Assembly: GCA_011390675.1 (NCBI GenBank)
Contig: JAABRX010000021.1
Location: forward strand, 1 to 43,692
Direction: 5' to 3'
From: Trueperaceae bacterium
GTDB taxonomy: Bacteria > Deinococcota > Deinococci > Deinococcales > Trueperaceae
DNA length: 43,692 bases
The position numbers were made by a program, and so were the translations under genes. The notes below the pieces were generated by a model that did not search any database, was not told where the DNA came from, and saw only the letters and a program-made list of their open reading frames with translations. How positions within the stretch are numbered: position 1 is the stretch's first letter; each line of letters opens with the position of its first letter. Below are positions 1 to 43,692 of the stretch, piece after piece.

Positions 1-1203
1 GATCCCCGCCGAGCGGAGCAGCTGCGGCAACGCGGGTGCGAAGCCGAAGCAATCGGGGAGCCAACCGACGCGCGCGCGCACCCCCAAGTGGCGCTCGAAC
101 CAGCGCTGGCCGTGCAGCAGCTGGCGCGCAAGCGACTCGCCCGAGCTCATCGCGGTCTCGTGTTCCACCCAGGTGCCGCCCAGCACCTCCCAGCGCCCGT
201 CGGCCACCCGTTCCCTAAGGCGCGCGAAGCCCTCCGGATCGTCCTCGGCGTACCAGGCGTGCAGCGCCGCCGACGACTGGCCGAAGGCCCAACCCGGGCG
301 TTCGTCGAGCAGCCCCAGCACGGTGCCGAAGGTGCGCCGCGTCTTGCGGCGGGTCTCGTCGACCGGCCACAGCCACGCCAGGTCGATGTGGGCGTGGCCC
401 ACGGCCGCCACCCGCCCGCGCGGCGGGAGCGTCGCCCGCGCGCCCTGCAGCGCCGTGCGCAGGCGCAAGTCGGCGTCGCGGACGCGCGCGCGGGCTTCCT
501 CGTCGAGCGGCGCCAGCGCGTCCCCCAGCCCCTCGGGCGGCGTCCAGTCGCGGGCGAAGGCGCCCTGCGCCGCCAGCCGCGGCAGCAGCGCCTCGATGGC
601 GCTCGGCAGGTGCAGCCCGTGGAGCGCGCCGTCGGCGGCATCGAGCAAGGCGTCGACCGCCTCGCCGTCGCGGCCGCCCTCGAGCAGCGCCGCCACGGCC
701 TCGGCGACGACCGAAAGCCGGTTCGACAGCCCCTCGACGTCGGCGTCGAGCCGCACGAGACGGGTCGTGCCGAAACGCGGGTCCGACACCGGCTCGCCGA
801 AGGGGCGTCGCGCCACCGCCTCGATCCGCAAGCCGAACGCCAGCGCCGGCACCGCCAGCTCGCGGTGGTAGGGGTCGAGCCCGAACGCGCGCTTCCCGAA
901 CTTGGAGTGCAGCACCGCGAGCCCCTCGCCGCCGGCGTCGAGCTCGATCCGCACCTCGTCGAGCAACCAGTCGGCGGGGAAGGTGACGGTGTGGCGGTCG
1001 AACGCCACCACGCCCTCGCGCGTCGGCCAGGGGTCGCCCTCGGCGATCTCGACGGGCTCGCCCCCCTCGGGGGTGGCGCGCCAGTGGCCGAGGGCCATGG
1101 CGTCGCGCACGCGCCAGGCGCGCAGGTCGCCCAGGCGCGCGCGCAGGTGCGCGAGGCGCTGCTCCGGGCTGCGGGGATCGTGCGGGTCGAAGGGGCTCGG
1201 CAT
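1..1203 (-). CDS. alpha-mannosidase, GH38 family (C-terminal part beyond window)
   Basis: Glycoside hydrolase that would remove alpha-linked mannose from glycans. Only the first 401 codons are inside the window; the gene runs off the left edge. Seen: an N-terminal beta-rich accessory region, then at about residues 276-286 the motif GHAHIDLAWLW, whose H-x-D pair supplies zinc ligands in GH38, and near the edge PDCFGFAPALPQ, which carries the expected catalytic aspartate. The start is the ATG at 1203, preceded by a GAGGTG ribosome binding site; the next gene on this strand ends only 30 bp upstream, so the two are probably co-transcribed. No secretion signal is visible, which suggests a cytoplasmic enzyme acting on imported oligosaccharides. 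Family call is firm; exact linkage specificity cannot be read. Confidence 0.9.
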   Translation of the reverse strand, partial: MPSPFDPHDPRSPEQRLAHLRARLGDLRAWRVRDAMALGHWRATPEGGEPVEIAEGDPWPTREGVVAFDRHTVTFPADWLLDEVRIELDAGGEGLAVLHSKFGKRAFGLDPYHRELAVPALAFGLRIEAVARRPFGEPVSDPRFGTTRLVRLDADVEGLSNRLSVVAEAVAALLEGGRDGEAVDALLDAADGALHGLHLPSAIEALLPRLAAQGAFARDWTPPEGLGDALAPLDEEARARVRDADLRLRTALQGARATLPPRGRVAAVGHAHIDLAWLWPVDETRRKTRRTFGTVLGLLDERPGWAFGQSSAALHAWYAEDDPEGFARLRERVADGRWEVLGGTWVEHETAMSSGESLARQLLHGQRWFERHLGVRARVGWLPDCFGFAPALPQLLRSAGI

Positions 1204-1233
1204 CGGGGGCACCTCGAAGCGCTCTGGGGGGGT

Positions 1234-1995
1234 TCAGCGGCTCGCTGGCGCGAGCTTCGCGCGCAGCTGCGTCAGCGTGGCGTCGTCGACGCCGGCGGCC
1301 TTCAGGTACGCGACCGCCCCGCCGTGGCGGCGGTCGAGGTGCTCGAGGGTGGGCTCGATCACGTCCGCGGTCGCGCCCAGCAGCCGGCCGAACTGGAGCG
1401 GGTCGACGCCGCGGCGCACCGCGTCGGCGAGCAGCCGCTCGCGCACGGTCTCGATCCGGTCGTGGGTGAGCGTGAAGTCCTCGATCACCGCAGCGCGCGG
1501 CACGCCGACCGCCTCGAGCAGCAGCGCCGCGAGCACGCCGGTGCGGTCCTTGCCGGCGGTGCAGTGGAACACCGCCCCGCCGGGGGCGGCGGCGATCAGG
1601 CGCACCCCCTCCGCGAAGGCCTCGCCGGCGTGATCGAGCGCGGCGACGCTGAAGGCGGTGATGTCGTACGGGTCCGCGGGGCTGCCACCGCGCTGGTGCA
1701 CGTGCCGCCACACCTCCACGTGGTGCACGACCACGAACGCGTGCCCGAGGAGCGCGTTGGGTTCGAGCGCCACCTCGTCGGCGTCGCGCAGATCGACCAC
1801 CGTCGTGAGGCCGATGCGCGCGAGCGCGTCGAGGTCCTCGCGCCCGAGCACGAGCGGCGCGTCCGAGCGCCACACCCGGCCGCTCGCGGTGGTGCCGCCG
1901 CCGATCAGCGGCAAGCCGCCCAGGTCGCGGGTGTTGGTGGTGCCGCGCAGGGCTAGGAAGCGATCGGCGTGGCTCGGGGACGCGGGCGTCGTCAC
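1234..1995 (-). CDS. tyrosine-protein phosphatase (Y_phosphatase3 type)
   Basis: A 253-residue cysteine phosphatase. It carries the signature HCTAGKDRTG, with nucleophile C145 and phosphate-binding R151 in the C-x5-R loop. The N-terminal RGTTNTRDLGG segment and the VVDLRDADE stretch are typical of the bacterial LipA/Y_phosphatase3 family, which dephosphorylates phosphotyrosine and sometimes phosphoinositides. No signal peptide or membrane segment is visible, so it is probably cytoplasmic. The GTG start at 1995 lies six bases after a TAGCCT -10 box, indicating a leaderless transcript. It is the first gene of a pair with the downstream alpha-mannosidase, and it diverges from lycopene cyclase over 40 bp. 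The physiological substrate is unknown. Confidence 0.88.
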   Translation of the reverse strand: MTTPASPSHADRFLALRGTTNTRDLGGLPLIGGGTTASGRVWRSDAPLVLGREDLDALARIGLTTVVDLRDADEVALEPNALLGHAFVVVHHVEVWRHVHQRGGSPADPYDITAFSVAALDHAGEAFAEGVRLIAAAPGGAVFHCTAGKDRTGVLAALLLEAVGVPRAAVIEDFTLTHDRIETVRERLLADAVRRGVDPLQFGRLLGATADVIEPTLEHLDRRHGGAVAYLKAAGVDDATLTQLRAKLAPASR

Positions 1996-2001
1996 GCCCC
2001 G

Positions 2002-2007
2002 AGGCTA
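2002..2007 (-). promoter_or_regulatory. -10 box, leaderless promoter of the tyrosine phosphatase
   Basis: TAGCCT on the minus strand, then six bases (CGGGGC), then the GTG start. It shares a 40-bp divergent space with the promoter of lycopene cyclase. Confidence 0.75.
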
Positions 2008-2023
2008 CCGCGCTCGCGCCCGG

Positions 2024-2029
2024 TAGATT
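2024..2029 (+). promoter_or_regulatory. -10 box, leaderless promoter of lycopene cyclase
   Basis: TAGATT followed by six bases (GGCCGG) and the GTG start at 2036. No ribosome binding site fits between them, so transcription probably begins at or next to the start codon. Confidence 0.75.
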
Positions 2030-2035
2030 GGCCGG

Positions 2036-3235
2036 GTGACGCCCCCGCGGTACGACCTCCTCGTCGCCGGCGCCGGCCTCGCCGGCTTCGCCGCGCTGCG
2101 CGCGCTCGAACGGCACGGCCTGGGCGACCTGCGGGTCCTGCTCGTCGACGCGGCGCCGCGCCGCGGCGACGACCGCACCTGGTGCTTCTGGGAGCAGGAG
2201 CCGGGACCCTTCGAGGACCTGATCGCGCACCGCTGGAGCGGGCTCGACGTCTACGGCCCCGACGGCGCCCATCAGCGGCTGGCGCCGGAGCCGTACACGT
2301 ACAAGATGATCCGCGGCGGCGAGTTCTTCGACCACCACGAGCGCTGGCTCGAAGGGCGGCCCCAGATCGAACGACGCGTGGGGCGCATCACCGACGTCCG
2401 CACCGAGGGCGATCGGGCGGTCGCGGAGGTCGACGGCAAGCGCGTCGAGGCGGCGTGGGCGCTCGACGCCACGGCGGTGCCGCAGGACGTTCCCGACGGG
2501 TACCACAAGCTGCTCCAACACTTCCTCGGCTGGGAGATCGTCACCGAGCGACCGACCTTCGATCCCGGCGTCGCCACCTTCATGGACTTCCGCGTCCCGC
2601 AAGAGGGCGGTACTTGCTTCGTCTACGTGCTCCCCACCGATCCGCGCCGCGCCCTCGTCGAGTACACGGTGTTCTCGCCCGACGTCTGGCCGGTCGACCG
2701 GTACGAGGCGCGCTTGCGCGACTACGTCGACGCGCGCGGCTGGGGTGGGTACCGGGTCGAGCGCACCGAGTTCGGCGTGATCCCGATGACCGACCGCCCC
2801 TTCCCGGCCACCCGCGGCGCGCGCGTGCGCGCGATCGGCACCGCCGGCGGCCTCACCAAGGCGAGCACCGGGTACACGTTCACCCGCGTCGTGCGCCACG
2901 CCGACGCGCTCGCGCGCGGCTGGGCGGCCACGGGTGCGCCGCCGGTGCTGCGCGCCGGCAGGCCGCGCAACGCGCTCATGGACGCGGTGCTGCTGCGTGG
3001 GCTCGCGACCGGCCGTCAGGACGGCGCCTCGTTCTTCGCTCGGCTCTTCGCGGGCAACCCGGCGCCTCGGGTGTTCGCCTTCCTGGACGAGGACACGCGC
3101 CCGATCGACGAGGTGCGCTTGATGCTGGGGGTCGACGTGCCGCTCTTCTGGCGACTCGGGGTCGAGGTCGTCGCGGCCCGCTTCGCGGCCCGTTTCGCGA
3201 CCCACCGGACGAGCTCGGGCGCTGCTCAGGGCTAG
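2036..3235 (+). CDS. crtY: lycopene cyclase (CrtY-type flavoprotein)
   Basis: A 399-residue enzyme that cyclises the ends of lycopene in carotenoid synthesis. The N-terminal dinucleotide-binding motif VAGAGLAG spans residues 10-17. The middle part (FLGWEI, a PTFDPGVATFMDFR-like stretch, FVYVLP) and GTAGGLTKASTGYTF are characteristic of the CrtY family, particularly versions resembling those of Bacteroidetes; that resemblance is from memory, not a search. The GTG start follows a leaderless-type -10 box. Its stop codon TAG forms the first three bases of the next gene's -10 box. No other carotenoid gene is in the window, so the pathway must be encoded elsewhere. Confidence 0.9.
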   Translation: MTPPRYDLLVAGAGLAGFAALRALERHGLGDLRVLLVDAAPRRGDDRTWCFWEQEPGPFEDLIAHRWSGLDVYGPDGAHQRLAPEPYTYKMIRGGEFFDHHERWLEGRPQIERRVGRITDVRTEGDRAVAEVDGKRVEAAWALDATAVPQDVPDGYHKLLQHFLGWEIVTERPTFDPGVATFMDFRVPQEGGTCFVYVLPTDPRRALVEYTVFSPDVWPVDRYEARLRDYVDARGWGGYRVERTEFGVIPMTDRPFPATRGARVRAIGTAGGLTKASTGYTFTRVVRHADALARGWAATGAPPVLRAGRPRNALMDAVLLRGLATGRQDGASFFARLFAGNPAPRVFAFLDEDTRPIDEVRLMLGVDVPLFWRLGVEVVAARFAARFATHRTSSGAAQG

Positions 3236-3238
3236 GAT
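3233..3238 (+). promoter_or_regulatory. -10 box, leaderless promoter of khtT, overlapping the crtY stop codon
   Basis: TAGGAT, then six bases (GCGCCC), then the ATG at 3245. The first three bases are the stop codon of lycopene cyclase. Confidence 0.75.
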
Positions 3239-3244
3239 GCGCCC

Positions 3245-3757
3245 ATGAACCGACTCGCCCCCGCTGCCCCCAGGGTCAAGGAATCGACGCTCCCCGGCGT
3301 CGGCAAGAAGTACGTGATCGAGCTCGAAGAGGGGGGACACGTCGCGGTGATCGTCAAACCCGACGGCGAGCGCCAGCTCTACCACTTCCTCGAGGACGAG
3401 GACCGCCCCTGCGACGTCCTCACCCTCGAGGCGCCCGAAGCGCAGCAAGTCGCGATGCTCCTCGGCACCCAGCTGATCGCCGCTCCCGACCGCGAGGACC
3501 TGCAGATCGCCCTCGGTCAACTCGACCTCGAGTGGGTGAAGCTCGACGAAGGCTCGCCGATCGTCGGCAAGACCCTGCTCGAGAGCCAACTGCGCAAGCG
3601 GACCGGCGCCTCGGTGGTCGCCGTCCTCCGCGACGACGAAGCGATCGCCAACCCGCCGATCGACACCCGCTTCGAGGTGGGCGACACGGTGGTGATCATC
3701 GGCACCCCCGAGCAGGGCGAAGCCGCCCGACGCAAGCTCGAGGGCGACGCGGGCTGA
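3245..3757 (+). CDS. khtT: cation/proton antiporter regulatory subunit, KhtT-like (RCK_C/TrkA-C domain)
   Basis: A 170-residue soluble protein. Residues about 90-165 match the RCK_C/TrkA-C ligand-binding fold (LDEGSPIVGKTL, a TGASVVAVLRDDE-like strand, FEVGDTVVIIGTPE). The first 75 residues form a small beta domain as in KhtT. In characterised KhtTU systems this subunit gates a potassium/proton antiporter in response to pH and nucleotides such as c-di-AMP; that is family knowledge. The next gene, 13 bp downstream on the same strand, encodes the membrane antiporter. The ATG start sits six bases after a TAGGAT box, indicating a leaderless start. Confidence is high for the family, moderate for the transported ion. 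Confidence 0.85.
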   Translation: MNRLAPAAPRVKESTLPGVGKKYVIELEEGGHVAVIVKPDGERQLYHFLEDEDRPCDVLTLEAPEAQQVAMLLGTQLIAAPDREDLQIALGQLDLEWVKLDEGSPIVGKTLLESQLRKRTGASVVAVLRDDEAIANPPIDTRFEVGDTVVIIGTPEQGEAARRKLEGDAG

Positions 3758-3770
3758 GTCGGCGCAACGC

Positions 3771-4991
3771 GTGAACCCGGTCCTAGAGCTCGGCCTCATC
3801 GCCCTCGGCCTCTACCTGGCCGCTTGGGTCTCCAAACGGCTGGGGCTCGCGACGATCGTCGGGTACATCGTCCTGGGGCTCGCGTTCGGGCCCGGCAGCC
3901 TGGTGCCCATCTACACCCCCAGCGAGACCGTCCACCTGTTCGGCGAGCTCGGTCTGATCCTGCTGCTCTTCTTCATGGGCCTCGAGTTCTCGCCCGCGCG
4001 CTTCGCCGAGGGCGGCCGCGCGATCGTCGTCGCCGGCACCATCGACCTGGTGAACTTCGCCGTCGGCTTCGGAGCCGCGATGCTGCTCGGTTACGGCTGG
4101 CTGGCGGGGCTGTTCCTGGGCGGCATCACCTACATCTCCTCCTCGGGCGTGATCGCGAAGCTGCTCGCCGAGCGCAAACTGCTCGCCTACCCGGAGGCGG
4201 AACGCACGCTCGGGGTGCTCGTCTACGAGGACCTGGCGATGATCGTCATCCTCGGGGGGCTCGGCCTGCTCACCTCCGGCGGCGGCTGGCAGGAGTTCGT
4301 CGGCGTCGCGGCCGTGCTGGTCGCGTACGGGGTCTTGCTGCGGTGGGGCCGCAAGCCACTGGAGCGCTTGCTCTCGCGCGAGGGGGAGACCTTCGTGCTG
4401 CTCCTGGTGGCGCTCGTGGCGCTCGGCGCGATGGGCGCCGACCGGCTCGGGTTCCCCGAGGCGGTCGCCGCCTTCCTGATCGGCATGATGCTCTCCGAAT
4501 CCGACCACAAGGAGCGGCTCGAGGAGACGCTGGTCCCCTGGCGCGACGTCGCCGCAGCCGCCTTCTTCCTCGAGTTCGGGCTGTCGGTGGAGCTCGGTGC
4601 GGCGCTCGCCTTCGCGCCGGTGGCGCTGGGGCTCGCGGCGGTCACCGCGCTGGTCAACCTCGCGAGCGGCTACGCTTCCGGCCGCGCCACCGAGCTCTCG
4701 CACCGCGCGTCGCTCGGGCACGGGCTCATGCTGATCCCGCGCGGGGAGTTCTCGCTGGTCATCGTCGGCCTGGCCGCGTCCGTGACCGCCCTCCCCGAGG
4801 AGGTCCGCGCCGGGCTGACCGGCATCGCCTCGCTCTACGTGCTGACGCTCGTGATCGTGGGGTCGGTGATCTTCGTGCGCTACGACCGGATCAACGAGCG
4901 GCTGGCGCGATTGCTGCTCAGCCCGGCAGCCCGGCGGCGGCTGCGCGAGCGCGAGCGGCGCTTGGCCGAGGTCTCGCTCGGCGACGGGTGA
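3771..4991 (+). CDS. khtU: CPA2-family cation/proton antiporter, KhtU/Kef-like
   Basis: A 406-residue polytopic membrane protein with about 11-12 hydrophobic segments, the Na_H_Exchanger fold of the CPA2 family. Typical features are GYIVLGLAFGPG in TM2, LLLFFMGLEFSP in TM3, an ISSSG turn in TM5, and a LIPRGEFSLV-like segment near residue 325. It lacks the C-terminal TrkA-N domain of KefB/KefC, which fits a partner regulator in trans, supplied by the gene just upstream. The start is a GTG at 3771; no good ribosome binding site is visible, so translation is probably coupled to the upstream gene. Expected role is K+ (or Na+) efflux in exchange for protons at the inner membrane. Confidence 0.88.
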   Translation: MNPVLELGLIALGLYLAAWVSKRLGLATIVGYIVLGLAFGPGSLVPIYTPSETVHLFGELGLILLLFFMGLEFSPARFAEGGRAIVVAGTIDLVNFAVGFGAAMLLGYGWLAGLFLGGITYISSSGVIAKLLAERKLLAYPEAERTLGVLVYEDLAMIVILGGLGLLTSGGGWQEFVGVAAVLVAYGVLLRWGRKPLERLLSREGETFVLLLVALVALGAMGADRLGFPEAVAAFLIGMMLSESDHKERLEETLVPWRDVAAAAFFLEFGLSVELGAALAFAPVALGLAAVTALVNLASGYASGRATELSHRASLGHGLMLIPRGEFSLVIVGLAASVTALPEEVRAGLTGIASLYVLTLVIVGSVIFVRYDRINERLARLLLSPAARRRLRERERRLAEVSLGDG

Positions 4992-5007
4992 CCCCGCGAG
5001 GGGTGCG

Positions 5008-5031
5008 GTCCGTCAGAGGTCCGTGACGGAC
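5008..5031. promoter_or_regulatory. inverted repeat upstream of the PPC-protein promoter
   Basis: GTCCGTCA and TGACGGAC (8-bp perfect arms) flank eight bases, ending six bases before a TAGCCT -10 box. It could be an operator covering the -35 region or a weak terminator for the antiporter gene; no T-run follows. Confidence 0.45.
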
Positions 5032-5037
5032 GGCGTG

Positions 5038-5043
5038 TAGCCT
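5038..5043 (+). promoter_or_regulatory. -10 box for the secreted PPC-protein operon
   Basis: TAGCCT about 54 bases before the ATG at 5097. The implied leader is roughly 45 nt and ends with a GAGAGG ribosome binding site. Confidence 0.55.
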
Positions 5044-5096
5044 CGTGGGCAGGAACGACCGCGCGGTCGCCGAGCGGCCGCCCCGAGAGGATCCCC

Positions 5097-5861
5097 ATGC
5101 TTCGACGTCGCCTCCACCCCCTCGCCACCGTCGCCGCCCTCGTGTTCGTCGCCTCCGTCGCGTTCGGTCAGCAGCCGGTGCTGAGCCCCAACTACCTGCT
5201 CTCGAGCGCGCCCGCCCTCGAGCTCGGGGTCGCCGTGGGCGGTGTGCTGACGCCCGCGAGCGGCCGCAACTTCAAGGACGGCAGCTACCTCGACGTCCTG
5301 ATCCTCCGCGCCCAAGCAGGCGAGAGCGTTGGGGTGCTCGTCGAGAGCGACGCCTTCGACACGTACGTGAGCGTGTTCGATCCGGTCGGCGGCCTGATCG
5401 CCGCGAACGACGATGCTTGGGACGTCTCCGATGCCTGGAACGCCTCCCAGGTCACCTTCGAGGCCGCGCTGACGGGCGCGTACGTGGTCGTGGTGAGCGG
5501 GTTCTCGCCCAACGACTTGGGGGCGTATACCGCCACGCGGATCGAGTGGGAAGCGCCCGAGCCCGTCCTCGTCGACGTCTCGGGCCCCGGCATCTTCCGC
5601 GGCACGCTCCAGCCGGGCTCCACGGTCGCGTACCGGTTCACCGTCGACGTCGCCGCCACGCTCACCGCGACCCTGCGCTCGCTCGCGTTCGACACGTACC
5701 TGACGCTCCTGGTCGACGGCGTCGTCGTCGCCGAGAACGACGACTTCGACGAGACCGATTCCCAGCTGGTCGTCGATTTGGTGCCGGGCACGTACGTCGT
5801 CGAGATCGCCGGGTACTTCCCGGATGCGGCTGGCGCCTTCGGCTTGGACCTGGACTGGTGA
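5097..5861 (+). CDS. secreted protein with two tandem PPC-like beta domains
   Basis: A 254-residue exported protein. Residues 1-24 are a signal peptide (RRR, a hydrophobic core, cleavage after AFG). The rest is two copies of a pre-peptidase C-terminal-like beta-sandwich. Each has an AFDTY motif, an acidic NDD turn and a GxYVVxxxGF/Y strand: copy one at about residues 75-150 and copy two at about 185-254. PPC domains usually accompany secreted peptidases, but no catalytic domain is present, so this may be a stand-alone binding or cell-surface module. The gene overlaps the next by four bases (GTGA), so both are translated together. Function unknown beyond the fold. Confidence 0.75.
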   Translation: MLRRRLHPLATVAALVFVASVAFGQQPVLSPNYLLSSAPALELGVAVGGVLTPASGRNFKDGSYLDVLILRAQAGESVGVLVESDAFDTYVSVFDPVGGLIAANDDAWDVSDAWNASQVTFEAALTGAYVVVVSGFSPNDLGAYTATRIEWEAPEPVLVDVSGPGIFRGTLQPGSTVAYRFTVDVAATLTATLRSLAFDTYLTLLVDGVVVAENDDFDETDSQLVVDLVPGTYVVEIAGYFPDAAGAFGLDLDW

Positions 5862-7120
5862 GCCGCCCCCAAGAGCGGCTCCTCGGCCCGTGGAGGGCCG
5901 CCGCGCGTGTCGCGGCGGCCTCCGCGATCGTCGCGACCGCGTTCGCGTTCGCCCAGCCCACCTGGGTCCTCGATCTCGAGGGCGTGTACCCCGACCGCCA
6001 GCAGGGCGCGTCCGGCCTCGCGTACGTCGAGGCGGAGCGGTTCCCGGCCGGCGTCACCCAGGAGGAGACCGGCATCTTCGTCGTGTGCGACGCGCTCGCG
6101 CCCGACGCCTACGACCTGTTCCTGTGGGCGGGAGCGGTGCCCGATGCGGCCGTCGACGCGGCCGGCACCATCGAGGTGCTCACGCGCCGCGGCGACGATG
6201 CCGCACGGAGCGCGCGCTGGTTCGTCGAGCCCGACCCGGTCGGCCAGGTGCTCGTCGCCAACGACGCGGTGCGCACGCTGCTGCTCGACGATCTGCGCCT
6301 CGGTGGCAGCTTGGCCGTGCGGGTGCTGACCGATCCGGCCGCCGGCGCCGCCCAGCCCACCTTCGTCTACGAGGTCGACGGCTTCCCCGAGGCCGACCTC
6401 GATTGCGCCGCGCGCGCCGCGGCGGCGAACGATCCGTTCGCGGGCGCCCCGATCGTGCCCGTCGAACCCGACCCCGTCGACCCCTTCGCGGACGCTCCGG
6501 TGGTGCCCGTCGACCCGTTCGCCGACGCTCCTGCGGCACCGGTCGACCCCTTCGCCGACGCCCCGGCGGCGCCCATCGACCCGTTCGCCGACGCCCCACC
6601 CGCCGTAGGTGACGGAGACGACGACGCCGTCCTGACCGATCCGACGACCGGACTGCTGAGCCTCTTCGGCACCATCAACGCGTTCGAGCCGCTCCCGCCT
6701 CGGCTCGACCTCACGTCGTTGATCGCGGAGCCGGTGCGGGCGGTCCTCTACGCGGACCCGGAGGACACGTTCCACGCCCTCGGGGGCTTCTGCAACCCCG
6801 AAGGGGGCGGCGAGAACGGGTTCGTCGTCGAGGTGGCGTCCCCGGCGTTCGCCTCGTACGGAGAGAGCGCCATCCTGGTTCTGTTCGTCGACGGGCTCGA
6901 GATCGGGTACGCGGAGCTGGGCGTCTACACCGATCAGTTCGGGGCGGCCGGGTACGTGCGGTACGACGAGGACGAGCTCGGCATCCTGCGGGCGCTCGAG
7001 GCCTTCGAGGACCTCCAAGCGGTCCTGACGAGCGACGGCGTCGAGGTGGCCGAGGCGCACTGGGCCTTCACCACCGCCGACCTGCACGCCGCGATGGCCG
7101 CGCTCGACTGCGCTCCCTGA
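5858..7120 (+). CDS. secreted protein with VDPFADAP repeats, function unknown
   Basis: A 420-residue protein starting at GTG 5858, overlapping the upstream stop by four bases. Residues 1-33 form a signal peptide (AAASAIVATAFAFAQ core). Residues 34-185 form an N-terminal domain that I do not recognise. Residues 191-250 are a low-complexity linker with four near-identical 11-residue units, V/I-DPFADAPxxP, plus a degenerate first copy. Residues 265-420 form a C-terminal domain (TINAFEPLPPRLDLTSLI, FCNPEGGGENGF, a terminal DLHAAMAALDC) that I also do not recognise. Single cysteines occur in several places and might form disulfides. The Pro/Asp/Ala linker looks like a spacer between two folded domains outside the membrane. 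Confidence 0.75.
   Translation: MSRPQERLLGPWRAAARVAAASAIVATAFAFAQPTWVLDLEGVYPDRQQGASGLAYVEAERFPAGVTQEETGIFVVCDALAPDAYDLFLWAGAVPDAAVDAAGTIEVLTRRGDDAARSARWFVEPDPVGQVLVANDAVRTLLLDDLRLGGSLAVRVLTDPAAGAAQPTFVYEVDGFPEADLDCAARAAAANDPFAGAPIVPVEPDPVDPFADAPVVPVDPFADAPAAPVDPFADAPAAPIDPFADAPPAVGDGDDDAVLTDPTTGLLSLFGTINAFEPLPPRLDLTSLIAEPVRAVLYADPEDTFHALGGFCNPEGGGENGFVVEVASPAFASYGESAILVLFVDGLEIGYAELGVYTDQFGAAGYVRYDEDELGILRALEAFEDLQAVLTSDGVEVAEAHWAFTTADLHAAMAALDCAP
6476..6607 (+). repeat. tandem 33-bp coding repeat (four units)
   Basis: Units start at 6476, 6509, 6542 and 6575. Each encodes V/I-DPFADAP plus three variable residues. The copies differ mostly at third codon positions, so the peptide is conserved more than the DNA. 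Confidence 0.85.
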
Positions 7121-7166
7121 ACGGACGCACCACGACCGCCCAGTCGCACGACGCCGTTCGGTCGCC

Positions 7167-8093
7167 TCACGACCCCGCGACCACCCGGCCCGCCAGCGCG
7201 AACGCGACCGGCAGCCATCCGAGCGCCAGCGCCGTCTGCACCGCGAGGATCGTGGCCATCAAGCGCTCGTCGCCCCCCATCGCCCGCGCCAGGACGAACG
7301 CCGCCGAGGCCGTCGGCAGCGCCTGGAACACGAGCAGCGGGGCCAGCTGTTCGGGCGGCACGCGCAGCGCCAGGGCGAACCCCCACGTGGCGAGCGGCAG
7401 CGCCACCAGCTTGAGGACGCTCGAGCCGGCGATGGGGCGCACCTGCGCCGCCACCCCGCGGAAACGCAGCGTCGCCCCGACCGAGAGCAGCCCGGTGCCG
7501 AGCGAGGCTTGGCCCAAGAGCCCCAACGCGTCCTCGAACGGCCCCAGCGGCAGCTCCACCGCGCGCACGGCGATGCCTGCGAGCGAGGCGAGGATGAGCG
7601 GGTTGCCGGAGACCGAGCGCGCCACCCGCGACCAGCGCAACGGGTGGCGCCCGGCGAAGCGCGCGAGCACCGTCACGCTCGCGACGTTGACCACCGGCAC
7701 GGTCATCGCCACGAGCAGGGCAGTCAGGCCGGCGGCGCCGGGGAAGAGCACCGGCACCACCGCGAAGGCCGCGAAACTGTTGAAGCGGACCGATCCTTGG
7801 AACACCGACGTGAACGCGCGGCCGTCCGCCGCCAGCACGCGCCGACCCAGCAGCGCGAGCGACGCCACGACGGCGAGACCGCCCCACACCGCGAGCGCGA
7901 CGCGCCCGCTCCCCTCGAGGCCGCCGCGCGCGGTGGCGAGGCTGACGAAGATCAGCGCCGGGAACAACACCCAGTAGTTGAGCCGGTCGAGCCCTGGCCA
8001 GAACGGCTCCGGCAGGAACTCAGCGCGCCGCAGCGCGAACCCGAGCGCGATCAGCAGCGTGAGGGGGACGATCGCGGCGGCGACGGTGGACAC
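7167..8093 (-). CDS. AEC-family (auxin efflux carrier-like) permease
   Basis: A 308-residue integral membrane protein with about ten hydrophobic segments arranged as two halves, the AEC/BASS-like fold. Typical patterns are the LNYWVLFPALIF segment near residue 40, the SGNPLILASLAG segment near the middle and an ALPTASAAFVLA segment in the second half. AEC members move small carboxylates such as malate or malonate, or other organic anions; the substrate here cannot be read. The GTG start at 8093 lies seven bases after TAGCAT, so it has its own leaderless promoter although a paralogue lies 54 bp upstream on the same strand. Confidence 0.82.
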   Translation of the reverse strand: MSTVAAAIVPLTLLIALGFALRRAEFLPEPFWPGLDRLNYWVLFPALIFVSLATARGGLEGSGRVALAVWGGLAVVASLALLGRRVLAADGRAFTSVFQGSVRFNSFAAFAVVPVLFPGAAGLTALLVAMTVPVVNVASVTVLARFAGRHPLRWSRVARSVSGNPLILASLAGIAVRAVELPLGPFEDALGLLGQASLGTGLLSVGATLRFRGVAAQVRPIAGSSVLKLVALPLATWGFALALRVPPEQLAPLLVFQALPTASAAFVLARAMGGDERLMATILAVQTALALGWLPVAFALAGRVVAGS

Positions 8094-8100
8094 GCGGGGG

Positions 8101-8106
8101 ATGCTA
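8101..8106 (-). promoter_or_regulatory. -10 box, leaderless promoter of the first AEC permease
   Basis: TAGCAT on the minus strand, seven bases, then the GTG start at 8093. Confidence 0.7.
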
Positions 8107-8147
8107 CCCCCAACGCACCGCCGCGCACGCGGACGGTGGCGCGAGAA

Positions 8148-9056
8148 TCAGATCCAGCGCTGCGCCAGCGTCAGCACGACCGGCAGGGTGGCGAGCGCCA
8201 GCGCCGTCCCCGCCACCACCGCGTCGCCCACCAGAGCCGCGTCGCCGTCGAACTCGACGGCGAGCATGGCGGTGTTCACGGCCGTCGGCATCGCGCCGAT
8301 CAGCACCAACACCGCGAGATCGAGCCCTTGGAGACCGACGAGCAGACCCACCGCGGCCGCCAGGAGCGGACCGACGCCGAGCTTGAGCCCCACCGCGGCC
8401 CAAGCCGCACCGCTCGGTCGCCAGCGACGAGCGCGGACCAGTTGCACCCCCAGCGTGAGCAGCACCAGCGGGATCGCCGCGTCGGCGAGCAGCCCGACGG
8501 CGCGCGCGAGGGCGGTCGGCGGGGCCAACCCGGCGCCGTTGACGATCAGACCCAGCAGCGCCGCCCAGAGCACCGGGAAGCCGAGCACGGTGCGGAGCGC
8601 GCGCGCCAGCGTCGTCGGGCGCCCGACCAGGCTGGGGCCGAGCGTGAACATCAAGAGCGACGTCGCGACGTAGAGCACGAGCGCCCGGTCGAGGCCGGCG
8701 GCGCCGAACGCGAACAGCGCCACCGGCAGGTTCAGGTTGGCGGCGTTCGGGAGCACGCTGGTGCCGACGAGCGCGCGGCGCCGGACGGGCGTCCATCGGC
8801 GGCCGACGAGCGCCGCGAGCGCCGCTGCGACCAGCAGGTAGCCGGCGTACCCGACGAGCAGCCGCGAGACGGTCGCGCCGGCCAGATCGAGCTCGGCGAG
8901 CGTGCGGTACGCGAGCGCTGGGACCGCGGCGTAGAGCGCGACCCGGTTGATGGGCGCCACCTCGAGCCCGAAGCGCAGGCCGATCGCGGCGCCGGCCGCG
9001 ATGACCAGGAAGACCGGCAGGACCACGTCGAGAAGGAGGACCAGGACCTCGGGCAC
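8148..9056 (-). CDS. AEC-family permease, second copy
   Basis: A 302-residue membrane protein with the same overall layout as its neighbour: about ten membrane segments, PNAANLNLPVALF in the first half and GAMPTAVNTAMLA in the second. The two neighbours share the family pattern but are clearly diverged, so this looks like an old duplication or two separate acquisitions rather than a recent copy. The GTG start at 9056 sits six bases after a TAGCAT box. The substrate is unknown; in this family it is usually a small organic anion. Confidence 0.82.
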   Translation of the reverse strand: MPEVLVLLLDVVLPVFLVIAAGAAIGLRFGLEVAPINRVALYAAVPALAYRTLAELDLAGATVSRLLVGYAGYLLVAAALAALVGRRWTPVRRRALVGTSVLPNAANLNLPVALFAFGAAGLDRALVLYVATSLLMFTLGPSLVGRPTTLARALRTVLGFPVLWAALLGLIVNGAGLAPPTALARAVGLLADAAIPLVLLTLGVQLVRARRWRPSGAAWAAVGLKLGVGPLLAAAVGLLVGLQGLDLAVLVLIGAMPTAVNTAMLAVEFDGDAALVGDAVVAGTALALATLPVVLTLAQRWI

Positions 9057-9062
9057 GGGCGC

Positions 9063-9068
9063 ATGCTA
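9063..9068 (-). promoter_or_regulatory. -10 box, leaderless promoter of the second AEC permease
   Basis: TAGCAT on the minus strand, six bases (GCGCCC), then GTG at 9056. The spacer is identical to that before khtT. Confidence 0.72.
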
Positions 9069-9107
9069 CCGGCTGTCCAGGTTCGTCGAGGGGTTCGGTC
9101 CGCGCAC

Positions 9108-10046
9108 CTACGGCGGCGGCGTGCCGTGCTTGGCCGGGGATTCCTGGAGGTAGCGGGCTCCGGCGATCACGCGCAGCGCGGCCGGCAGCACGCGCGCGAC
9201 CAACGGGGTGGTCCCGACCACGTCGCCGTCGAAATGCACCGGCAGTGGCGGGATGGCGTCGAGCCGCACCTCGCGCGCGCGCTCGAACTGCCGACGGCTG
9301 CCCGTACGCGTGACCAACCGCGCCACGGCGGCCGCGGCGCGCCAGAAGTCAGGGGAGCGCAGCACCGCGACGTCGACCCGGCCGTCGTGGGGATCGGCGT
9401 CCGGGCCCACCGGCACGCCGCCCAGCACCAAGCGCCCGGCGTTGAACAGCGTGACGGTGTGCGCGCTCAGGTGGGACGTTGCGCCGTCGAGGGTGAGCTC
9501 GATGCGGTGGCCGCGCAGCCGCGTCAAGCGCCGCAGCACGGCCCACACGTAGGCGAGGAAGCCGAAGCGCGCCTTGGCGGCCGCGTTGGCGTCGCGGTTG
9601 ATGTCGGCGTCGAGGCCGGCCCCCAGGAACAGCAGCGCGATCCCCTCCGGGGCCAGGACCTCGACCACGTCGAGGTCCACCGTCCGACCTGCGGCGAGGG
9701 CGGCGACCGCCTTCGCCGGGTCGATGGGCAGAGCGAGCACGCGGGCGAGGCCGTTGCCGGTTCCGACCGGGAGCACGCCCAGTTCGGCGCGTCCGCCCGC
9801 GTCGAGCAGACCCCTGGCGACTTCGTTGGCGGTGCCGTCGCCGCCGAACGCAAGCACCACCTCGAACCCCTCGTCGGCCGCGCCACGCGCCCAGGTGCGC
9901 GTGTCGTCCGAGTCCGTGGTGTGGCGGATCTCGGCTCGCGCGCCTGCGGTTTCGAGCGCGACCCGAACCGACTCCTCCGCCTCCGACGCGGCACCGCCGC
10001 CGGACACCGGGTTGAGCACCACGAGCACGCGTCGCCCTTCGAGCAT
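9108..10046 (-). CDS. diacylglycerol kinase / lipid kinase family protein (DAGK_cat)
   Basis: A 312-residue soluble lipid kinase of the DgkB/YegS group, which phosphorylates diacylglycerol or a related lipid at the inner face of the membrane. Seen: an N-terminal VLNPVSGGG nucleotide-binding loop at residues 10-18, the FGGDGTANEVARG motif around 67-79, and LPVGTGNGLAR at 92-102. The C-terminal half is the expected beta-sandwich (PVHFDGDVVG near residue 270). A longer open frame continues upstream, but the ATG at 10046 lies seven bases after a TACGAT box, so I take it as the leaderless start. Divergent from the phosphoribosyltransferase gene. The true lipid substrate is not deducible. Confidence 0.88.
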   Translation of the reverse strand: MLEGRRVLVVLNPVSGGGAASEAEESVRVALETAGARAEIRHTTDSDDTRTWARGAADEGFEVVLAFGGDGTANEVARGLLDAGGRAELGVLPVGTGNGLARVLALPIDPAKAVAALAAGRTVDLDVVEVLAPEGIALLFLGAGLDADINRDANAAAKARFGFLAYVWAVLRRLTRLRGHRIELTLDGATSHLSAHTVTLFNAGRLVLGGVPVGPDADPHDGRVDVAVLRSPDFWRAAAAVARLVTRTGSRRQFERAREVRLDAIPPLPVHFDGDVVGTTPLVARVLPAALRVIAGARYLQESPAKHGTPPP

Positions 10047-10053
10047 GGACCCC

Positions 10054-10059
10054 ATCGTA
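10054..10059 (-). promoter_or_regulatory. -10 box, leaderless promoter of the lipid kinase
   Basis: TACGAT on the minus strand, then GGGGTCC and the ATG at 10046. Confidence 0.68.
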
Positions 10060-10126
10060 CGCGGCGAATCGCGGCCGGTGATCGCAGATCCGGTGCGTGC
10101 CTCTGGCAGCGAGGCGCGTTCGGCGC

Positions 10127-10132
10127 TACCGT
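10127..10132 (+). promoter_or_regulatory. -10 box, leaderless promoter of the phosphoribosyltransferase
   Basis: TACCGT followed by GGCGCC and the ATG at 10139. This spacing decides the start against the upstream in-frame ATG at 10097. Confidence 0.7.
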
Positions 10133-10138
10133 GGCGCC

Positions 10139-10798
10139 ATGCGCTGGGGCGGTGACCCGCCGAACGACACCCGCTTCCGCGACCGCGACGATGCCGGCCG
10201 CCGTCTCGCCGAGCGCCTGCTCGCCGACGGCGCACAGGTGGACCTGGTGCTGGCGTTGCCGCGCGGCGGCGTGCCCGTCGCCGCGCCGGTGGCGCGGGCG
10301 CTCGGCGCGCCGCTCGACGTGCTGGTCGTGCGCAAGCTCGGCCTACCGGGCCATCCGGAGTTGGCGATGGGTGCGATCGGCCCCGGCGGCGTCCGCGTGC
10401 TCGTCGACGACGTGGTGCGTGGGTCCGCCGTCGCGCCTGCGGCGCTGGAGCGGGTCGAGGCCGCGGAGCGACGCGAGCTCGTACGGCGCGAGCACGCCTA
10501 TCGGGGCGATCGACCGCCCTCGGAGCTCGTTGGCCGCCGCGTGCTGATCGTCGACGACGGCCTCGCGACCGGCGCGACCGCCCGGGCGGCGGTCGCGGTG
10601 GCGCGCGCCGCCGGCGCCGCCTGGGTGGGCCTCGCGGTGCCGATCGGCCCACCGGACACCAGCGCCGAGCTGGGTGGGGACGTCGACCGCTCGTGGGTGC
10701 TCCACGCGCCGGCCTGGTTCTCGGCGGTGGGGCAGGGCTACGAGCGCTTCGGACAGGTGAGCGACGACGACGTCCGCGCGGCCCTCGCCGGCGCTTGA
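10139..10798 (+). CDS. phosphoribosyltransferase-domain protein (PRTase type I)
   Basis: A 219-residue protein with the type I phosphoribosyltransferase fold. The PRPP-binding motif VLIVDDGLATGAT is at residues 135-147, and PRGGVPVAAPVARALG at 41-56 marks the N-terminal part. Proteins of this shape form the stand-alone 'predicted phosphoribosyltransferase' family, sometimes fused to hydrolases; their substrate is not established. Two in-frame starts are possible; I choose 10139 because it lies six bases after a TACCGT -10 box. It converges with the small secreted-protein gene 16 bp downstream. No partner for nucleotide salvage is adjacent. Confidence 0.85.
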   Translation: MRWGGDPPNDTRFRDRDDAGRRLAERLLADGAQVDLVLALPRGGVPVAAPVARALGAPLDVLVVRKLGLPGHPELAMGAIGPGGVRVLVDDVVRGSAVAPAALERVEAAERRELVRREHAYRGDRPPSELVGRRVLIVDDGLATGATARAAVAVARAAGAAWVGLAVPIGPPDTSAELGGDVDRSWVLHAPAWFSAVGQGYERFGQVSDDDVRAALAGA

Positions 10799-10814
10799 GC
10801 GCAGCGGGCCGCGG

Positions 10815-11261
10815 TCAGCGCGAACGCGCCAACAGCCACACGAACTCGCGGCCGGTGCGGAAGGTGGTCAGCAGCGCCTTCCGGCCGTCGGCGTGCGCGA
10901 ACACCACCCGGGTCACCGTCGTGGCGCCGAGCTGGGTGGGGGTCGTCTCCGCACGCTCGAACCCGATCATGAACAGGTCGCGCTCGACGCCGTAGACGAG
11001 CGCCGGTTCCAGCGCCGCGGCGACCCCGGTGGCCGTGTAGACCTCGAAATCGGTCCACGACGCGGCGTCGGGCACGCGCGCGATCACGGCGCCGGTGCCG
11101 GCGCCCTGGGCGCGCAGGCTCCCCGAAGGGAGCTGCACGGTGGCGCCCTGCAGCTGCGCGATGATCGCCGTGGTCACCGTGACGTCGGCGAGGGTCTGCG
11201 CGATCGCGAGCGGCGCGAACGCGAGGGCGGCGGCCACGATCCACGTGCGGTGACGGTTCAT
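10815..11261 (-). CDS. small secreted protein, function unknown
   Basis: A 148-residue protein with a clear signal peptide (MNRHR, a hydrophobic stretch to residue 21, predicted cleavage after AIA). The mature part looks mostly beta (TGAVIARVP, VYGVERDLFMIGFER, TTVTRVVFAHADGRKALLTT) and resembles no family I can name. The ATG at 11261 lies five bases after a TAGGCT box that begins right behind the stop codon of pgi, so it has its own leaderless promoter even though it directly follows pgi on the same strand. Probably periplasmic or surface exposed. Confidence 0.7.
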   Translation of the reverse strand: MNRHRTWIVAAALAFAPLAIAQTLADVTVTTAIIAQLQGATVQLPSGSLRAQGAGTGAVIARVPDAASWTDFEVYTATGVAAALEPALVYGVERDLFMIGFERAETTPTQLGATTVTRVVFAHADGRKALLTTFRTGREFVWLLARSR

Positions 11262-11266
11262 GCCGC

Positions 11267-11272
11267 AGCCTA
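11267..11272 (-). promoter_or_regulatory. -10 box, leaderless promoter abutting the pgi stop codon
   Basis: On the minus strand the pgi stop TGA (11275-11273) is followed at once by TAGGCT, five bases and the ATG at 11261. Confidence 0.65.
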
Positions 11273-12919
11273 TCAGCGAGCGTCGCCCCGCAGCGCCCGC
11301 ACCCGCTCGATCAACGCGCGCGTCGACGCGTCGTGCGGACCGATCGCGGCGCCGTCGTCGAGCTCCGGCCGGATCCGGCTCGCGAGCACCTTGCCGAGTT
11401 CGACGCCCATCTGATCGAACGAGTTGACCCCCCAGATCACGCCCTGGACGAAGATCTTGTGCTCGTACAGCGCGATCAGCGTGCCGAGGACCTCGGGCGT
11501 CGACTGCGGGTAGAGGAAGAAGCTGCTCGGCCGGTTGCCCTCGAAGGTCTTGGCGGCGGCGAGCAGGTCGAGCTTCGCGCCGCTCACCCCTTGGGCCGCG
11601 AGCTCGCTGCGGGCCTCGTCCTCGGGGCGTCCGACCATGAGCGCCTCGGCCTGCGCCAGCGCGTTGGCGATGAGCAGCTCGTGTTGATCGGCCACCGGCC
11701 GGTGGCTGCGGGCGGCGACCAGGAAGTCCACCGGCACCAAGCGCGTGCCCTGGTGCAGCAGCTGGTAGAAGGCGTGCTGCCCGTTGGTGCCCGGCTGACC
11801 CCACACGATCGGCCCGGTGGTCGTGGTCACCGGCCGCCCGTCCGTGGTCACCGATTTGCCGTTGCTCTCCATGTCGGCCTGCTGCAGGTAGGCGGGCAGG
11901 TGGACCAAGTCGTGGTCGTACGGGAGGACCGCGTGCGTCTCGGCTTCGAAGAAGTTCGCGTACCAGACCCCGAGGAGCGCCATGAGGACCGGCGCGTTGG
12001 CGGCGAGCGGCGCGGTGCGCAGGTGGCGGTCGACCTGTTCGGCGCCGGCGAGGAAGGCCTCGAAGCGCTCGGGACCGACCGACAGCATCAGGGGCAACCC
12101 GATCGCGCTCCACACCGAGTAGCGTCCGCCCACCCAGTCCCAGAAGCCGAACACCTGCTCGGGGGGCACACCGAACGCTGCGGCGGCGTCGACGTTCGTG
12201 CTCAACGCGACGAAGTGGCGCGCCACCGCGTCCTCGCCGCCCGCAGCGACCAGCCACGCGCGCGCGGCGCGGGCGTTGGCCATCGTCTCTTGGGTGGTGA
12301 AGGTCTTGGACGCGACGATCACGAGGGTCGTGGCCGGATCCAAGCCCGCCAGCGCCTCGCTCAGGTCGGATGGATCGACGTTCGAGACGAAGCGCACCCG
12401 CAGCCGCTCGTGGGCGTACGCCGACAGCGCCTGGGTCGCCATCTTCGGGCCCAGGTCGCTGCCGCCGATCCCGATGTGCACCACGTCGTGGATCGGTCGG
12501 CCGTCGAAGCCGACGTGGGCGCCCGAACGAACGTCCTCGGCGAAGGCGGCGAGCCGAGCGCGCACCGCGCGCACGTCGGGCATGACGTCGGCGCCGTCGA
12601 CCTCGAAGCGCGCGTCCGGTCCGGCGCGCAGCGCGACGTGGAGCACGGCACGGTCCTCGGTGGTGTTGAGGTGGTCGCCGGCGAACATGCGCTCGATCGC
12701 CGGGGCGACGCCGGAGGCCTCGGCCAGCTCCACCAGCGCGGCCAGCGCTGCGTCGTCGACGCGGTGCTTGGACAGGTCGATCTCCACGTCGCCGACCTGC
12801 AGCTGCAGGCGCTCGGCACGCCCAGGGTCGGCTCGGAACAGGTCGCGCAGGTGGACGTCGTCCAGGCGTTCGGCGTGGGCGCGCACGGCGCGCCACTCGG
12901 GTGTGCGGGTGGCATCCAT
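11273..12919 (-). CDS. pgi: glucose-6-phosphate isomerase
   Basis: A 548-residue enzyme, the usual length for the long bacterial PGI type, interconverting glucose-6-phosphate and fructose-6-phosphate in glycolysis and gluconeogenesis. Seen: the IGIGGSDLGPKM sugar-phosphate loop near residue 150, SKTFTTQETMANA near 210, the first PGI signature region around VGGRYSVWSAIGLP, and the second signature near GVNSFDQMGVELGK close to the C-terminus. The start is the ATG at 12919 with a GGAAGGA ribosome binding site eight to ten bases upstream, one of the minority of genes here with a normal leader. It diverges from the DUF302 gene. Confidence 0.97.
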   Translation of the reverse strand: MDATRTPEWRAVRAHAERLDDVHLRDLFRADPGRAERLQLQVGDVEIDLSKHRVDDAALAALVELAEASGVAPAIERMFAGDHLNTTEDRAVLHVALRAGPDARFEVDGADVMPDVRAVRARLAAFAEDVRSGAHVGFDGRPIHDVVHIGIGGSDLGPKMATQALSAYAHERLRVRFVSNVDPSDLSEALAGLDPATTLVIVASKTFTTQETMANARAARAWLVAAGGEDAVARHFVALSTNVDAAAAFGVPPEQVFGFWDWVGGRYSVWSAIGLPLMLSVGPERFEAFLAGAEQVDRHLRTAPLAANAPVLMALLGVWYANFFEAETHAVLPYDHDLVHLPAYLQQADMESNGKSVTTDGRPVTTTTGPIVWGQPGTNGQHAFYQLLHQGTRLVPVDFLVAARSHRPVADQHELLIANALAQAEALMVGRPEDEARSELAAQGVSGAKLDLLAAAKTFEGNRPSSFFLYPQSTPEVLGTLIALYEHKIFVQGVIWGVNSFDQMGVELGKVLASRIRPELDDGAAIGPHDASTRALIERVRALRGDAR

Positions 12920-12967
12920 CGTTCGGTCCTTCCCGGACGCGCCACGACGGGCGGCGTTCGATGCCCC

Positions 12968-12973
12968 ACGCTA
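12968..12973 (-). promoter_or_regulatory. -10 box of the pgi promoter
   Basis: TAGCGT on the minus strand about 48 bases before the pgi ATG, giving a leader of roughly 40 nt that contains the GGAAGGA site. Confidence 0.5.
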
Positions 12974-13013
12974 GCCCGGTTTCGCGTTCGAGGTCGCCGC
13001 GTACGGATCCTGA

Positions 13014-13030
13014 ATACCCCGTTGGGGTAT
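13014..13030. promoter_or_regulatory. CsoR/RcnR/CstR-like operator palindrome
   Basis: ATACCCC and GGGGTAT, perfect 7-bp arms around GTT. C4/G4 tracts flanked by TA are the hallmark of sites for CsoR-family (copper, nickel or persulfide sensing) repressors. It overlaps the likely -10 box TATCCT (13028-13033) of the DUF302 gene, a position suited to repression. No csoR-like gene is in the window. Confidence 0.65.
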
Positions 13031-13033
13031 CCT
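13028..13033 (+). promoter_or_regulatory. -10 box of the DUF302 gene
   Basis: TATCCT sharing its first three bases with the right arm of the ATACCCC palindrome. A GGAGG site (13040-13044) lies six bases before the ATG at 13051. Confidence 0.5.
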
Positions 13034-13050
13034 CGGATCGGAGGTAGCCC

Positions 13051-13449
13051 ATGGATCCGCTCCGATCGACCGTTCCCGCGCCGCTTACCGAGGTCCGTAG
13101 TTCCGTCGAGGCCGCGCTCAAGGCGCAGGGCTTCGGCATCCTGACCGAGGTCGACCTGCAGGCCACGTTCCAAGCCAAGCTCGGCGTCGCCCACGAAGGT
13201 CATCGCATCCTGGGCGTCTGCAGCCCGAGCTTCGCCAAGCGCGCGCTGGACGTCGATCGCGACGTCGCGCTGCTGCTGCCGTGCACCGTCACGCTGCGCG
13301 AGGTACCGGGCGGTACCGAGGTGCGGGTGCTCGATCCGGAGGAGGCGTTCCAGGTCGCCGCACCCGAGACGCGCGCTCAGCTCGCACCGCTCGCTGGTGA
13401 GGTCAAGGCGTTGCTGGCCGCCGCCGTCGCGGCGCTGCGAGACGCCTGA
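13051..13449 (+). CDS. DUF302 family protein
   Basis: A 132-residue cytoplasmic protein with the DUF302 fold: an N-terminal strand-helix (EVRSSVEAALKAQGFGILTEVDLQATFQAKLG), a central LGVCSPSFAKRAL segment, and LLLPCTVTLRE followed by EVRVLDPEEAF. The biochemical role of DUF302 is unproven; such genes often lie beside metal- or sulfur-stress genes. Here the CsoR-type operator over its promoter supports a link to copper or reactive sulfur, but that is inference. C71 (GVCSPS) and C90 (LPCTV) are candidate metal or sulfur ligands. Monocistronic: the next gene has its own -10 box. Confidence 0.82.
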   Translation: MDPLRSTVPAPLTEVRSSVEAALKAQGFGILTEVDLQATFQAKLGVAHEGHRILGVCSPSFAKRALDVDRDVALLLPCTVTLREVPGGTEVRVLDPEEAFQVAAPETRAQLAPLAGEVKALLAAAVAALRDA

Positions 13450-13463
13450 CCCTCGCGTTCGGC

Positions 13464-13469
13464 TAGGCT
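13464..13469 (+). promoter_or_regulatory. -10 box of the MalT-like regulator gene
   Basis: TAGGCT 13 bases before the ATG at 13483, so a very short leader of about seven bases is expected. Confidence 0.55.
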
Positions 13470-13482
13470 CGAGGCGAGCGCC

Positions 13483-14739
13483 ATGACCCTCGCCCTGCCC
13501 CTCCCACGCGCCCGCCTGCGCCCGCCACCAGAGCGACCGACGGCGATCGCGCGGCCGCGCCTCCACGAGCGGTTCGACGCCGCGATCCGGTTCCCGGTGG
13601 CCCTGGTCGCGGCCCCCGCCGGGTACGGCAAGAGCACCGCCGTCGCGCAGTGGGCCAGAGCGCGTGGCCGGGCGCCGGCGTGGTGGTCGCTCGAACCCAG
13701 CGACGCTCCACCCGAACGCTTCGCGCCACTGCTCGCGGCCGCGGCGGCGAGCGGGTGGGGCCTGGACGTGGCGGTGGCGGCCGCGGCCGCGCCCGCCGAC
13801 CACGTCGCGGCGTTGCTCACGGCCCTCGAGCGAGCTCCGGTGGCCGACCGGGTGCTCGTCCTCGACGACGTCCACGAGCTGGGCTCGGCACCGGAGGCCT
13901 TCGCGCTGCTGCGCGGCCTGCTCGATCACCTGCCGGACGGCGTGGCGGTGCTGCTCGTGTCGCGCGTCGACCCCGACCTGCCGCTGGCGCGGTGGCACCT
14001 CGAAGGTCGCCTCGACCGCGTCGGCACGGACGACCTGCGCTTCCTGGAAGGGGAGGCGGCCGAGCTGCTCGCGGCGCTCGGAGTCGCCCTCCGCCCAGCG
14101 CTCGTGCGCACGCTCGTCCAGCGCACCGAGGGTTGGGGCGCCGGTCTCCACCTCGCTGCGCTCGGCCTGCGCGGCCGCGCCCCCGACGCGGTCGCGGACT
14201 TCGTCGAGCGCTTCACCGGCACCGACCCCTACGTCCTCGCGTACCTGGCCGAGGAGGTCCTCCAGAGGCTGCCGCCCAGGCTGCAGGACTTCTTGCTCCG
14301 CGTGAGCGTCGCCGACGTGCTCGACGTGCCGACCGCGGTGGCGCTCAGCGGTCGCGCCGACGCCGCGGAGCTGCTCGCCGAGGCGGAGCGTGCGCATCTG
14401 TTCCTGTACCCGGTCGACGCCGCCGCTCGCGTGGTGCGCTTCCACGCCAGCTTCCGCGAGCTGTTGCGCCGCCGCCTCGCGGACGCCGACCCAAGCCTGG
14501 CGGCGGACTTGCGCGCCCGGGTCGCCGGCCGCCCAGCGACCGACGTCGAGCCGCTCACCGACCGCGAGCGCGACGTGCTTCGCTGGCTGGCCACCGGCGC
14601 GACCAACGACGCCATCGCGCGTCGGCTGCAGCTGAGCCCCAACACCGTCAAGACCCACCTCAAGCGCCTGTTCGAGAAGCTGGACGTGGGCACCCGGACC
14701 GCCGCCGTCGCCCGCGCCCGCGACCTCGACCTCGTCTGA
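13483..14739 (+). CDS. compact MalT-like LuxR-family transcriptional regulator
   Basis: A 418-residue regulator of the STAND ATPase/LuxR type. Residues 43-52 are the Walker A loop ([10 protein letters not shown]), 125-131 the Walker B strand (LVLDDVH), and a winged-helix region follows to about 345. The last 65 residues are a GerE/LuxR helix-turn-helix ([34 protein letters not shown]). MalT itself is about 900 residues, with a long TPR-like sensor domain between ATPase and HTH; here that domain is missing and the two join directly. The signal may therefore be sensed by the ATPase part or by a partner protein. Its target is unknown; twin palindromes just downstream of the gene are candidates. 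Confidence 0.82.
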
Positions 14740-14766
14740 CGCAGCCTCCACCCGACGGATGACGCG

Positions 14767-14800
14767 CGGGTCACCCGAGCGGGTGGTGACGGGTCACCCG
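14767..14800. promoter_or_regulatory. two direct copies of an imperfect palindrome before the DUF4342 promoter
   Basis: CGGGTCACCCG occurs at 14767-14777 and 14790-14800, centres 23 bp apart. The second copy ends nine bases before the TACCCT -10 box (14810-14815). This looks like paired operator sites for a dimeric regulator, possibly the LuxR-type protein encoded just upstream. Confidence 0.5.
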
Positions 14801-14809
14801 GCATGGCCC

Positions 14810-14815
14810 TACCCT
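14810..14815 (+). promoter_or_regulatory. -10 box for the DUF4342 gene pair
   Basis: TACCCT with a leader of about 58 nt before the chosen start at 14880. Confidence 0.45.
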
Positions 14816-14879
14816 CGAGGCGTAGAGGACCCCGGAGGACGGCGCCGCCGCGCCCCGAGGCCGAGAGAGGATGAAGATC

Positions 14880-15278
14880 ATGACCGATCCCCGCACCGAG
14901 GGCGATCCCACGCAAGCCGCACCCGAGGCCGAGCCCCGGGCCGAACGCACCGCCCGCGAGGAGTTCCGCGTGTCCGGCGAGGCCGTCGTCGCCAAGGTCA
15001 AGGAGCTGGTGCGCGAGGGCAACGTCCGCCGCATCATCATCAAGAACGACGACGGCCGCGTCCTGCTCGAGGTCCCGCTGACCATCGGCGTCATCGGCAC
15101 CGTGCTGCTGCCCGTGTGGGCCGCACTCGGCGCCATGGCCGCGCTCGTCGCCAACCTGACGCTCGCGGTCGAACGGGTCGAACGGGTCGAACCGCGCGAG
15201 CCCGCCGCCCCGGCCGCCACCCCATCCGACGCCGTCGCCCACCCGGCCCCGACGCACCAAGAGGAGGACCGTTCGTGA
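14880..15278 (+). CDS. DUF4342 domain protein
   Basis: A 132-residue protein. The core from about residue 28 to 100 matches DUF4342: EEFRVSGEAVVAKVKELVREG, VRRIIIKN, then a hydrophobic span (PLTIGVIGTVLLPVWAALG) likely to contact or cross the membrane. The N- and C-terminal tails are acidic and Pro/Ala-rich, with a VERVERVE run encoded by three GGTCGAACG-like repeats at 15167-15193. An ATG at 14871 is in frame, but the GAGAGG ribosome binding site touches it, whereas the ATG at 14880 has nine bases of spacing, so I choose 14880. Overlaps the next gene by four bases. Function unknown. Confidence 0.8.
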   Translation: MTDPRTEGDPTQAAPEAEPRAERTAREEFRVSGEAVVAKVKELVREGNVRRIIIKNDDGRVLLEVPLTIGVIGTVLLPVWAALGAMAALVANLTLAVERVERVEPREPAAPAATPSDAVAHPAPTHQEEDRS

Positions 15279-15541
15279 CCAACACCGTGCCCCCCACCGA
15301 CCCCCGCCCCCGTCCCGAAGGCGTCGGCAGCGCCCTGCGCCGCGGCTGGCGTGCCCTCAACGAGCGCACCCTCGTCGCCCGCAAAGGCGGTCGCGACCGC
15401 ATGCACCTTCCGCTCTCCGTCGCCACGATCCTGGCGGTGGTCCTGCTCAGCTGGAGTTGGCCGATCGTGCTCGCCGCCGTCGGCATCGCGCTCGTCGCGC
15501 GCGTCGAGTTCGTGGTCGTCCGGGAGGACGTCCCGGCCTGA
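15275..15541 (+). CDS. small membrane protein, partner of the DUF4342 gene
   Basis: An 88-residue protein starting at GTG 15275, overlapping the stop of the DUF4342 gene (GTGA) and preceded by a strong GAGGAGG ribosome binding site seven bases away. It has a basic, Pro-rich N-terminus and a hydrophobic stretch at residues 45-73 (SVATILAVVLLSWSW onward) that forms one or two membrane segments. No known family comes to mind. Tight overlap suggests that it works with DUF4342, perhaps as its membrane anchor. A strong hairpin terminator follows. Confidence 0.72.
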   Translation: MTNTVPPTDPRPRPEGVGSALRRGWRALNERTLVARKGGRDRMHLPLSVATILAVVLLSWSWPIVLAAVGIALVARVEFVVVREDVPA

Positions 15542-15561
15542 CCGGTCCGTCCGAACGGCAG

Positions 15562-15595
15562 GCGCCCGCCGCACCGAGTCAGGTGCGGCGGGCGC
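15562..15595. terminator. hairpin terminator between convergent genes
   Basis: A perfect 14-bp stem (15562-15575 with 15582-15595) around the loop GAGTCA. It separates the DUF4342 operon from the minus-strand two-TM gene and could serve both directions; the T-run is minimal (TT). Confidence 0.75.
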
Positions 15596-15615
15596 TTCCG
15601 GTTCGCGCAGCAGCC

Positions 15616-15834
15616 TCAGGCGATCCCGAGCGACGTGCAGATCGCACCGGTCAGGCCGAGGATGAAGACCAGGGTGCCGATCGAGGTCAAGAGCACGCCC
15701 AAGATCATCGTCTCGACGCGGCCCGCGGAGGCGATCTCAGGCGCCTCGGCGCCTCGACCGCGGTAGAAGCGAACGATCAACGCAGCGCCCACCGCCAGCA
15801 TCGCGGCGCCCAACAGCATCGGGATCCAACACAT
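15616..15834 (-). CDS. small two-TM membrane protein, function unknown
   Basis: A 72-residue protein with two hydrophobic segments, at about residues 4-22 (IPMLLGAAMLAVGAALIV) and 44-67 (MILGVLLTSIGTLVFILGL), separated by a short polar loop (RFYRGRGAEAPE). The frame extends further upstream, but the ATG at 15834 has a GAGGAGG ribosome binding site five bases upstream, which decides the start. Two cysteines lie near the termini. I do not recognise a family. Confidence 0.65.
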   Translation of the reverse strand: MCWIPMLLGAAMLAVGAALIVRFYRGRGAEAPEIASAGRVETMILGVLLTSIGTLVFILGLTGAICTSLGIA

Positions 15835-15930
15835 ACGAGCCTCCTCTCGGTCGCCCGCGCAGCGGGGCGATCGGAGGGCTCGGCCCATCGGCGTCACCGG
15901 CGCTGCGGCCAGACGGCCCGCGGTCGGCGG

Positions 15931-15958
15931 CGTCGGACGGTATCGGGCCCGTCCGACG
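15931..15958. promoter_or_regulatory. inverted repeat with embedded -10-like box
   Basis: Arms CGTCGGACGG and CCGTCCGACG (10 bp, perfect) around eight bases. On the minus strand TACCGT at 15942-15937 could be the -10 box of the two-TM gene, so the repeat may be an operator. Nothing else is recognisable in 15835-16050. Confidence 0.35.
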
Positions 15959-16054
15959 CTTCCACCGTGGGCTCCATCGCATCCGCGCGCAAGGGTCGAA
16001 CGTCCGGGCCCGATCGCTCACGGAGCGTTCGCACGACGTTCACGAAGTCGCGCC

Positions 16055-16060
16055 TACGCT
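16055..16060 (+). promoter_or_regulatory. -10 box of the QHQFR secreted-protein gene
   Basis: TACGCT 40 bases before the ATG at 16101; an AAGGGA ribosome binding site lies between them. Confidence 0.45.
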
Positions 16061-16100
16061 GACCTCAGCTCCGAACGCAGGAGCACGAAGGGAACCCACC

Positions 16101-16667
16101 ATGAGCACCAAACCGATCCTCATCCTCACCGCCGCCGCCCTCCTCGCGGGCTTCGCGCTCGCCCAACAGCACCAGTTCCGCGACGTCGCACCGCGCGGCG
16201 CGCCGCAGGGACGGATGCAGGCCGAAGCGCCCCAGTTCGTGCACCGCGCACAAGCCCGGCTCGGCGGCGCTGCGCTGCAAGGTCAGGTCGACGGTGTCAT
16301 CGTCGAAGCGCTCGGGCTGACGACCGACGAGCTGCACGCGCTCAAGGCCGAGGGCGCCTCGATCGCGCAGATCGCCGCCGACCGCGGTATCGACCTCGCC
16401 GACCTCGAGGCCGCCTTCCTCGCCGCCCGCCAGGAAGCGATCGACGCGCTCCTCGCCGACGGCACGATCAACGAGGTGCAGGCCGAGACCATGGCGGCGC
16501 GCGGGAACGACGCCTTCGCCGCCCTGTCGACCCGCGAAGGGCTCCAGGACGGTCGGAACGCCGGCGGTGAGCCGCAGCACCAGTTCCGCACCGACGACCC
16601 GCGCGGCCCGCAGGATCCCCCGATGGCGGGGCGGCGGGCGCCCCGGGGCCCCGGCGGCCGTTGGTGA
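16101..16667 (+). CDS. secreted protein with duplicated QHQFR motif
   Basis: A 188-residue exported protein. The signal peptide covers residues 1-21 (cleavage after ALA). Residues 60-140 are helical and resemble the DUF2680-like pattern of small exported proteins (IVEALGLTTDELHALKAEGASIAQIAADRGID, then LLADGTINEVQAETM). A short motif, QHQFR-x3-PRG, occurs at residues 23-33 and again at 159-169, framing the helical core. The C-terminus is Pro/Gly/Arg-rich. It is the gene just upstream of an OmpR-type response regulator, like small periplasmic accessory proteins of some stress two-component systems; that role is a guess. A 50-base palindrome separates the two genes. Confidence 0.72.
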   Translation: MSTKPILILTAAALLAGFALAQQHQFRDVAPRGAPQGRMQAEAPQFVHRAQARLGGAALQGQVDGVIVEALGLTTDELHALKAEGASIAQIAADRGIDLADLEAAFLAARQEAIDALLADGTINEVQAETMAARGNDAFAALSTREGLQDGRNAGGEPQHQFRTDDPRGPQDPPMAGRRAPRGPGGRW

Positions 16668-16680
16668 GCTGACCGCGCAC

Positions 16681-16730
16681 CCGCACGAGCCGGCCCCTCG
16701 GTCGTCCGACCGAGGGGCCGGCTCGTGCGG
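16681..16730. terminator. 50-base perfect palindromic hairpin
   Basis: A 24-bp stem (16681-16704 with 16707-16730) with only TC at the centre, followed by TTCG. Strong terminator candidate after the secreted-protein gene and 20 bases before the response-regulator promoter. Confidence 0.8.
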
Positions 16731-16750
16731 TTCGACGCACGTCCGCTTCG

Positions 16751-16756
16751 TAGCAT
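16751..16756 (+). promoter_or_regulatory. -10 box of the response-regulator gene
   Basis: TAGCAT 21 bases before the ATG at 16778; the short leader holds a GAGGAG site (16769-16774). Confidence 0.55.
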
Positions 16757-16777
16757 GGACAAGAGAGCGAGGAGATC

Positions 16778-17446
16778 ATGGCCGGAGCGCGCATCCTGAT
16801 CGTCGAGGACGAACCGCGGATCGCCGAGGTGCTCGAGCGCTACCTCAAGGCCGAGGGCTTCGCGGTCGAGCGCGCCGCGGACGGGCGCCGTGCCCTCGAG
16901 CTATGGCGCGCCGCCAACCCCGACCTGATCCTGCTCGACTTGATGCTCCCCGACGTGGACGGCTTCGAGGTGGCGCGCGCCGTGCGCCGCACCTCGGACG
17001 TGCCGATCCTGATGGTCACCGCCCGCGCCGAAGAGGCCGACCGGTTGATCGGCCTCGGCCTCGGCGCCGACGACTACATCGTCAAACCCTTCAGCCCGCG
17101 CGAGGTGGTGGCGCGGGTGCGTGCGGTCCTACGCCGCGCCGCCGGCCAGGTGCGGCCACCGGTGCACCACGCGGTCGGCGCGTTGACCGTCGACCTCGAC
17201 GCCTTCCAGGCGCGCTGCGGCGAGGCCCCGCTCGACCTGAGCCCAGCGCAGCTTCGTCTGCTCGCCACCCTCGCGGCCCAGCCGGGGCGGGCCTTCCGCC
17301 GCGCCGAGTTGCTCGAGGGGGGAAGCGACGGCTTCGCGGACGAACGCACCGTCGACGCCCACGTCAAGAACCTGCGCCGGCGGCTCGGCGCCTGCGCCGA
17401 CCAACTCGAGACCGTCCGCGGCGTCGGCTACCGGCTCCGGCCGTGA
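16778..17446 (+). CDS. OmpR/PhoB-family response regulator
   Basis: A 222-residue two-component response regulator. Receiver domain: acidic pair E10-D11, phosphoacceptor D54 (LLDLMLPDVDG), T81 and K103 (DDYIVKPF). The C-terminal winged helix runs from about 128 to 222 (LDLSPAQLRLLATLAAQPG, ERTVDAHVKNLRRRLG, TVRGVGYRL). It would activate or repress genes after phosphorylation. Its likely kinase is encoded about 1.3 kb downstream on the same strand, separated by an inverted deacetylase gene. The last 19 bases overlap the 3' end of that gene tail to tail. Signal unknown. Confidence 0.93.
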   Translation: MAGARILIVEDEPRIAEVLERYLKAEGFAVERAADGRRALELWRAANPDLILLDLMLPDVDGFEVARAVRRTSDVPILMVTARAEEADRLIGLGLGADDYIVKPFSPREVVARVRAVLRRAAGQVRPPVHHAVGALTVDLDAFQARCGEAPLDLSPAQLRLLATLAAQPGRAFRRAELLEGGSDGFADERTVDAHVKNLRRRLGACADQLETVRGVGYRLRP

Positions 17447-18750
17447 GGCGCCGCAGCATGCGCCGTTCCGCGGGCGTGCACGACGTCGCTCCACGGGCGG
17501 ACGTCGACGTCCGCGCTCGCGAGGTGCGCGACGACGGCGGCGAAGTCGTCCGCCGCGTACTCGGTCGGGTGCCGGGGCGATCCGTCGACGATCTGGTGGA
17601 ACACGAGCACCAACCAGCTCCGCTCCCGCGAGGCGCGGTCCACTTCGGCTCGCAGCTCGGCCGGGCCGTCGAAGTCGGCGACGCTCAGGGCACGGATCCG
17701 GTAGGGATCGGCCGGTGGCCAGGTCTCGTGGCCCAGACCGCGCACGATCGTCCGGCCGCTCGCGAACCGCGCACGCACGTGCTCCAGGACGCGCTCGTCG
17801 AACGCGCCGTAGGGGTAGGCGACGTGCGCCGCACCGGAGGCGAAGCCGTGCGCGACCAGCCAGGCTCGGACGGCGTCGAGCTCGGCGGCGAGGGCGGCGT
17901 CGTCGAGCCCGACGAACCCGGTGTCGCCCGCGAGGGCGGTCGCTTGGTGGGCGACGACGTCCCAGCCGGAGTACCGCACGGCCGCCTGCAGTTCGGGCAG
18001 CGTCATGAAGCCGGGCGCCGCCACCAGGTCGGAGATCACGGCCACCGACGCGCGCATCCCGAAGCGGTCGAGCACCGGCCGGGCGTACCGCGCGACGCCG
18101 TCGCGGGCGTCGTCGAACACGAGGGTGACGACGCCGCGCGTTGGGCGCGCGATCGTCTCGAGCCCGTTCAGCCAGACCGTGACCGGCCCCGCGCCCGCGT
18201 CGACGACGCCGACCTGCCACCCGGTGACGCGAGCGAGGTCGACGGGGCCAAGGCCGCCCCGCGCCAGCGGGGTGCCCAGCGGCACCGTCACGGAGACCCA
18301 TGCGCCGGAGTCGACGAGGGTGTCGTCGGGAGCGCCAGGACCCCGCGCGACGCGGTAGGTCTCGTACGACGCGAAATCGTCCGAGCTGAGGTACAGCACG
18401 ACCTCGTCCAGGAGGTCGACGCGATCGACCTTGAGCACCAGCCGGACGTGCGCGTCGCGCAGATCGCGGGGCGGCAGCTCCCGGGCCCGCACGTTGGTCT
18501 GGACCGCCGCACCGTCGGTGGTCACGCGAAGCGAGCCATCGCCCCGGACGAAGTCGTCGACGTCGCCGCTGCTGACGCCGGCGGCGCTCTGATGGTCGAA
18601 CGCGGTCGCACCGTCGAACAGGTCGATGACCTCGACGGCGGGCGCGTACGGCACGGATACGGGCGGTGGGACCTGGGCGGTGACCGCTCCGATCGCGGCG
18701 AACGCAAGAACCGTGAGCCAACCGTCGGGGCGTCGATGCGTTCGGATCAT
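17428..18750 (-). CDS. exported polysaccharide deacetylase-like protein (CE4/NodB fold, incomplete metal site)
   Basis: A 440-residue protein with signal peptide (about residues 1-26). Residues 40-200 form a beta-rich domain resembling a carbohydrate-binding module. The NodB homology region starts near 207 with VTLVFDDARDG (metal and base aspartates at 213-214). The usual H-x3-H metal pair is reduced: H268 is present (VVAHQATAL) but the second histidine is alanine. YPYGAFDE and LVFHQI correspond to later NodB motifs. It may be a binding protein or an altered deacetylase acting on surface glycans. The start at 18750 is favoured over the ATG at 18762 because it lies seven bases after TATGCT. 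Confidence 0.78.
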   Translation of the reverse strand: MIRTHRRPDGWLTVLAFAAIGAVTAQVPPPVSVPYAPAVEVIDLFDGATAFDHQSAAGVSSGDVDDFVRGDGSLRVTTDGAAVQTNVRARELPPRDLRDAHVRLVLKVDRVDLLDEVVLYLSSDDFASYETYRVARGPGAPDDTLVDSGAWVSVTVPLGTPLARGGLGPVDLARVTGWQVGVVDAGAGPVTVWLNGLETIARPTRGVVTLVFDDARDGVARYARPVLDRFGMRASVAVISDLVAAPGFMTLPELQAAVRYSGWDVVAHQATALAGDTGFVGLDDAALAAELDAVRAWLVAHGFASGAAHVAYPYGAFDERVLEHVRARFASGRTIVRGLGHETWPPADPYRIRALSVADFDGPAELRAEVDRASRERSWLVLVFHQIVDGSPRHPTEYAADDFAAVVAHLASADVDVRPWSDVVHARGTAHAAAPHGRSR

Positions 18751-18757
18751 GGCTGCG

Positions 18758-18763
18758 AGCATA
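18758..18763 (-). promoter_or_regulatory. -10 box, leaderless promoter of the deacetylase-like gene
   Basis: TATGCT on the minus strand, seven bases (CGCAGCC), then the ATG at 18750. The ATG at 18762 lies inside the box, which rules it out as start. Confidence 0.68.
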
Positions 18764-18779
18764 GCCGGGGGGTGGCGCC

Positions 18780-19904
18780 GTGAGCCTCCGCGCCCGCCTG
18801 GTGCTCGCGGTGGCGCTCACCGCCGTGTTCTCCGTGAGTCTGACCGGCCTGCTCAGCTTCCAAGCGGCGCGCGACCGGGTCCCTCGCGCCTTCGGCATGA
18901 CCCAGATGCGCGGCCAGGGCCCCGCGGTCGAGCGCCCGATGGGGTCGACGGTCGCGGCCTCCGAGCAACTGCTCGCTGAGCTCCAAGGGGCGACGTGGCG
19001 CGCCGGGGTGCTCGCGCTGGTGGTGGCGGCGGCGCTCGGGACGGCGGTCGCGCTGCATGCGAGCCGGCCGATCGCTCGCCTCGCCGACGCGACCCGCCGC
19101 TACGCCGGCGGCGATCGAGCCGCGCGCGCCACGCCCGATGGCCCGCGCGAGGTCGCCGACCTCGGCCTGGCCTTCAACGACCTCGCCGACCGGCTGCAGG
19201 CCGAGGACGTGCAACGCCGCCGCTTCACCGCCGACGTCGCCCACGAGCTGCGCACCCCGCTCACCGTCCTGCGCAGCGAGCTCGAGGCGATCGAGGACGG
19301 CTTGATGGCCCCCGACCCCGAGCGAGTGGCGCAGCTGCTGCAGCAAGTCGAGTTGCTCGGCAGGCTCGTCCAGGACCTCGGGACGCTCGCCTCCGCCGAA
19401 TCCGGCGCGCTCGAGCTGCGCCACGAGCGGTTCGACCTCGGCGCGCTCGCCGCCCAAGCAGCCGCCGCGTTCGAGCGGCGCGCGGCGGAACGAGGGGTCG
19501 CGGTCGCGATCGACGCCATCACCGCGCCGCTCGACGGCGACCCGGGGCGGGTGCTGCAGGTCGCCAACGCGCTGCTCGACAACGCGCTTCGACACGCCCC
19601 CGAGGGCGGCCACGTGTGGGTGCGGGTCGGCGTGGAGCATGGCGCCCCGGTGCTGGAGGTCTCCGACGACGGTGCGGGCGTGCCCGTGGCCGAACGCGAG
19701 CTCGTGTTCCGACGCTTCTACCGCGCGGACCCGGCGCGCTCGCGGGCTTCCGGCGGCTCCGGGCTCGGGCTCGCGATCGTCGCCGCGCTCGTCGAACGCC
19801 ATGGCGGGACGGTCGCCGTGGACGAGCGTCCTGGCGGCGGTGCGCGCTTCGCGGTCCGCTGGCCGCCGCCGACCGCCGGAACGGGTGGGGACGGTCCCGT
19901 GTGA
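18780..19904 (+). CDS. sensor histidine kinase
   Basis: A 374-residue membrane kinase. TM1 is at about residues 6-27, a short extracytoplasmic loop at 28-74, TM2 at 75-95 and HAMP at about 96-147. The HisKA box DVAHELRTPLTVL carries phosphorylated H155. The catalytic domain has an N box (NALLDNALRHAP), a G1 box (DDGAGVP), an F box (FRRFYRAD) and a G2 box (GSGLGLAI). The start is the GTG at 18780; only 29 bp separate it from the divergent deacetylase gene. No clear TAnnnT box fits this gene, although TAGCCG at 18762-18767 is a weak possibility. Most likely the partner of the response regulator at 16778-17446. Confidence 0.92.
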   Translation: MSLRARLVLAVALTAVFSVSLTGLLSFQAARDRVPRAFGMTQMRGQGPAVERPMGSTVAASEQLLAELQGATWRAGVLALVVAAALGTAVALHASRPIARLADATRRYAGGDRAARATPDGPREVADLGLAFNDLADRLQAEDVQRRRFTADVAHELRTPLTVLRSELEAIEDGLMAPDPERVAQLLQQVELLGRLVQDLGTLASAESGALELRHERFDLGALAAQAAAAFERRAAERGVAVAIDAITAPLDGDPGRVLQVANALLDNALRHAPEGGHVWVRVGVEHGAPVLEVSDDGAGVPVAERELVFRRFYRADPARSRASGGSGLGLAIVAALVERHGGTVAVDERPGGGARFAVRWPPPTAGTGGDGPV

Positions 19905-19925
19905 GGAGCGCTCACGTCGCGGACC

Positions 19926-19931
19926 TAGGAT
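19926..19931 (+). promoter_or_regulatory. -10 box of the SDR gene
   Basis: TAGGAT 67 bases before the ATG at 19999, giving a leader of about 60 nt. Confidence 0.5.
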
Positions 19932-19998
19932 GTAGGAACGGGGCCTCGGTGCACGCGCCCGAGCAGGCGCAGCCGCGGGCCCACGAATGGAGGCAGGC

Positions 19999-20763
19999 AT
20001 GAGGCTAGGAGACAAGGTCGTCGTGATCACCGGCGCGGGCGCGGGCATGGGCCGCGCGATGGCGAGCCGATTCGCCAAGGAAGGCGCCAAACTGGTCGTC
20101 GGCGAGATCGATCAGGCGCGCCTCGACGAGGTCGTGGCCGAAGTGCAGGCCGCGGGCGGGACGATCACCGGTCACGTGGGCAACGTGGCCCAGAAGGACG
20201 ACGCCGAGAAGCTGGTCCAGGCCGCGATCGACACCTACGGCAAGCTCGACGTGCTCGTGAACAACGCCGGCGTGATGGACAACTTCGAGGGCGTGGCGAA
20301 CTTCAGCGACGCGCAGTACCAGCGCGTCTTCGGCGTCAACGTCTACGGGCCGATGGTGCTCTCGGGTGCCGCGGTGCGCTTCATGAAGGAGCACGGAGGC
20401 GGCTCGATCATCAACGTCGCCAGCGCTGCGGGCGTCGGCGGGGCATCGGCCGGTGCCATCTACACCGCTTCGAAGCACGCAGTGATCGGCCTCACCCGCA
20501 ACACCGCCTTCACCTACGCACCCAACGGCATCCGCTGCAACGCGATCGTCGCGGGCGCCGTGAACACCTCGATCGGGACCAGCATGGACCCGAGCAAGTT
20601 CGATCAGGAGGCGTTCGCGCGCTACTCCACGTACCACGCGATCACGCCCGGTCAGCTCCAGTCCGAGGACATCGCCAACTTGGCGCTCTTCTTGGCCAGC
20701 GACGAGTCGAAGATGATCAACGGTGCGCTCGTCGCCGCCGACGCGGGGTGGACCTCCGCGTAA
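19999..20763 (+). CDS. short-chain dehydrogenase/reductase (SDR)
   Basis: A 254-residue classical SDR. Cofactor loop TGAGAGMG is at residues 11-18, NNAG at 88-91, catalytic S142 in NVASAAG, Y155 and K159 in YTASK, and the PxG-like stretch CNAIVAGAVNT follows. NAD(P)-dependent oxidation or reduction of a small alcohol or ketone is expected; the substrate cannot be told from sequence. An in-frame ATG at 19987 exists, but the GGAGG site at about 19989-19993 fits the ATG at 19999. Transcribed alone, with its own -10 box upstream and a hairpin terminator just after. Confidence 0.9.
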   Translation: MRLGDKVVVITGAGAGMGRAMASRFAKEGAKLVVGEIDQARLDEVVAEVQAAGGTITGHVGNVAQKDDAEKLVQAAIDTYGKLDVLVNNAGVMDNFEGVANFSDAQYQRVFGVNVYGPMVLSGAAVRFMKEHGGGSIINVASAAGVGGASAGAIYTASKHAVIGLTRNTAFTYAPNGIRCNAIVAGAVNTSIGTSMDPSKFDQEAFARYSTYHAITPGQLQSEDIANLALFLASDESKMINGALVAADAGWTSA

Positions 20764-20786
20764 GCCGCGCCCGACGTCCGACCGTA

Positions 20787-20817
20787 GTGCCCACCGCTCG
20801 CACCGAGCGGTGGGCAC
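20787..20817 (+). terminator. hairpin terminator after the SDR gene
   Basis: A perfect 14-bp stem (20787-20800 with 20804-20817) and a CAC loop, followed by GTTCGTCTC. Confidence 0.75.
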
Positions 20818-20837
20818 GTTCGTCTCGTGCGCCCGCG

Positions 20838-20843
20838 TATGCT
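20838..20843 (+). promoter_or_regulatory. -10 box of the biotin ligase gene
   Basis: TATGCT 16 bases before the ATG at 20860, so the leader would be about nine bases. The ATG at 20839 lies inside the box and is unlikely as start. Confidence 0.5.
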
Positions 20844-20859
20844 CGGCGCGGACGCCCCG

Positions 20860-21819
20860 ATGCCCATCCTCACCGACGCCCCCGACGACGCTCGACCGCT
20901 GCTCCCGGTGGACGCCGCCTGGCGCGCCGCCGCCGCGTCCGGACTCCCGGCCGAGCTGGCGGCCGCTTGGGCGGATCTCGGCTCGGAGCGGCCCATGTGG
21001 TGGGCGCCCGATGGCACCGAGCGGATCGTCGTGGTCGTCCACGAGGCCCCCCGTTCGCAGTTCGACGCCCTGAACGAGCGCCTCGGCGCCGGACGCTTCG
21101 TGCCCGCCGGCGTCGTGTGCGTCGCCTGTACGGGGTCGCGCTTTCACGGTCAGCGCGGTCGCCCGTGGGCCGCCCTCCGCGGGAACCTGCACGTCAGCGT
21201 GCACCTGCCGCTCGACGTCGACGCTGCAGCGGCGCAAGCCGGGCTCGCGGCGCTGCCCGCGGTCGCGATCGCGCGCGCGATCGAACGCGCCACCGACGGG
21301 CGCATCGCGCCTCGCCTCAAGTGGGTGAACGACGTGCTCGTCGGGGACCGCAAGATCGCGGGCGTGCTCGTCGCCACCCAGCTCCAGGGCGGGCGCGTGC
21401 GCCACGCGGTGGTGGGGGTGGGCGCGAACGCAGCGTGGGCGCCCGAGCTCGCCCCCTCGCCCCGAGCCGCCCTACCCACCTCGCTCGCCGACGTCGATCC
21501 GGTGCGGTTCGGCGCCCGCGCACCGCACGCCTGGACCGCCCTGGTGCCGCCGCTGCTCGAGGAGCTCGAGCGCGGCCGGGCGCTGCTCCAGGCGGGCGAC
21601 GGCGCAGCGCTCGTGGACGCGTATCGGGAGCGGGCCGCGTTCCTGGGGCGCGCGGTGACCCTCTGGCCGGTCGACGAGGACGCGCCCGGACCCCTCGTGC
21701 GGGGCCGCGTCGAGGCGCTGCTCCCCGATCTGGCGCTGCGCCTCGAGGGGCACGCCGAGCCGATCCGAAGCGGGCGCATGACGATCGACCCAGCGGACGA
21801 ACCCGCGCCGACGGGCTGA
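20860..21819 (+). CDS. birA: biotin--protein ligase (monofunctional BirA type)
   Basis: A 319-residue ligase that attaches biotin to a lysine of biotin carrier domains. Seen: the RFHGQRGRPWA loop (biotinyl-5'-AMP binding), GNLHVSVHLP, KWVNDVLVGDRKIAGVL and VVGVGANAAW. There is no N-terminal helix-turn-helix, so it is not a repressor; the first 70 or so residues form an extra region I do not recognise. It lies immediately upstream of the oadGAB genes, whose alpha subunit carries a biotin domain, so it probably serves that enzyme and perhaps acetyl-CoA carboxylase too. I choose ATG 20860 because the upstream in-frame ATG overlaps the -10 box. Confidence 0.88.
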   Translation: MPILTDAPDDARPLLPVDAAWRAAAASGLPAELAAAWADLGSERPMWWAPDGTERIVVVVHEAPRSQFDALNERLGAGRFVPAGVVCVACTGSRFHGQRGRPWAALRGNLHVSVHLPLDVDAAAAQAGLAALPAVAIARAIERATDGRIAPRLKWVNDVLVGDRKIAGVLVATQLQGGRVRHAVVGVGANAAWAPELAPSPRAALPTSLADVDPVRFGARAPHAWTALVPPLLEELERGRALLQAGDGAALVDAYRERAAFLGRAVTLWPVDEDAPGPLVRGRVEALLPDLALRLEGHAEPIRSGRMTIDPADEPAPTG

Positions 21820-21856
21820 GGACGCGCGACCCTGCCTGCGCGCGCACCGACTGCCG

Positions 21857-21915
21857 TACGCTCGTCGGGTACGACCTCCGGAGCGCGGTCCGCCGCGCCC
21901 ACGTCGTCCTACGCT
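21857..21915 (+). promoter_or_regulatory. two candidate -10 boxes for the oadGAB operon
   Basis: TACGCT at 21857-21862 would give a leader of about 65 nt; a second TACGCT at 21910-21915 would start transcription at the GGGAGG site. The first is the more likely functional one. The operon may also be read from birA. Confidence 0.4.
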
Positions 21916-21933
21916 TCGCCCGGGAGGCGCACC

Positions 21934-22194
21934 GTGGACCCGCCCGCCCTCTGGCTCGTCGCTCTGAACGCGTTCGCCGCGGTGGTCGTTCTGCTGGCGG
22001 TGCTCGCCGGCGCGATCCGCCTGCTGTCGGTCGTGTTCCCAGAACGAACCGCCCCGGCGCCCGAGGCCCCCGCGGTCGACGCCACCGCGATGCTCGACGC
22101 CCCGACCCTCGCCGCCATCCAGGTCGCCGTGCAGCACGCGCTGCCCGGCGGTCGCGTGGTGCGCATCGAACGAACGACTGGAGGAACCAAGTGA
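21934..22194 (+). CDS. oadG: oxaloacetate decarboxylase-type gamma subunit (OadG-like)
   Basis: An 86-residue protein with one N-terminal membrane helix (about residues 5-32, LWLVALNAFAAVVVLLAVLAG), then a Pro/Ala-rich linker and a short helix-strand tail (LAAIQVAVQHALPGGRVVRI). This is the usual shape of OAD gamma subunits, which hold alpha and beta together at the membrane. The start is the GTG at 21934, with a GGGAGG site six bases upstream. It overlaps oadA by four bases (GTGA). Sequence identity in this family is low, so the call leans on position and topology. Confidence 0.78.
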   Translation: MDPPALWLVALNAFAAVVVLLAVLAGAIRLLSVVFPERTAPAPEAPAVDATAMLDAPTLAAIQVAVQHALPGGRVVRIERTTGGTK

Positions 22195-24116
22195 TCCACG
22201 TCAAGGACGGCAAGCGCGTGCGCGTGATGCTCACCGCGTTCCGCGACGGCCTGCAGAGCGTCTTCGGGGGCAAGGTGCGCACGGGCGACGTCCTGCCGGC
22301 GCTGGAGGCCGCCGTGGCGGCCGGCGCCCACCACCTCGAGTTCGGCGGCGGCGCACGCTACCAGGCACCGTTCTTCTACGTGGGCGAGGACCCGTTCGAG
22401 GCGATGGACCGCATGCGCGCGGCTGCCGGCCCCGGCGTCGACCTGCAGATCCTCACGCGCTCGGTCTCGGGGGTCACGCTCGCCAGCCAGCGGTTGGACG
22501 CGCTCGAGTTGCAGGCGAAGCTCATGGCGAAGCACGGCACCACCGTCGACCGCAACTTCGATTTCATGAACGACGTGGACAACCTGGTCGCCACCGGCCG
22601 GCCGATCGTCGACGCCGGCATGCACCACCAGCTGTGCGTCGCCACGATGGGCCTGCCGTACCGCTCCGAAGCGGTGCACACACCCGCGTACTACGTCGAC
22701 GTGGTCCGCAGGGTGCTGGAGTCGGGCGTGCAGGTCGATTCGGTCTGCATGAAGGACGCGTCGGGCACCACCGACCCGACCACCGTCTTCGAGACCGCCA
22801 AGGGCCTCAAGCGCATCCTGCCCCCCGACGTGCCGCTGTGGCACCACACCCACGACACCGCCTCGATGGCGGTCGCCTGCTACCTCGCCGCCCTCGAGGG
22901 GGGCGCGGACGGCATCGACCTTTCCGTGCGGCCGCTCGCGTCGGGCACCTCGCAGCCGGACGTGCGCTCGATGGCGCACGCGCTCAAGGGGACCGGGCTC
23001 GAGCTCGACCTCGACGTGAAGCGCATGGCCGAGGTCGAGGCGCTGCTCACCGAAGGCCTGGAAGCGTACGAGTTCAACCCGATCACGCTCGCGGCCGACG
23101 CTCGGGTCGTCGACTTCCCGATGCCCGGCGGCGCGATCGGCCCGAACGTCCAGATGATGAAGGGGGCCGGCATCCTCGACCGCTACTCGGAGGTGCTCGC
23201 CGAGTTCCCCATCGTCGTCGAGGCGGGCGGCGGTTGGACGAGCGTGACCCCCGGCAGTCAGCAGTACTGGCTGCAGGCGTTCAACAACGTGCTGCACGGT
23301 CGCTGGAAGAAGATCGACGCCGGCTACGGCCGTTCGGTGCTCGGCTACTTCGGGCGGCCCCCCGAGACGCCCGATCCGGACGTGGTGCGCGCGGCCGCGG
23401 AGCAGCTGAAGCTCGAACCGTTCGATGGCGACCCCCTCGAGAAGGCCGCCGACAGCCTGGGGCCCGCGCGCGCGGCGCTGCGCGAGCACGGCCTGGCCGA
23501 GACCGACGAGCACGTGTTCCTGGTCGCGTCGGCGCTGGTGCCCGGCAAGGACGTCGAACTGAACGAGGGGTTGCGTCTGCTCACCGGACGCGCGCGCGTG
23601 AACCTGCCGCTCAAGGCCGTGCCCGAGCCCGAGCCGGAGGCGGAGACGCCCGCGCCGTCCGTGGCGGCCCCGGCCGCCACGCCAGCTGGGCCGTGGCCGG
23701 CGCCGGTCGTGACCACGGTCACGGTCGAGGAGGGGGGCGTCGCCCGCTCGTTCCGCGTCACGGTCGCCGGACCGGAGGACGCCGCTCGACCGGCCCCTGC
23801 GCGCGCTGGTGCTCCCCGCGCCGCGGCGCCCGCCGGCCCGCCTCCCGCACCGGGGTTTCCCTACACGCCGTCCACGTCCCCGGCCGCCACCGAGGTCCAC
23901 TCGCCCTTCGGCGGCACCGTCGAGGTCGTCGCGATCCGGGTGAAGGAGGGCGAGGCGGTCGTCGCCGGCCAAGTGGTCGCGGCCGTCGAGGCGATGAAAG
24001 CGCAACACGACGTGCGCACGCCCGTCGCCGGCACGGTCGCGCGGGTGCACGTGCGCCCCGGCGACGAGGTCCGGGCGGGCGACGCCATCGTGAGCGTCCT
24101 GCCGTCCGGAGCCTGA
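22191..24116 (+). CDS. oadA: biotin-dependent carboxyltransferase, oxaloacetate decarboxylase alpha-type
   Basis: A 641-residue alpha subunit. The N-terminal TIM-barrel carboxyltransferase has FRDGLQS (metal aspartate), VCMKDASGTT with the lysine that becomes carbamylated, and a WHHTHDTA metal site. The C-terminal domain carries EAMKAQ with biotinylated K603, after a Pro/Ala-rich linker at about 480-565. The barrel differs from the standard pyruvate carboxylase/OadA pattern: DGLQS replaces DAHQS and LEFGGGARYQ replaces the VEMWGGATFD type. From memory this resembles a separate branch common in Epsilonproteobacteria. Substrate could be oxaloacetate, methylmalonyl-CoA or another acid. Overlaps oadG; oadB begins one base after its stop. 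Confidence 0.9.
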   Translation: MIHVKDGKRVRVMLTAFRDGLQSVFGGKVRTGDVLPALEAAVAAGAHHLEFGGGARYQAPFFYVGEDPFEAMDRMRAAAGPGVDLQILTRSVSGVTLASQRLDALELQAKLMAKHGTTVDRNFDFMNDVDNLVATGRPIVDAGMHHQLCVATMGLPYRSEAVHTPAYYVDVVRRVLESGVQVDSVCMKDASGTTDPTTVFETAKGLKRILPPDVPLWHHTHDTASMAVACYLAALEGGADGIDLSVRPLASGTSQPDVRSMAHALKGTGLELDLDVKRMAEVEALLTEGLEAYEFNPITLAADARVVDFPMPGGAIGPNVQMMKGAGILDRYSEVLAEFPIVVEAGGGWTSVTPGSQQYWLQAFNNVLHGRWKKIDAGYGRSVLGYFGRPPETPDPDVVRAAAEQLKLEPFDGDPLEKAADSLGPARAALREHGLAETDEHVFLVASALVPGKDVELNEGLRLLTGRARVNLPLKAVPEPEPEAETPAPSVAAPAATPAGPWPAPVVTTVTVEEGGVARSFRVTVAGPEDAARPAPARAGAPRAAAPAGPPPAPGFPYTPSTSPAATEVHSPFGGTVEVVAIRVKEGEAVVAGQVVAAVEAMKAQHDVRTPVAGTVARVHVRPGDEVRAGDAIVSVLPSGA

Positions 24117-24117
24117 C

Positions 24118-25272
24118 GTGGACGCCTGGATCGCGCTGGCGCAGGGGAGCGGCTTCGCCGCGCTCACCTGGCAGAACGCGGTGATGTTCGCGATCGCCGG
24201 CGTGCTCATCTACCTCGCGGTCACGCGCAACTACGAGCCGCTCCTGTTGGTGCCGATCGGCTTCGGGGCCGCGCTGGCGAACCTCCCTGGCGCGAACCTC
24301 GACGCCTCGAGCACGTTCGTCGCCGGCGCGGACGGTCACGTGCCCCTCCTGCAGCTCATCTACGACGCCGGCATCGGGACCGAGCTGCTCCCGCCCCTGA
24401 TCTTCTTGGGCGTCGGGGCGCTGACCGATTTCCGGCCGTTGCTCGCGCGCCCGCTGATGCTGGTCCTCGGGGCCGCCGCGCAGGTGGGCATCTTCATCGC
24501 GGCGCTCGGCGCCCACTACGTGTTCGGGTTCGAGGTGCGCGAGGCGGCCGCGATCGGCATCATCGGCGGCGCCGACGGACCCACCTCGATCTTCCTGACC
24601 GCGATCCTCGCACCCGAGCTCTTGGGCGCCGTCGCGGTCGCGGCGTACAGCTACATGGCGCTCGTGCCCGTCATCCAGCCACCGATCCTGCGGCTGTTGA
24701 CCTCCCGCGCCGAGCGCGAGATCCCGGTGGCCGACGAGGCGGTCGTCTCGCGCACGGCGGTGATCTTGTTCCCGATCGCGATCACCGTGCTCGTGTCCCT
24801 CGCGATCCCGCCGGCGGCGCCGCTCGTGGGCATGCTCATGTTCGGCAACCTGCTGCGCGAATCGGGCGTCACCGACCGGCTCGCCAAGACCGCGTCGGGA
24901 CCGCTCATCAACATCGTCACGATCCTGTTGGGCCTGACCATCGGCGCGACCATGGCCGGCGCGAGCTTCTTGCGGCCACAGACGCTCTTCATCCTGCTGC
25001 TCGGGGCGGTGGCGTTCGCCTTCAGCACCGCCGGCGGCATCGTGTTCGCCAAGCTCCTGAACCTGGTGCTGCCGCCCGCGCGCCGCATCAACCCGTGCAT
25101 CGGCGCGGCCGGCGTCTCGGCGGTGCCGATGTCGGCTCGCGTGGTCCAGACCTTCGTCGCCGAGCACACCCAAGGGCGCGTCAACCCGCTCATGGCGGCC
25201 ATGGGCCCGAACGTGGCGGGCGTGATCGGGTCGGCGGTCGCGGCCGGGGTGTTCCTGGCGCTGCTGCGTTAG
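24118..25272 (+). CDS. oadB: sodium-pumping decarboxylase beta subunit (OadB-like)
   Basis: A 384-residue membrane protein with about ten helices. It carries the conserved re-entrant motif GGADGPTSIF (residues about 149-158) with the aspartate needed for Na+ transport, YSYMALVPVIQPP, GNLLRESGV, and NPCIGAAGVSAVPMSARV near the C-terminus. It decarboxylates carboxybiotin passed from the alpha subunit and couples this to Na+ export. The GTG start at 24118 directly follows oadA, completing the gamma-alpha-beta order. Together with birA upstream, this makes a self-contained biotin enzyme unit. Converges with the diguanylate cyclase gene, 10 bp apart. Confidence 0.94.
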   Translation: MDAWIALAQGSGFAALTWQNAVMFAIAGVLIYLAVTRNYEPLLLVPIGFGAALANLPGANLDASSTFVAGADGHVPLLQLIYDAGIGTELLPPLIFLGVGALTDFRPLLARPLMLVLGAAAQVGIFIAALGAHYVFGFEVREAAAIGIIGGADGPTSIFLTAILAPELLGAVAVAAYSYMALVPVIQPPILRLLTSRAEREIPVADEAVVSRTAVILFPIAITVLVSLAIPPAAPLVGMLMFGNLLRESGVTDRLAKTASGPLINIVTILLGLTIGATMAGASFLRPQTLFILLLGAVAFAFSTAGGIVFAKLLNLVLPPARRINPCIGAAGVSAVPMSARVVQTFVAEHTQGRVNPLMAAMGPNVAGVIGSAVAAGVFLALLR

Positions 25273-25282
25273 TACGAAGCGG

Positions 25283-26257
25283 TCAGTCGTCGGCCGCGAC
25301 GACGCGGCCGCGCCCGGCGTGCTTGGCCGCGTACAGCGCACGGTCCACGCGCTTGATCGCCTCTTCTGCCGGCTCGCCGTCGCGCAGCACGATCGCACCG
25401 ATGCTGACCTGCACGCCGTTCGGAACGTCGGCGCCGCGGGGTGCACGAGCTGCCGTGAGCAGCCGGTCGGCGACCTCCGACGCGTGGTCGAGGTCGGCGT
25501 CGGGCAACAGGACCGCGAACTCGTCGCCGGCGAAGCGGGCCGGTACGTCGTACGCGCGCACCGACGCGCGCATCGCGTGCGCCACGGCGATCAAGTGGGC
25601 GTCCCCCGTCGGGTGCCCCCAGCGATCGTTGGTCTGCTTGAAGTCGTCGATGTCGAGCATCAGCAGCGCGGCGGCGTGGCCCCGCGTCACGCGCTGCGTC
25701 GAGGCTTCGAGGTGGTCGAGGAAGGCGCGGCGGTTGGCGAGACCGGTGAGCGCATCGGTGGCTGCAAGCGTCTTGAGCGCCTCTTCCCGCGCCTCGAGCC
25801 GCCGGCGCGCCAGCACCAGTTCCCGCTGCGTGTCCGCCAGCTCTTCGTTCAGGCGCAGGACCGCGTCGAGCGCGGCTTGGGTCTCCTCGGTGGCGTGCTC
25901 GGCGAGCACGACGAGGCCATCTCCGCGTCGGGCCGCGGCGCCGCGCAGGCTGAGCGCGCGCTCGTTCGCGTCCACGACCGTGAGCAACCCCCGGTACGCC
26001 ACCCCTTCGGCGTCCACCGGCCGTGCGAACAGCTCCTCGAGCGTCGGGGACGCGAACACCCCGGCCGCTCGCTCCGGGTCGGGCGCCCCGTCCAACTGGT
26101 GGGCCAACGCCGCGAAGCCCAGGTTCGCTCCCGTCAAGCGGCCCCGTTCGTCGAACGCGGCCCACACGACCGTGCGGAAGGCGCGGAGCAGCGCCAGGGC
26201 GTCCGGCGGGCTGCCGGAGCCCACCACGAGGTCGTCGGACCGCTCATCCGAGGGCAT
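25283..26257 (-). CDS. PAS-like/GGDEF diguanylate cyclase
   Basis: A 324-residue cytoplasmic protein. Residues 18-122 look like a PAS-type sensory fold, 125-165 a signalling helix (coiled coil) and 166-322 the GGDEF domain. Substrate-binding residues are present (DIDDFKQTND), the active-site loop is AGDEF at 243-247, and an RxxD product-inhibition site (RAYD, 234-237) lies five residues before it. AGDEF differs from the common GGDEF by one residue; related variants are known to be active. Expected to make c-di-GMP. It overlaps the upstream cobalamin-binding gene by 14 bases and has a GGAG site nine bases before the ATG, so the two are co-expressed. Confidence 0.9.
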   Translation of the reverse strand: MPSDERSDDLVVGSGSPPDALALLRAFRTVVWAAFDERGRLTGANLGFAALAHQLDGAPDPERAAGVFASPTLEELFARPVDAEGVAYRGLLTVVDANERALSLRGAAARRGDGLVVLAEHATEETQAALDAVLRLNEELADTQRELVLARRRLEAREEALKTLAATDALTGLANRRAFLDHLEASTQRVTRGHAAALLMLDIDDFKQTNDRWGHPTGDAHLIAVAHAMRASVRAYDVPARFAGDEFAVLLPDADLDHASEVADRLLTAARAPRGADVPNGVQVSIGAIVLRDGEPAEEAIKRVDRALYAAKHAGRGRVVAADD

Positions 26258-26945
26258 CGACGGCGCTCCGTACGTCCGCGTGGGCGGCGTCCGCGTCGAC
26301 GTCGGCCGCCGTCAACGCTCCGCTCACGAAGGGGAACCCGCCCACGACGACGAGGGGGGTAGGGTTGCGATCCGATGCTCGCGCGGCGGCCGCGACGGCC
26401 CGCGCCGCGCCGGCCTGTTCCGCGTCCGAGAGCGACAGCCCGATCACGTCGGGCGCCTCGGTCCGCACGAAGTCGATCAGGTCGTCGGTCGGCACGTTCG
26501 CGCCGAGCGACCGCACCTCCCAGCCGGCGATCGCGAAGGCGTCGCTCAGGATCCGGACGCCCAGCGCGTGGTGGTTGCCCGCCACGCACGCGAACACCGC
26601 CTTGCGGCCGTTCGGGGCGGCGACGTCGGCGTCCAGGAACACTTGGCTGAGCAGCATGGTCGCGTTCGCGGTGGCGAGGTGTTCCTGGGCGACGGTGATT
26701 TGGCGCTCGGCCCAGCGCGTGCCGACCTCGACGAGGGCAGGACCGACCACGTCGGCGGCCACGTCGGCGTACGAGGCGCCGTCCACGAGCGCGGTGCGCA
26801 GCGCCGACCAGGCGTCCTTGGTGTCGCCCGAGACGAGGGCGTCGGCGAACACCGGGGCCGCGAGCAGCTCCACCGAACCGGTCGCGCCTCGCGTGCTCGC
26901 GCGCGCGTCGCGATCCAGGTCGTGGCCACGAACAGGTGCGTTCAT
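26244..26945 (-). CDS. stand-alone cobalamin-binding protein with CarH-like photoreceptor motif
   Basis: A 233-residue cytoplasmic protein. Residues 25-105 form a four-helix-bundle cap with W78-x9-E88-H89, the W-x9-EH motif that CarH/LitR photoreceptors use to cap adenosylcobalamin. Residues 112-233 form the Rossmann-like B12 domain: GNHHALG (123-129) matches E/D-x-H-x-x-G with N in place of the acid and H126 as candidate lower ligand, followed by GLSLSD and VVVGGFPF. Unlike CarH there is no MerR helix-turn-helix; the first 25 residues are polar and short. Output may instead pass to the overlapping diguanylate cyclase. Leaderless ATG start at 26945. Light response is an inference from the motif. 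Confidence 0.86.
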   Translation of the reverse strand: MNAPVRGHDLDRDARASTRGATGSVELLAAPVFADALVSGDTKDAWSALRTALVDGASYADVAADVVGPALVEVGTRWAERQITVAQEHLATANATMLLSQVFLDADVAAPNGRKAVFACVAGNHHALGVRILSDAFAIAGWEVRSLGANVPTDDLIDFVRTEAPDVIGLSLSDAEQAGAARAVAAAARASDRNPTPLVVVGGFPFVSGALTAADVDADAAHADVRSAVDALG

Positions 26946-26950
26946 GGCTC

Positions 26951-26956
26951 AGGGTA
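26951..26956 (-). promoter_or_regulatory. -10 box, leaderless promoter of the cobalamin sensor/diguanylate cyclase operon
   Basis: TACCCT on the minus strand, five bases (GAGCC), then the ATG at 26945. Confidence 0.68.
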
Positions 26957-26998
26957 CCCCCGACGCGGCGCAGGGTGCGTGCGCCCGCACCGCGCGCG

Positions 26999-27844
26999 TC
27001 ATCCCGTGCCCACGAGCACCGCCACGCCGACCAGCATCAGCACGGCCGCGAGCGCCTTGCGCCCGAGGCGGTCGCGCTCACCCAGGATCAGCACCCCCAC
27101 CGACATCAGCACGAGCAACCGGACCTGCGCGAGCAGGATGACGCCACCCGCGCTGCCGCCGGCGGCGAACGCGAGGATCAGCAGCCACTGGGTGAGCGCG
27201 AAGGTCGCCGCGATCGTCCATGCCGTCGGGCGCCACAGCGCCGGCGCACGCAACTCCGAAGCGCGCGGGCGCGCCACGACCAGCATGCCGATTCCGGTGA
27301 GGACGAGGTTGAGGGCCGTGTAACCGAGCGGGTCGAAGGGCGCGCTGATCGCCTTGTCGACCACGTTGCCGGCACCGAAGGCGACCGCCGCGCCCAGCGC
27401 GAGCCCCTGGGCGCCCGAGAACCGCAGGCGGCGCGGGCGCTCGGCGACCGTCGCGAGCGAGGCGAGCACGAACACCACGCCCACCAGCGCGGCGGGTGGG
27501 AACGCCTCGCCCAGGAGCGCGGCGCCGCCCACCACCGTCCAGAGGGCCGACGAGCGCAGGAACAGGTCGATCTCCGAGAGCTGCGTGCGCGCCAACGCCG
27601 CGAAGTACAGCAAGTTGCCGACGACGTACACGCTCGTCATCACCGCGAGCTGCGGCACCAGCGAGGCGGCCGGCACGAGATCGGCGCCGACGAGGGGCAG
27701 CAGCGCCAGGCACAGGACGCCGCCGGTCAGATGGACCACGCCGCCCAGCACCGCGGGGCGCACCCGCGCGACGAGGCGTTTGGAGGCGAAGACGTTGAGC
27801 GCGCTGGCGCCGCCCGCCGCGAGCGCGAGCAGCCACCAGGTCAC
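26999..27844 (-). CDS. EamA/DMT-family transporter
   Basis: A 281-residue membrane protein with ten predicted helices in two EamA repeats (residues about 1-135 and 145-281), typical of drug/metabolite transporters. Repeat one ends with FVLASLATVAERPRR; repeat two ends with GVLILGERDRLGRKALAAVLMLVGVAVL, the usual E-R helix pattern. It exports or imports an unknown small molecule. The GTG start at 27844 is 22 bp after the stop of the MacB-like permease on the same strand, so it is probably the last gene of the efflux operon. Its substrate may be related to that operon or simply hitch-hiking. Confidence 0.85.
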   Translation of the reverse strand: MTWWLLALAAGGASALNVFASKRLVARVRPAVLGGVVHLTGGVLCLALLPLVGADLVPAASLVPQLAVMTSVYVVGNLLYFAALARTQLSEIDLFLRSSALWTVVGGAALLGEAFPPAALVGVVFVLASLATVAERPRRLRFSGAQGLALGAAVAFGAGNVVDKAISAPFDPLGYTALNLVLTGIGMLVVARPRASELRAPALWRPTAWTIAATFALTQWLLILAFAAGGSAGGVILLAQVRLLVLMSVGVLILGERDRLGRKALAAVLMLVGVAVLVGTG

Positions 27845-27866
27845 GCGCGCCCGCCCTCGGTCGCGC

Positions 27867-29066
27867 TCATTCGTACCGGAGCGCCTCGATCGGGCTGAGC
27901 GCCGCCGCCCGCCGGGCCGGCCACACCCCGAAGATCACGCCGGTCGCGACCGACACGCCCAGCGCCATCGCGATCACCCAGGGGTTGAGCACGAACACGT
28001 CCAGGAACGGCACGGCCGCCACGACCCCCCACAGCACCAAGATCGAGAGCAGCACGCCGATCGTCCCGCCGATGACGGTGAGCACCACCGCCTCGATCAG
28101 GAACTGCTGCAAGATGGTGCGCGGCTTCGCGCCGAGCGCCTTGCGCAACCCGATCTCGCGGGTCCGCTCGGTGACGCTGACCAGCATGATGTTCAGGATC
28201 CCGATGCCGCCGACCAGCAGACTGATGCCGCCGATGCCGCCGAGCAGCGCCTGCAGGATCACGGTGATGGTGTTGAAGAGCCCCAGCGCCCCCTCGATCG
28301 ACTGCAACTGATAGCTCTCGGGCGGCCGCCGCCGATCGAGGATGGCGCGCACCTGCTGCTCGATGGCGGCCGCGTCGCGGTCGAGCGCGATGGTGATGGG
28401 CAGGAAGTCGTACACCCCGCGCGTCAGCCCCGGGAAGTCGCGGTAGAGGCTCTCGAGCGGCACGTCGCCGGAGACGTCGTTCGCGAAGGCCCCCAGCGCC
28501 CCGGAGATGCGCTCCTTGACGCCGATGACGGTGTAGAAGCTGCGGTTGCCGCCGGGCGTCTCGAGCACCACCTCGCGGCCGATCGGGTCCGCGACCCCCT
28601 CGAAGAGCGCCTCGGCGGCGTCGGCCGAGAGCACGACCACCGGCGCGCCGCGCGCCGCGTCCGCCTCGCTGAAGAAGCGGCCGCGGCGGAGCTCGATCGA
28701 GCGGTCGATCTGCGGCGCGTTCGAGGTGGTGCCGTTGACGCTGATGCGCTCACGGACGTCGTCCGCGACCGCCCACACGTTGGTGGAGCGCGAGCGCAGG
28801 ATCTCGATGGGTAGCCGGCTGAGCGCCTCGATGTCGTCGTCCGTGAAGCGCTCGGACGTCGCGTCGTCGAACACGCGCGACACGAACAGCGATTGCGCGC
28901 CGAACGCCTGCAGCTCGCCGGTGATGCCGGCGGTGGCGATCTGGCCGAGGCTGATCGTCGTCGTGACCGCGAACACCCCGATGACCACGCCCGAGAGCGT
29001 CAGGAGCGAGCGCAGCCGGTTGCCGAACAGCGCCTCGAGGGCGGTCTTGAGGTTCTCGAGCAGCAC
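27867..29066 (-). CDS. MacB-like ABC transporter permease (FtsX fold)
   Basis: A 399-residue permease. One N-terminal helix (residues 18-42, [21 protein letters not shown]) precedes a large extracytoplasmic domain (about 45-275), followed by three C-terminal helices with the family hallmark [20 protein letters not shown] and a terminal [21 protein letters not shown]. MacB-type pumps do not move substrate through the membrane themselves but drive periplasmic export through a MacA-TolC conduit. The ATPase is a separate gene one base upstream, unlike the fused E. coli MacB. Start is a GTG at 29066. Confidence 0.92.
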
Positions 29067-29067
29067 C

Positions 29068-29820
29068 TCAGACCCCCACCGGCGCGGCGCCGGCAGCGGC
29101 GCGCTCCGGGCGCCGCCGTGCCGCGACGACCTCGGAGGCTTCGACCACCCCGTCGCGGATGCGGATGATGCGCTCGCAGTGCTCCGCGACCTCCTGCTCG
29201 TGGGTCACCATCAAGATCGTGCGCCCCTCGGCGTGCAGGTCGTCGAAGAGCCCGAGGATCTCGTCGCCGGTGCGCGAGTCGAGGTTGCCGGTCGGTTCGT
29301 CGGCGAGCAGGATGTCCGGGTCCGTGGCGAGCGCGCGGGCGATCGCCACGCGCTGCTTCTGCCCGCCCGACAGCTCGTTGGGGCGGTGGTGGGTGCGGTC
29401 GGCCAGTCCGACCCGCTCGAGCGCCCCGAGGGCCATGGCGCGCCGCTCGCGCAGCGGGACGCCGCGGTACAGCAGTGGCAGCGCGACGTTGTCCAGCGCG
29501 GTCGCGCGCCCGAGCAGGTTGTACGCCTGGAAGATGAAGCCGATCCGGCGGTTGCGGATCACCGAAAGCGCGTCCTCGTCGAGGGCGGCGACCTCCTCCT
29601 CGGCGAGGCGGTAGGAGCCCGAGGTCGGGACGTCGAGGCAGCCGAGGATCTGCAGGAGCGTGCTCTTGCCCGAGCCCGACGGCCCCATGATCGCGGCGTA
29701 CTCGCCGCGCTGCACGTCGAGGTCGAGGCCGCGCAGTGCATGCACCTGCAACCCGCCGCCGAGCGTGTAGGTCTTGACGAGGTCGCGCGCGACGATGACC
29801 GGGACGGTGGCGTCGCGCAC
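29068..29820 (-). CDS. MacB/LolD-type ABC transporter ATPase
   Basis: A 250-residue ATPase. Walker [10 protein letters not shown] is at 46-54, Q-loop FQAYNLLG at about 97-104, signature LSGGQ at 150-154 and Walker [12 protein letters not shown] from 171, with an H-loop at VTHE. These features place it with the MacB/LolD/FtsE group powering mechanotransmission-type exporters. It pairs with the FtsX-fold permease immediately downstream. The GTG start overlaps no gene, but the upstream MacA-like stop lies one base before it, so translation is likely coupled. A Glu/Ala/Arg-rich tail ([15 protein letters not shown]) extends beyond the usual end. Confidence 0.95.
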
Positions 29821-29821
29821 G

Positions 29822-31141
29822 TCAGGGCGCCACGTTCGGGAAGGCGACCGCGGCGCCGTCGGCGAGCGCGTCGAGATTGACGAGCGCGATCAGGTCGCCG
29901 GGCGCCAGCTCGGCCTCGACGGCGGCGACGGTCGGGTTGCGCTCGAGCACGACGACGTCGACCCGCCGCACGATCCCCGCGTCGCCGTCGTCGCGCTCGA
30001 CGCGGTAGACGAACGAGGTCCCGCCCTGTTCGGTGATCGCCTCGAGCGGGACGAGCAGCGCTCGCTCGATGCGGCGCACCTGCGCGCGCACGGTCACGGT
30101 CGAACCCGGGCGGGCGAACGCGGCGTCGAGCGGCTCGGACGGATCGAACGCCAGGTCGGCGGTGACCTGCGCCGTGCCGCCGTCGCGCAGCGTCACCGGG
30201 CTGATCCGCTCGACCGTGGCCGCGAGCCGCTGACTGGTGTCGGCGTCGGGCACGACGACAGCGGCCTGGCCGACGACCAGCTCCGCCGCGCGGTTCTCGT
30301 CGAAGCGCGCGCGCACGCGCAAGAGCGACGTGTCGGCCAGCGTCACGACCGCTTGCGTGCCCACGAGGTCGCCGCTCTGGATGCCCACGCGCGTGACGAC
30401 CCCTGCGAACGGCGCGACGATGGTCGTGTCCGACAGCCGCGATTCGACGTTCGCGAGGTTGTTCTCGATCTGGGTGACCTGCGCGGCGGCGCTCGCGCGC
30501 TGGGCCGCGGCGAGCTGGTCGAGGTTGCCGAGCCGGGTCTGCGCGGTCCGCAGCGCCAGATCCGCTTGGGTGAGGCTGCGGCGGGCTCCGTCGAGCGCCG
30601 CCTCCGCGGCGCGGACCTCGTCGCGTGCGGCGGCGCCGGCGGCCAGGAGCCGCTCCGCGACGTCGAGGTCGCGCTCGGCGTCCTCGACGGTGCGCGCTGC
30701 CCGCACCCGCTGGTCCTCGGCGTTCGCGACGGCCGCTTGCGCGTCCAGGCGGTCGACGCCCTGCTGCGCGGTCAAGCGGTCGCGGTCGGCGCGCGCCGAC
30801 GCGAGCGAGGTCCGCAGGGTGGCCGCCTCGCGCTCGACCGATGCGGTATCGAGCCGCGCGAGCTCCTGGCCGGCGGCGACGACGTCGCCCTCGTCGGCGG
30901 CGACCGTCGCCACCGTGCCGCCCGCCGCGAACGCCAGCGAGCGCTCCTGCACGGCCTCGACGACCCCCGTCCCGGTCACCTCACGCAAGAAGGTGCCCTG
31001 TTGGATCGGTTCGGCCAGCGTCGAGGTGGCCGCCGGGCCCTGGCCGGCCCGCCACGCGAACGCGGCCGCCACCACGACGAGCACGACCCCTGCGACGATC
31101 CAAGGAACGCGCCGCCGGCGTCGGGGGGCGGTCGTGCTCAT
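29822..31141 (-). CDS. MacA/HlyD-family periplasmic adaptor protein
   Basis: A 439-residue membrane fusion protein. An N-terminal anchor helix (residues 13-31) follows an arginine-rich start. Then come a beta-barrel/lipoyl half (EGDVVAAGQELARLDTA at about 84-100), a long helical hairpin with heptad Ala/Leu pattern (about 100-235), the second lipoyl half (IVAPFAGVVTRVGIQSGDLVG) and membrane-proximal beta domains (LLVPLEAITEQGGTSFVYRV). It links the inner-membrane ATPase/permease to a TolC duct. It overlaps the upstream TolC-like gene by four bases (ATGA). The best match is the MacA type given its neighbours, rather than an RND adaptor. Confidence 0.92.
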   Translation of the reverse strand: MSTTAPRRRRRVPWIVAGVVLVVVAAAFAWRAGQGPAATSTLAEPIQQGTFLREVTGTGVVEAVQERSLAFAAGGTVATVAADEGDVVAAGQELARLDTASVEREAATLRTSLASARADRDRLTAQQGVDRLDAQAAVANAEDQRVRAARTVEDAERDLDVAERLLAAGAAARDEVRAAEAALDGARRSLTQADLALRTAQTRLGNLDQLAAAQRASAAAQVTQIENNLANVESRLSDTTIVAPFAGVVTRVGIQSGDLVGTQAVVTLADTSLLRVRARFDENRAAELVVGQAAVVVPDADTSQRLAATVERISPVTLRDGGTAQVTADLAFDPSEPLDAAFARPGSTVTVRAQVRRIERALLVPLEAITEQGGTSFVYRVERDDGDAGIVRRVDVVVLERNPTVAAVEAELAPGDLIALVNLDALADGAAVAFPNVAP

Positions 31142-32163
31142 CGCGCGCCCAACAGCGTGAGCTCCAGTTGCCGGATCGCCGCATGGAGCGCGTGCCGCGC
31201 TGCGGTGAGCGCCTGCTCCTGGGCCGCCGCCTGCCGCTCGGTGCGCGCGAGCGCGAGCGCCGAGACGCTCCCGGCCTCGAAGCGCACCTGCTGAACGCCG
31301 ACCTCCTCGCGCGCGCTGGCGGCCGCCGCCTCGGCGGCGCGCACGCGCGCTTCGGCCGAGCGCGCCGCGTTGTGCGCTTGCCGTACGAGCAGCGTGAGGC
31401 TGCGCTCCTGTTCGGCGCGCTGCAGCCGCGCGGTCTCGACCCGGTCGCGCGCCGCCGCGACGTCGGCGGGGGCACTGGAGAGCGGGTTGTCGACGGCCGC
31501 GAGCTGCGCCGCGGCCAGCGCCACTTGCTGGTCGGCCGCCTGCAGTTGGGCGTTCGCGGGAAGGTCGACCAGGTACGCCTCGAGGTCGAGGAGGGTCGGC
31601 GGTTCCGGGGCCCGCTCGAGCGCGAGGTCCGCCTCGTCCGCACCGATCAGGCTCGCGAGCCGGTCGTACGCCAGCGCCCGGGCGGCGACGGCGTCCACGA
31701 CGTCGCGCTCGGCGGCGCGCCGGTCGTCCTCGGCGCGGTCGACGTCGAGTCGCGTGGCGGCGCCCGCCTCGAACTGGATCGCGAGCGCCTCGCGGGCCGT
31801 CGCGGCGATCGCCAGCGCGGCCTCGGCCAACGCGAGTTGGTCGTCCGCCTCGAGCGCCGCGGTGTACGCGCTCGCCGCACCGTCGCGGGCGCTCGCCTCG
31901 GCGTTGCGCAGGGCCGTGGTCGCGCGGGCGACCGCGTGGTCCGCCTGCAGCCGTGCGACCCGCAGGGTCGTCGGGTCGGCGGTCGCGCGGGCGAGGTCGC
32001 GTTCGGCGGTCGCGAGGTCGAGGCGGGCGCTCTGGACGCCGGCCGCGACGTCGACCGCTTGGGTGGCCGCACGCCCCAGATCGAGCGGCGCCTGAGCGTG
32101 CGCGAGGCCGAGGGCGCAGGCCAGGGTGAGGTTCAGAACGAGGGCGAGCGGGTGTCGGCGCAT
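31138..32163 (-). CDS. TolC-family outer membrane efflux protein (short form)
   Basis: A 341-residue protein with a signal peptide (about residues 1-24, cleavage after AHA). The rest is Ala-rich long helices with repeated A/L/R heptads, and two internal copies of the TolC pattern around QFEAGAATRLDVDRAEDDRRAAERDVVDA and RFEAGSVSALALARTERQAAAQEQAL. It is shorter than the 430-490 residues usual for TolC, so one beta hairpin or helix pair may be reduced. The start at 32163 has an AGGAG site six bases upstream; a longer open frame upstream is spurious. One base separates it from the preceding TolC gene. Confidence 0.85.
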   Translation of the reverse strand: MRRHPLALVLNLTLACALGLAHAQAPLDLGRAATQAVDVAAGVQSARLDLATAERDLARATADPTTLRVARLQADHAVARATTALRNAEASARDGAASAYTAALEADDQLALAEAALAIAATAREALAIQFEAGAATRLDVDRAEDDRRAAERDVVDAVAARALAYDRLASLIGADEADLALERAPEPPTLLDLEAYLVDLPANAQLQAADQQVALAAAQLAAVDNPLSSAPADVAAARDRVETARLQRAEQERSLTLLVRQAHNAARSAEARVRAAEAAAASAREEVGVQQVRFEAGSVSALALARTERQAAAQEQALTAARHALHAAIRQLELTLLGAR

Positions 32164-32164
32164 G

Positions 32165-33592
32165 TCACTCCTGGGGGTCCGTCCGGGGATCGGGGTCGAT
32201 CGCGAGCGCGTCGAGCAGGCGCAGGGCGGCGAGGCGCGCACCGTCGTGGGCGCGGTCGGCATCGAGCTCGGCGCGGTCGGCGTCGAGGCGGGCGCGGGCG
32301 ATCGCCAGTTCGGAGATCGAGCCGCTGGCGAAGCGCGCTTCGGCGACGGCGAGGTCGGCGTGCGCCCGATCGGCCGCGGCACGGGCGAGCTCGGCCTCGG
32401 CAGACGCCGACTCGAACTCGAAGGCGCGCCGATCGACGTCGAGCTCGGCGCGCGCCTGAGCCAGTTCGAGCTGCACCCGCGCCCGTTCGCGGCCGATGCG
32501 TGCGGCCGCCAACGCGCTGCCGACCGTCGGGTCGAGCGGCACCCGCAGGGCGACGCCCACGGTCCACGAGCGGCTGGTGCCGTCGGTGCCGACGCCGGGC
32601 ACGCCCGAGTCCGGGTCGTAGCTGAGCGACACGCTCGGTTGCAGCGTGCGGGTGTCGAACGACGCGCCCCACTGCAGGCTCCGGTCGGCGTCGCCGCTGG
32701 TGCTGGCGACGCTGAAGCCGACGCTGGGCAGTTGGTCGCGGAGCGTCGCGTCGGCGGTGCGATCGATCTCGGCGACCTGCAGGCGCGCGGCCAGGACGTC
32801 GCTGCGCGATGCCCACGCGGCCTCCGGCGCTTGGGCGACCAGGGCTGCGGGATCGGGGAGCGCTCCGCCCGGCTCGCCTGCCGGTCCGCCGAGCGCGAGC
32901 GCGAGCGCGCGGTCGGCGGCCTCGACCTCGAACGTTGCGGCGGCGATGGCGTTGCGCGCTCGGGCCTCGGTGGCGGCGAACCGGGCGACCTCGGCAGGGG
33001 TGGCCGCGCCGGCAGCGGCGCGCAGCTCGGCCGCGCGCAGCTCGAGGGCGGCCAGGTCCGCCTCGGCGAGGGCTAGCGCGAGCGCCCGCCGGGCGCGCAG
33101 CGCGTTCTGGAAGGAGGTGGTCGCCTCGATGCGCGCGGCGCGGTGCGCGGCGGCGAGCTCGGCTCGGGCGCGCACCACGTCGGCGCGGGCGCGCGCGATG
33201 GCGTCGCCGGCCGGACCGAGGCCGAGCACGGGGAACGAGAGCGACAGCCCGATGGGGTCGTAGCCCTGATCGTCCAGGTCGATGGGGTCGCCGACGCCGG
33301 GATCGCGCTCGCCGCTCGTCCAGCGGTACCCCGCGCTCAGCTCGCCGCGCAGCGGCGTCGCGGTCACCGCGAGCTGGCGCTCGGCGAGGTCGAGTGCCCG
33401 CTGCGCGAGCTGGACGGTCGGTCCTTCTTCGGCCAGGCGCAGCGCCTCGGTGTACGCGAGCGGCGCCAGCGGTTGGGCGAACGCGACGCCCCCGAGCCAG
33501 AGCGCGGCGGCCACGGCGAAGGCGACCGGGTTCGCGGTCGGCGGTCGCGTCGTGGTGCGGCGTGCGGTTCGGGTCGGATCGGGGTGCGTCAC
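32165..33592 (-). CDS. TolC-family outer membrane efflux protein (full-length)
   Basis: A 475-residue TolC-type protein, first gene of the efflux operon. It has a signal peptide of about 39 residues with an extended Arg/Thr-rich n-region (core NPVAFAVAAALWLGGVAFA). Two TolC half-repeats follow, with beta segments (LSAGYRWTSGERD, LQPSVSLSYDPDSG, WTVGVALRVPLD) and long helices ending in RFASGSISELAIARARLDADRAELDA. It should form a trimeric outer-membrane duct. The GTG start at 33592 has a strong GAGGAGG site nine bases upstream and lies behind a promoter with a palindromic operator. Confidence 0.9.
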   Translation of the reverse strand: MTHPDPTRTARRTTTRPPTANPVAFAVAAALWLGGVAFAQPLAPLAYTEALRLAEEGPTVQLAQRALDLAERQLAVTATPLRGELSAGYRWTSGERDPGVGDPIDLDDQGYDPIGLSLSFPVLGLGPAGDAIARARADVVRARAELAAAHRAARIEATTSFQNALRARRALALALAEADLAALELRAAELRAAAGAATPAEVARFAATEARARNAIAAATFEVEAADRALALALGGPAGEPGGALPDPAALVAQAPEAAWASRSDVLAARLQVAEIDRTADATLRDQLPSVGFSVASTSGDADRSLQWGASFDTRTLQPSVSLSYDPDSGVPGVGTDGTSRSWTVGVALRVPLDPTVGSALAAARIGRERARVQLELAQARAELDVDRRAFEFESASAEAELARAAADRAHADLAVAEARFASGSISELAIARARLDADRAELDADRAHDGARLAALRLLDALAIDPDPRTDPQE

Positions 33593-33625
33593 GGGCGCGG
33601 CCTCCTCGGCGGCGTACGCCCCACA

Positions 33626-33631
33626 GCGTAC
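33626..33631 (-). promoter_or_regulatory. -10 box of the efflux operon promoter
   Basis: TACGCT on the minus strand, directly next to the CCTAAC/GTTAGG palindrome, about 33 bases before the GTG start at 33592. Confidence 0.6.
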
Positions 33632-33647
33632 CTAACCGTCGTTAGGG
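33632..33647. promoter_or_regulatory. 16-bp palindromic operator, TetR-type candidate
   Basis: CCTAAC and GTTAGG (6-bp perfect arms) around CGTC. It occupies the spacer between the -35 and -10 regions of the efflux operon, where binding would block RNA polymerase. GTTA half-sites with this spacing are common for TetR-family repressors of efflux genes; no such regulator gene is nearby. Confidence 0.6.
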
Positions 33648-33667
33648 AGATGGTCGCTGGCGTCGCC

Positions 33668-34546
33668 CTAACTCGCCGCGCTGCGCAGGGTCGGGTCGAG
33701 CAAATCGCGCAAGCCGTCGCCGAACAGGTTGAACCCGAACGATGCGACCAGGATCGCGAGCCCCGAGAACACCGACGTCCAGGGCGACAGCAGCAGGTAG
33801 TCGCGGCTCTCGGAGAGCATCAGACCGAGCGACGGCGTCGGTGGCTGGGTGCCGAGGCCCAGGAACGACAGCGAGGCCTCCACCAGGATCGCGGTCGAGA
33901 GCGACAGCGTCACCTGGACCATGAGCGGCGCGGCGATGTTGGGCAGTACGTGCCGGAGCACGATCCGGCGTGCCGGCGCCCCCAGCGCTCGGGCGGCGGC
34001 CACGTAGTCCCACGACAGCACCGAGAGCGCCGGACCGCGCGCCAGACGCGCGAAGATCGGCGTGTACACGATGCCGATCGCGAGCCCGGTGTTGAAGCTA
34101 CCGGGCCCGAGCACGGCCAGCACCGCGATCGCCAGCAGGATGATCGGGAAGGCGAGCAACACGTCCATCAGCCGCATGATCAGGCGATCGGTCCAGCCTC
34201 CGACGTACGCGGCGGTCAGGCCTGCGGCGCCGCCGACGAGCGTTGCGATGGTCACCGCACCGACCGCCGTGCCGATGCTCGTGCGGTACCCGAACAGGAC
34301 GCGCGACCACAGGTCGCGGCCGAAGTTGTCGGTGCCCAGCCAGTGGGCCGCGGTCGGGCCCTGGAAGCGCTCGCGGATCGACTGAACGAGCGGGTCGTGG
34401 GTGGCGAGCCAGGGCGCGAAGGTGGCGAAGGCCAGCACCAGCACGCACAGCAGGAAGCCGACGAAGCCGACGTGGTTGCGCACGAGCCGTTCCATGAAGC
34501 GGCGCAGACCGCGGCTCGATCGGCGCGTCCGGACCGTGGCGGTCAC
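33668..34546 (-). CDS. DppC-like peptide/nickel ABC transporter permease
   Basis: A 292-residue inner-membrane permease of the BPD_transp_1 superfamily. An N-terminal helix (residues 27-47) precedes the OppC_N-like segment (THDPLVQSIRERFQGPTAAHWLGTDNFGRDLWSRVLFG), then five helices with the EAA loop (YVAAARALGAPARRIVLRHVLPN). It forms a heterodimer with the DppB-like permease, whose gene overlaps its start by four bases. Substrate class is oligo- or dipeptides or related compounds. No ATPase gene follows; the operon ends here, next to the efflux promoter. Confidence 0.93.
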   Translation of the reverse strand: MTATVRTRRSSRGLRRFMERLVRNHVGFVGFLLCVLVLAFATFAPWLATHDPLVQSIRERFQGPTAAHWLGTDNFGRDLWSRVLFGYRTSIGTAVGAVTIATLVGGAAGLTAAYVGGWTDRLIMRLMDVLLAFPIILLAIAVLAVLGPGSFNTGLAIGIVYTPIFARLARGPALSVLSWDYVAAARALGAPARRIVLRHVLPNIAAPLMVQVTLSLSTAILVEASLSFLGLGTQPPTPSLGLMLSESRDYLLLSPWTSVFSGLAILVASFGFNLFGDGLRDLLDPTLRSAAS

Positions 34547-35493
34547 GCGTACTCCACGCGCGGGTCGATCCAGGCGTACGCCAGGTCGACGAGCAGGTTG
34601 ACGAACACGAAGACGGCGGTCACGACGAGGATGACCCCCTGCACGAGCGGATAGTTGCGCTCGCTGATCGCGCCGATCACCAAGCGGCCGAGGCCGGGCA
34701 CGGCGAAGACCTGCTCGATCACGACCACGCCGGACAGCAGGTACCCGACCTGGACGCCGATCACCGTGACCACCGGGATCATCGCGTTGCGCAGCGCATG
34801 TTTGTAGAGAAGCGTGCGGCGGGCGAGGCCCTTGGCCTTCCCGGTGCGGATGTAGTCGAGGCTCAGCACGTCCAGGAGCGACGAGCGCAAGATGCGCGCC
34901 AACCCGGCCATCATCGGCAGCGAGACCGCGATCACCGGCAGCACCATCCGAGCGAGGTTGCCCGCCGGGTCCTCGGCGAACGGCACGTACCCGATGGTGG
35001 GCCAGCTAGGGAAATATATGGAGGCGAAATAGAGCATGAGCACGCCCACCCAGAACGACGGCAGGGTGAGCCCGAGGATGGCGAACATCCGCACGACCGT
35101 GTCGGCCGTGCCGCCGCGCAGCGACGCCGACAGGATGCCGATGGGGAAGGACAGGACGATCGCCGTGACCAGCGCGAGCAGCGTCAGCTCGAGGGTCACC
35201 GGCAAGCGCGCGACGATCTCGTCGAGCACCGGTCGGCCGGTCCAGATGCTGGTTCCGAGGTCGCCGCGGAACACGCCGGTGACCCAGCTCCAGTACTGCT
35301 CGGGCCACGTGAGGTGGAGGCCCAGCGAGCGTCGCAGGGCCTCCACGCGTTCCGGGGTGATGTCGGTGTTGGCGCCGAGCATGATCATGACGGCGTCGCC
35401 GGGGATCAATCGGAGCATCAGGAACACGAGCACCGAGACGCCGAACAGCACGAACACCAGGTCGAGCAAGCGGCGGACGACGTAGCTCGTCAC
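34543..35493 (-). CDS. DppB-like peptide/nickel ABC transporter permease
   Basis: A 316-residue permease with six helices. It has the DppB/OppB start (VVRRLLDLVFVLFGVSVLVFLMLRLIPGDA), a large loop (residues 40-95) and the EAA loop (YIRTGKAKGLARRTLLYKHALRNAMIPV). Start is the GTG at 35493, 34 bp after the substrate-binding-protein gene on the same strand, and it overlaps dppC by four bases, so the three genes form one importer operon. Membrane partner of the adjacent DppC-like protein. Confidence 0.94.
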   Translation of the reverse strand: MTSYVVRRLLDLVFVLFGVSVLVFLMLRLIPGDAVMIMLGANTDITPERVEALRRSLGLHLTWPEQYWSWVTGVFRGDLGTSIWTGRPVLDEIVARLPVTLELTLLALVTAIVLSFPIGILSASLRGGTADTVVRMFAILGLTLPSFWVGVLMLYFASIYFPSWPTIGYVPFAEDPAGNLARMVLPVIAVSLPMMAGLARILRSSLLDVLSLDYIRTGKAKGLARRTLLYKHALRNAMIPVVTVIGVQVGYLLSGVVVIEQVFAVPGLGRLVIGAISERNYPLVQGVILVVTAVFVFVNLLVDLAYAWIDPRVEYA

Positions 35494-35527
35494 GTGGAGA
35501 CCGCGCTTCCGTCGTCCGCCATCACGG

Positions 35528-37039
35528 TCAGTTCAGCGTGACGTTGCGCAGGTAGCGCAAGCCGCGGGTCGGCATCTGCTCGAAGCCGTTCACGTCGTCC
35601 GCGTGCGCCGTGAAGAGCGTGGCGTAGGCCACGTGGGCGACCGGTCCGTCGCACGCGAGCGCGCGCTGGAGGTCGGCGTAGATGCCCTGGCGGGCGGCGA
35701 AGTCCGTGGCCCGTTGGCCGGCGGTCAGCAGCGTGTCGACGGCGGGGTTGCTGTACTTGAAGACGTTCGTCGAGCCGTCGCTGCGGAAGGTGCGGTCGAG
35801 GTACCCGTCGGGGTCGGGGTTGCCGCCGTTGAGGCTGGCGAACGCGTCGAAGTCGCCGTTGCGCCACCGCTGCACGAAGTTGCCGACCTCTTCGACGGTC
35901 ACGGTGGCGTTGAAGCCGGCCGCGACGAGCTGCGCCTGCACGACCTGCGCGGTGTCGACGACGACGCGCAGCGAACCGAGCGTGACGATCTCGAAGTCGA
36001 CGCCGTCCGGGTAGCCGGCGAGGGTCAGCAGTTCGCGCGCGGTCGCCGCATCGGGGGCGTAGCACGAGTACTCGCTCGTCGGCAGCGCCCAGTCGGTCAG
36101 CGCGGGCGACAGCGGGCCGCCGGGGACGGCGTTCCCGAAGTACACGGCCTCGACGATCTCCTCGCGGTCGAGCGCCAGGTTCAAGGCGCGGCGGACGCGC
36201 GGATCGTCGAACGGCGGGCGGGTGGCGTTCATGCCGATCAGCGAGTACGAGAGCTCCTGGATCCCGAGCAGGGTGACGCCGGCGACGTTCCCGAGGGTCT
36301 GGGCCGTGGCCGGATCGACGTCGGGAATCAGGTGGTACGCGCCGGTGCGCAGGCCCGCCGCGCGGGTCGACGCTTCGGGAACGATGTTGTAGCGCACGGC
36401 CGCGACGCCCGGTTGGCCCGGGCGGTAGTAGTCCGGGTTGGCGGTGAGCAGCGTGTAGGTGTCGGGCACGACCTCGCTCAGCATGAACGGGCCGGTGCCG
36501 ACCGCGACCTGCTGCAGGCTGCCGTCGTTCGCTTCGACGACCTCGCGCGGCACCACGGTCAGGAAGACGGTGTTCTGGAGGAAGGGGGCGAACGGCGCCG
36601 TGAGCACGATCTCGACGGTCAGGTCGTCGAGCGCAGCGACCGACGCGACCTGAGCGAAGCGCGACGCGACCGGCGAGCCGGTGTCCACGTCGACGATGCG
36701 CTCATAGGAGTACACGACGTCGGCGGCGGTCATGGGGCGGCCGTTGTGGAACACGACGCCCTCGCGGAGGGTGAACGTGTACGTGAGGCCATCGTCCGAG
36801 ACGGTGTAGCCGGTGGCGAGCGCCGGTTCGAGCTGAAGGTCGGCGTTGATCTCCATGAGGCCGTCGTAGATCTGACCGAGGATGGCGACGCTCGAGAACG
36901 CGGTGACCACGTGGGGGTCGAGGCCCGCGGGCGAGGAGTCGACGGCCAGCTCGAGCGTGCCGCTCTGGGCCGAGGCGAAGCTCGCGACGGCGGCGAGGGC
37001 GGCGATCAGGGTCCATCTGCGCATGGTGCCTAGAAACAT
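35528..37039 (-). CDS. extracellular solute-binding protein, family 5 (peptide ABC transporter)
   Basis: A 503-residue SBP_bac_5 protein with an exported N-terminus (hydrophobic core IAALAAVASFASA, cleavage before QSGTLEL). It shows the family features DSSPAGLDPH, IYDGLMEIN, YTFTLREGVVFHNGRPMTAADVVYSYERI, FDDPRVRRALNLALDREEIV and a late DPDGYLDRTFRSDG segment. It captures peptides or similar ligands in the periplasm. Three starts are possible; I take the ATG at 37039 because a GGAGG site lies six bases upstream, while 37024 has only a weak AGG. No lipobox cysteine is present, so it is not lipid-anchored. Confidence 0.92.
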   Translation of the reverse strand: MFLGTMRRWTLIAALAAVASFASAQSGTLELAVDSSPAGLDPHVVTAFSSVAILGQIYDGLMEINADLQLEPALATGYTVSDDGLTYTFTLREGVVFHNGRPMTAADVVYSYERIVDVDTGSPVASRFAQVASVAALDDLTVEIVLTAPFAPFLQNTVFLTVVPREVVEANDGSLQQVAVGTGPFMLSEVVPDTYTLLTANPDYYRPGQPGVAAVRYNIVPEASTRAAGLRTGAYHLIPDVDPATAQTLGNVAGVTLLGIQELSYSLIGMNATRPPFDDPRVRRALNLALDREEIVEAVYFGNAVPGGPLSPALTDWALPTSEYSCYAPDAATARELLTLAGYPDGVDFEIVTLGSLRVVVDTAQVVQAQLVAAGFNATVTVEEVGNFVQRWRNGDFDAFASLNGGNPDPDGYLDRTFRSDGSTNVFKYSNPAVDTLLTAGQRATDFAARQGIYADLQRALACDGPVAHVAYATLFTAHADDVNGFEQMPTRGLRYLRNVTLN

Positions 37040-37092
37040 GGTGCCTCCAAGGGCTCCGGCGCTGGGCGCCGGGAACGGGGGGTTCGCCGGAC

Positions 37093-37098
37093 AAGATA
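37093..37098 (-). promoter_or_regulatory. -10 box of the peptide importer operon
   Basis: TATCTT on the minus strand, about 53 bases before the chosen ATG; no good -35 box is visible. Confidence 0.45.
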
Positions 37099-37128
37099 CC
37101 ACTCGTAGACCATTCGACCCACGCGCGC

Positions 37129-37134
37129 TAGACT
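37129..37134 (+). promoter_or_regulatory. -10 box, leaderless promoter of the serine hydrolase-anmK operon
   Basis: TAGACT, six bases (CGGTCC), then GTG at 37141. Confidence 0.72.
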
Positions 37135-37140
37135 CGGTCC

Positions 37141-38190
37141 GTGCACATCCCCGAGCCCGTTCGCGCGCGCCTGGCGCGCGCCGTCGCCGATGGCGTCACC
37201 CCCGGCGCGGTCCTCACCCTCGTCGATCGCGGCGGCGCGACCGCCACCGCGGCGACCGGCCTGCGCCGCTCCGATGGCCCCGCCACCGATCCCGACACCC
37301 GCTACGACCTCGCGTCGCTCACGAAGGTGGTGGCGACGCTCCCGAGCGTCCTGAAGCTCGTGGCCGCCGGCGCCGTCGACTTGGGCGACCCCGTGGGCCG
37401 CTTCTTCAGCGGCGCCGGGCTGTTCCACCAGCCGTCGCTCGCCGACGTCCCCGTCCGTGCGCTGCTCGCGCACGCGAGCGGCCTGCCCGCCTGGCGACCG
37501 CTGTACGCGCAGCCCGCCGATCGCCGCGCGGCGCTCGCGGCGGTCCTCAACACCGAGCTCCCGCACCCGCCGGGCACGGTCGTCTACAGCGACCTCGGCT
37601 TCATGCTGCTCGCCGCCATCGTCGAACGGGTGGCGCACGAGCGCCTCGACGCCTTCGCGGCGCGCGAGGTCTTCGCGCCGCTCGGGATGCGCGCGACCGC
37701 CTTCGGGCCGCTCTCCGGCGTGCCCCTCGCCGCCACCGAGGACTGCGGCTGGCGCGACCGGGTGCTCGAAGGCGAGGTCCACGACGAGAACGCCACCGTC
37801 TGGGACGGCGTCGCCGGGCACGCGGGGCTCTTCGGGACCGCGGAGGACCTCGCCCGCTACGCCCACGCGTGGCTGACGCACGACGAGCGGTTGGCGCCCG
37901 GACCGCTGCTGGCCGCCTGCACGGCCGAGGCGGCGGTCGCCGCCGATGGTGCCCGCCGCGGCCTCGGCTGGGTGCTGGCGCACGAGGGGTCGTTCGGCGG
38001 CCCCGGCGCGCGCGGGTACGGCCACACCGGCTTCACCGGCACGTCGATCTGGATCGAGCCCGACGGCGGCCACGCCACGGTGGTGCTGACCAACCGAGTG
38101 CACCCGCGGCGCGGGTCGCCCGCCGGCGTCCACGCGCTTCGGCAGGACGTGCATGCGGCCGTGCGCGACGCGTTCGGAGTCGAGGCATGA
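37141..38190 (+). CDS. serine hydrolase of the beta-lactamase/class C family
   Basis: A 349-residue cytoplasmic-looking enzyme (no signal peptide). It has the penicillin-recognising serine fold: SLTK at 59-62 with nucleophile S59, YSD for the Y-x-N motif (VVYSDLGF), and HTG (GYGHTGFTG) for the KTG triad. Members act as esterases, D-aminopeptidases or beta-lactamases. Its four-base overlap (ATGA) with anmK suggests a role in handling recycled cell-wall fragments rather than antibiotic resistance; that is inference. The leaderless GTG start follows a TAGACT box. Confidence 0.87.
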   Translation: MHIPEPVRARLARAVADGVTPGAVLTLVDRGGATATAATGLRRSDGPATDPDTRYDLASLTKVVATLPSVLKLVAAGAVDLGDPVGRFFSGAGLFHQPSLADVPVRALLAHASGLPAWRPLYAQPADRRAALAAVLNTELPHPPGTVVYSDLGFMLLAAIVERVAHERLDAFAAREVFAPLGMRATAFGPLSGVPLAATEDCGWRDRVLEGEVHDENATVWDGVAGHAGLFGTAEDLARYAHAWLTHDERLAPGPLLAACTAEAAVAADGARRGLGWVLAHEGSFGGPGARGYGHTGFTGTSIWIEPDGGHATVVLTNRVHPRRGSPAGVHALRQDVHAAVRDAFGVEA

Positions 38191-39341
38191 CTCGACCCTG
38201 GCCCGCCGACCTGCCGGCGATGCACGTCCTCAGCCTGATGTCCGGCACGTCGGTGGACGGGACCGACGGCGTGTTGGCGCGCTTCGAGCAGGTGGACGGC
38301 GCGCTCGACTGGGAGGTGCTGCACCGCACCACCCTCGACTTCGACCCCGACCTGCGCCGGCGCCTGCTGCGCGCGATCGAGCCCGGTGGGGCGGACGCGG
38401 TCGAGCTCACGCAGCTGCACGCGGAGGTGGGGGAGGCCTACGCCGACCTGTGCGCCGACGTGGCCGCGCGCCACCGCGTCGACCTGATCGGTCTCTCGGG
38501 GCAGACGATCTACCACATCCCGCGGCTCGAGCCCGAGCGCGGCTGGCGGGCGATCTCGACGCTGCAAGTGGGGGAGCCCAGCCGGGTGCTCGAGCGCTTG
38601 CGCGTGCCGGTGGTCTCGGACTTTCGCCAGAGCGACCTGGCGGCAGGCGGTCAAGGGGCCCCGATGGTGCCCTTCGGCGATCTCAAGCTCTTCGGCGCCC
38701 CCGGCGTCGCGCGCGCGGTCCAGAACCTCGGTGGCATCGGCAACGTCACCTGGCTTCCCGCCGACGGCGACCCCGAGCGGGTGCTGGCGTTCGACACCGG
38801 CCCCGCCAACTGCCTGATCGACGAGGCGGTGGCGGCCGCCACCGGCGCCGCGTTCGACGACGGAGGCCGACTCGGGGCTGCGGGTCGCGTCGACGACGCG
38901 CTGCTCGCGCGACTGCTCGACCATCCGTACCTGCGCCTGCCGCCGCCCAAGACCACCGGGCGCGAGGTCTTCACCCTCCGGGAGATGCTCCCCGAGGGGC
39001 CCGGCGGTTGGCGCCCCGAGGACCTGGTGGCGACGCTGACCGCCTACACCGCGCGCACGGTCGCGGACGCCTACCGCACGTGGGTGGCGCCGCACGGCCT
39101 CGACGAGGTGCTGCTCGCGGGCGGCGGCGCGCTCAACCCGACGCTGGTGTCGATGCTGCGCCAGGCGCTGCCGCACGTGCCGGTGCGCACCTTCGAAGAC
39201 CTGGGATGGCGTTCCAAGGACCGCGAGACGCTGTCGTTCGGGGTGATGGCCTACGCGGCCTGGCACGGCCTCCCGAACACGCTGCCGAGCGCCACGGGCG
39301 CGCGCCGCGCGGTGGTGGCAGGGCGGGTGCTGCGGCCTTAG
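38187..39341 (+). CDS. anmK: anhydro-N-acetylmuramic acid kinase
   Basis: A 384-residue sugar kinase converting 1,6-anhydroMurNAc to MurNAc-6-phosphate during peptidoglycan recycling. Seen: the N-terminal phosphate loop LMSGTSVDGTDG (around residues 17-28), GLSGQTIYH, the DFRQSDLAAGGQGAPMVP substrate loop, NLGGIGNVTW, FDTGPANCLID and LLAGGGALNP. The ATG at 38187 overlaps the upstream stop, so the pair is translationally coupled. Its last four bases overlap the convergent GNAT gene (TTAG). The usual partner MurNAc-6-P etherase is not in the window. Confidence 0.96.
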   Translation: MTRPWPADLPAMHVLSLMSGTSVDGTDGVLARFEQVDGALDWEVLHRTTLDFDPDLRRRLLRAIEPGGADAVELTQLHAEVGEAYADLCADVAARHRVDLIGLSGQTIYHIPRLEPERGWRAISTLQVGEPSRVLERLRVPVVSDFRQSDLAAGGQGAPMVPFGDLKLFGAPGVARAVQNLGGIGNVTWLPADGDPERVLAFDTGPANCLIDEAVAAATGAAFDDGGRLGAAGRVDDALLARLLDHPYLRLPPPKTTGREVFTLREMLPEGPGGWRPEDLVATLTAYTARTVADAYRTWVAPHGLDEVLLAGGGALNPTLVSMLRQALPHVPVRTFEDLGWRSKDRETLSFGVMAYAAWHGLPNTLPSATGARRAVVAGRVLRP

Positions 39342-39802
39342 GAGTCCACGGGCCTGCGTTTGCGAAGGACGACCTCGTGGAGGCCGGGGGCGACGTAGTC
39401 CTCGAGGCGGCCGACCTCGACGTAGCCACGCCGTACGTAGAAGCGCCGAGCCCCCTCGTTGTCGACGTTGGCGAGCGCGAACAGGTCGTTCGCGACGGCG
39501 AAGGCGCTCTGCTCGACGGCGTCCAGCAGCCGCGCCCCGACGCCCGCGCCGGTGGCGTCCGCCGCGACCACCAGCAGCCGCAGGTACGGGCTGCGCGCGA
39601 ACGCACCGGTCGGCGTCCACCAGGCGAAGCCGCGTGGGCCCCCCGCGTCGTCGATCCACACGTGCTCGCCGCTCTCCAGCGCGCGCGTGAGGATCGCCGC
39701 GAGGTCCGCGGGCCGAAGTCCGTAGCGCTCGAACAGCGGGTGACCGTCGACGAGGGCGGCGAGCGATCGAGCGTCGTCCTCTCGGGCGGAACGAACGGGC
39801 AT
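39338..39802 (-). CDS. GNAT-family N-acetyltransferase
   Basis: A 154-residue acetyltransferase. Seen: an N-terminal acceptor part (RSAREDDARSLAALVDGHPLFERYG), the acetyl-CoA loop LLVVAADATGAGVGARLLDAV (R/Q-x-x-G-x-G/A motif in altered form) and the FALANVDNEGARRFYVRRGY helix-strand typical of GNATs. The substrate is unknown. The ATG start at 39802 is leaderless, seven bases after TAGGCT. Convergent with anmK, sharing the stop bases TTAG. Back to back with the rbsR-like regulator gene. Confidence 0.87.
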   Translation of the reverse strand: MPVRSAREDDARSLAALVDGHPLFERYGLRPADLAAILTRALESGEHVWIDDAGGPRGFAWWTPTGAFARSPYLRLLVVAADATGAGVGARLLDAVEQSAFAVANDLFALANVDNEGARRFYVRRGYVEVGRLEDYVAPGLHEVVLRKRRPVDS

Positions 39803-39809
39803 GGCGAAG

Positions 39810-39815
39810 AGCCTA
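39810..39815 (-). promoter_or_regulatory. -10 box, leaderless promoter of the GNAT gene
   Basis: TAGGCT on the minus strand, seven bases (CTTCGCC), then the ATG at 39802. Confidence 0.68.
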
Positions 39816-39859
39816 CCGCCGCGGCGTCGTGGGCGTTCGCGTCGCCGAGTTGGGGGCCA

Positions 39860-39888
39860 TTGACACGGGGTGGGCCACGCCCTAGACT
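39860..39888 (+). promoter_or_regulatory. promoter of the rbs operon, TTGACA-17-TAGACT
   Basis: -35 TTGACA at 39860-39865, a 17-bp spacer, -10 TAGACT at 39883-39888. The only textbook -35/-10 pair in the window. Confidence 0.85.
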
Positions 39889-39901
39889 CCGAGGTACGAG
39901 A

Positions 39902-39917
39902 GGTTAAACGTTTAACC
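39902..39917. promoter_or_regulatory. LacI-family operator
   Basis: GGTTAAACGTTTAACC, a perfect 16-bp palindrome with the central CG expected of LacI-type sites, just downstream of the transcription start. Suggests autoregulation by the gene that follows. Confidence 0.85.
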
Positions 39918-39957
39918 GGAGTCGGTTCGCCGCTCCGGACGTCCGAAGGGGAGCCGC

Positions 39958-40947
39958 ATGGCGACGCTCAAGGACATCGCGCGCGCTGCCGGCGTGTCGA
40001 TCGCGACCGTCTCGAACGTCGTGAACGGCACCAAGCCCGCGACGCCCCAGGTCCATCGGCGCGTCCAAGAGGCCATCGAACGGCTCGGCTACGTCCCCAA
40101 CCCGCACGCCCAATCGCTCCGGACCGGGCACAGCCGCACCCTCGGCTTGGTCGTTCCCGACCTCACCAACCCCTACTTCCCGGCGCTCGTCCAAGCGATC
40201 GAGACCACGGCCCGTGCGCTCGGGTACGTGCTGATCGTCATGGACTCCGGCAACGACGCCACGCGCGAGACCGAGGCGCTGACGCTGCTGGCCGGTTACC
40301 GGGTGGCGGGGGTCGTCTGGGTGCCCGTGGACGACGCGCGCCCGCTCGACTGGCCCTACCCGATCGTCACCGTCGATCGCCCCGTCCGCGGGTGCGACAC
40401 CGTGGCCGCGGACCACGCGCAGGGCGGAGCGCTCATCGGTGCGCACGCCGTCGAGCTCGGTCATCGCCGCATCGGCTTGCTCTCCGGGCCCCGCCACCTT
40501 CAGAGCGCGACGCTGCGCCGAGCCGGTGTGCTCGGAGCGATCGAGGGCGTCGCCGAGGTCGCTTGGGAGCACGAAGTGCCCTTCAACAGCGACCTTCCCA
40601 CCGCGGTGCAGGAGCGGCTGCGCGACCCCGACTGCAGCTTGGTGGTCGCGGCCAACGACGCGGTCGCGGTCGCCGTCGTCCGACACCTGCGGGAGGCGGG
40701 CTTGCGCGTTCCCGACGACGTGGCCGTGATCGGCTTCGACGACGTCCCCTGGGCGGACTTCGTCCACCCCGGACTCACCACCGTTCGCCAGCCGCTGGCC
40801 GAACTCGGCACCAGCGCCGTCGGGATGCTCCATGCGCGCATCGCCGACCCCACCGTCCCGCTCCAGCAGCGAACGCTCCCGGTCGAACTCGTCGTCCGGC
40901 GCTCGACCGAACGGGCGGTCGCCCCCGTGGAAGGAGCCGCCGCATGA
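39958..40947 (+). CDS. rbsR: LacI-family transcriptional regulator (RbsR-like)
   Basis: A 329-residue repressor. The N-terminal helix-turn-helix (residues 3-24, LKDIARAAGVSIATVSNVVNG) and hinge helix (PNPHAQSLRTGHSRTLGLVVP) precede a periplasmic-binding-protein-like sensor domain (NPYFPALVQAIE, VVAANDAVAVAVVRHL, IGFDDVPWADFVHPGLTTVRQP). It is the first gene of an operon with ribokinase and ribose-type ABC components, so ribose or a related pentose is the likely inducer. A strong AAGGGGAG site precedes the ATG. The palindromic operator in its own leader points to self-repression of the whole operon. Confidence 0.9.
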   Translation: MATLKDIARAAGVSIATVSNVVNGTKPATPQVHRRVQEAIERLGYVPNPHAQSLRTGHSRTLGLVVPDLTNPYFPALVQAIETTARALGYVLIVMDSGNDATRETEALTLLAGYRVAGVVWVPVDDARPLDWPYPIVTVDRPVRGCDTVAADHAQGGALIGAHAVELGHRRIGLLSGPRHLQSATLRRAGVLGAIEGVAEVAWEHEVPFNSDLPTAVQERLRDPDCSLVVAANDAVAVAVVRHLREAGLRVPDDVAVIGFDDVPWADFVHPGLTTVRQPLAELGTSAVGMLHARIADPTVPLQQRTLPVELVVRRSTERAVAPVEGAAA

Positions 40948-41873
40948 TCGTCGTCGTCGGTAGCTTGAACGTCGACCTGGTCGTGCCCGTCGAGCGCTTC
41001 CCCGAAGCAGGGGAGACGCTCCTGGGCGGCGACTACGCCCGCCACCGCGGCGGCAAGGGCGCCAACCAAGCCGTCGCCGCGGCGCGCGCGGGTGGCCGCG
41101 TCCGCATGATCGGCCGCGTGGGCGACGACGCGTTCGGCGCCTGGCTCCGCGCCGGCCTCGACGCCGACGGCGTCGACCACCGCGGCGTCGCGGCGCTGCC
41201 GGACGTCCCCACCGGCGTCGCCTTCATCAGCGTCGACGCCCGAGCCCAGAACGTCATCATCGTGTCGCCGGGCGCCAACGGTCGCTTGCGCGGCCAGGAT
41301 CTCGGCAGCGACGCGTTCGACGGCGCCGGCGTGGTGCTGCTCCAGCTCGAGGTGCCGCTCGACGCTTCGCTGCGCGCCGCCGAGCTCGCCAAGTCCGCCG
41401 GCGCGCTGGTCGTCCTCAACCTGGCGCCCGCCACGGCGCTCGACGCCGAGCAGCTGCGCCACGTCGACGTGCTCGTCGTGAACGAGAGCGAGGCGGCGCT
41501 CTTGCTCGGGATCGATGCCGCCGCGCTCGCCGACCGTCCCGAGCAGGCGGCGCAGGATTTGACGACCTTGGTCCCGACGGTGATCGTGACCCTCGGCGCC
41601 GACGGCTCGACCTGGGCACGGCGGTCGACCACCGGCGCCGAGCCAACGGCAGGGCGCGTCGCCGGCTACCCGGTCACGGCCGTCGACACGACCGCCGCCG
41701 GCGACGCCTTCGTCGGAGCGCTCGCCGCGGCGCTGGACCGCGGGGCACCGATCGAGCAAGCGCTGCGGATCGCCAACGCGGCCGGCGCGCTCGCCGTGAC
41801 GGTCCCCGGGGCGCAGCCGTCGCTGGCGACCGCCGAGGCGATCGAGGCGCTCGTGCGGGAGACGGCGTCGTGA
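40944..41873 (+). CDS. rbsK: ribokinase
   Basis: A 309-residue PfkB-family kinase phosphorylating ribose to ribose-5-phosphate. Seen: the N-terminal GSLNVDLVVPVERFPEAGET, the RGGKGANQAVAAAR motif (GG dyad), IIVSPGAN, VVNESEA and the C-terminal catalytic motif DTTAAGDAFVGAL with the base aspartate. The ATG overlaps the regulator's stop (ATGA) and has a GGAAGGAG site. It also overlaps rbsA by four bases. Ribose is the best guess for substrate from context; other pentoses or deoxyribose cannot be excluded. Confidence 0.93.
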   Translation: MIVVVGSLNVDLVVPVERFPEAGETLLGGDYARHRGGKGANQAVAAARAGGRVRMIGRVGDDAFGAWLRAGLDADGVDHRGVAALPDVPTGVAFISVDARAQNVIIVSPGANGRLRGQDLGSDAFDGAGVVLLQLEVPLDASLRAAELAKSAGALVVLNLAPATALDAEQLRHVDVLVVNESEAALLLGIDAAALADRPEQAAQDLTTLVPTVIVTLGADGSTWARRSTTGAEPTAGRVAGYPVTAVDTTAAGDAFVGALAAALDRGAPIEQALRIANAAGALAVTVPGAQPSLATAEAIEALVRETAS

Positions 41874-43321
41874 CGCTCCTGACGATGCGGGGCGTGACCA
41901 AGCGCTTCGGCGCCGTCGAGGCGCTGACCGGCGTCGACTTCGACCTCGAGGCCGGCGAGGTGCACGCTCTGGTGGGCGAGAACGGCGCCGGCAAGTCGAC
42001 GCTGATGAAGATCCTGGCGGGCGTCCAACCCCTCGACGAGGGGACGATGACCCTCGAGGGGCGCGCGGTCCACTTCCGCAACGTCAGCGACGCCCAGGCG
42101 CGCGGCGTGGTGATGGTCTACCAGGAGCTCGCGCTCGTACCCGCGCTGTCGGTCGCCGAGAACCTGTTCCTCGGAACGCTCTCGGGCATCGTGCGCTACC
42201 GGGCGCTCCGGGAGCGCGCCCGCGCGCTGTTGGCCCAGGTCGACCTCGACCTGGACCCCGAGACCGAGGTCGAGCGGCTCTCGATCGGCGAGAAGCAGCT
42301 CGTCGAGATCGCGCGCGCGCTCGCCCGCGAAGGGCGCGTGCTCGTCCTCGACGAGCCGACCGCGGCGCTGTCGTCGAGCGAGACCGAGCGCTTGTTCGAG
42401 CTGATCGCCAAGGTCAAGGCTGCCGGCGTCAGCTTGGTCTACATCAGCCACCGCCTCGAAGAGGTCTTTCGGATCGCCGACCGCGTCACCGTGCTCCGCG
42501 ACGGCGGGCTCGTCGGCACCCGCGCCCTCGACGACATCACGCCCGACGAGGTCGTCGAGATGATGGTCGGTTCGGCCGTCCATCGCTACCAGCGCCCCGA
42601 CCGCCACCGCGACGAGCGCCTGGGCCGGTTCGAGCTCGACCTCGCCGGAGACGCGCCGATCGAGATCACCGTCCACGCAGGCGAGATCGTCGGCCTCGCG
42701 GGCGTCATCGGCTCGGGGCGCGAGCGCGTGCTTCCCAGCGCGTTCGGGCTCAGCGGTGGCGCTCGCTGGGGCGACCGACCGCTCCGCTCGCCGCGCGAAG
42801 CGATCCGCGCCGGGATCATGTTGGTCCCCAGCGACCGCAAGAGCCAGGGGCTGGTGCTGGAGTCGTCCGTCCAGGAGAACGTCTCGCTCAGCACGCTCTC
42901 GCGGCTGCAGCGCTTCGGCTTCATGCGTCCCGTCGCCGAGGCGGCCCAGACGCGGTACTGGATCGACAAGCTCTCGCTCCGACCCCCCCTTCCGCACAAG
43001 CCCGTACGGGAGCTCTCCGGCGGCAACCAGCAGAAGGTGGTGCTGGCCAAGGCCCTGGCCATCGAACCCAAGGTGCTGTTGCTCGACGAGCCGACGCGCG
43101 GCGTCGACGTCGGCGCGCGCGCCGAGCTCTACGACGTCATCGACGGCCTCTCCTCGCAGGGGCTGGGGCTGTTGTTGTCGTCGTCGGACACCGAGGAGCT
43201 GATCGGGCTCTCGGACCGCATCCTGGTCTTCCGCGGCGGGCGTGTGGTCACCGAGCTGCGCCCCCCCTTCACCTACGAGGAGGTCGTCGCCCATGTCACT
43301 GGCGCGCGTCAACTGGCGTGA
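41870..43321 (+). CDS. rbsA: ribose-type sugar ABC transporter ATPase with two nucleotide-binding domains
   Basis: A 483-residue twin ATPase. The first half has Walker A GENGAGKST (36-44), MVYQELALVP, signature LSIGEKQ, and Walker B VLVLDEPTAAL. The second half has the usual degenerate P-loop region (GLAGVIGSGRE), LVPSDRKSQGL, signature LSGGNQQKVVLAKAL and LLLDEPTRGVDVGA. The GTG start overlaps rbsK (GTGA), and the 3' end overlaps rbsC by 29 bases. Powers uptake through the RbsC permease; the binding protein must lie beyond the window. Confidence 0.95.
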   Translation: MTLLTMRGVTKRFGAVEALTGVDFDLEAGEVHALVGENGAGKSTLMKILAGVQPLDEGTMTLEGRAVHFRNVSDAQARGVVMVYQELALVPALSVAENLFLGTLSGIVRYRALRERARALLAQVDLDLDPETEVERLSIGEKQLVEIARALAREGRVLVLDEPTAALSSSETERLFELIAKVKAAGVSLVYISHRLEEVFRIADRVTVLRDGGLVGTRALDDITPDEVVEMMVGSAVHRYQRPDRHRDERLGRFELDLAGDAPIEITVHAGEIVGLAGVIGSGRERVLPSAFGLSGGARWGDRPLRSPREAIRAGIMLVPSDRKSQGLVLESSVQENVSLSTLSRLQRFGFMRPVAEAAQTRYWIDKLSLRPPLPHKPVRELSGGNQQKVVLAKALAIEPKVLLLDEPTRGVDVGARAELYDVIDGLSSQGLGLLLSSSDTEELIGLSDRILVFRGGRVVTELRPPFTYEEVVAHVTGARQLA

Positions 43322-43692
43322 GCTGCTCGCCCGCTTCGGGTTGGTCCTGGCGCTCATCGCGCTGGTGATCGTCTTGTCGCTGCTGTCGGACCGCTTCATG
43401 ACCCAGTCCAACCTCATCAACGTGCTCCGGCAGATCTCGATCAACGCGATCATCGCCGCCGGCATGACGGTGGTCATCATCGGTCGAGGCATCGACCTCT
43501 CGGTCGGCTCGCTGCTGGCGCTCACCGGCGTGGTCGGCGCGGCGCTCGCCGTGGGCGGGCTCCCAGCCGGGATCGCCATCGCGGCGGCGCTCGGCCTCGG
43601 CCTGGCGATGGGCGTCTTCAACGGCGCCTTCGTCGCCTACGCCGGCATCGCGCCCTTCATCGTGACGCTCGCTGGGCTGACGATCTTCCGCG
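43293..43692 (+). CDS. rbsC: ribose-type sugar ABC transporter permease (N-terminal part)
   Basis: The first 133 codons of an RbsC-family permease, cut by the right edge. Four hydrophobic segments are visible in the fragment, with the family hallmark MTVVIIGRGIDLSVGSLLALTGVV and a later NGAFVAYAGIAPFIVTLAG. The start ATG at 43293 lies inside the end of rbsA and has a GAGGAGG site about nine bases upstream, giving coupled translation. Partner of RbsA in import. Confidence 0.93.
   Translation, partial: MSLARVNWRELLARFGLVLALIALVIVLSLLSDRFMTQSNLINVLRQISINAIIAAGMTVVIIGRGIDLSVGSLLALTGVVGAALAVGGLPAGIAIAAALGLGLAMGVFNGAFVAYAGIAPFIVTLAGLTIFR

Follow-up and report, generated by a model that had tools for sequence, protein, structure and literature searches.

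Within the window, by which we mean the whole analysed stretch of 43,692 nucleotides from a Trueperaceae bacterium, two overlapping genes lie on the minus strand. P0001 (26244..26945) encodes a stand-alone cobalamin-binding protein of 233 residues, with a four-helix cap and a Rossmann domain and with neither a globin nor a helix-turn-helix (HTH) domain, while P0002 (25283..26257) encodes a diguanylate cyclase of 324 residues with a PAS - long helix - GGDEF organization. Both open reading frames are intact, and the first-pass annotation had placed them correctly, including their overlap of 14 nt (26244..26257, minus strand); an overlap of the same length is found in a second genus of Trueperaceae (L005:803-816). 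The start of P0002 is supported by a GGAG at 26266-26269, 8 nt 5' of the start and within the P0001 gene. The single leaderless promoter that was proposed to serve both genes is unproven: the hexamer TACCCT (26951..26956, minus strand), a weak candidate for a -10 element, ends 5 nt before the ATG of P0001, but a promoter scan near P0001 found neither a two-hexamer promoter nor a terminator. Since the EamA gene, which runs in the same direction as the pair, ends 53 nt upstream of P0001, read-through into the pair is possible.

The Pfam matches of P0001 are limited to B12-binding_2 (1.3e-11) and B12-binding (2.7e-19), with no HTH detected by Pfam, and its AlphaFold2 model (pLDDT 91) consists of a four-helix cap and a Rossmann fold. 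On the minus strand, the GxxW and EH elements are found as G75-T-R-W78-x9-E88-H89 (26679..26723), of which W78-x9-E88-H89 falls inside GTRWAERQITVAQEH, followed by the GxxH/HxxG motif of the lower axial histidine, G123-N-H-H126-A-L-G129 (26559..26579), and by the GxxxP element, G148-A-N-V-P152 (26490..26504). Pfam and the motif scan together confirm the earlier description of a 233-residue B12 protein that carries W78, E88 and H89 and is devoid of a DNA-binding domain. All four SignatureFinder elements (GxxW, EH, GxxH and GxxxP) as defined in PMC11796333 are present; this signature was derived there for light-responsive cobalamin domains and separates putative light-responsive domains from other cobalamin domains. 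The corresponding residues vary little or not at all among 43 relatives of P0001, with W78, E88, H89 and H126 strictly invariant in the alignment. As GxxW-x9-EH occurs only once among the 87,380 six-frame codons of the window and its residues are invariant in the 43 relatives, the motif is not a chance occurrence.

The domain had initially been regarded as CarH-type, an assignment that the phylogeny, the sequence search and the fold search correct to photocobilin-type. In the sequence search the best solved relatives are the photocobilins 8j2w and 8j2x, ahead of CarH, and the best fold match is again photocobilin 8j2w (E 1.1e-15, TM 0.79; about 0.65 for most TtCarH chains). In a sensor tree of 69 rows, P0001 and its homologue from L005 are sisters (support 98/96) within a clade of 23 rows (96/96) whose other members belong to Pseudomonadota and one planctomycete, and the CarH proteins of Deinococcota, including that of the host itself, form a separate clade at 100/100. 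Both Trueperaceae sensors have long branches in this tree and are 41-42% identical to each other. On these three lines of evidence, P0001 is a photocobilin-type cobalamin domain nested among proteobacterial photoglobin-B12 proteins. P0001 shares the Wx9EH cap, the GxxH ligand motif and the Rossmann and four-helix fold with CarH/LitR, but differs from them in having no HTH, in belonging to a separate clade and in having no histidine after the cap tryptophan, the residue which becomes the light-state ligand in the bis-His form of CarH. This position is Ala (A79) in P0001 and Gln in most relatives, and SasPcob likewise has no histidine there in the alignment; the Trp-His pair is common in CarH, although not universal (PMC9304148). 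The NCBIfam model for CarH gives P0001 46.6 bits vs a cut-off of 400. The possibility that P0001 is a CarH protein that has lost its HTH was considered and is ruled out by the tree and by the host having a CarH-like gene besides P0001. The product of that gene (L002, G000 C216) has a MerR HTH, a complete Wx9EH motif and the Trp-His pair, and light sensing by AdoCbl through transcription control therefore probably exists in the host beside the pair.

In the partner protein P0002, the GGDEF domain of the proposed PAS-GGDEF organization is borne out by Pfam (4.2e-44); the PAS domain finds no Pfam match, and its assignment rests on the AlphaFold2 model (pLDDT 90), in which a PAS-like alpha/beta domain is followed by a single helix and then by GGDEF. 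The PAS-like domain (residues 30-121; 25895..26170, minus strand) and the long helix of 43 residues (residues 124-166; 25760..25888, minus strand), the latter including LNEELADTQREL (25817-25852, minus strand), form the two halves of what we refer to as the receiver module. P0002 has the sequence features of a diguanylate cyclase, namely the AGDEF active-site motif (25517..25531, minus strand) and DIDDFKQTND with the metal-binding Asp and the conserved K, N and D residues. VCA0965, which also has the AGDEF variant, is an active enzyme (PMC3974145). The RxxD inhibitory site, R234-A-Y-D237 (25547..25558, minus strand), lies 5 residues before AGDEF and is intact. In the fold search P0002 matches SiaD (PDB 7e6g) best, a cyclase solved with its activator SiaC, over about 204 columns of P0002 rather than over its full length. 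The resemblance extends to the arrangement, as SiaC-SiaD also combines a diguanylate cyclase with a separate activator protein. SiaC is not known to be a cobalamin protein.

A genome-neighbourhood check shows that the linkage of the two genes is kept among relatives. The same pair (L005) is present in the Trueperaceae genome G003, of a second genus, where the cyclase is about 40% identical to P0002 and the downstream genes differ. Across 49 related loci, counted as those outside Actinomycetota and CarH, the PAS-like domain and LNNEL..QREL helix are found in a partner protein at 46, and in nearly every case this partner is encoded by the gene next to the sensor, in the same orientation. These loci also served to refine the receiver-module profile, whereas a search of 111 genomes of the phylum is independent of them. 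This profile (A5) matches P0002 with an E-value of 1.7e-50, and in the phylum search the module was detected in two genomes, exactly the two that encode a close homologue of the sensor. In the host (G000) only one of 32 GGDEF domains carries it. Behind the module the output is GGDEF at nine of the 49 loci (L025, L026, L028, L033, L036, L038, L042, L043 and L070) and in both Trueperaceae pairs; most of the other loci have a kinase with a HATPase domain. The distances between sensors and those between modules are correlated (Mantel r 0.75, 0 of 5000 permutations, the relatedness of the rows not being removed), and the same subclades are recovered in the sensor tree and the module tree. No natural fusion of the sensor to this PAS-cyclase was seen among the loci examined, and a plasmid search returned distant relatives only.

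Some individual loci add to this picture of outputs. In the trees of sensor and module alike, the cyclase L042:4122-5129 is nested among the kinases L031, L032, L037 and L039, a placement that suggests swapping of the output behind a constant module. The gene following the sensor at L079:4079-4852 encodes a LuxR-type HTH (GerE 1.9e-14) together with the helix LNNRIVNRQREL, and may represent a transcriptional output for the same plug. At L033:4101-5354 (minus strand) the module-bearing cyclase is convergent, tail to tail, with its globin-B12 gene, and at L061:506-1837 and L093:3-989 the receiver module is upstream of the sensor, in proteins which also contain an ABM (antibiotic biosynthesis monooxygenase) domain. 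The relatives thus suggest that a single sensor can work with output proteins that are exchangeable. A broader proposal, that the B12 light sensors of this clade act in trans through a common PAS and LNNEL..QREL plug onto GGDEF, histidine kinase and perhaps LuxR-type HTH outputs, with the Trueperaceae pair as the minimal version, is tentative, and we regard it as nearly, but not quite, an even proposition.

The proteobacterial relatives of P0001 possess an additional N-terminal domain of ~130 residues, which Pfam calls Phycobilisome (2e-5) in two of them. A profile built from this domain matches most related loci: Pseudomonadota and Bacillota have the globin at the N terminus and Actinomycetota at the C terminus, and in two methanogens it has a gene of its own. 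The profile search found no globin domain in any frame of the window, of L005 or of the pseudomonadotal locus L038, and no photoglobin-like gene elsewhere in the Trueperaceae genomes G000 and G003. Because the fused bilin-binding globin is absent, we class P0001 as a globin-less relative of photocobilins and not as a photocobilin. No heme oxygenase was found in either Trueperaceae genome with a model that is also negative in eight of 15 genomes of relatives, so that its absence says little about a link to bilin. The usual arrangement in Pseudomonadota, Bacillota and other relatives is a globin-B12 protein followed by a PAS-helix-output protein, with photoglobin-B12 proteins beside histidine kinases or GGDEF, an association with signalling domains reported by Schneider et al. 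2022 (as cited in PMC10979010); both Trueperaceae members differ in being entirely without the globin. In Methanobacteriaceae (L046:3375-5774 and L053:3447-5733), a globin-less B12 sensor is followed by a separate globin-like gene of ~145 residues and then by a PAS/LNNEL kinase. The globin-B12 frame of Pseudoduganella namucuonensis, an isolate, has an in-frame stop within the globin domain (L036:2910-4106), which points to a sequence error or to a shortened protein that starts without the globin. A weak photoglobin-like match (1e-4) was also obtained in a frame of 432 residues from another Trueperaceae genome (L127, G030 C73:1158-1463), possibly an RsbR-type globin.

The pair is located in a segment (25273..26998) that is absent from a congener, G016 (L118). 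There, the homologues of the flanking OadB and EamA genes, 89.6% and 78% identical to those of the window, are directly adjacent, their stop codons separated by about 25 nt, whereas in the window the two genes flank about 1.7 kb that contains the pair. The GC3 of the pair is 0.91 vs 0.94-0.98 in neighbouring genes. The empty site suggests a recent, probably horizontal acquisition of the pair, and we infer gain by this lineage to be more likely than repeated loss because only two genomes of the phylum carry the pair and its GC3 is slightly lower. The source was probably a proteobacterial globin-bearing ancestor, the bilin-binding globin having probably been lost. The host assembly is 79% complete and in 324 contigs; contamination was considered and judged unlikely, as the flanks are 78-90% identical to the congener, in the same order and around an empty site.

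Considering these observations together, the pair is likely to be a two-protein, globin-less light switch of photocobilin type, in which the sensor acts directly and in trans on a diguanylate cyclase dedicated to it, by way of the PAS domain and helix. P0001 would bind adenosylcobalamin, for which the host encodes a forming adenosyltransferase (9.8e-63), in the base-off/His-on mode via H126, with W78, E88 and H89 packing on the adenosyl group. Green light would then split the Co-C bond and rearrange the cap and the dimer interface, a state that the PAS domain and the adjoining helix of P0002 may sense by direct contact. In turn, the PAS/helix unit would set the pairing of the GGDEF domains, such that c-di-GMP output tracks light or, failing that, AdoCbl supply. 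Direct control in trans via PAS/helix is proposed on account of photocobilin precedents and of the SiaD-SiaC fold match. The photocobilins SasPcob and AbDPcob (PMC10979010; 8j2w, 8j2x, 8j2y) have the same type of cobalamin domain as P0001, and in AbDPcob, a CBD-globin-DGC fusion, this domain controls a diguanylate cyclase: AdoCbl lowers DGC activity and light raises it more than 10-fold. Separate photocobilins acted in trans on the isolated DGC domain and regulated it, and SEC-MALS indicated a probable heterodimer (PMC10979010). The Trueperaceae pair differs from these photocobilins in lacking a globin/bilin domain in P0001, in having sensor and cyclase natively encoded by two genes, and in having a PAS domain and the LNNEL/QREL helix in the partner. 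In the same study, biliverdin-free SasPcob acting in trans had the opposite sign, with activation in the dark and inhibition in light; as the closest characterised proteins keep the globin and the sign was reversed in this case, the direction of the output is uncertain, and light activation is our guess, held with slightly more conviction than the reverse.

An alternative is that the pair senses the supply of AdoCbl or another corrinoid rather than light, with ligand binding altering the sensor and through it the cyclase, and photolysis being incidental. We consider this unlikely but worth retaining: the motifs of P0001 indicate contacts to AdoCbl and not photochemistry, AdoCbl binding by itself lowered the DGC activity of AbDPcob (PMC10979010) and the host has its own adenosyltransferase. 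However, the light signature is complete, the signature proteins tested in PMC11796333 and PMC10979010 are photoactive, and light sensing based on AdoCbl fits with the further CarH-like gene of this genome. It is improbable that the globin-less sensor is a decaying remnant or only a constitutive scaffold for the cyclase. Although nearly all relatives keep the globin, the terminal branch is long and GC3 is slightly below that of neighbouring genes, the frames are intact with all ligand residues retained, the globin-less form recurs with the 14-nt overlap in a second genus, and L038 in Pseudomonadota is another globin-less member. Even less probable is a redox or oxygen co-regulator like AerR/PpaA, in which a protein with bound cobalamin would act on its partner as the redox state dictates. 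AerR does match P0001 distantly (7te2, 1.2e-17), and proteins of this type co-regulate a partner according to PMC9144470 and PMC10734443, but AerR ranks far below the photocobilins in the search and no PpsR/CrtJ-like gene adjoins the pair. It is hardly credible that the B12 domain carries methyl groups on a corrinoid, or has some other metabolic role, and lies beside the cyclase by accident: the fold superfamily is common with MtbC/MetH and NCBIfam matches are weak and far below cut-off, but the Wx9EH cap, the phylogeny, the recurrence of the linkage across many genera, the strict co-occurrence of sensor and receiver module and a separate MetH in the host all speak against it.

The favoured interpretation, a globin-less light switch acting on its cyclase in trans, agrees only in part with the first-pass annotation. 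The suggested light- or B12-dependent switch through c-di-GMP stands as far as an HTH-less B12 sensor linked to a c-di-GMP enzyme is concerned, light sensing and protein contact being inferred. Its view of CarH-like sensors as MerR repressors was too narrow in light of the light-activated CBD-globin-DGC fusion, and the "different output design" that it saw was largely anticipated by the same study (PMC10979010); the missing globin and a PAS/helix receiver common to kinases are distinct. Control of c-di-GMP by light through a domain of the photocobilin class, both fused and in trans, is already known (PMC10979010). New, as far as checked, are the globin-less two-gene form, its signature of acquisition in Trueperaceae and the receiver module common to cyclases and kinases. 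Photocobilins had provided a case of a c-di-GMP enzyme under the control of B12 photochemistry, and the function of their stand-alone members was called less clear (PMC10979010). A green-light sensor that needs no biliverdin and has a separate cyclase as its target would make a compact component for optogenetics. A natural globin-less pair, its dedicated partner and a conserved element that is a candidate for the contact bring the coupling mechanism within reach of experiment, and if the sensors of the clade do act through a common plug, the Trueperaceae pair would show that coupling can do without the bilin globin.
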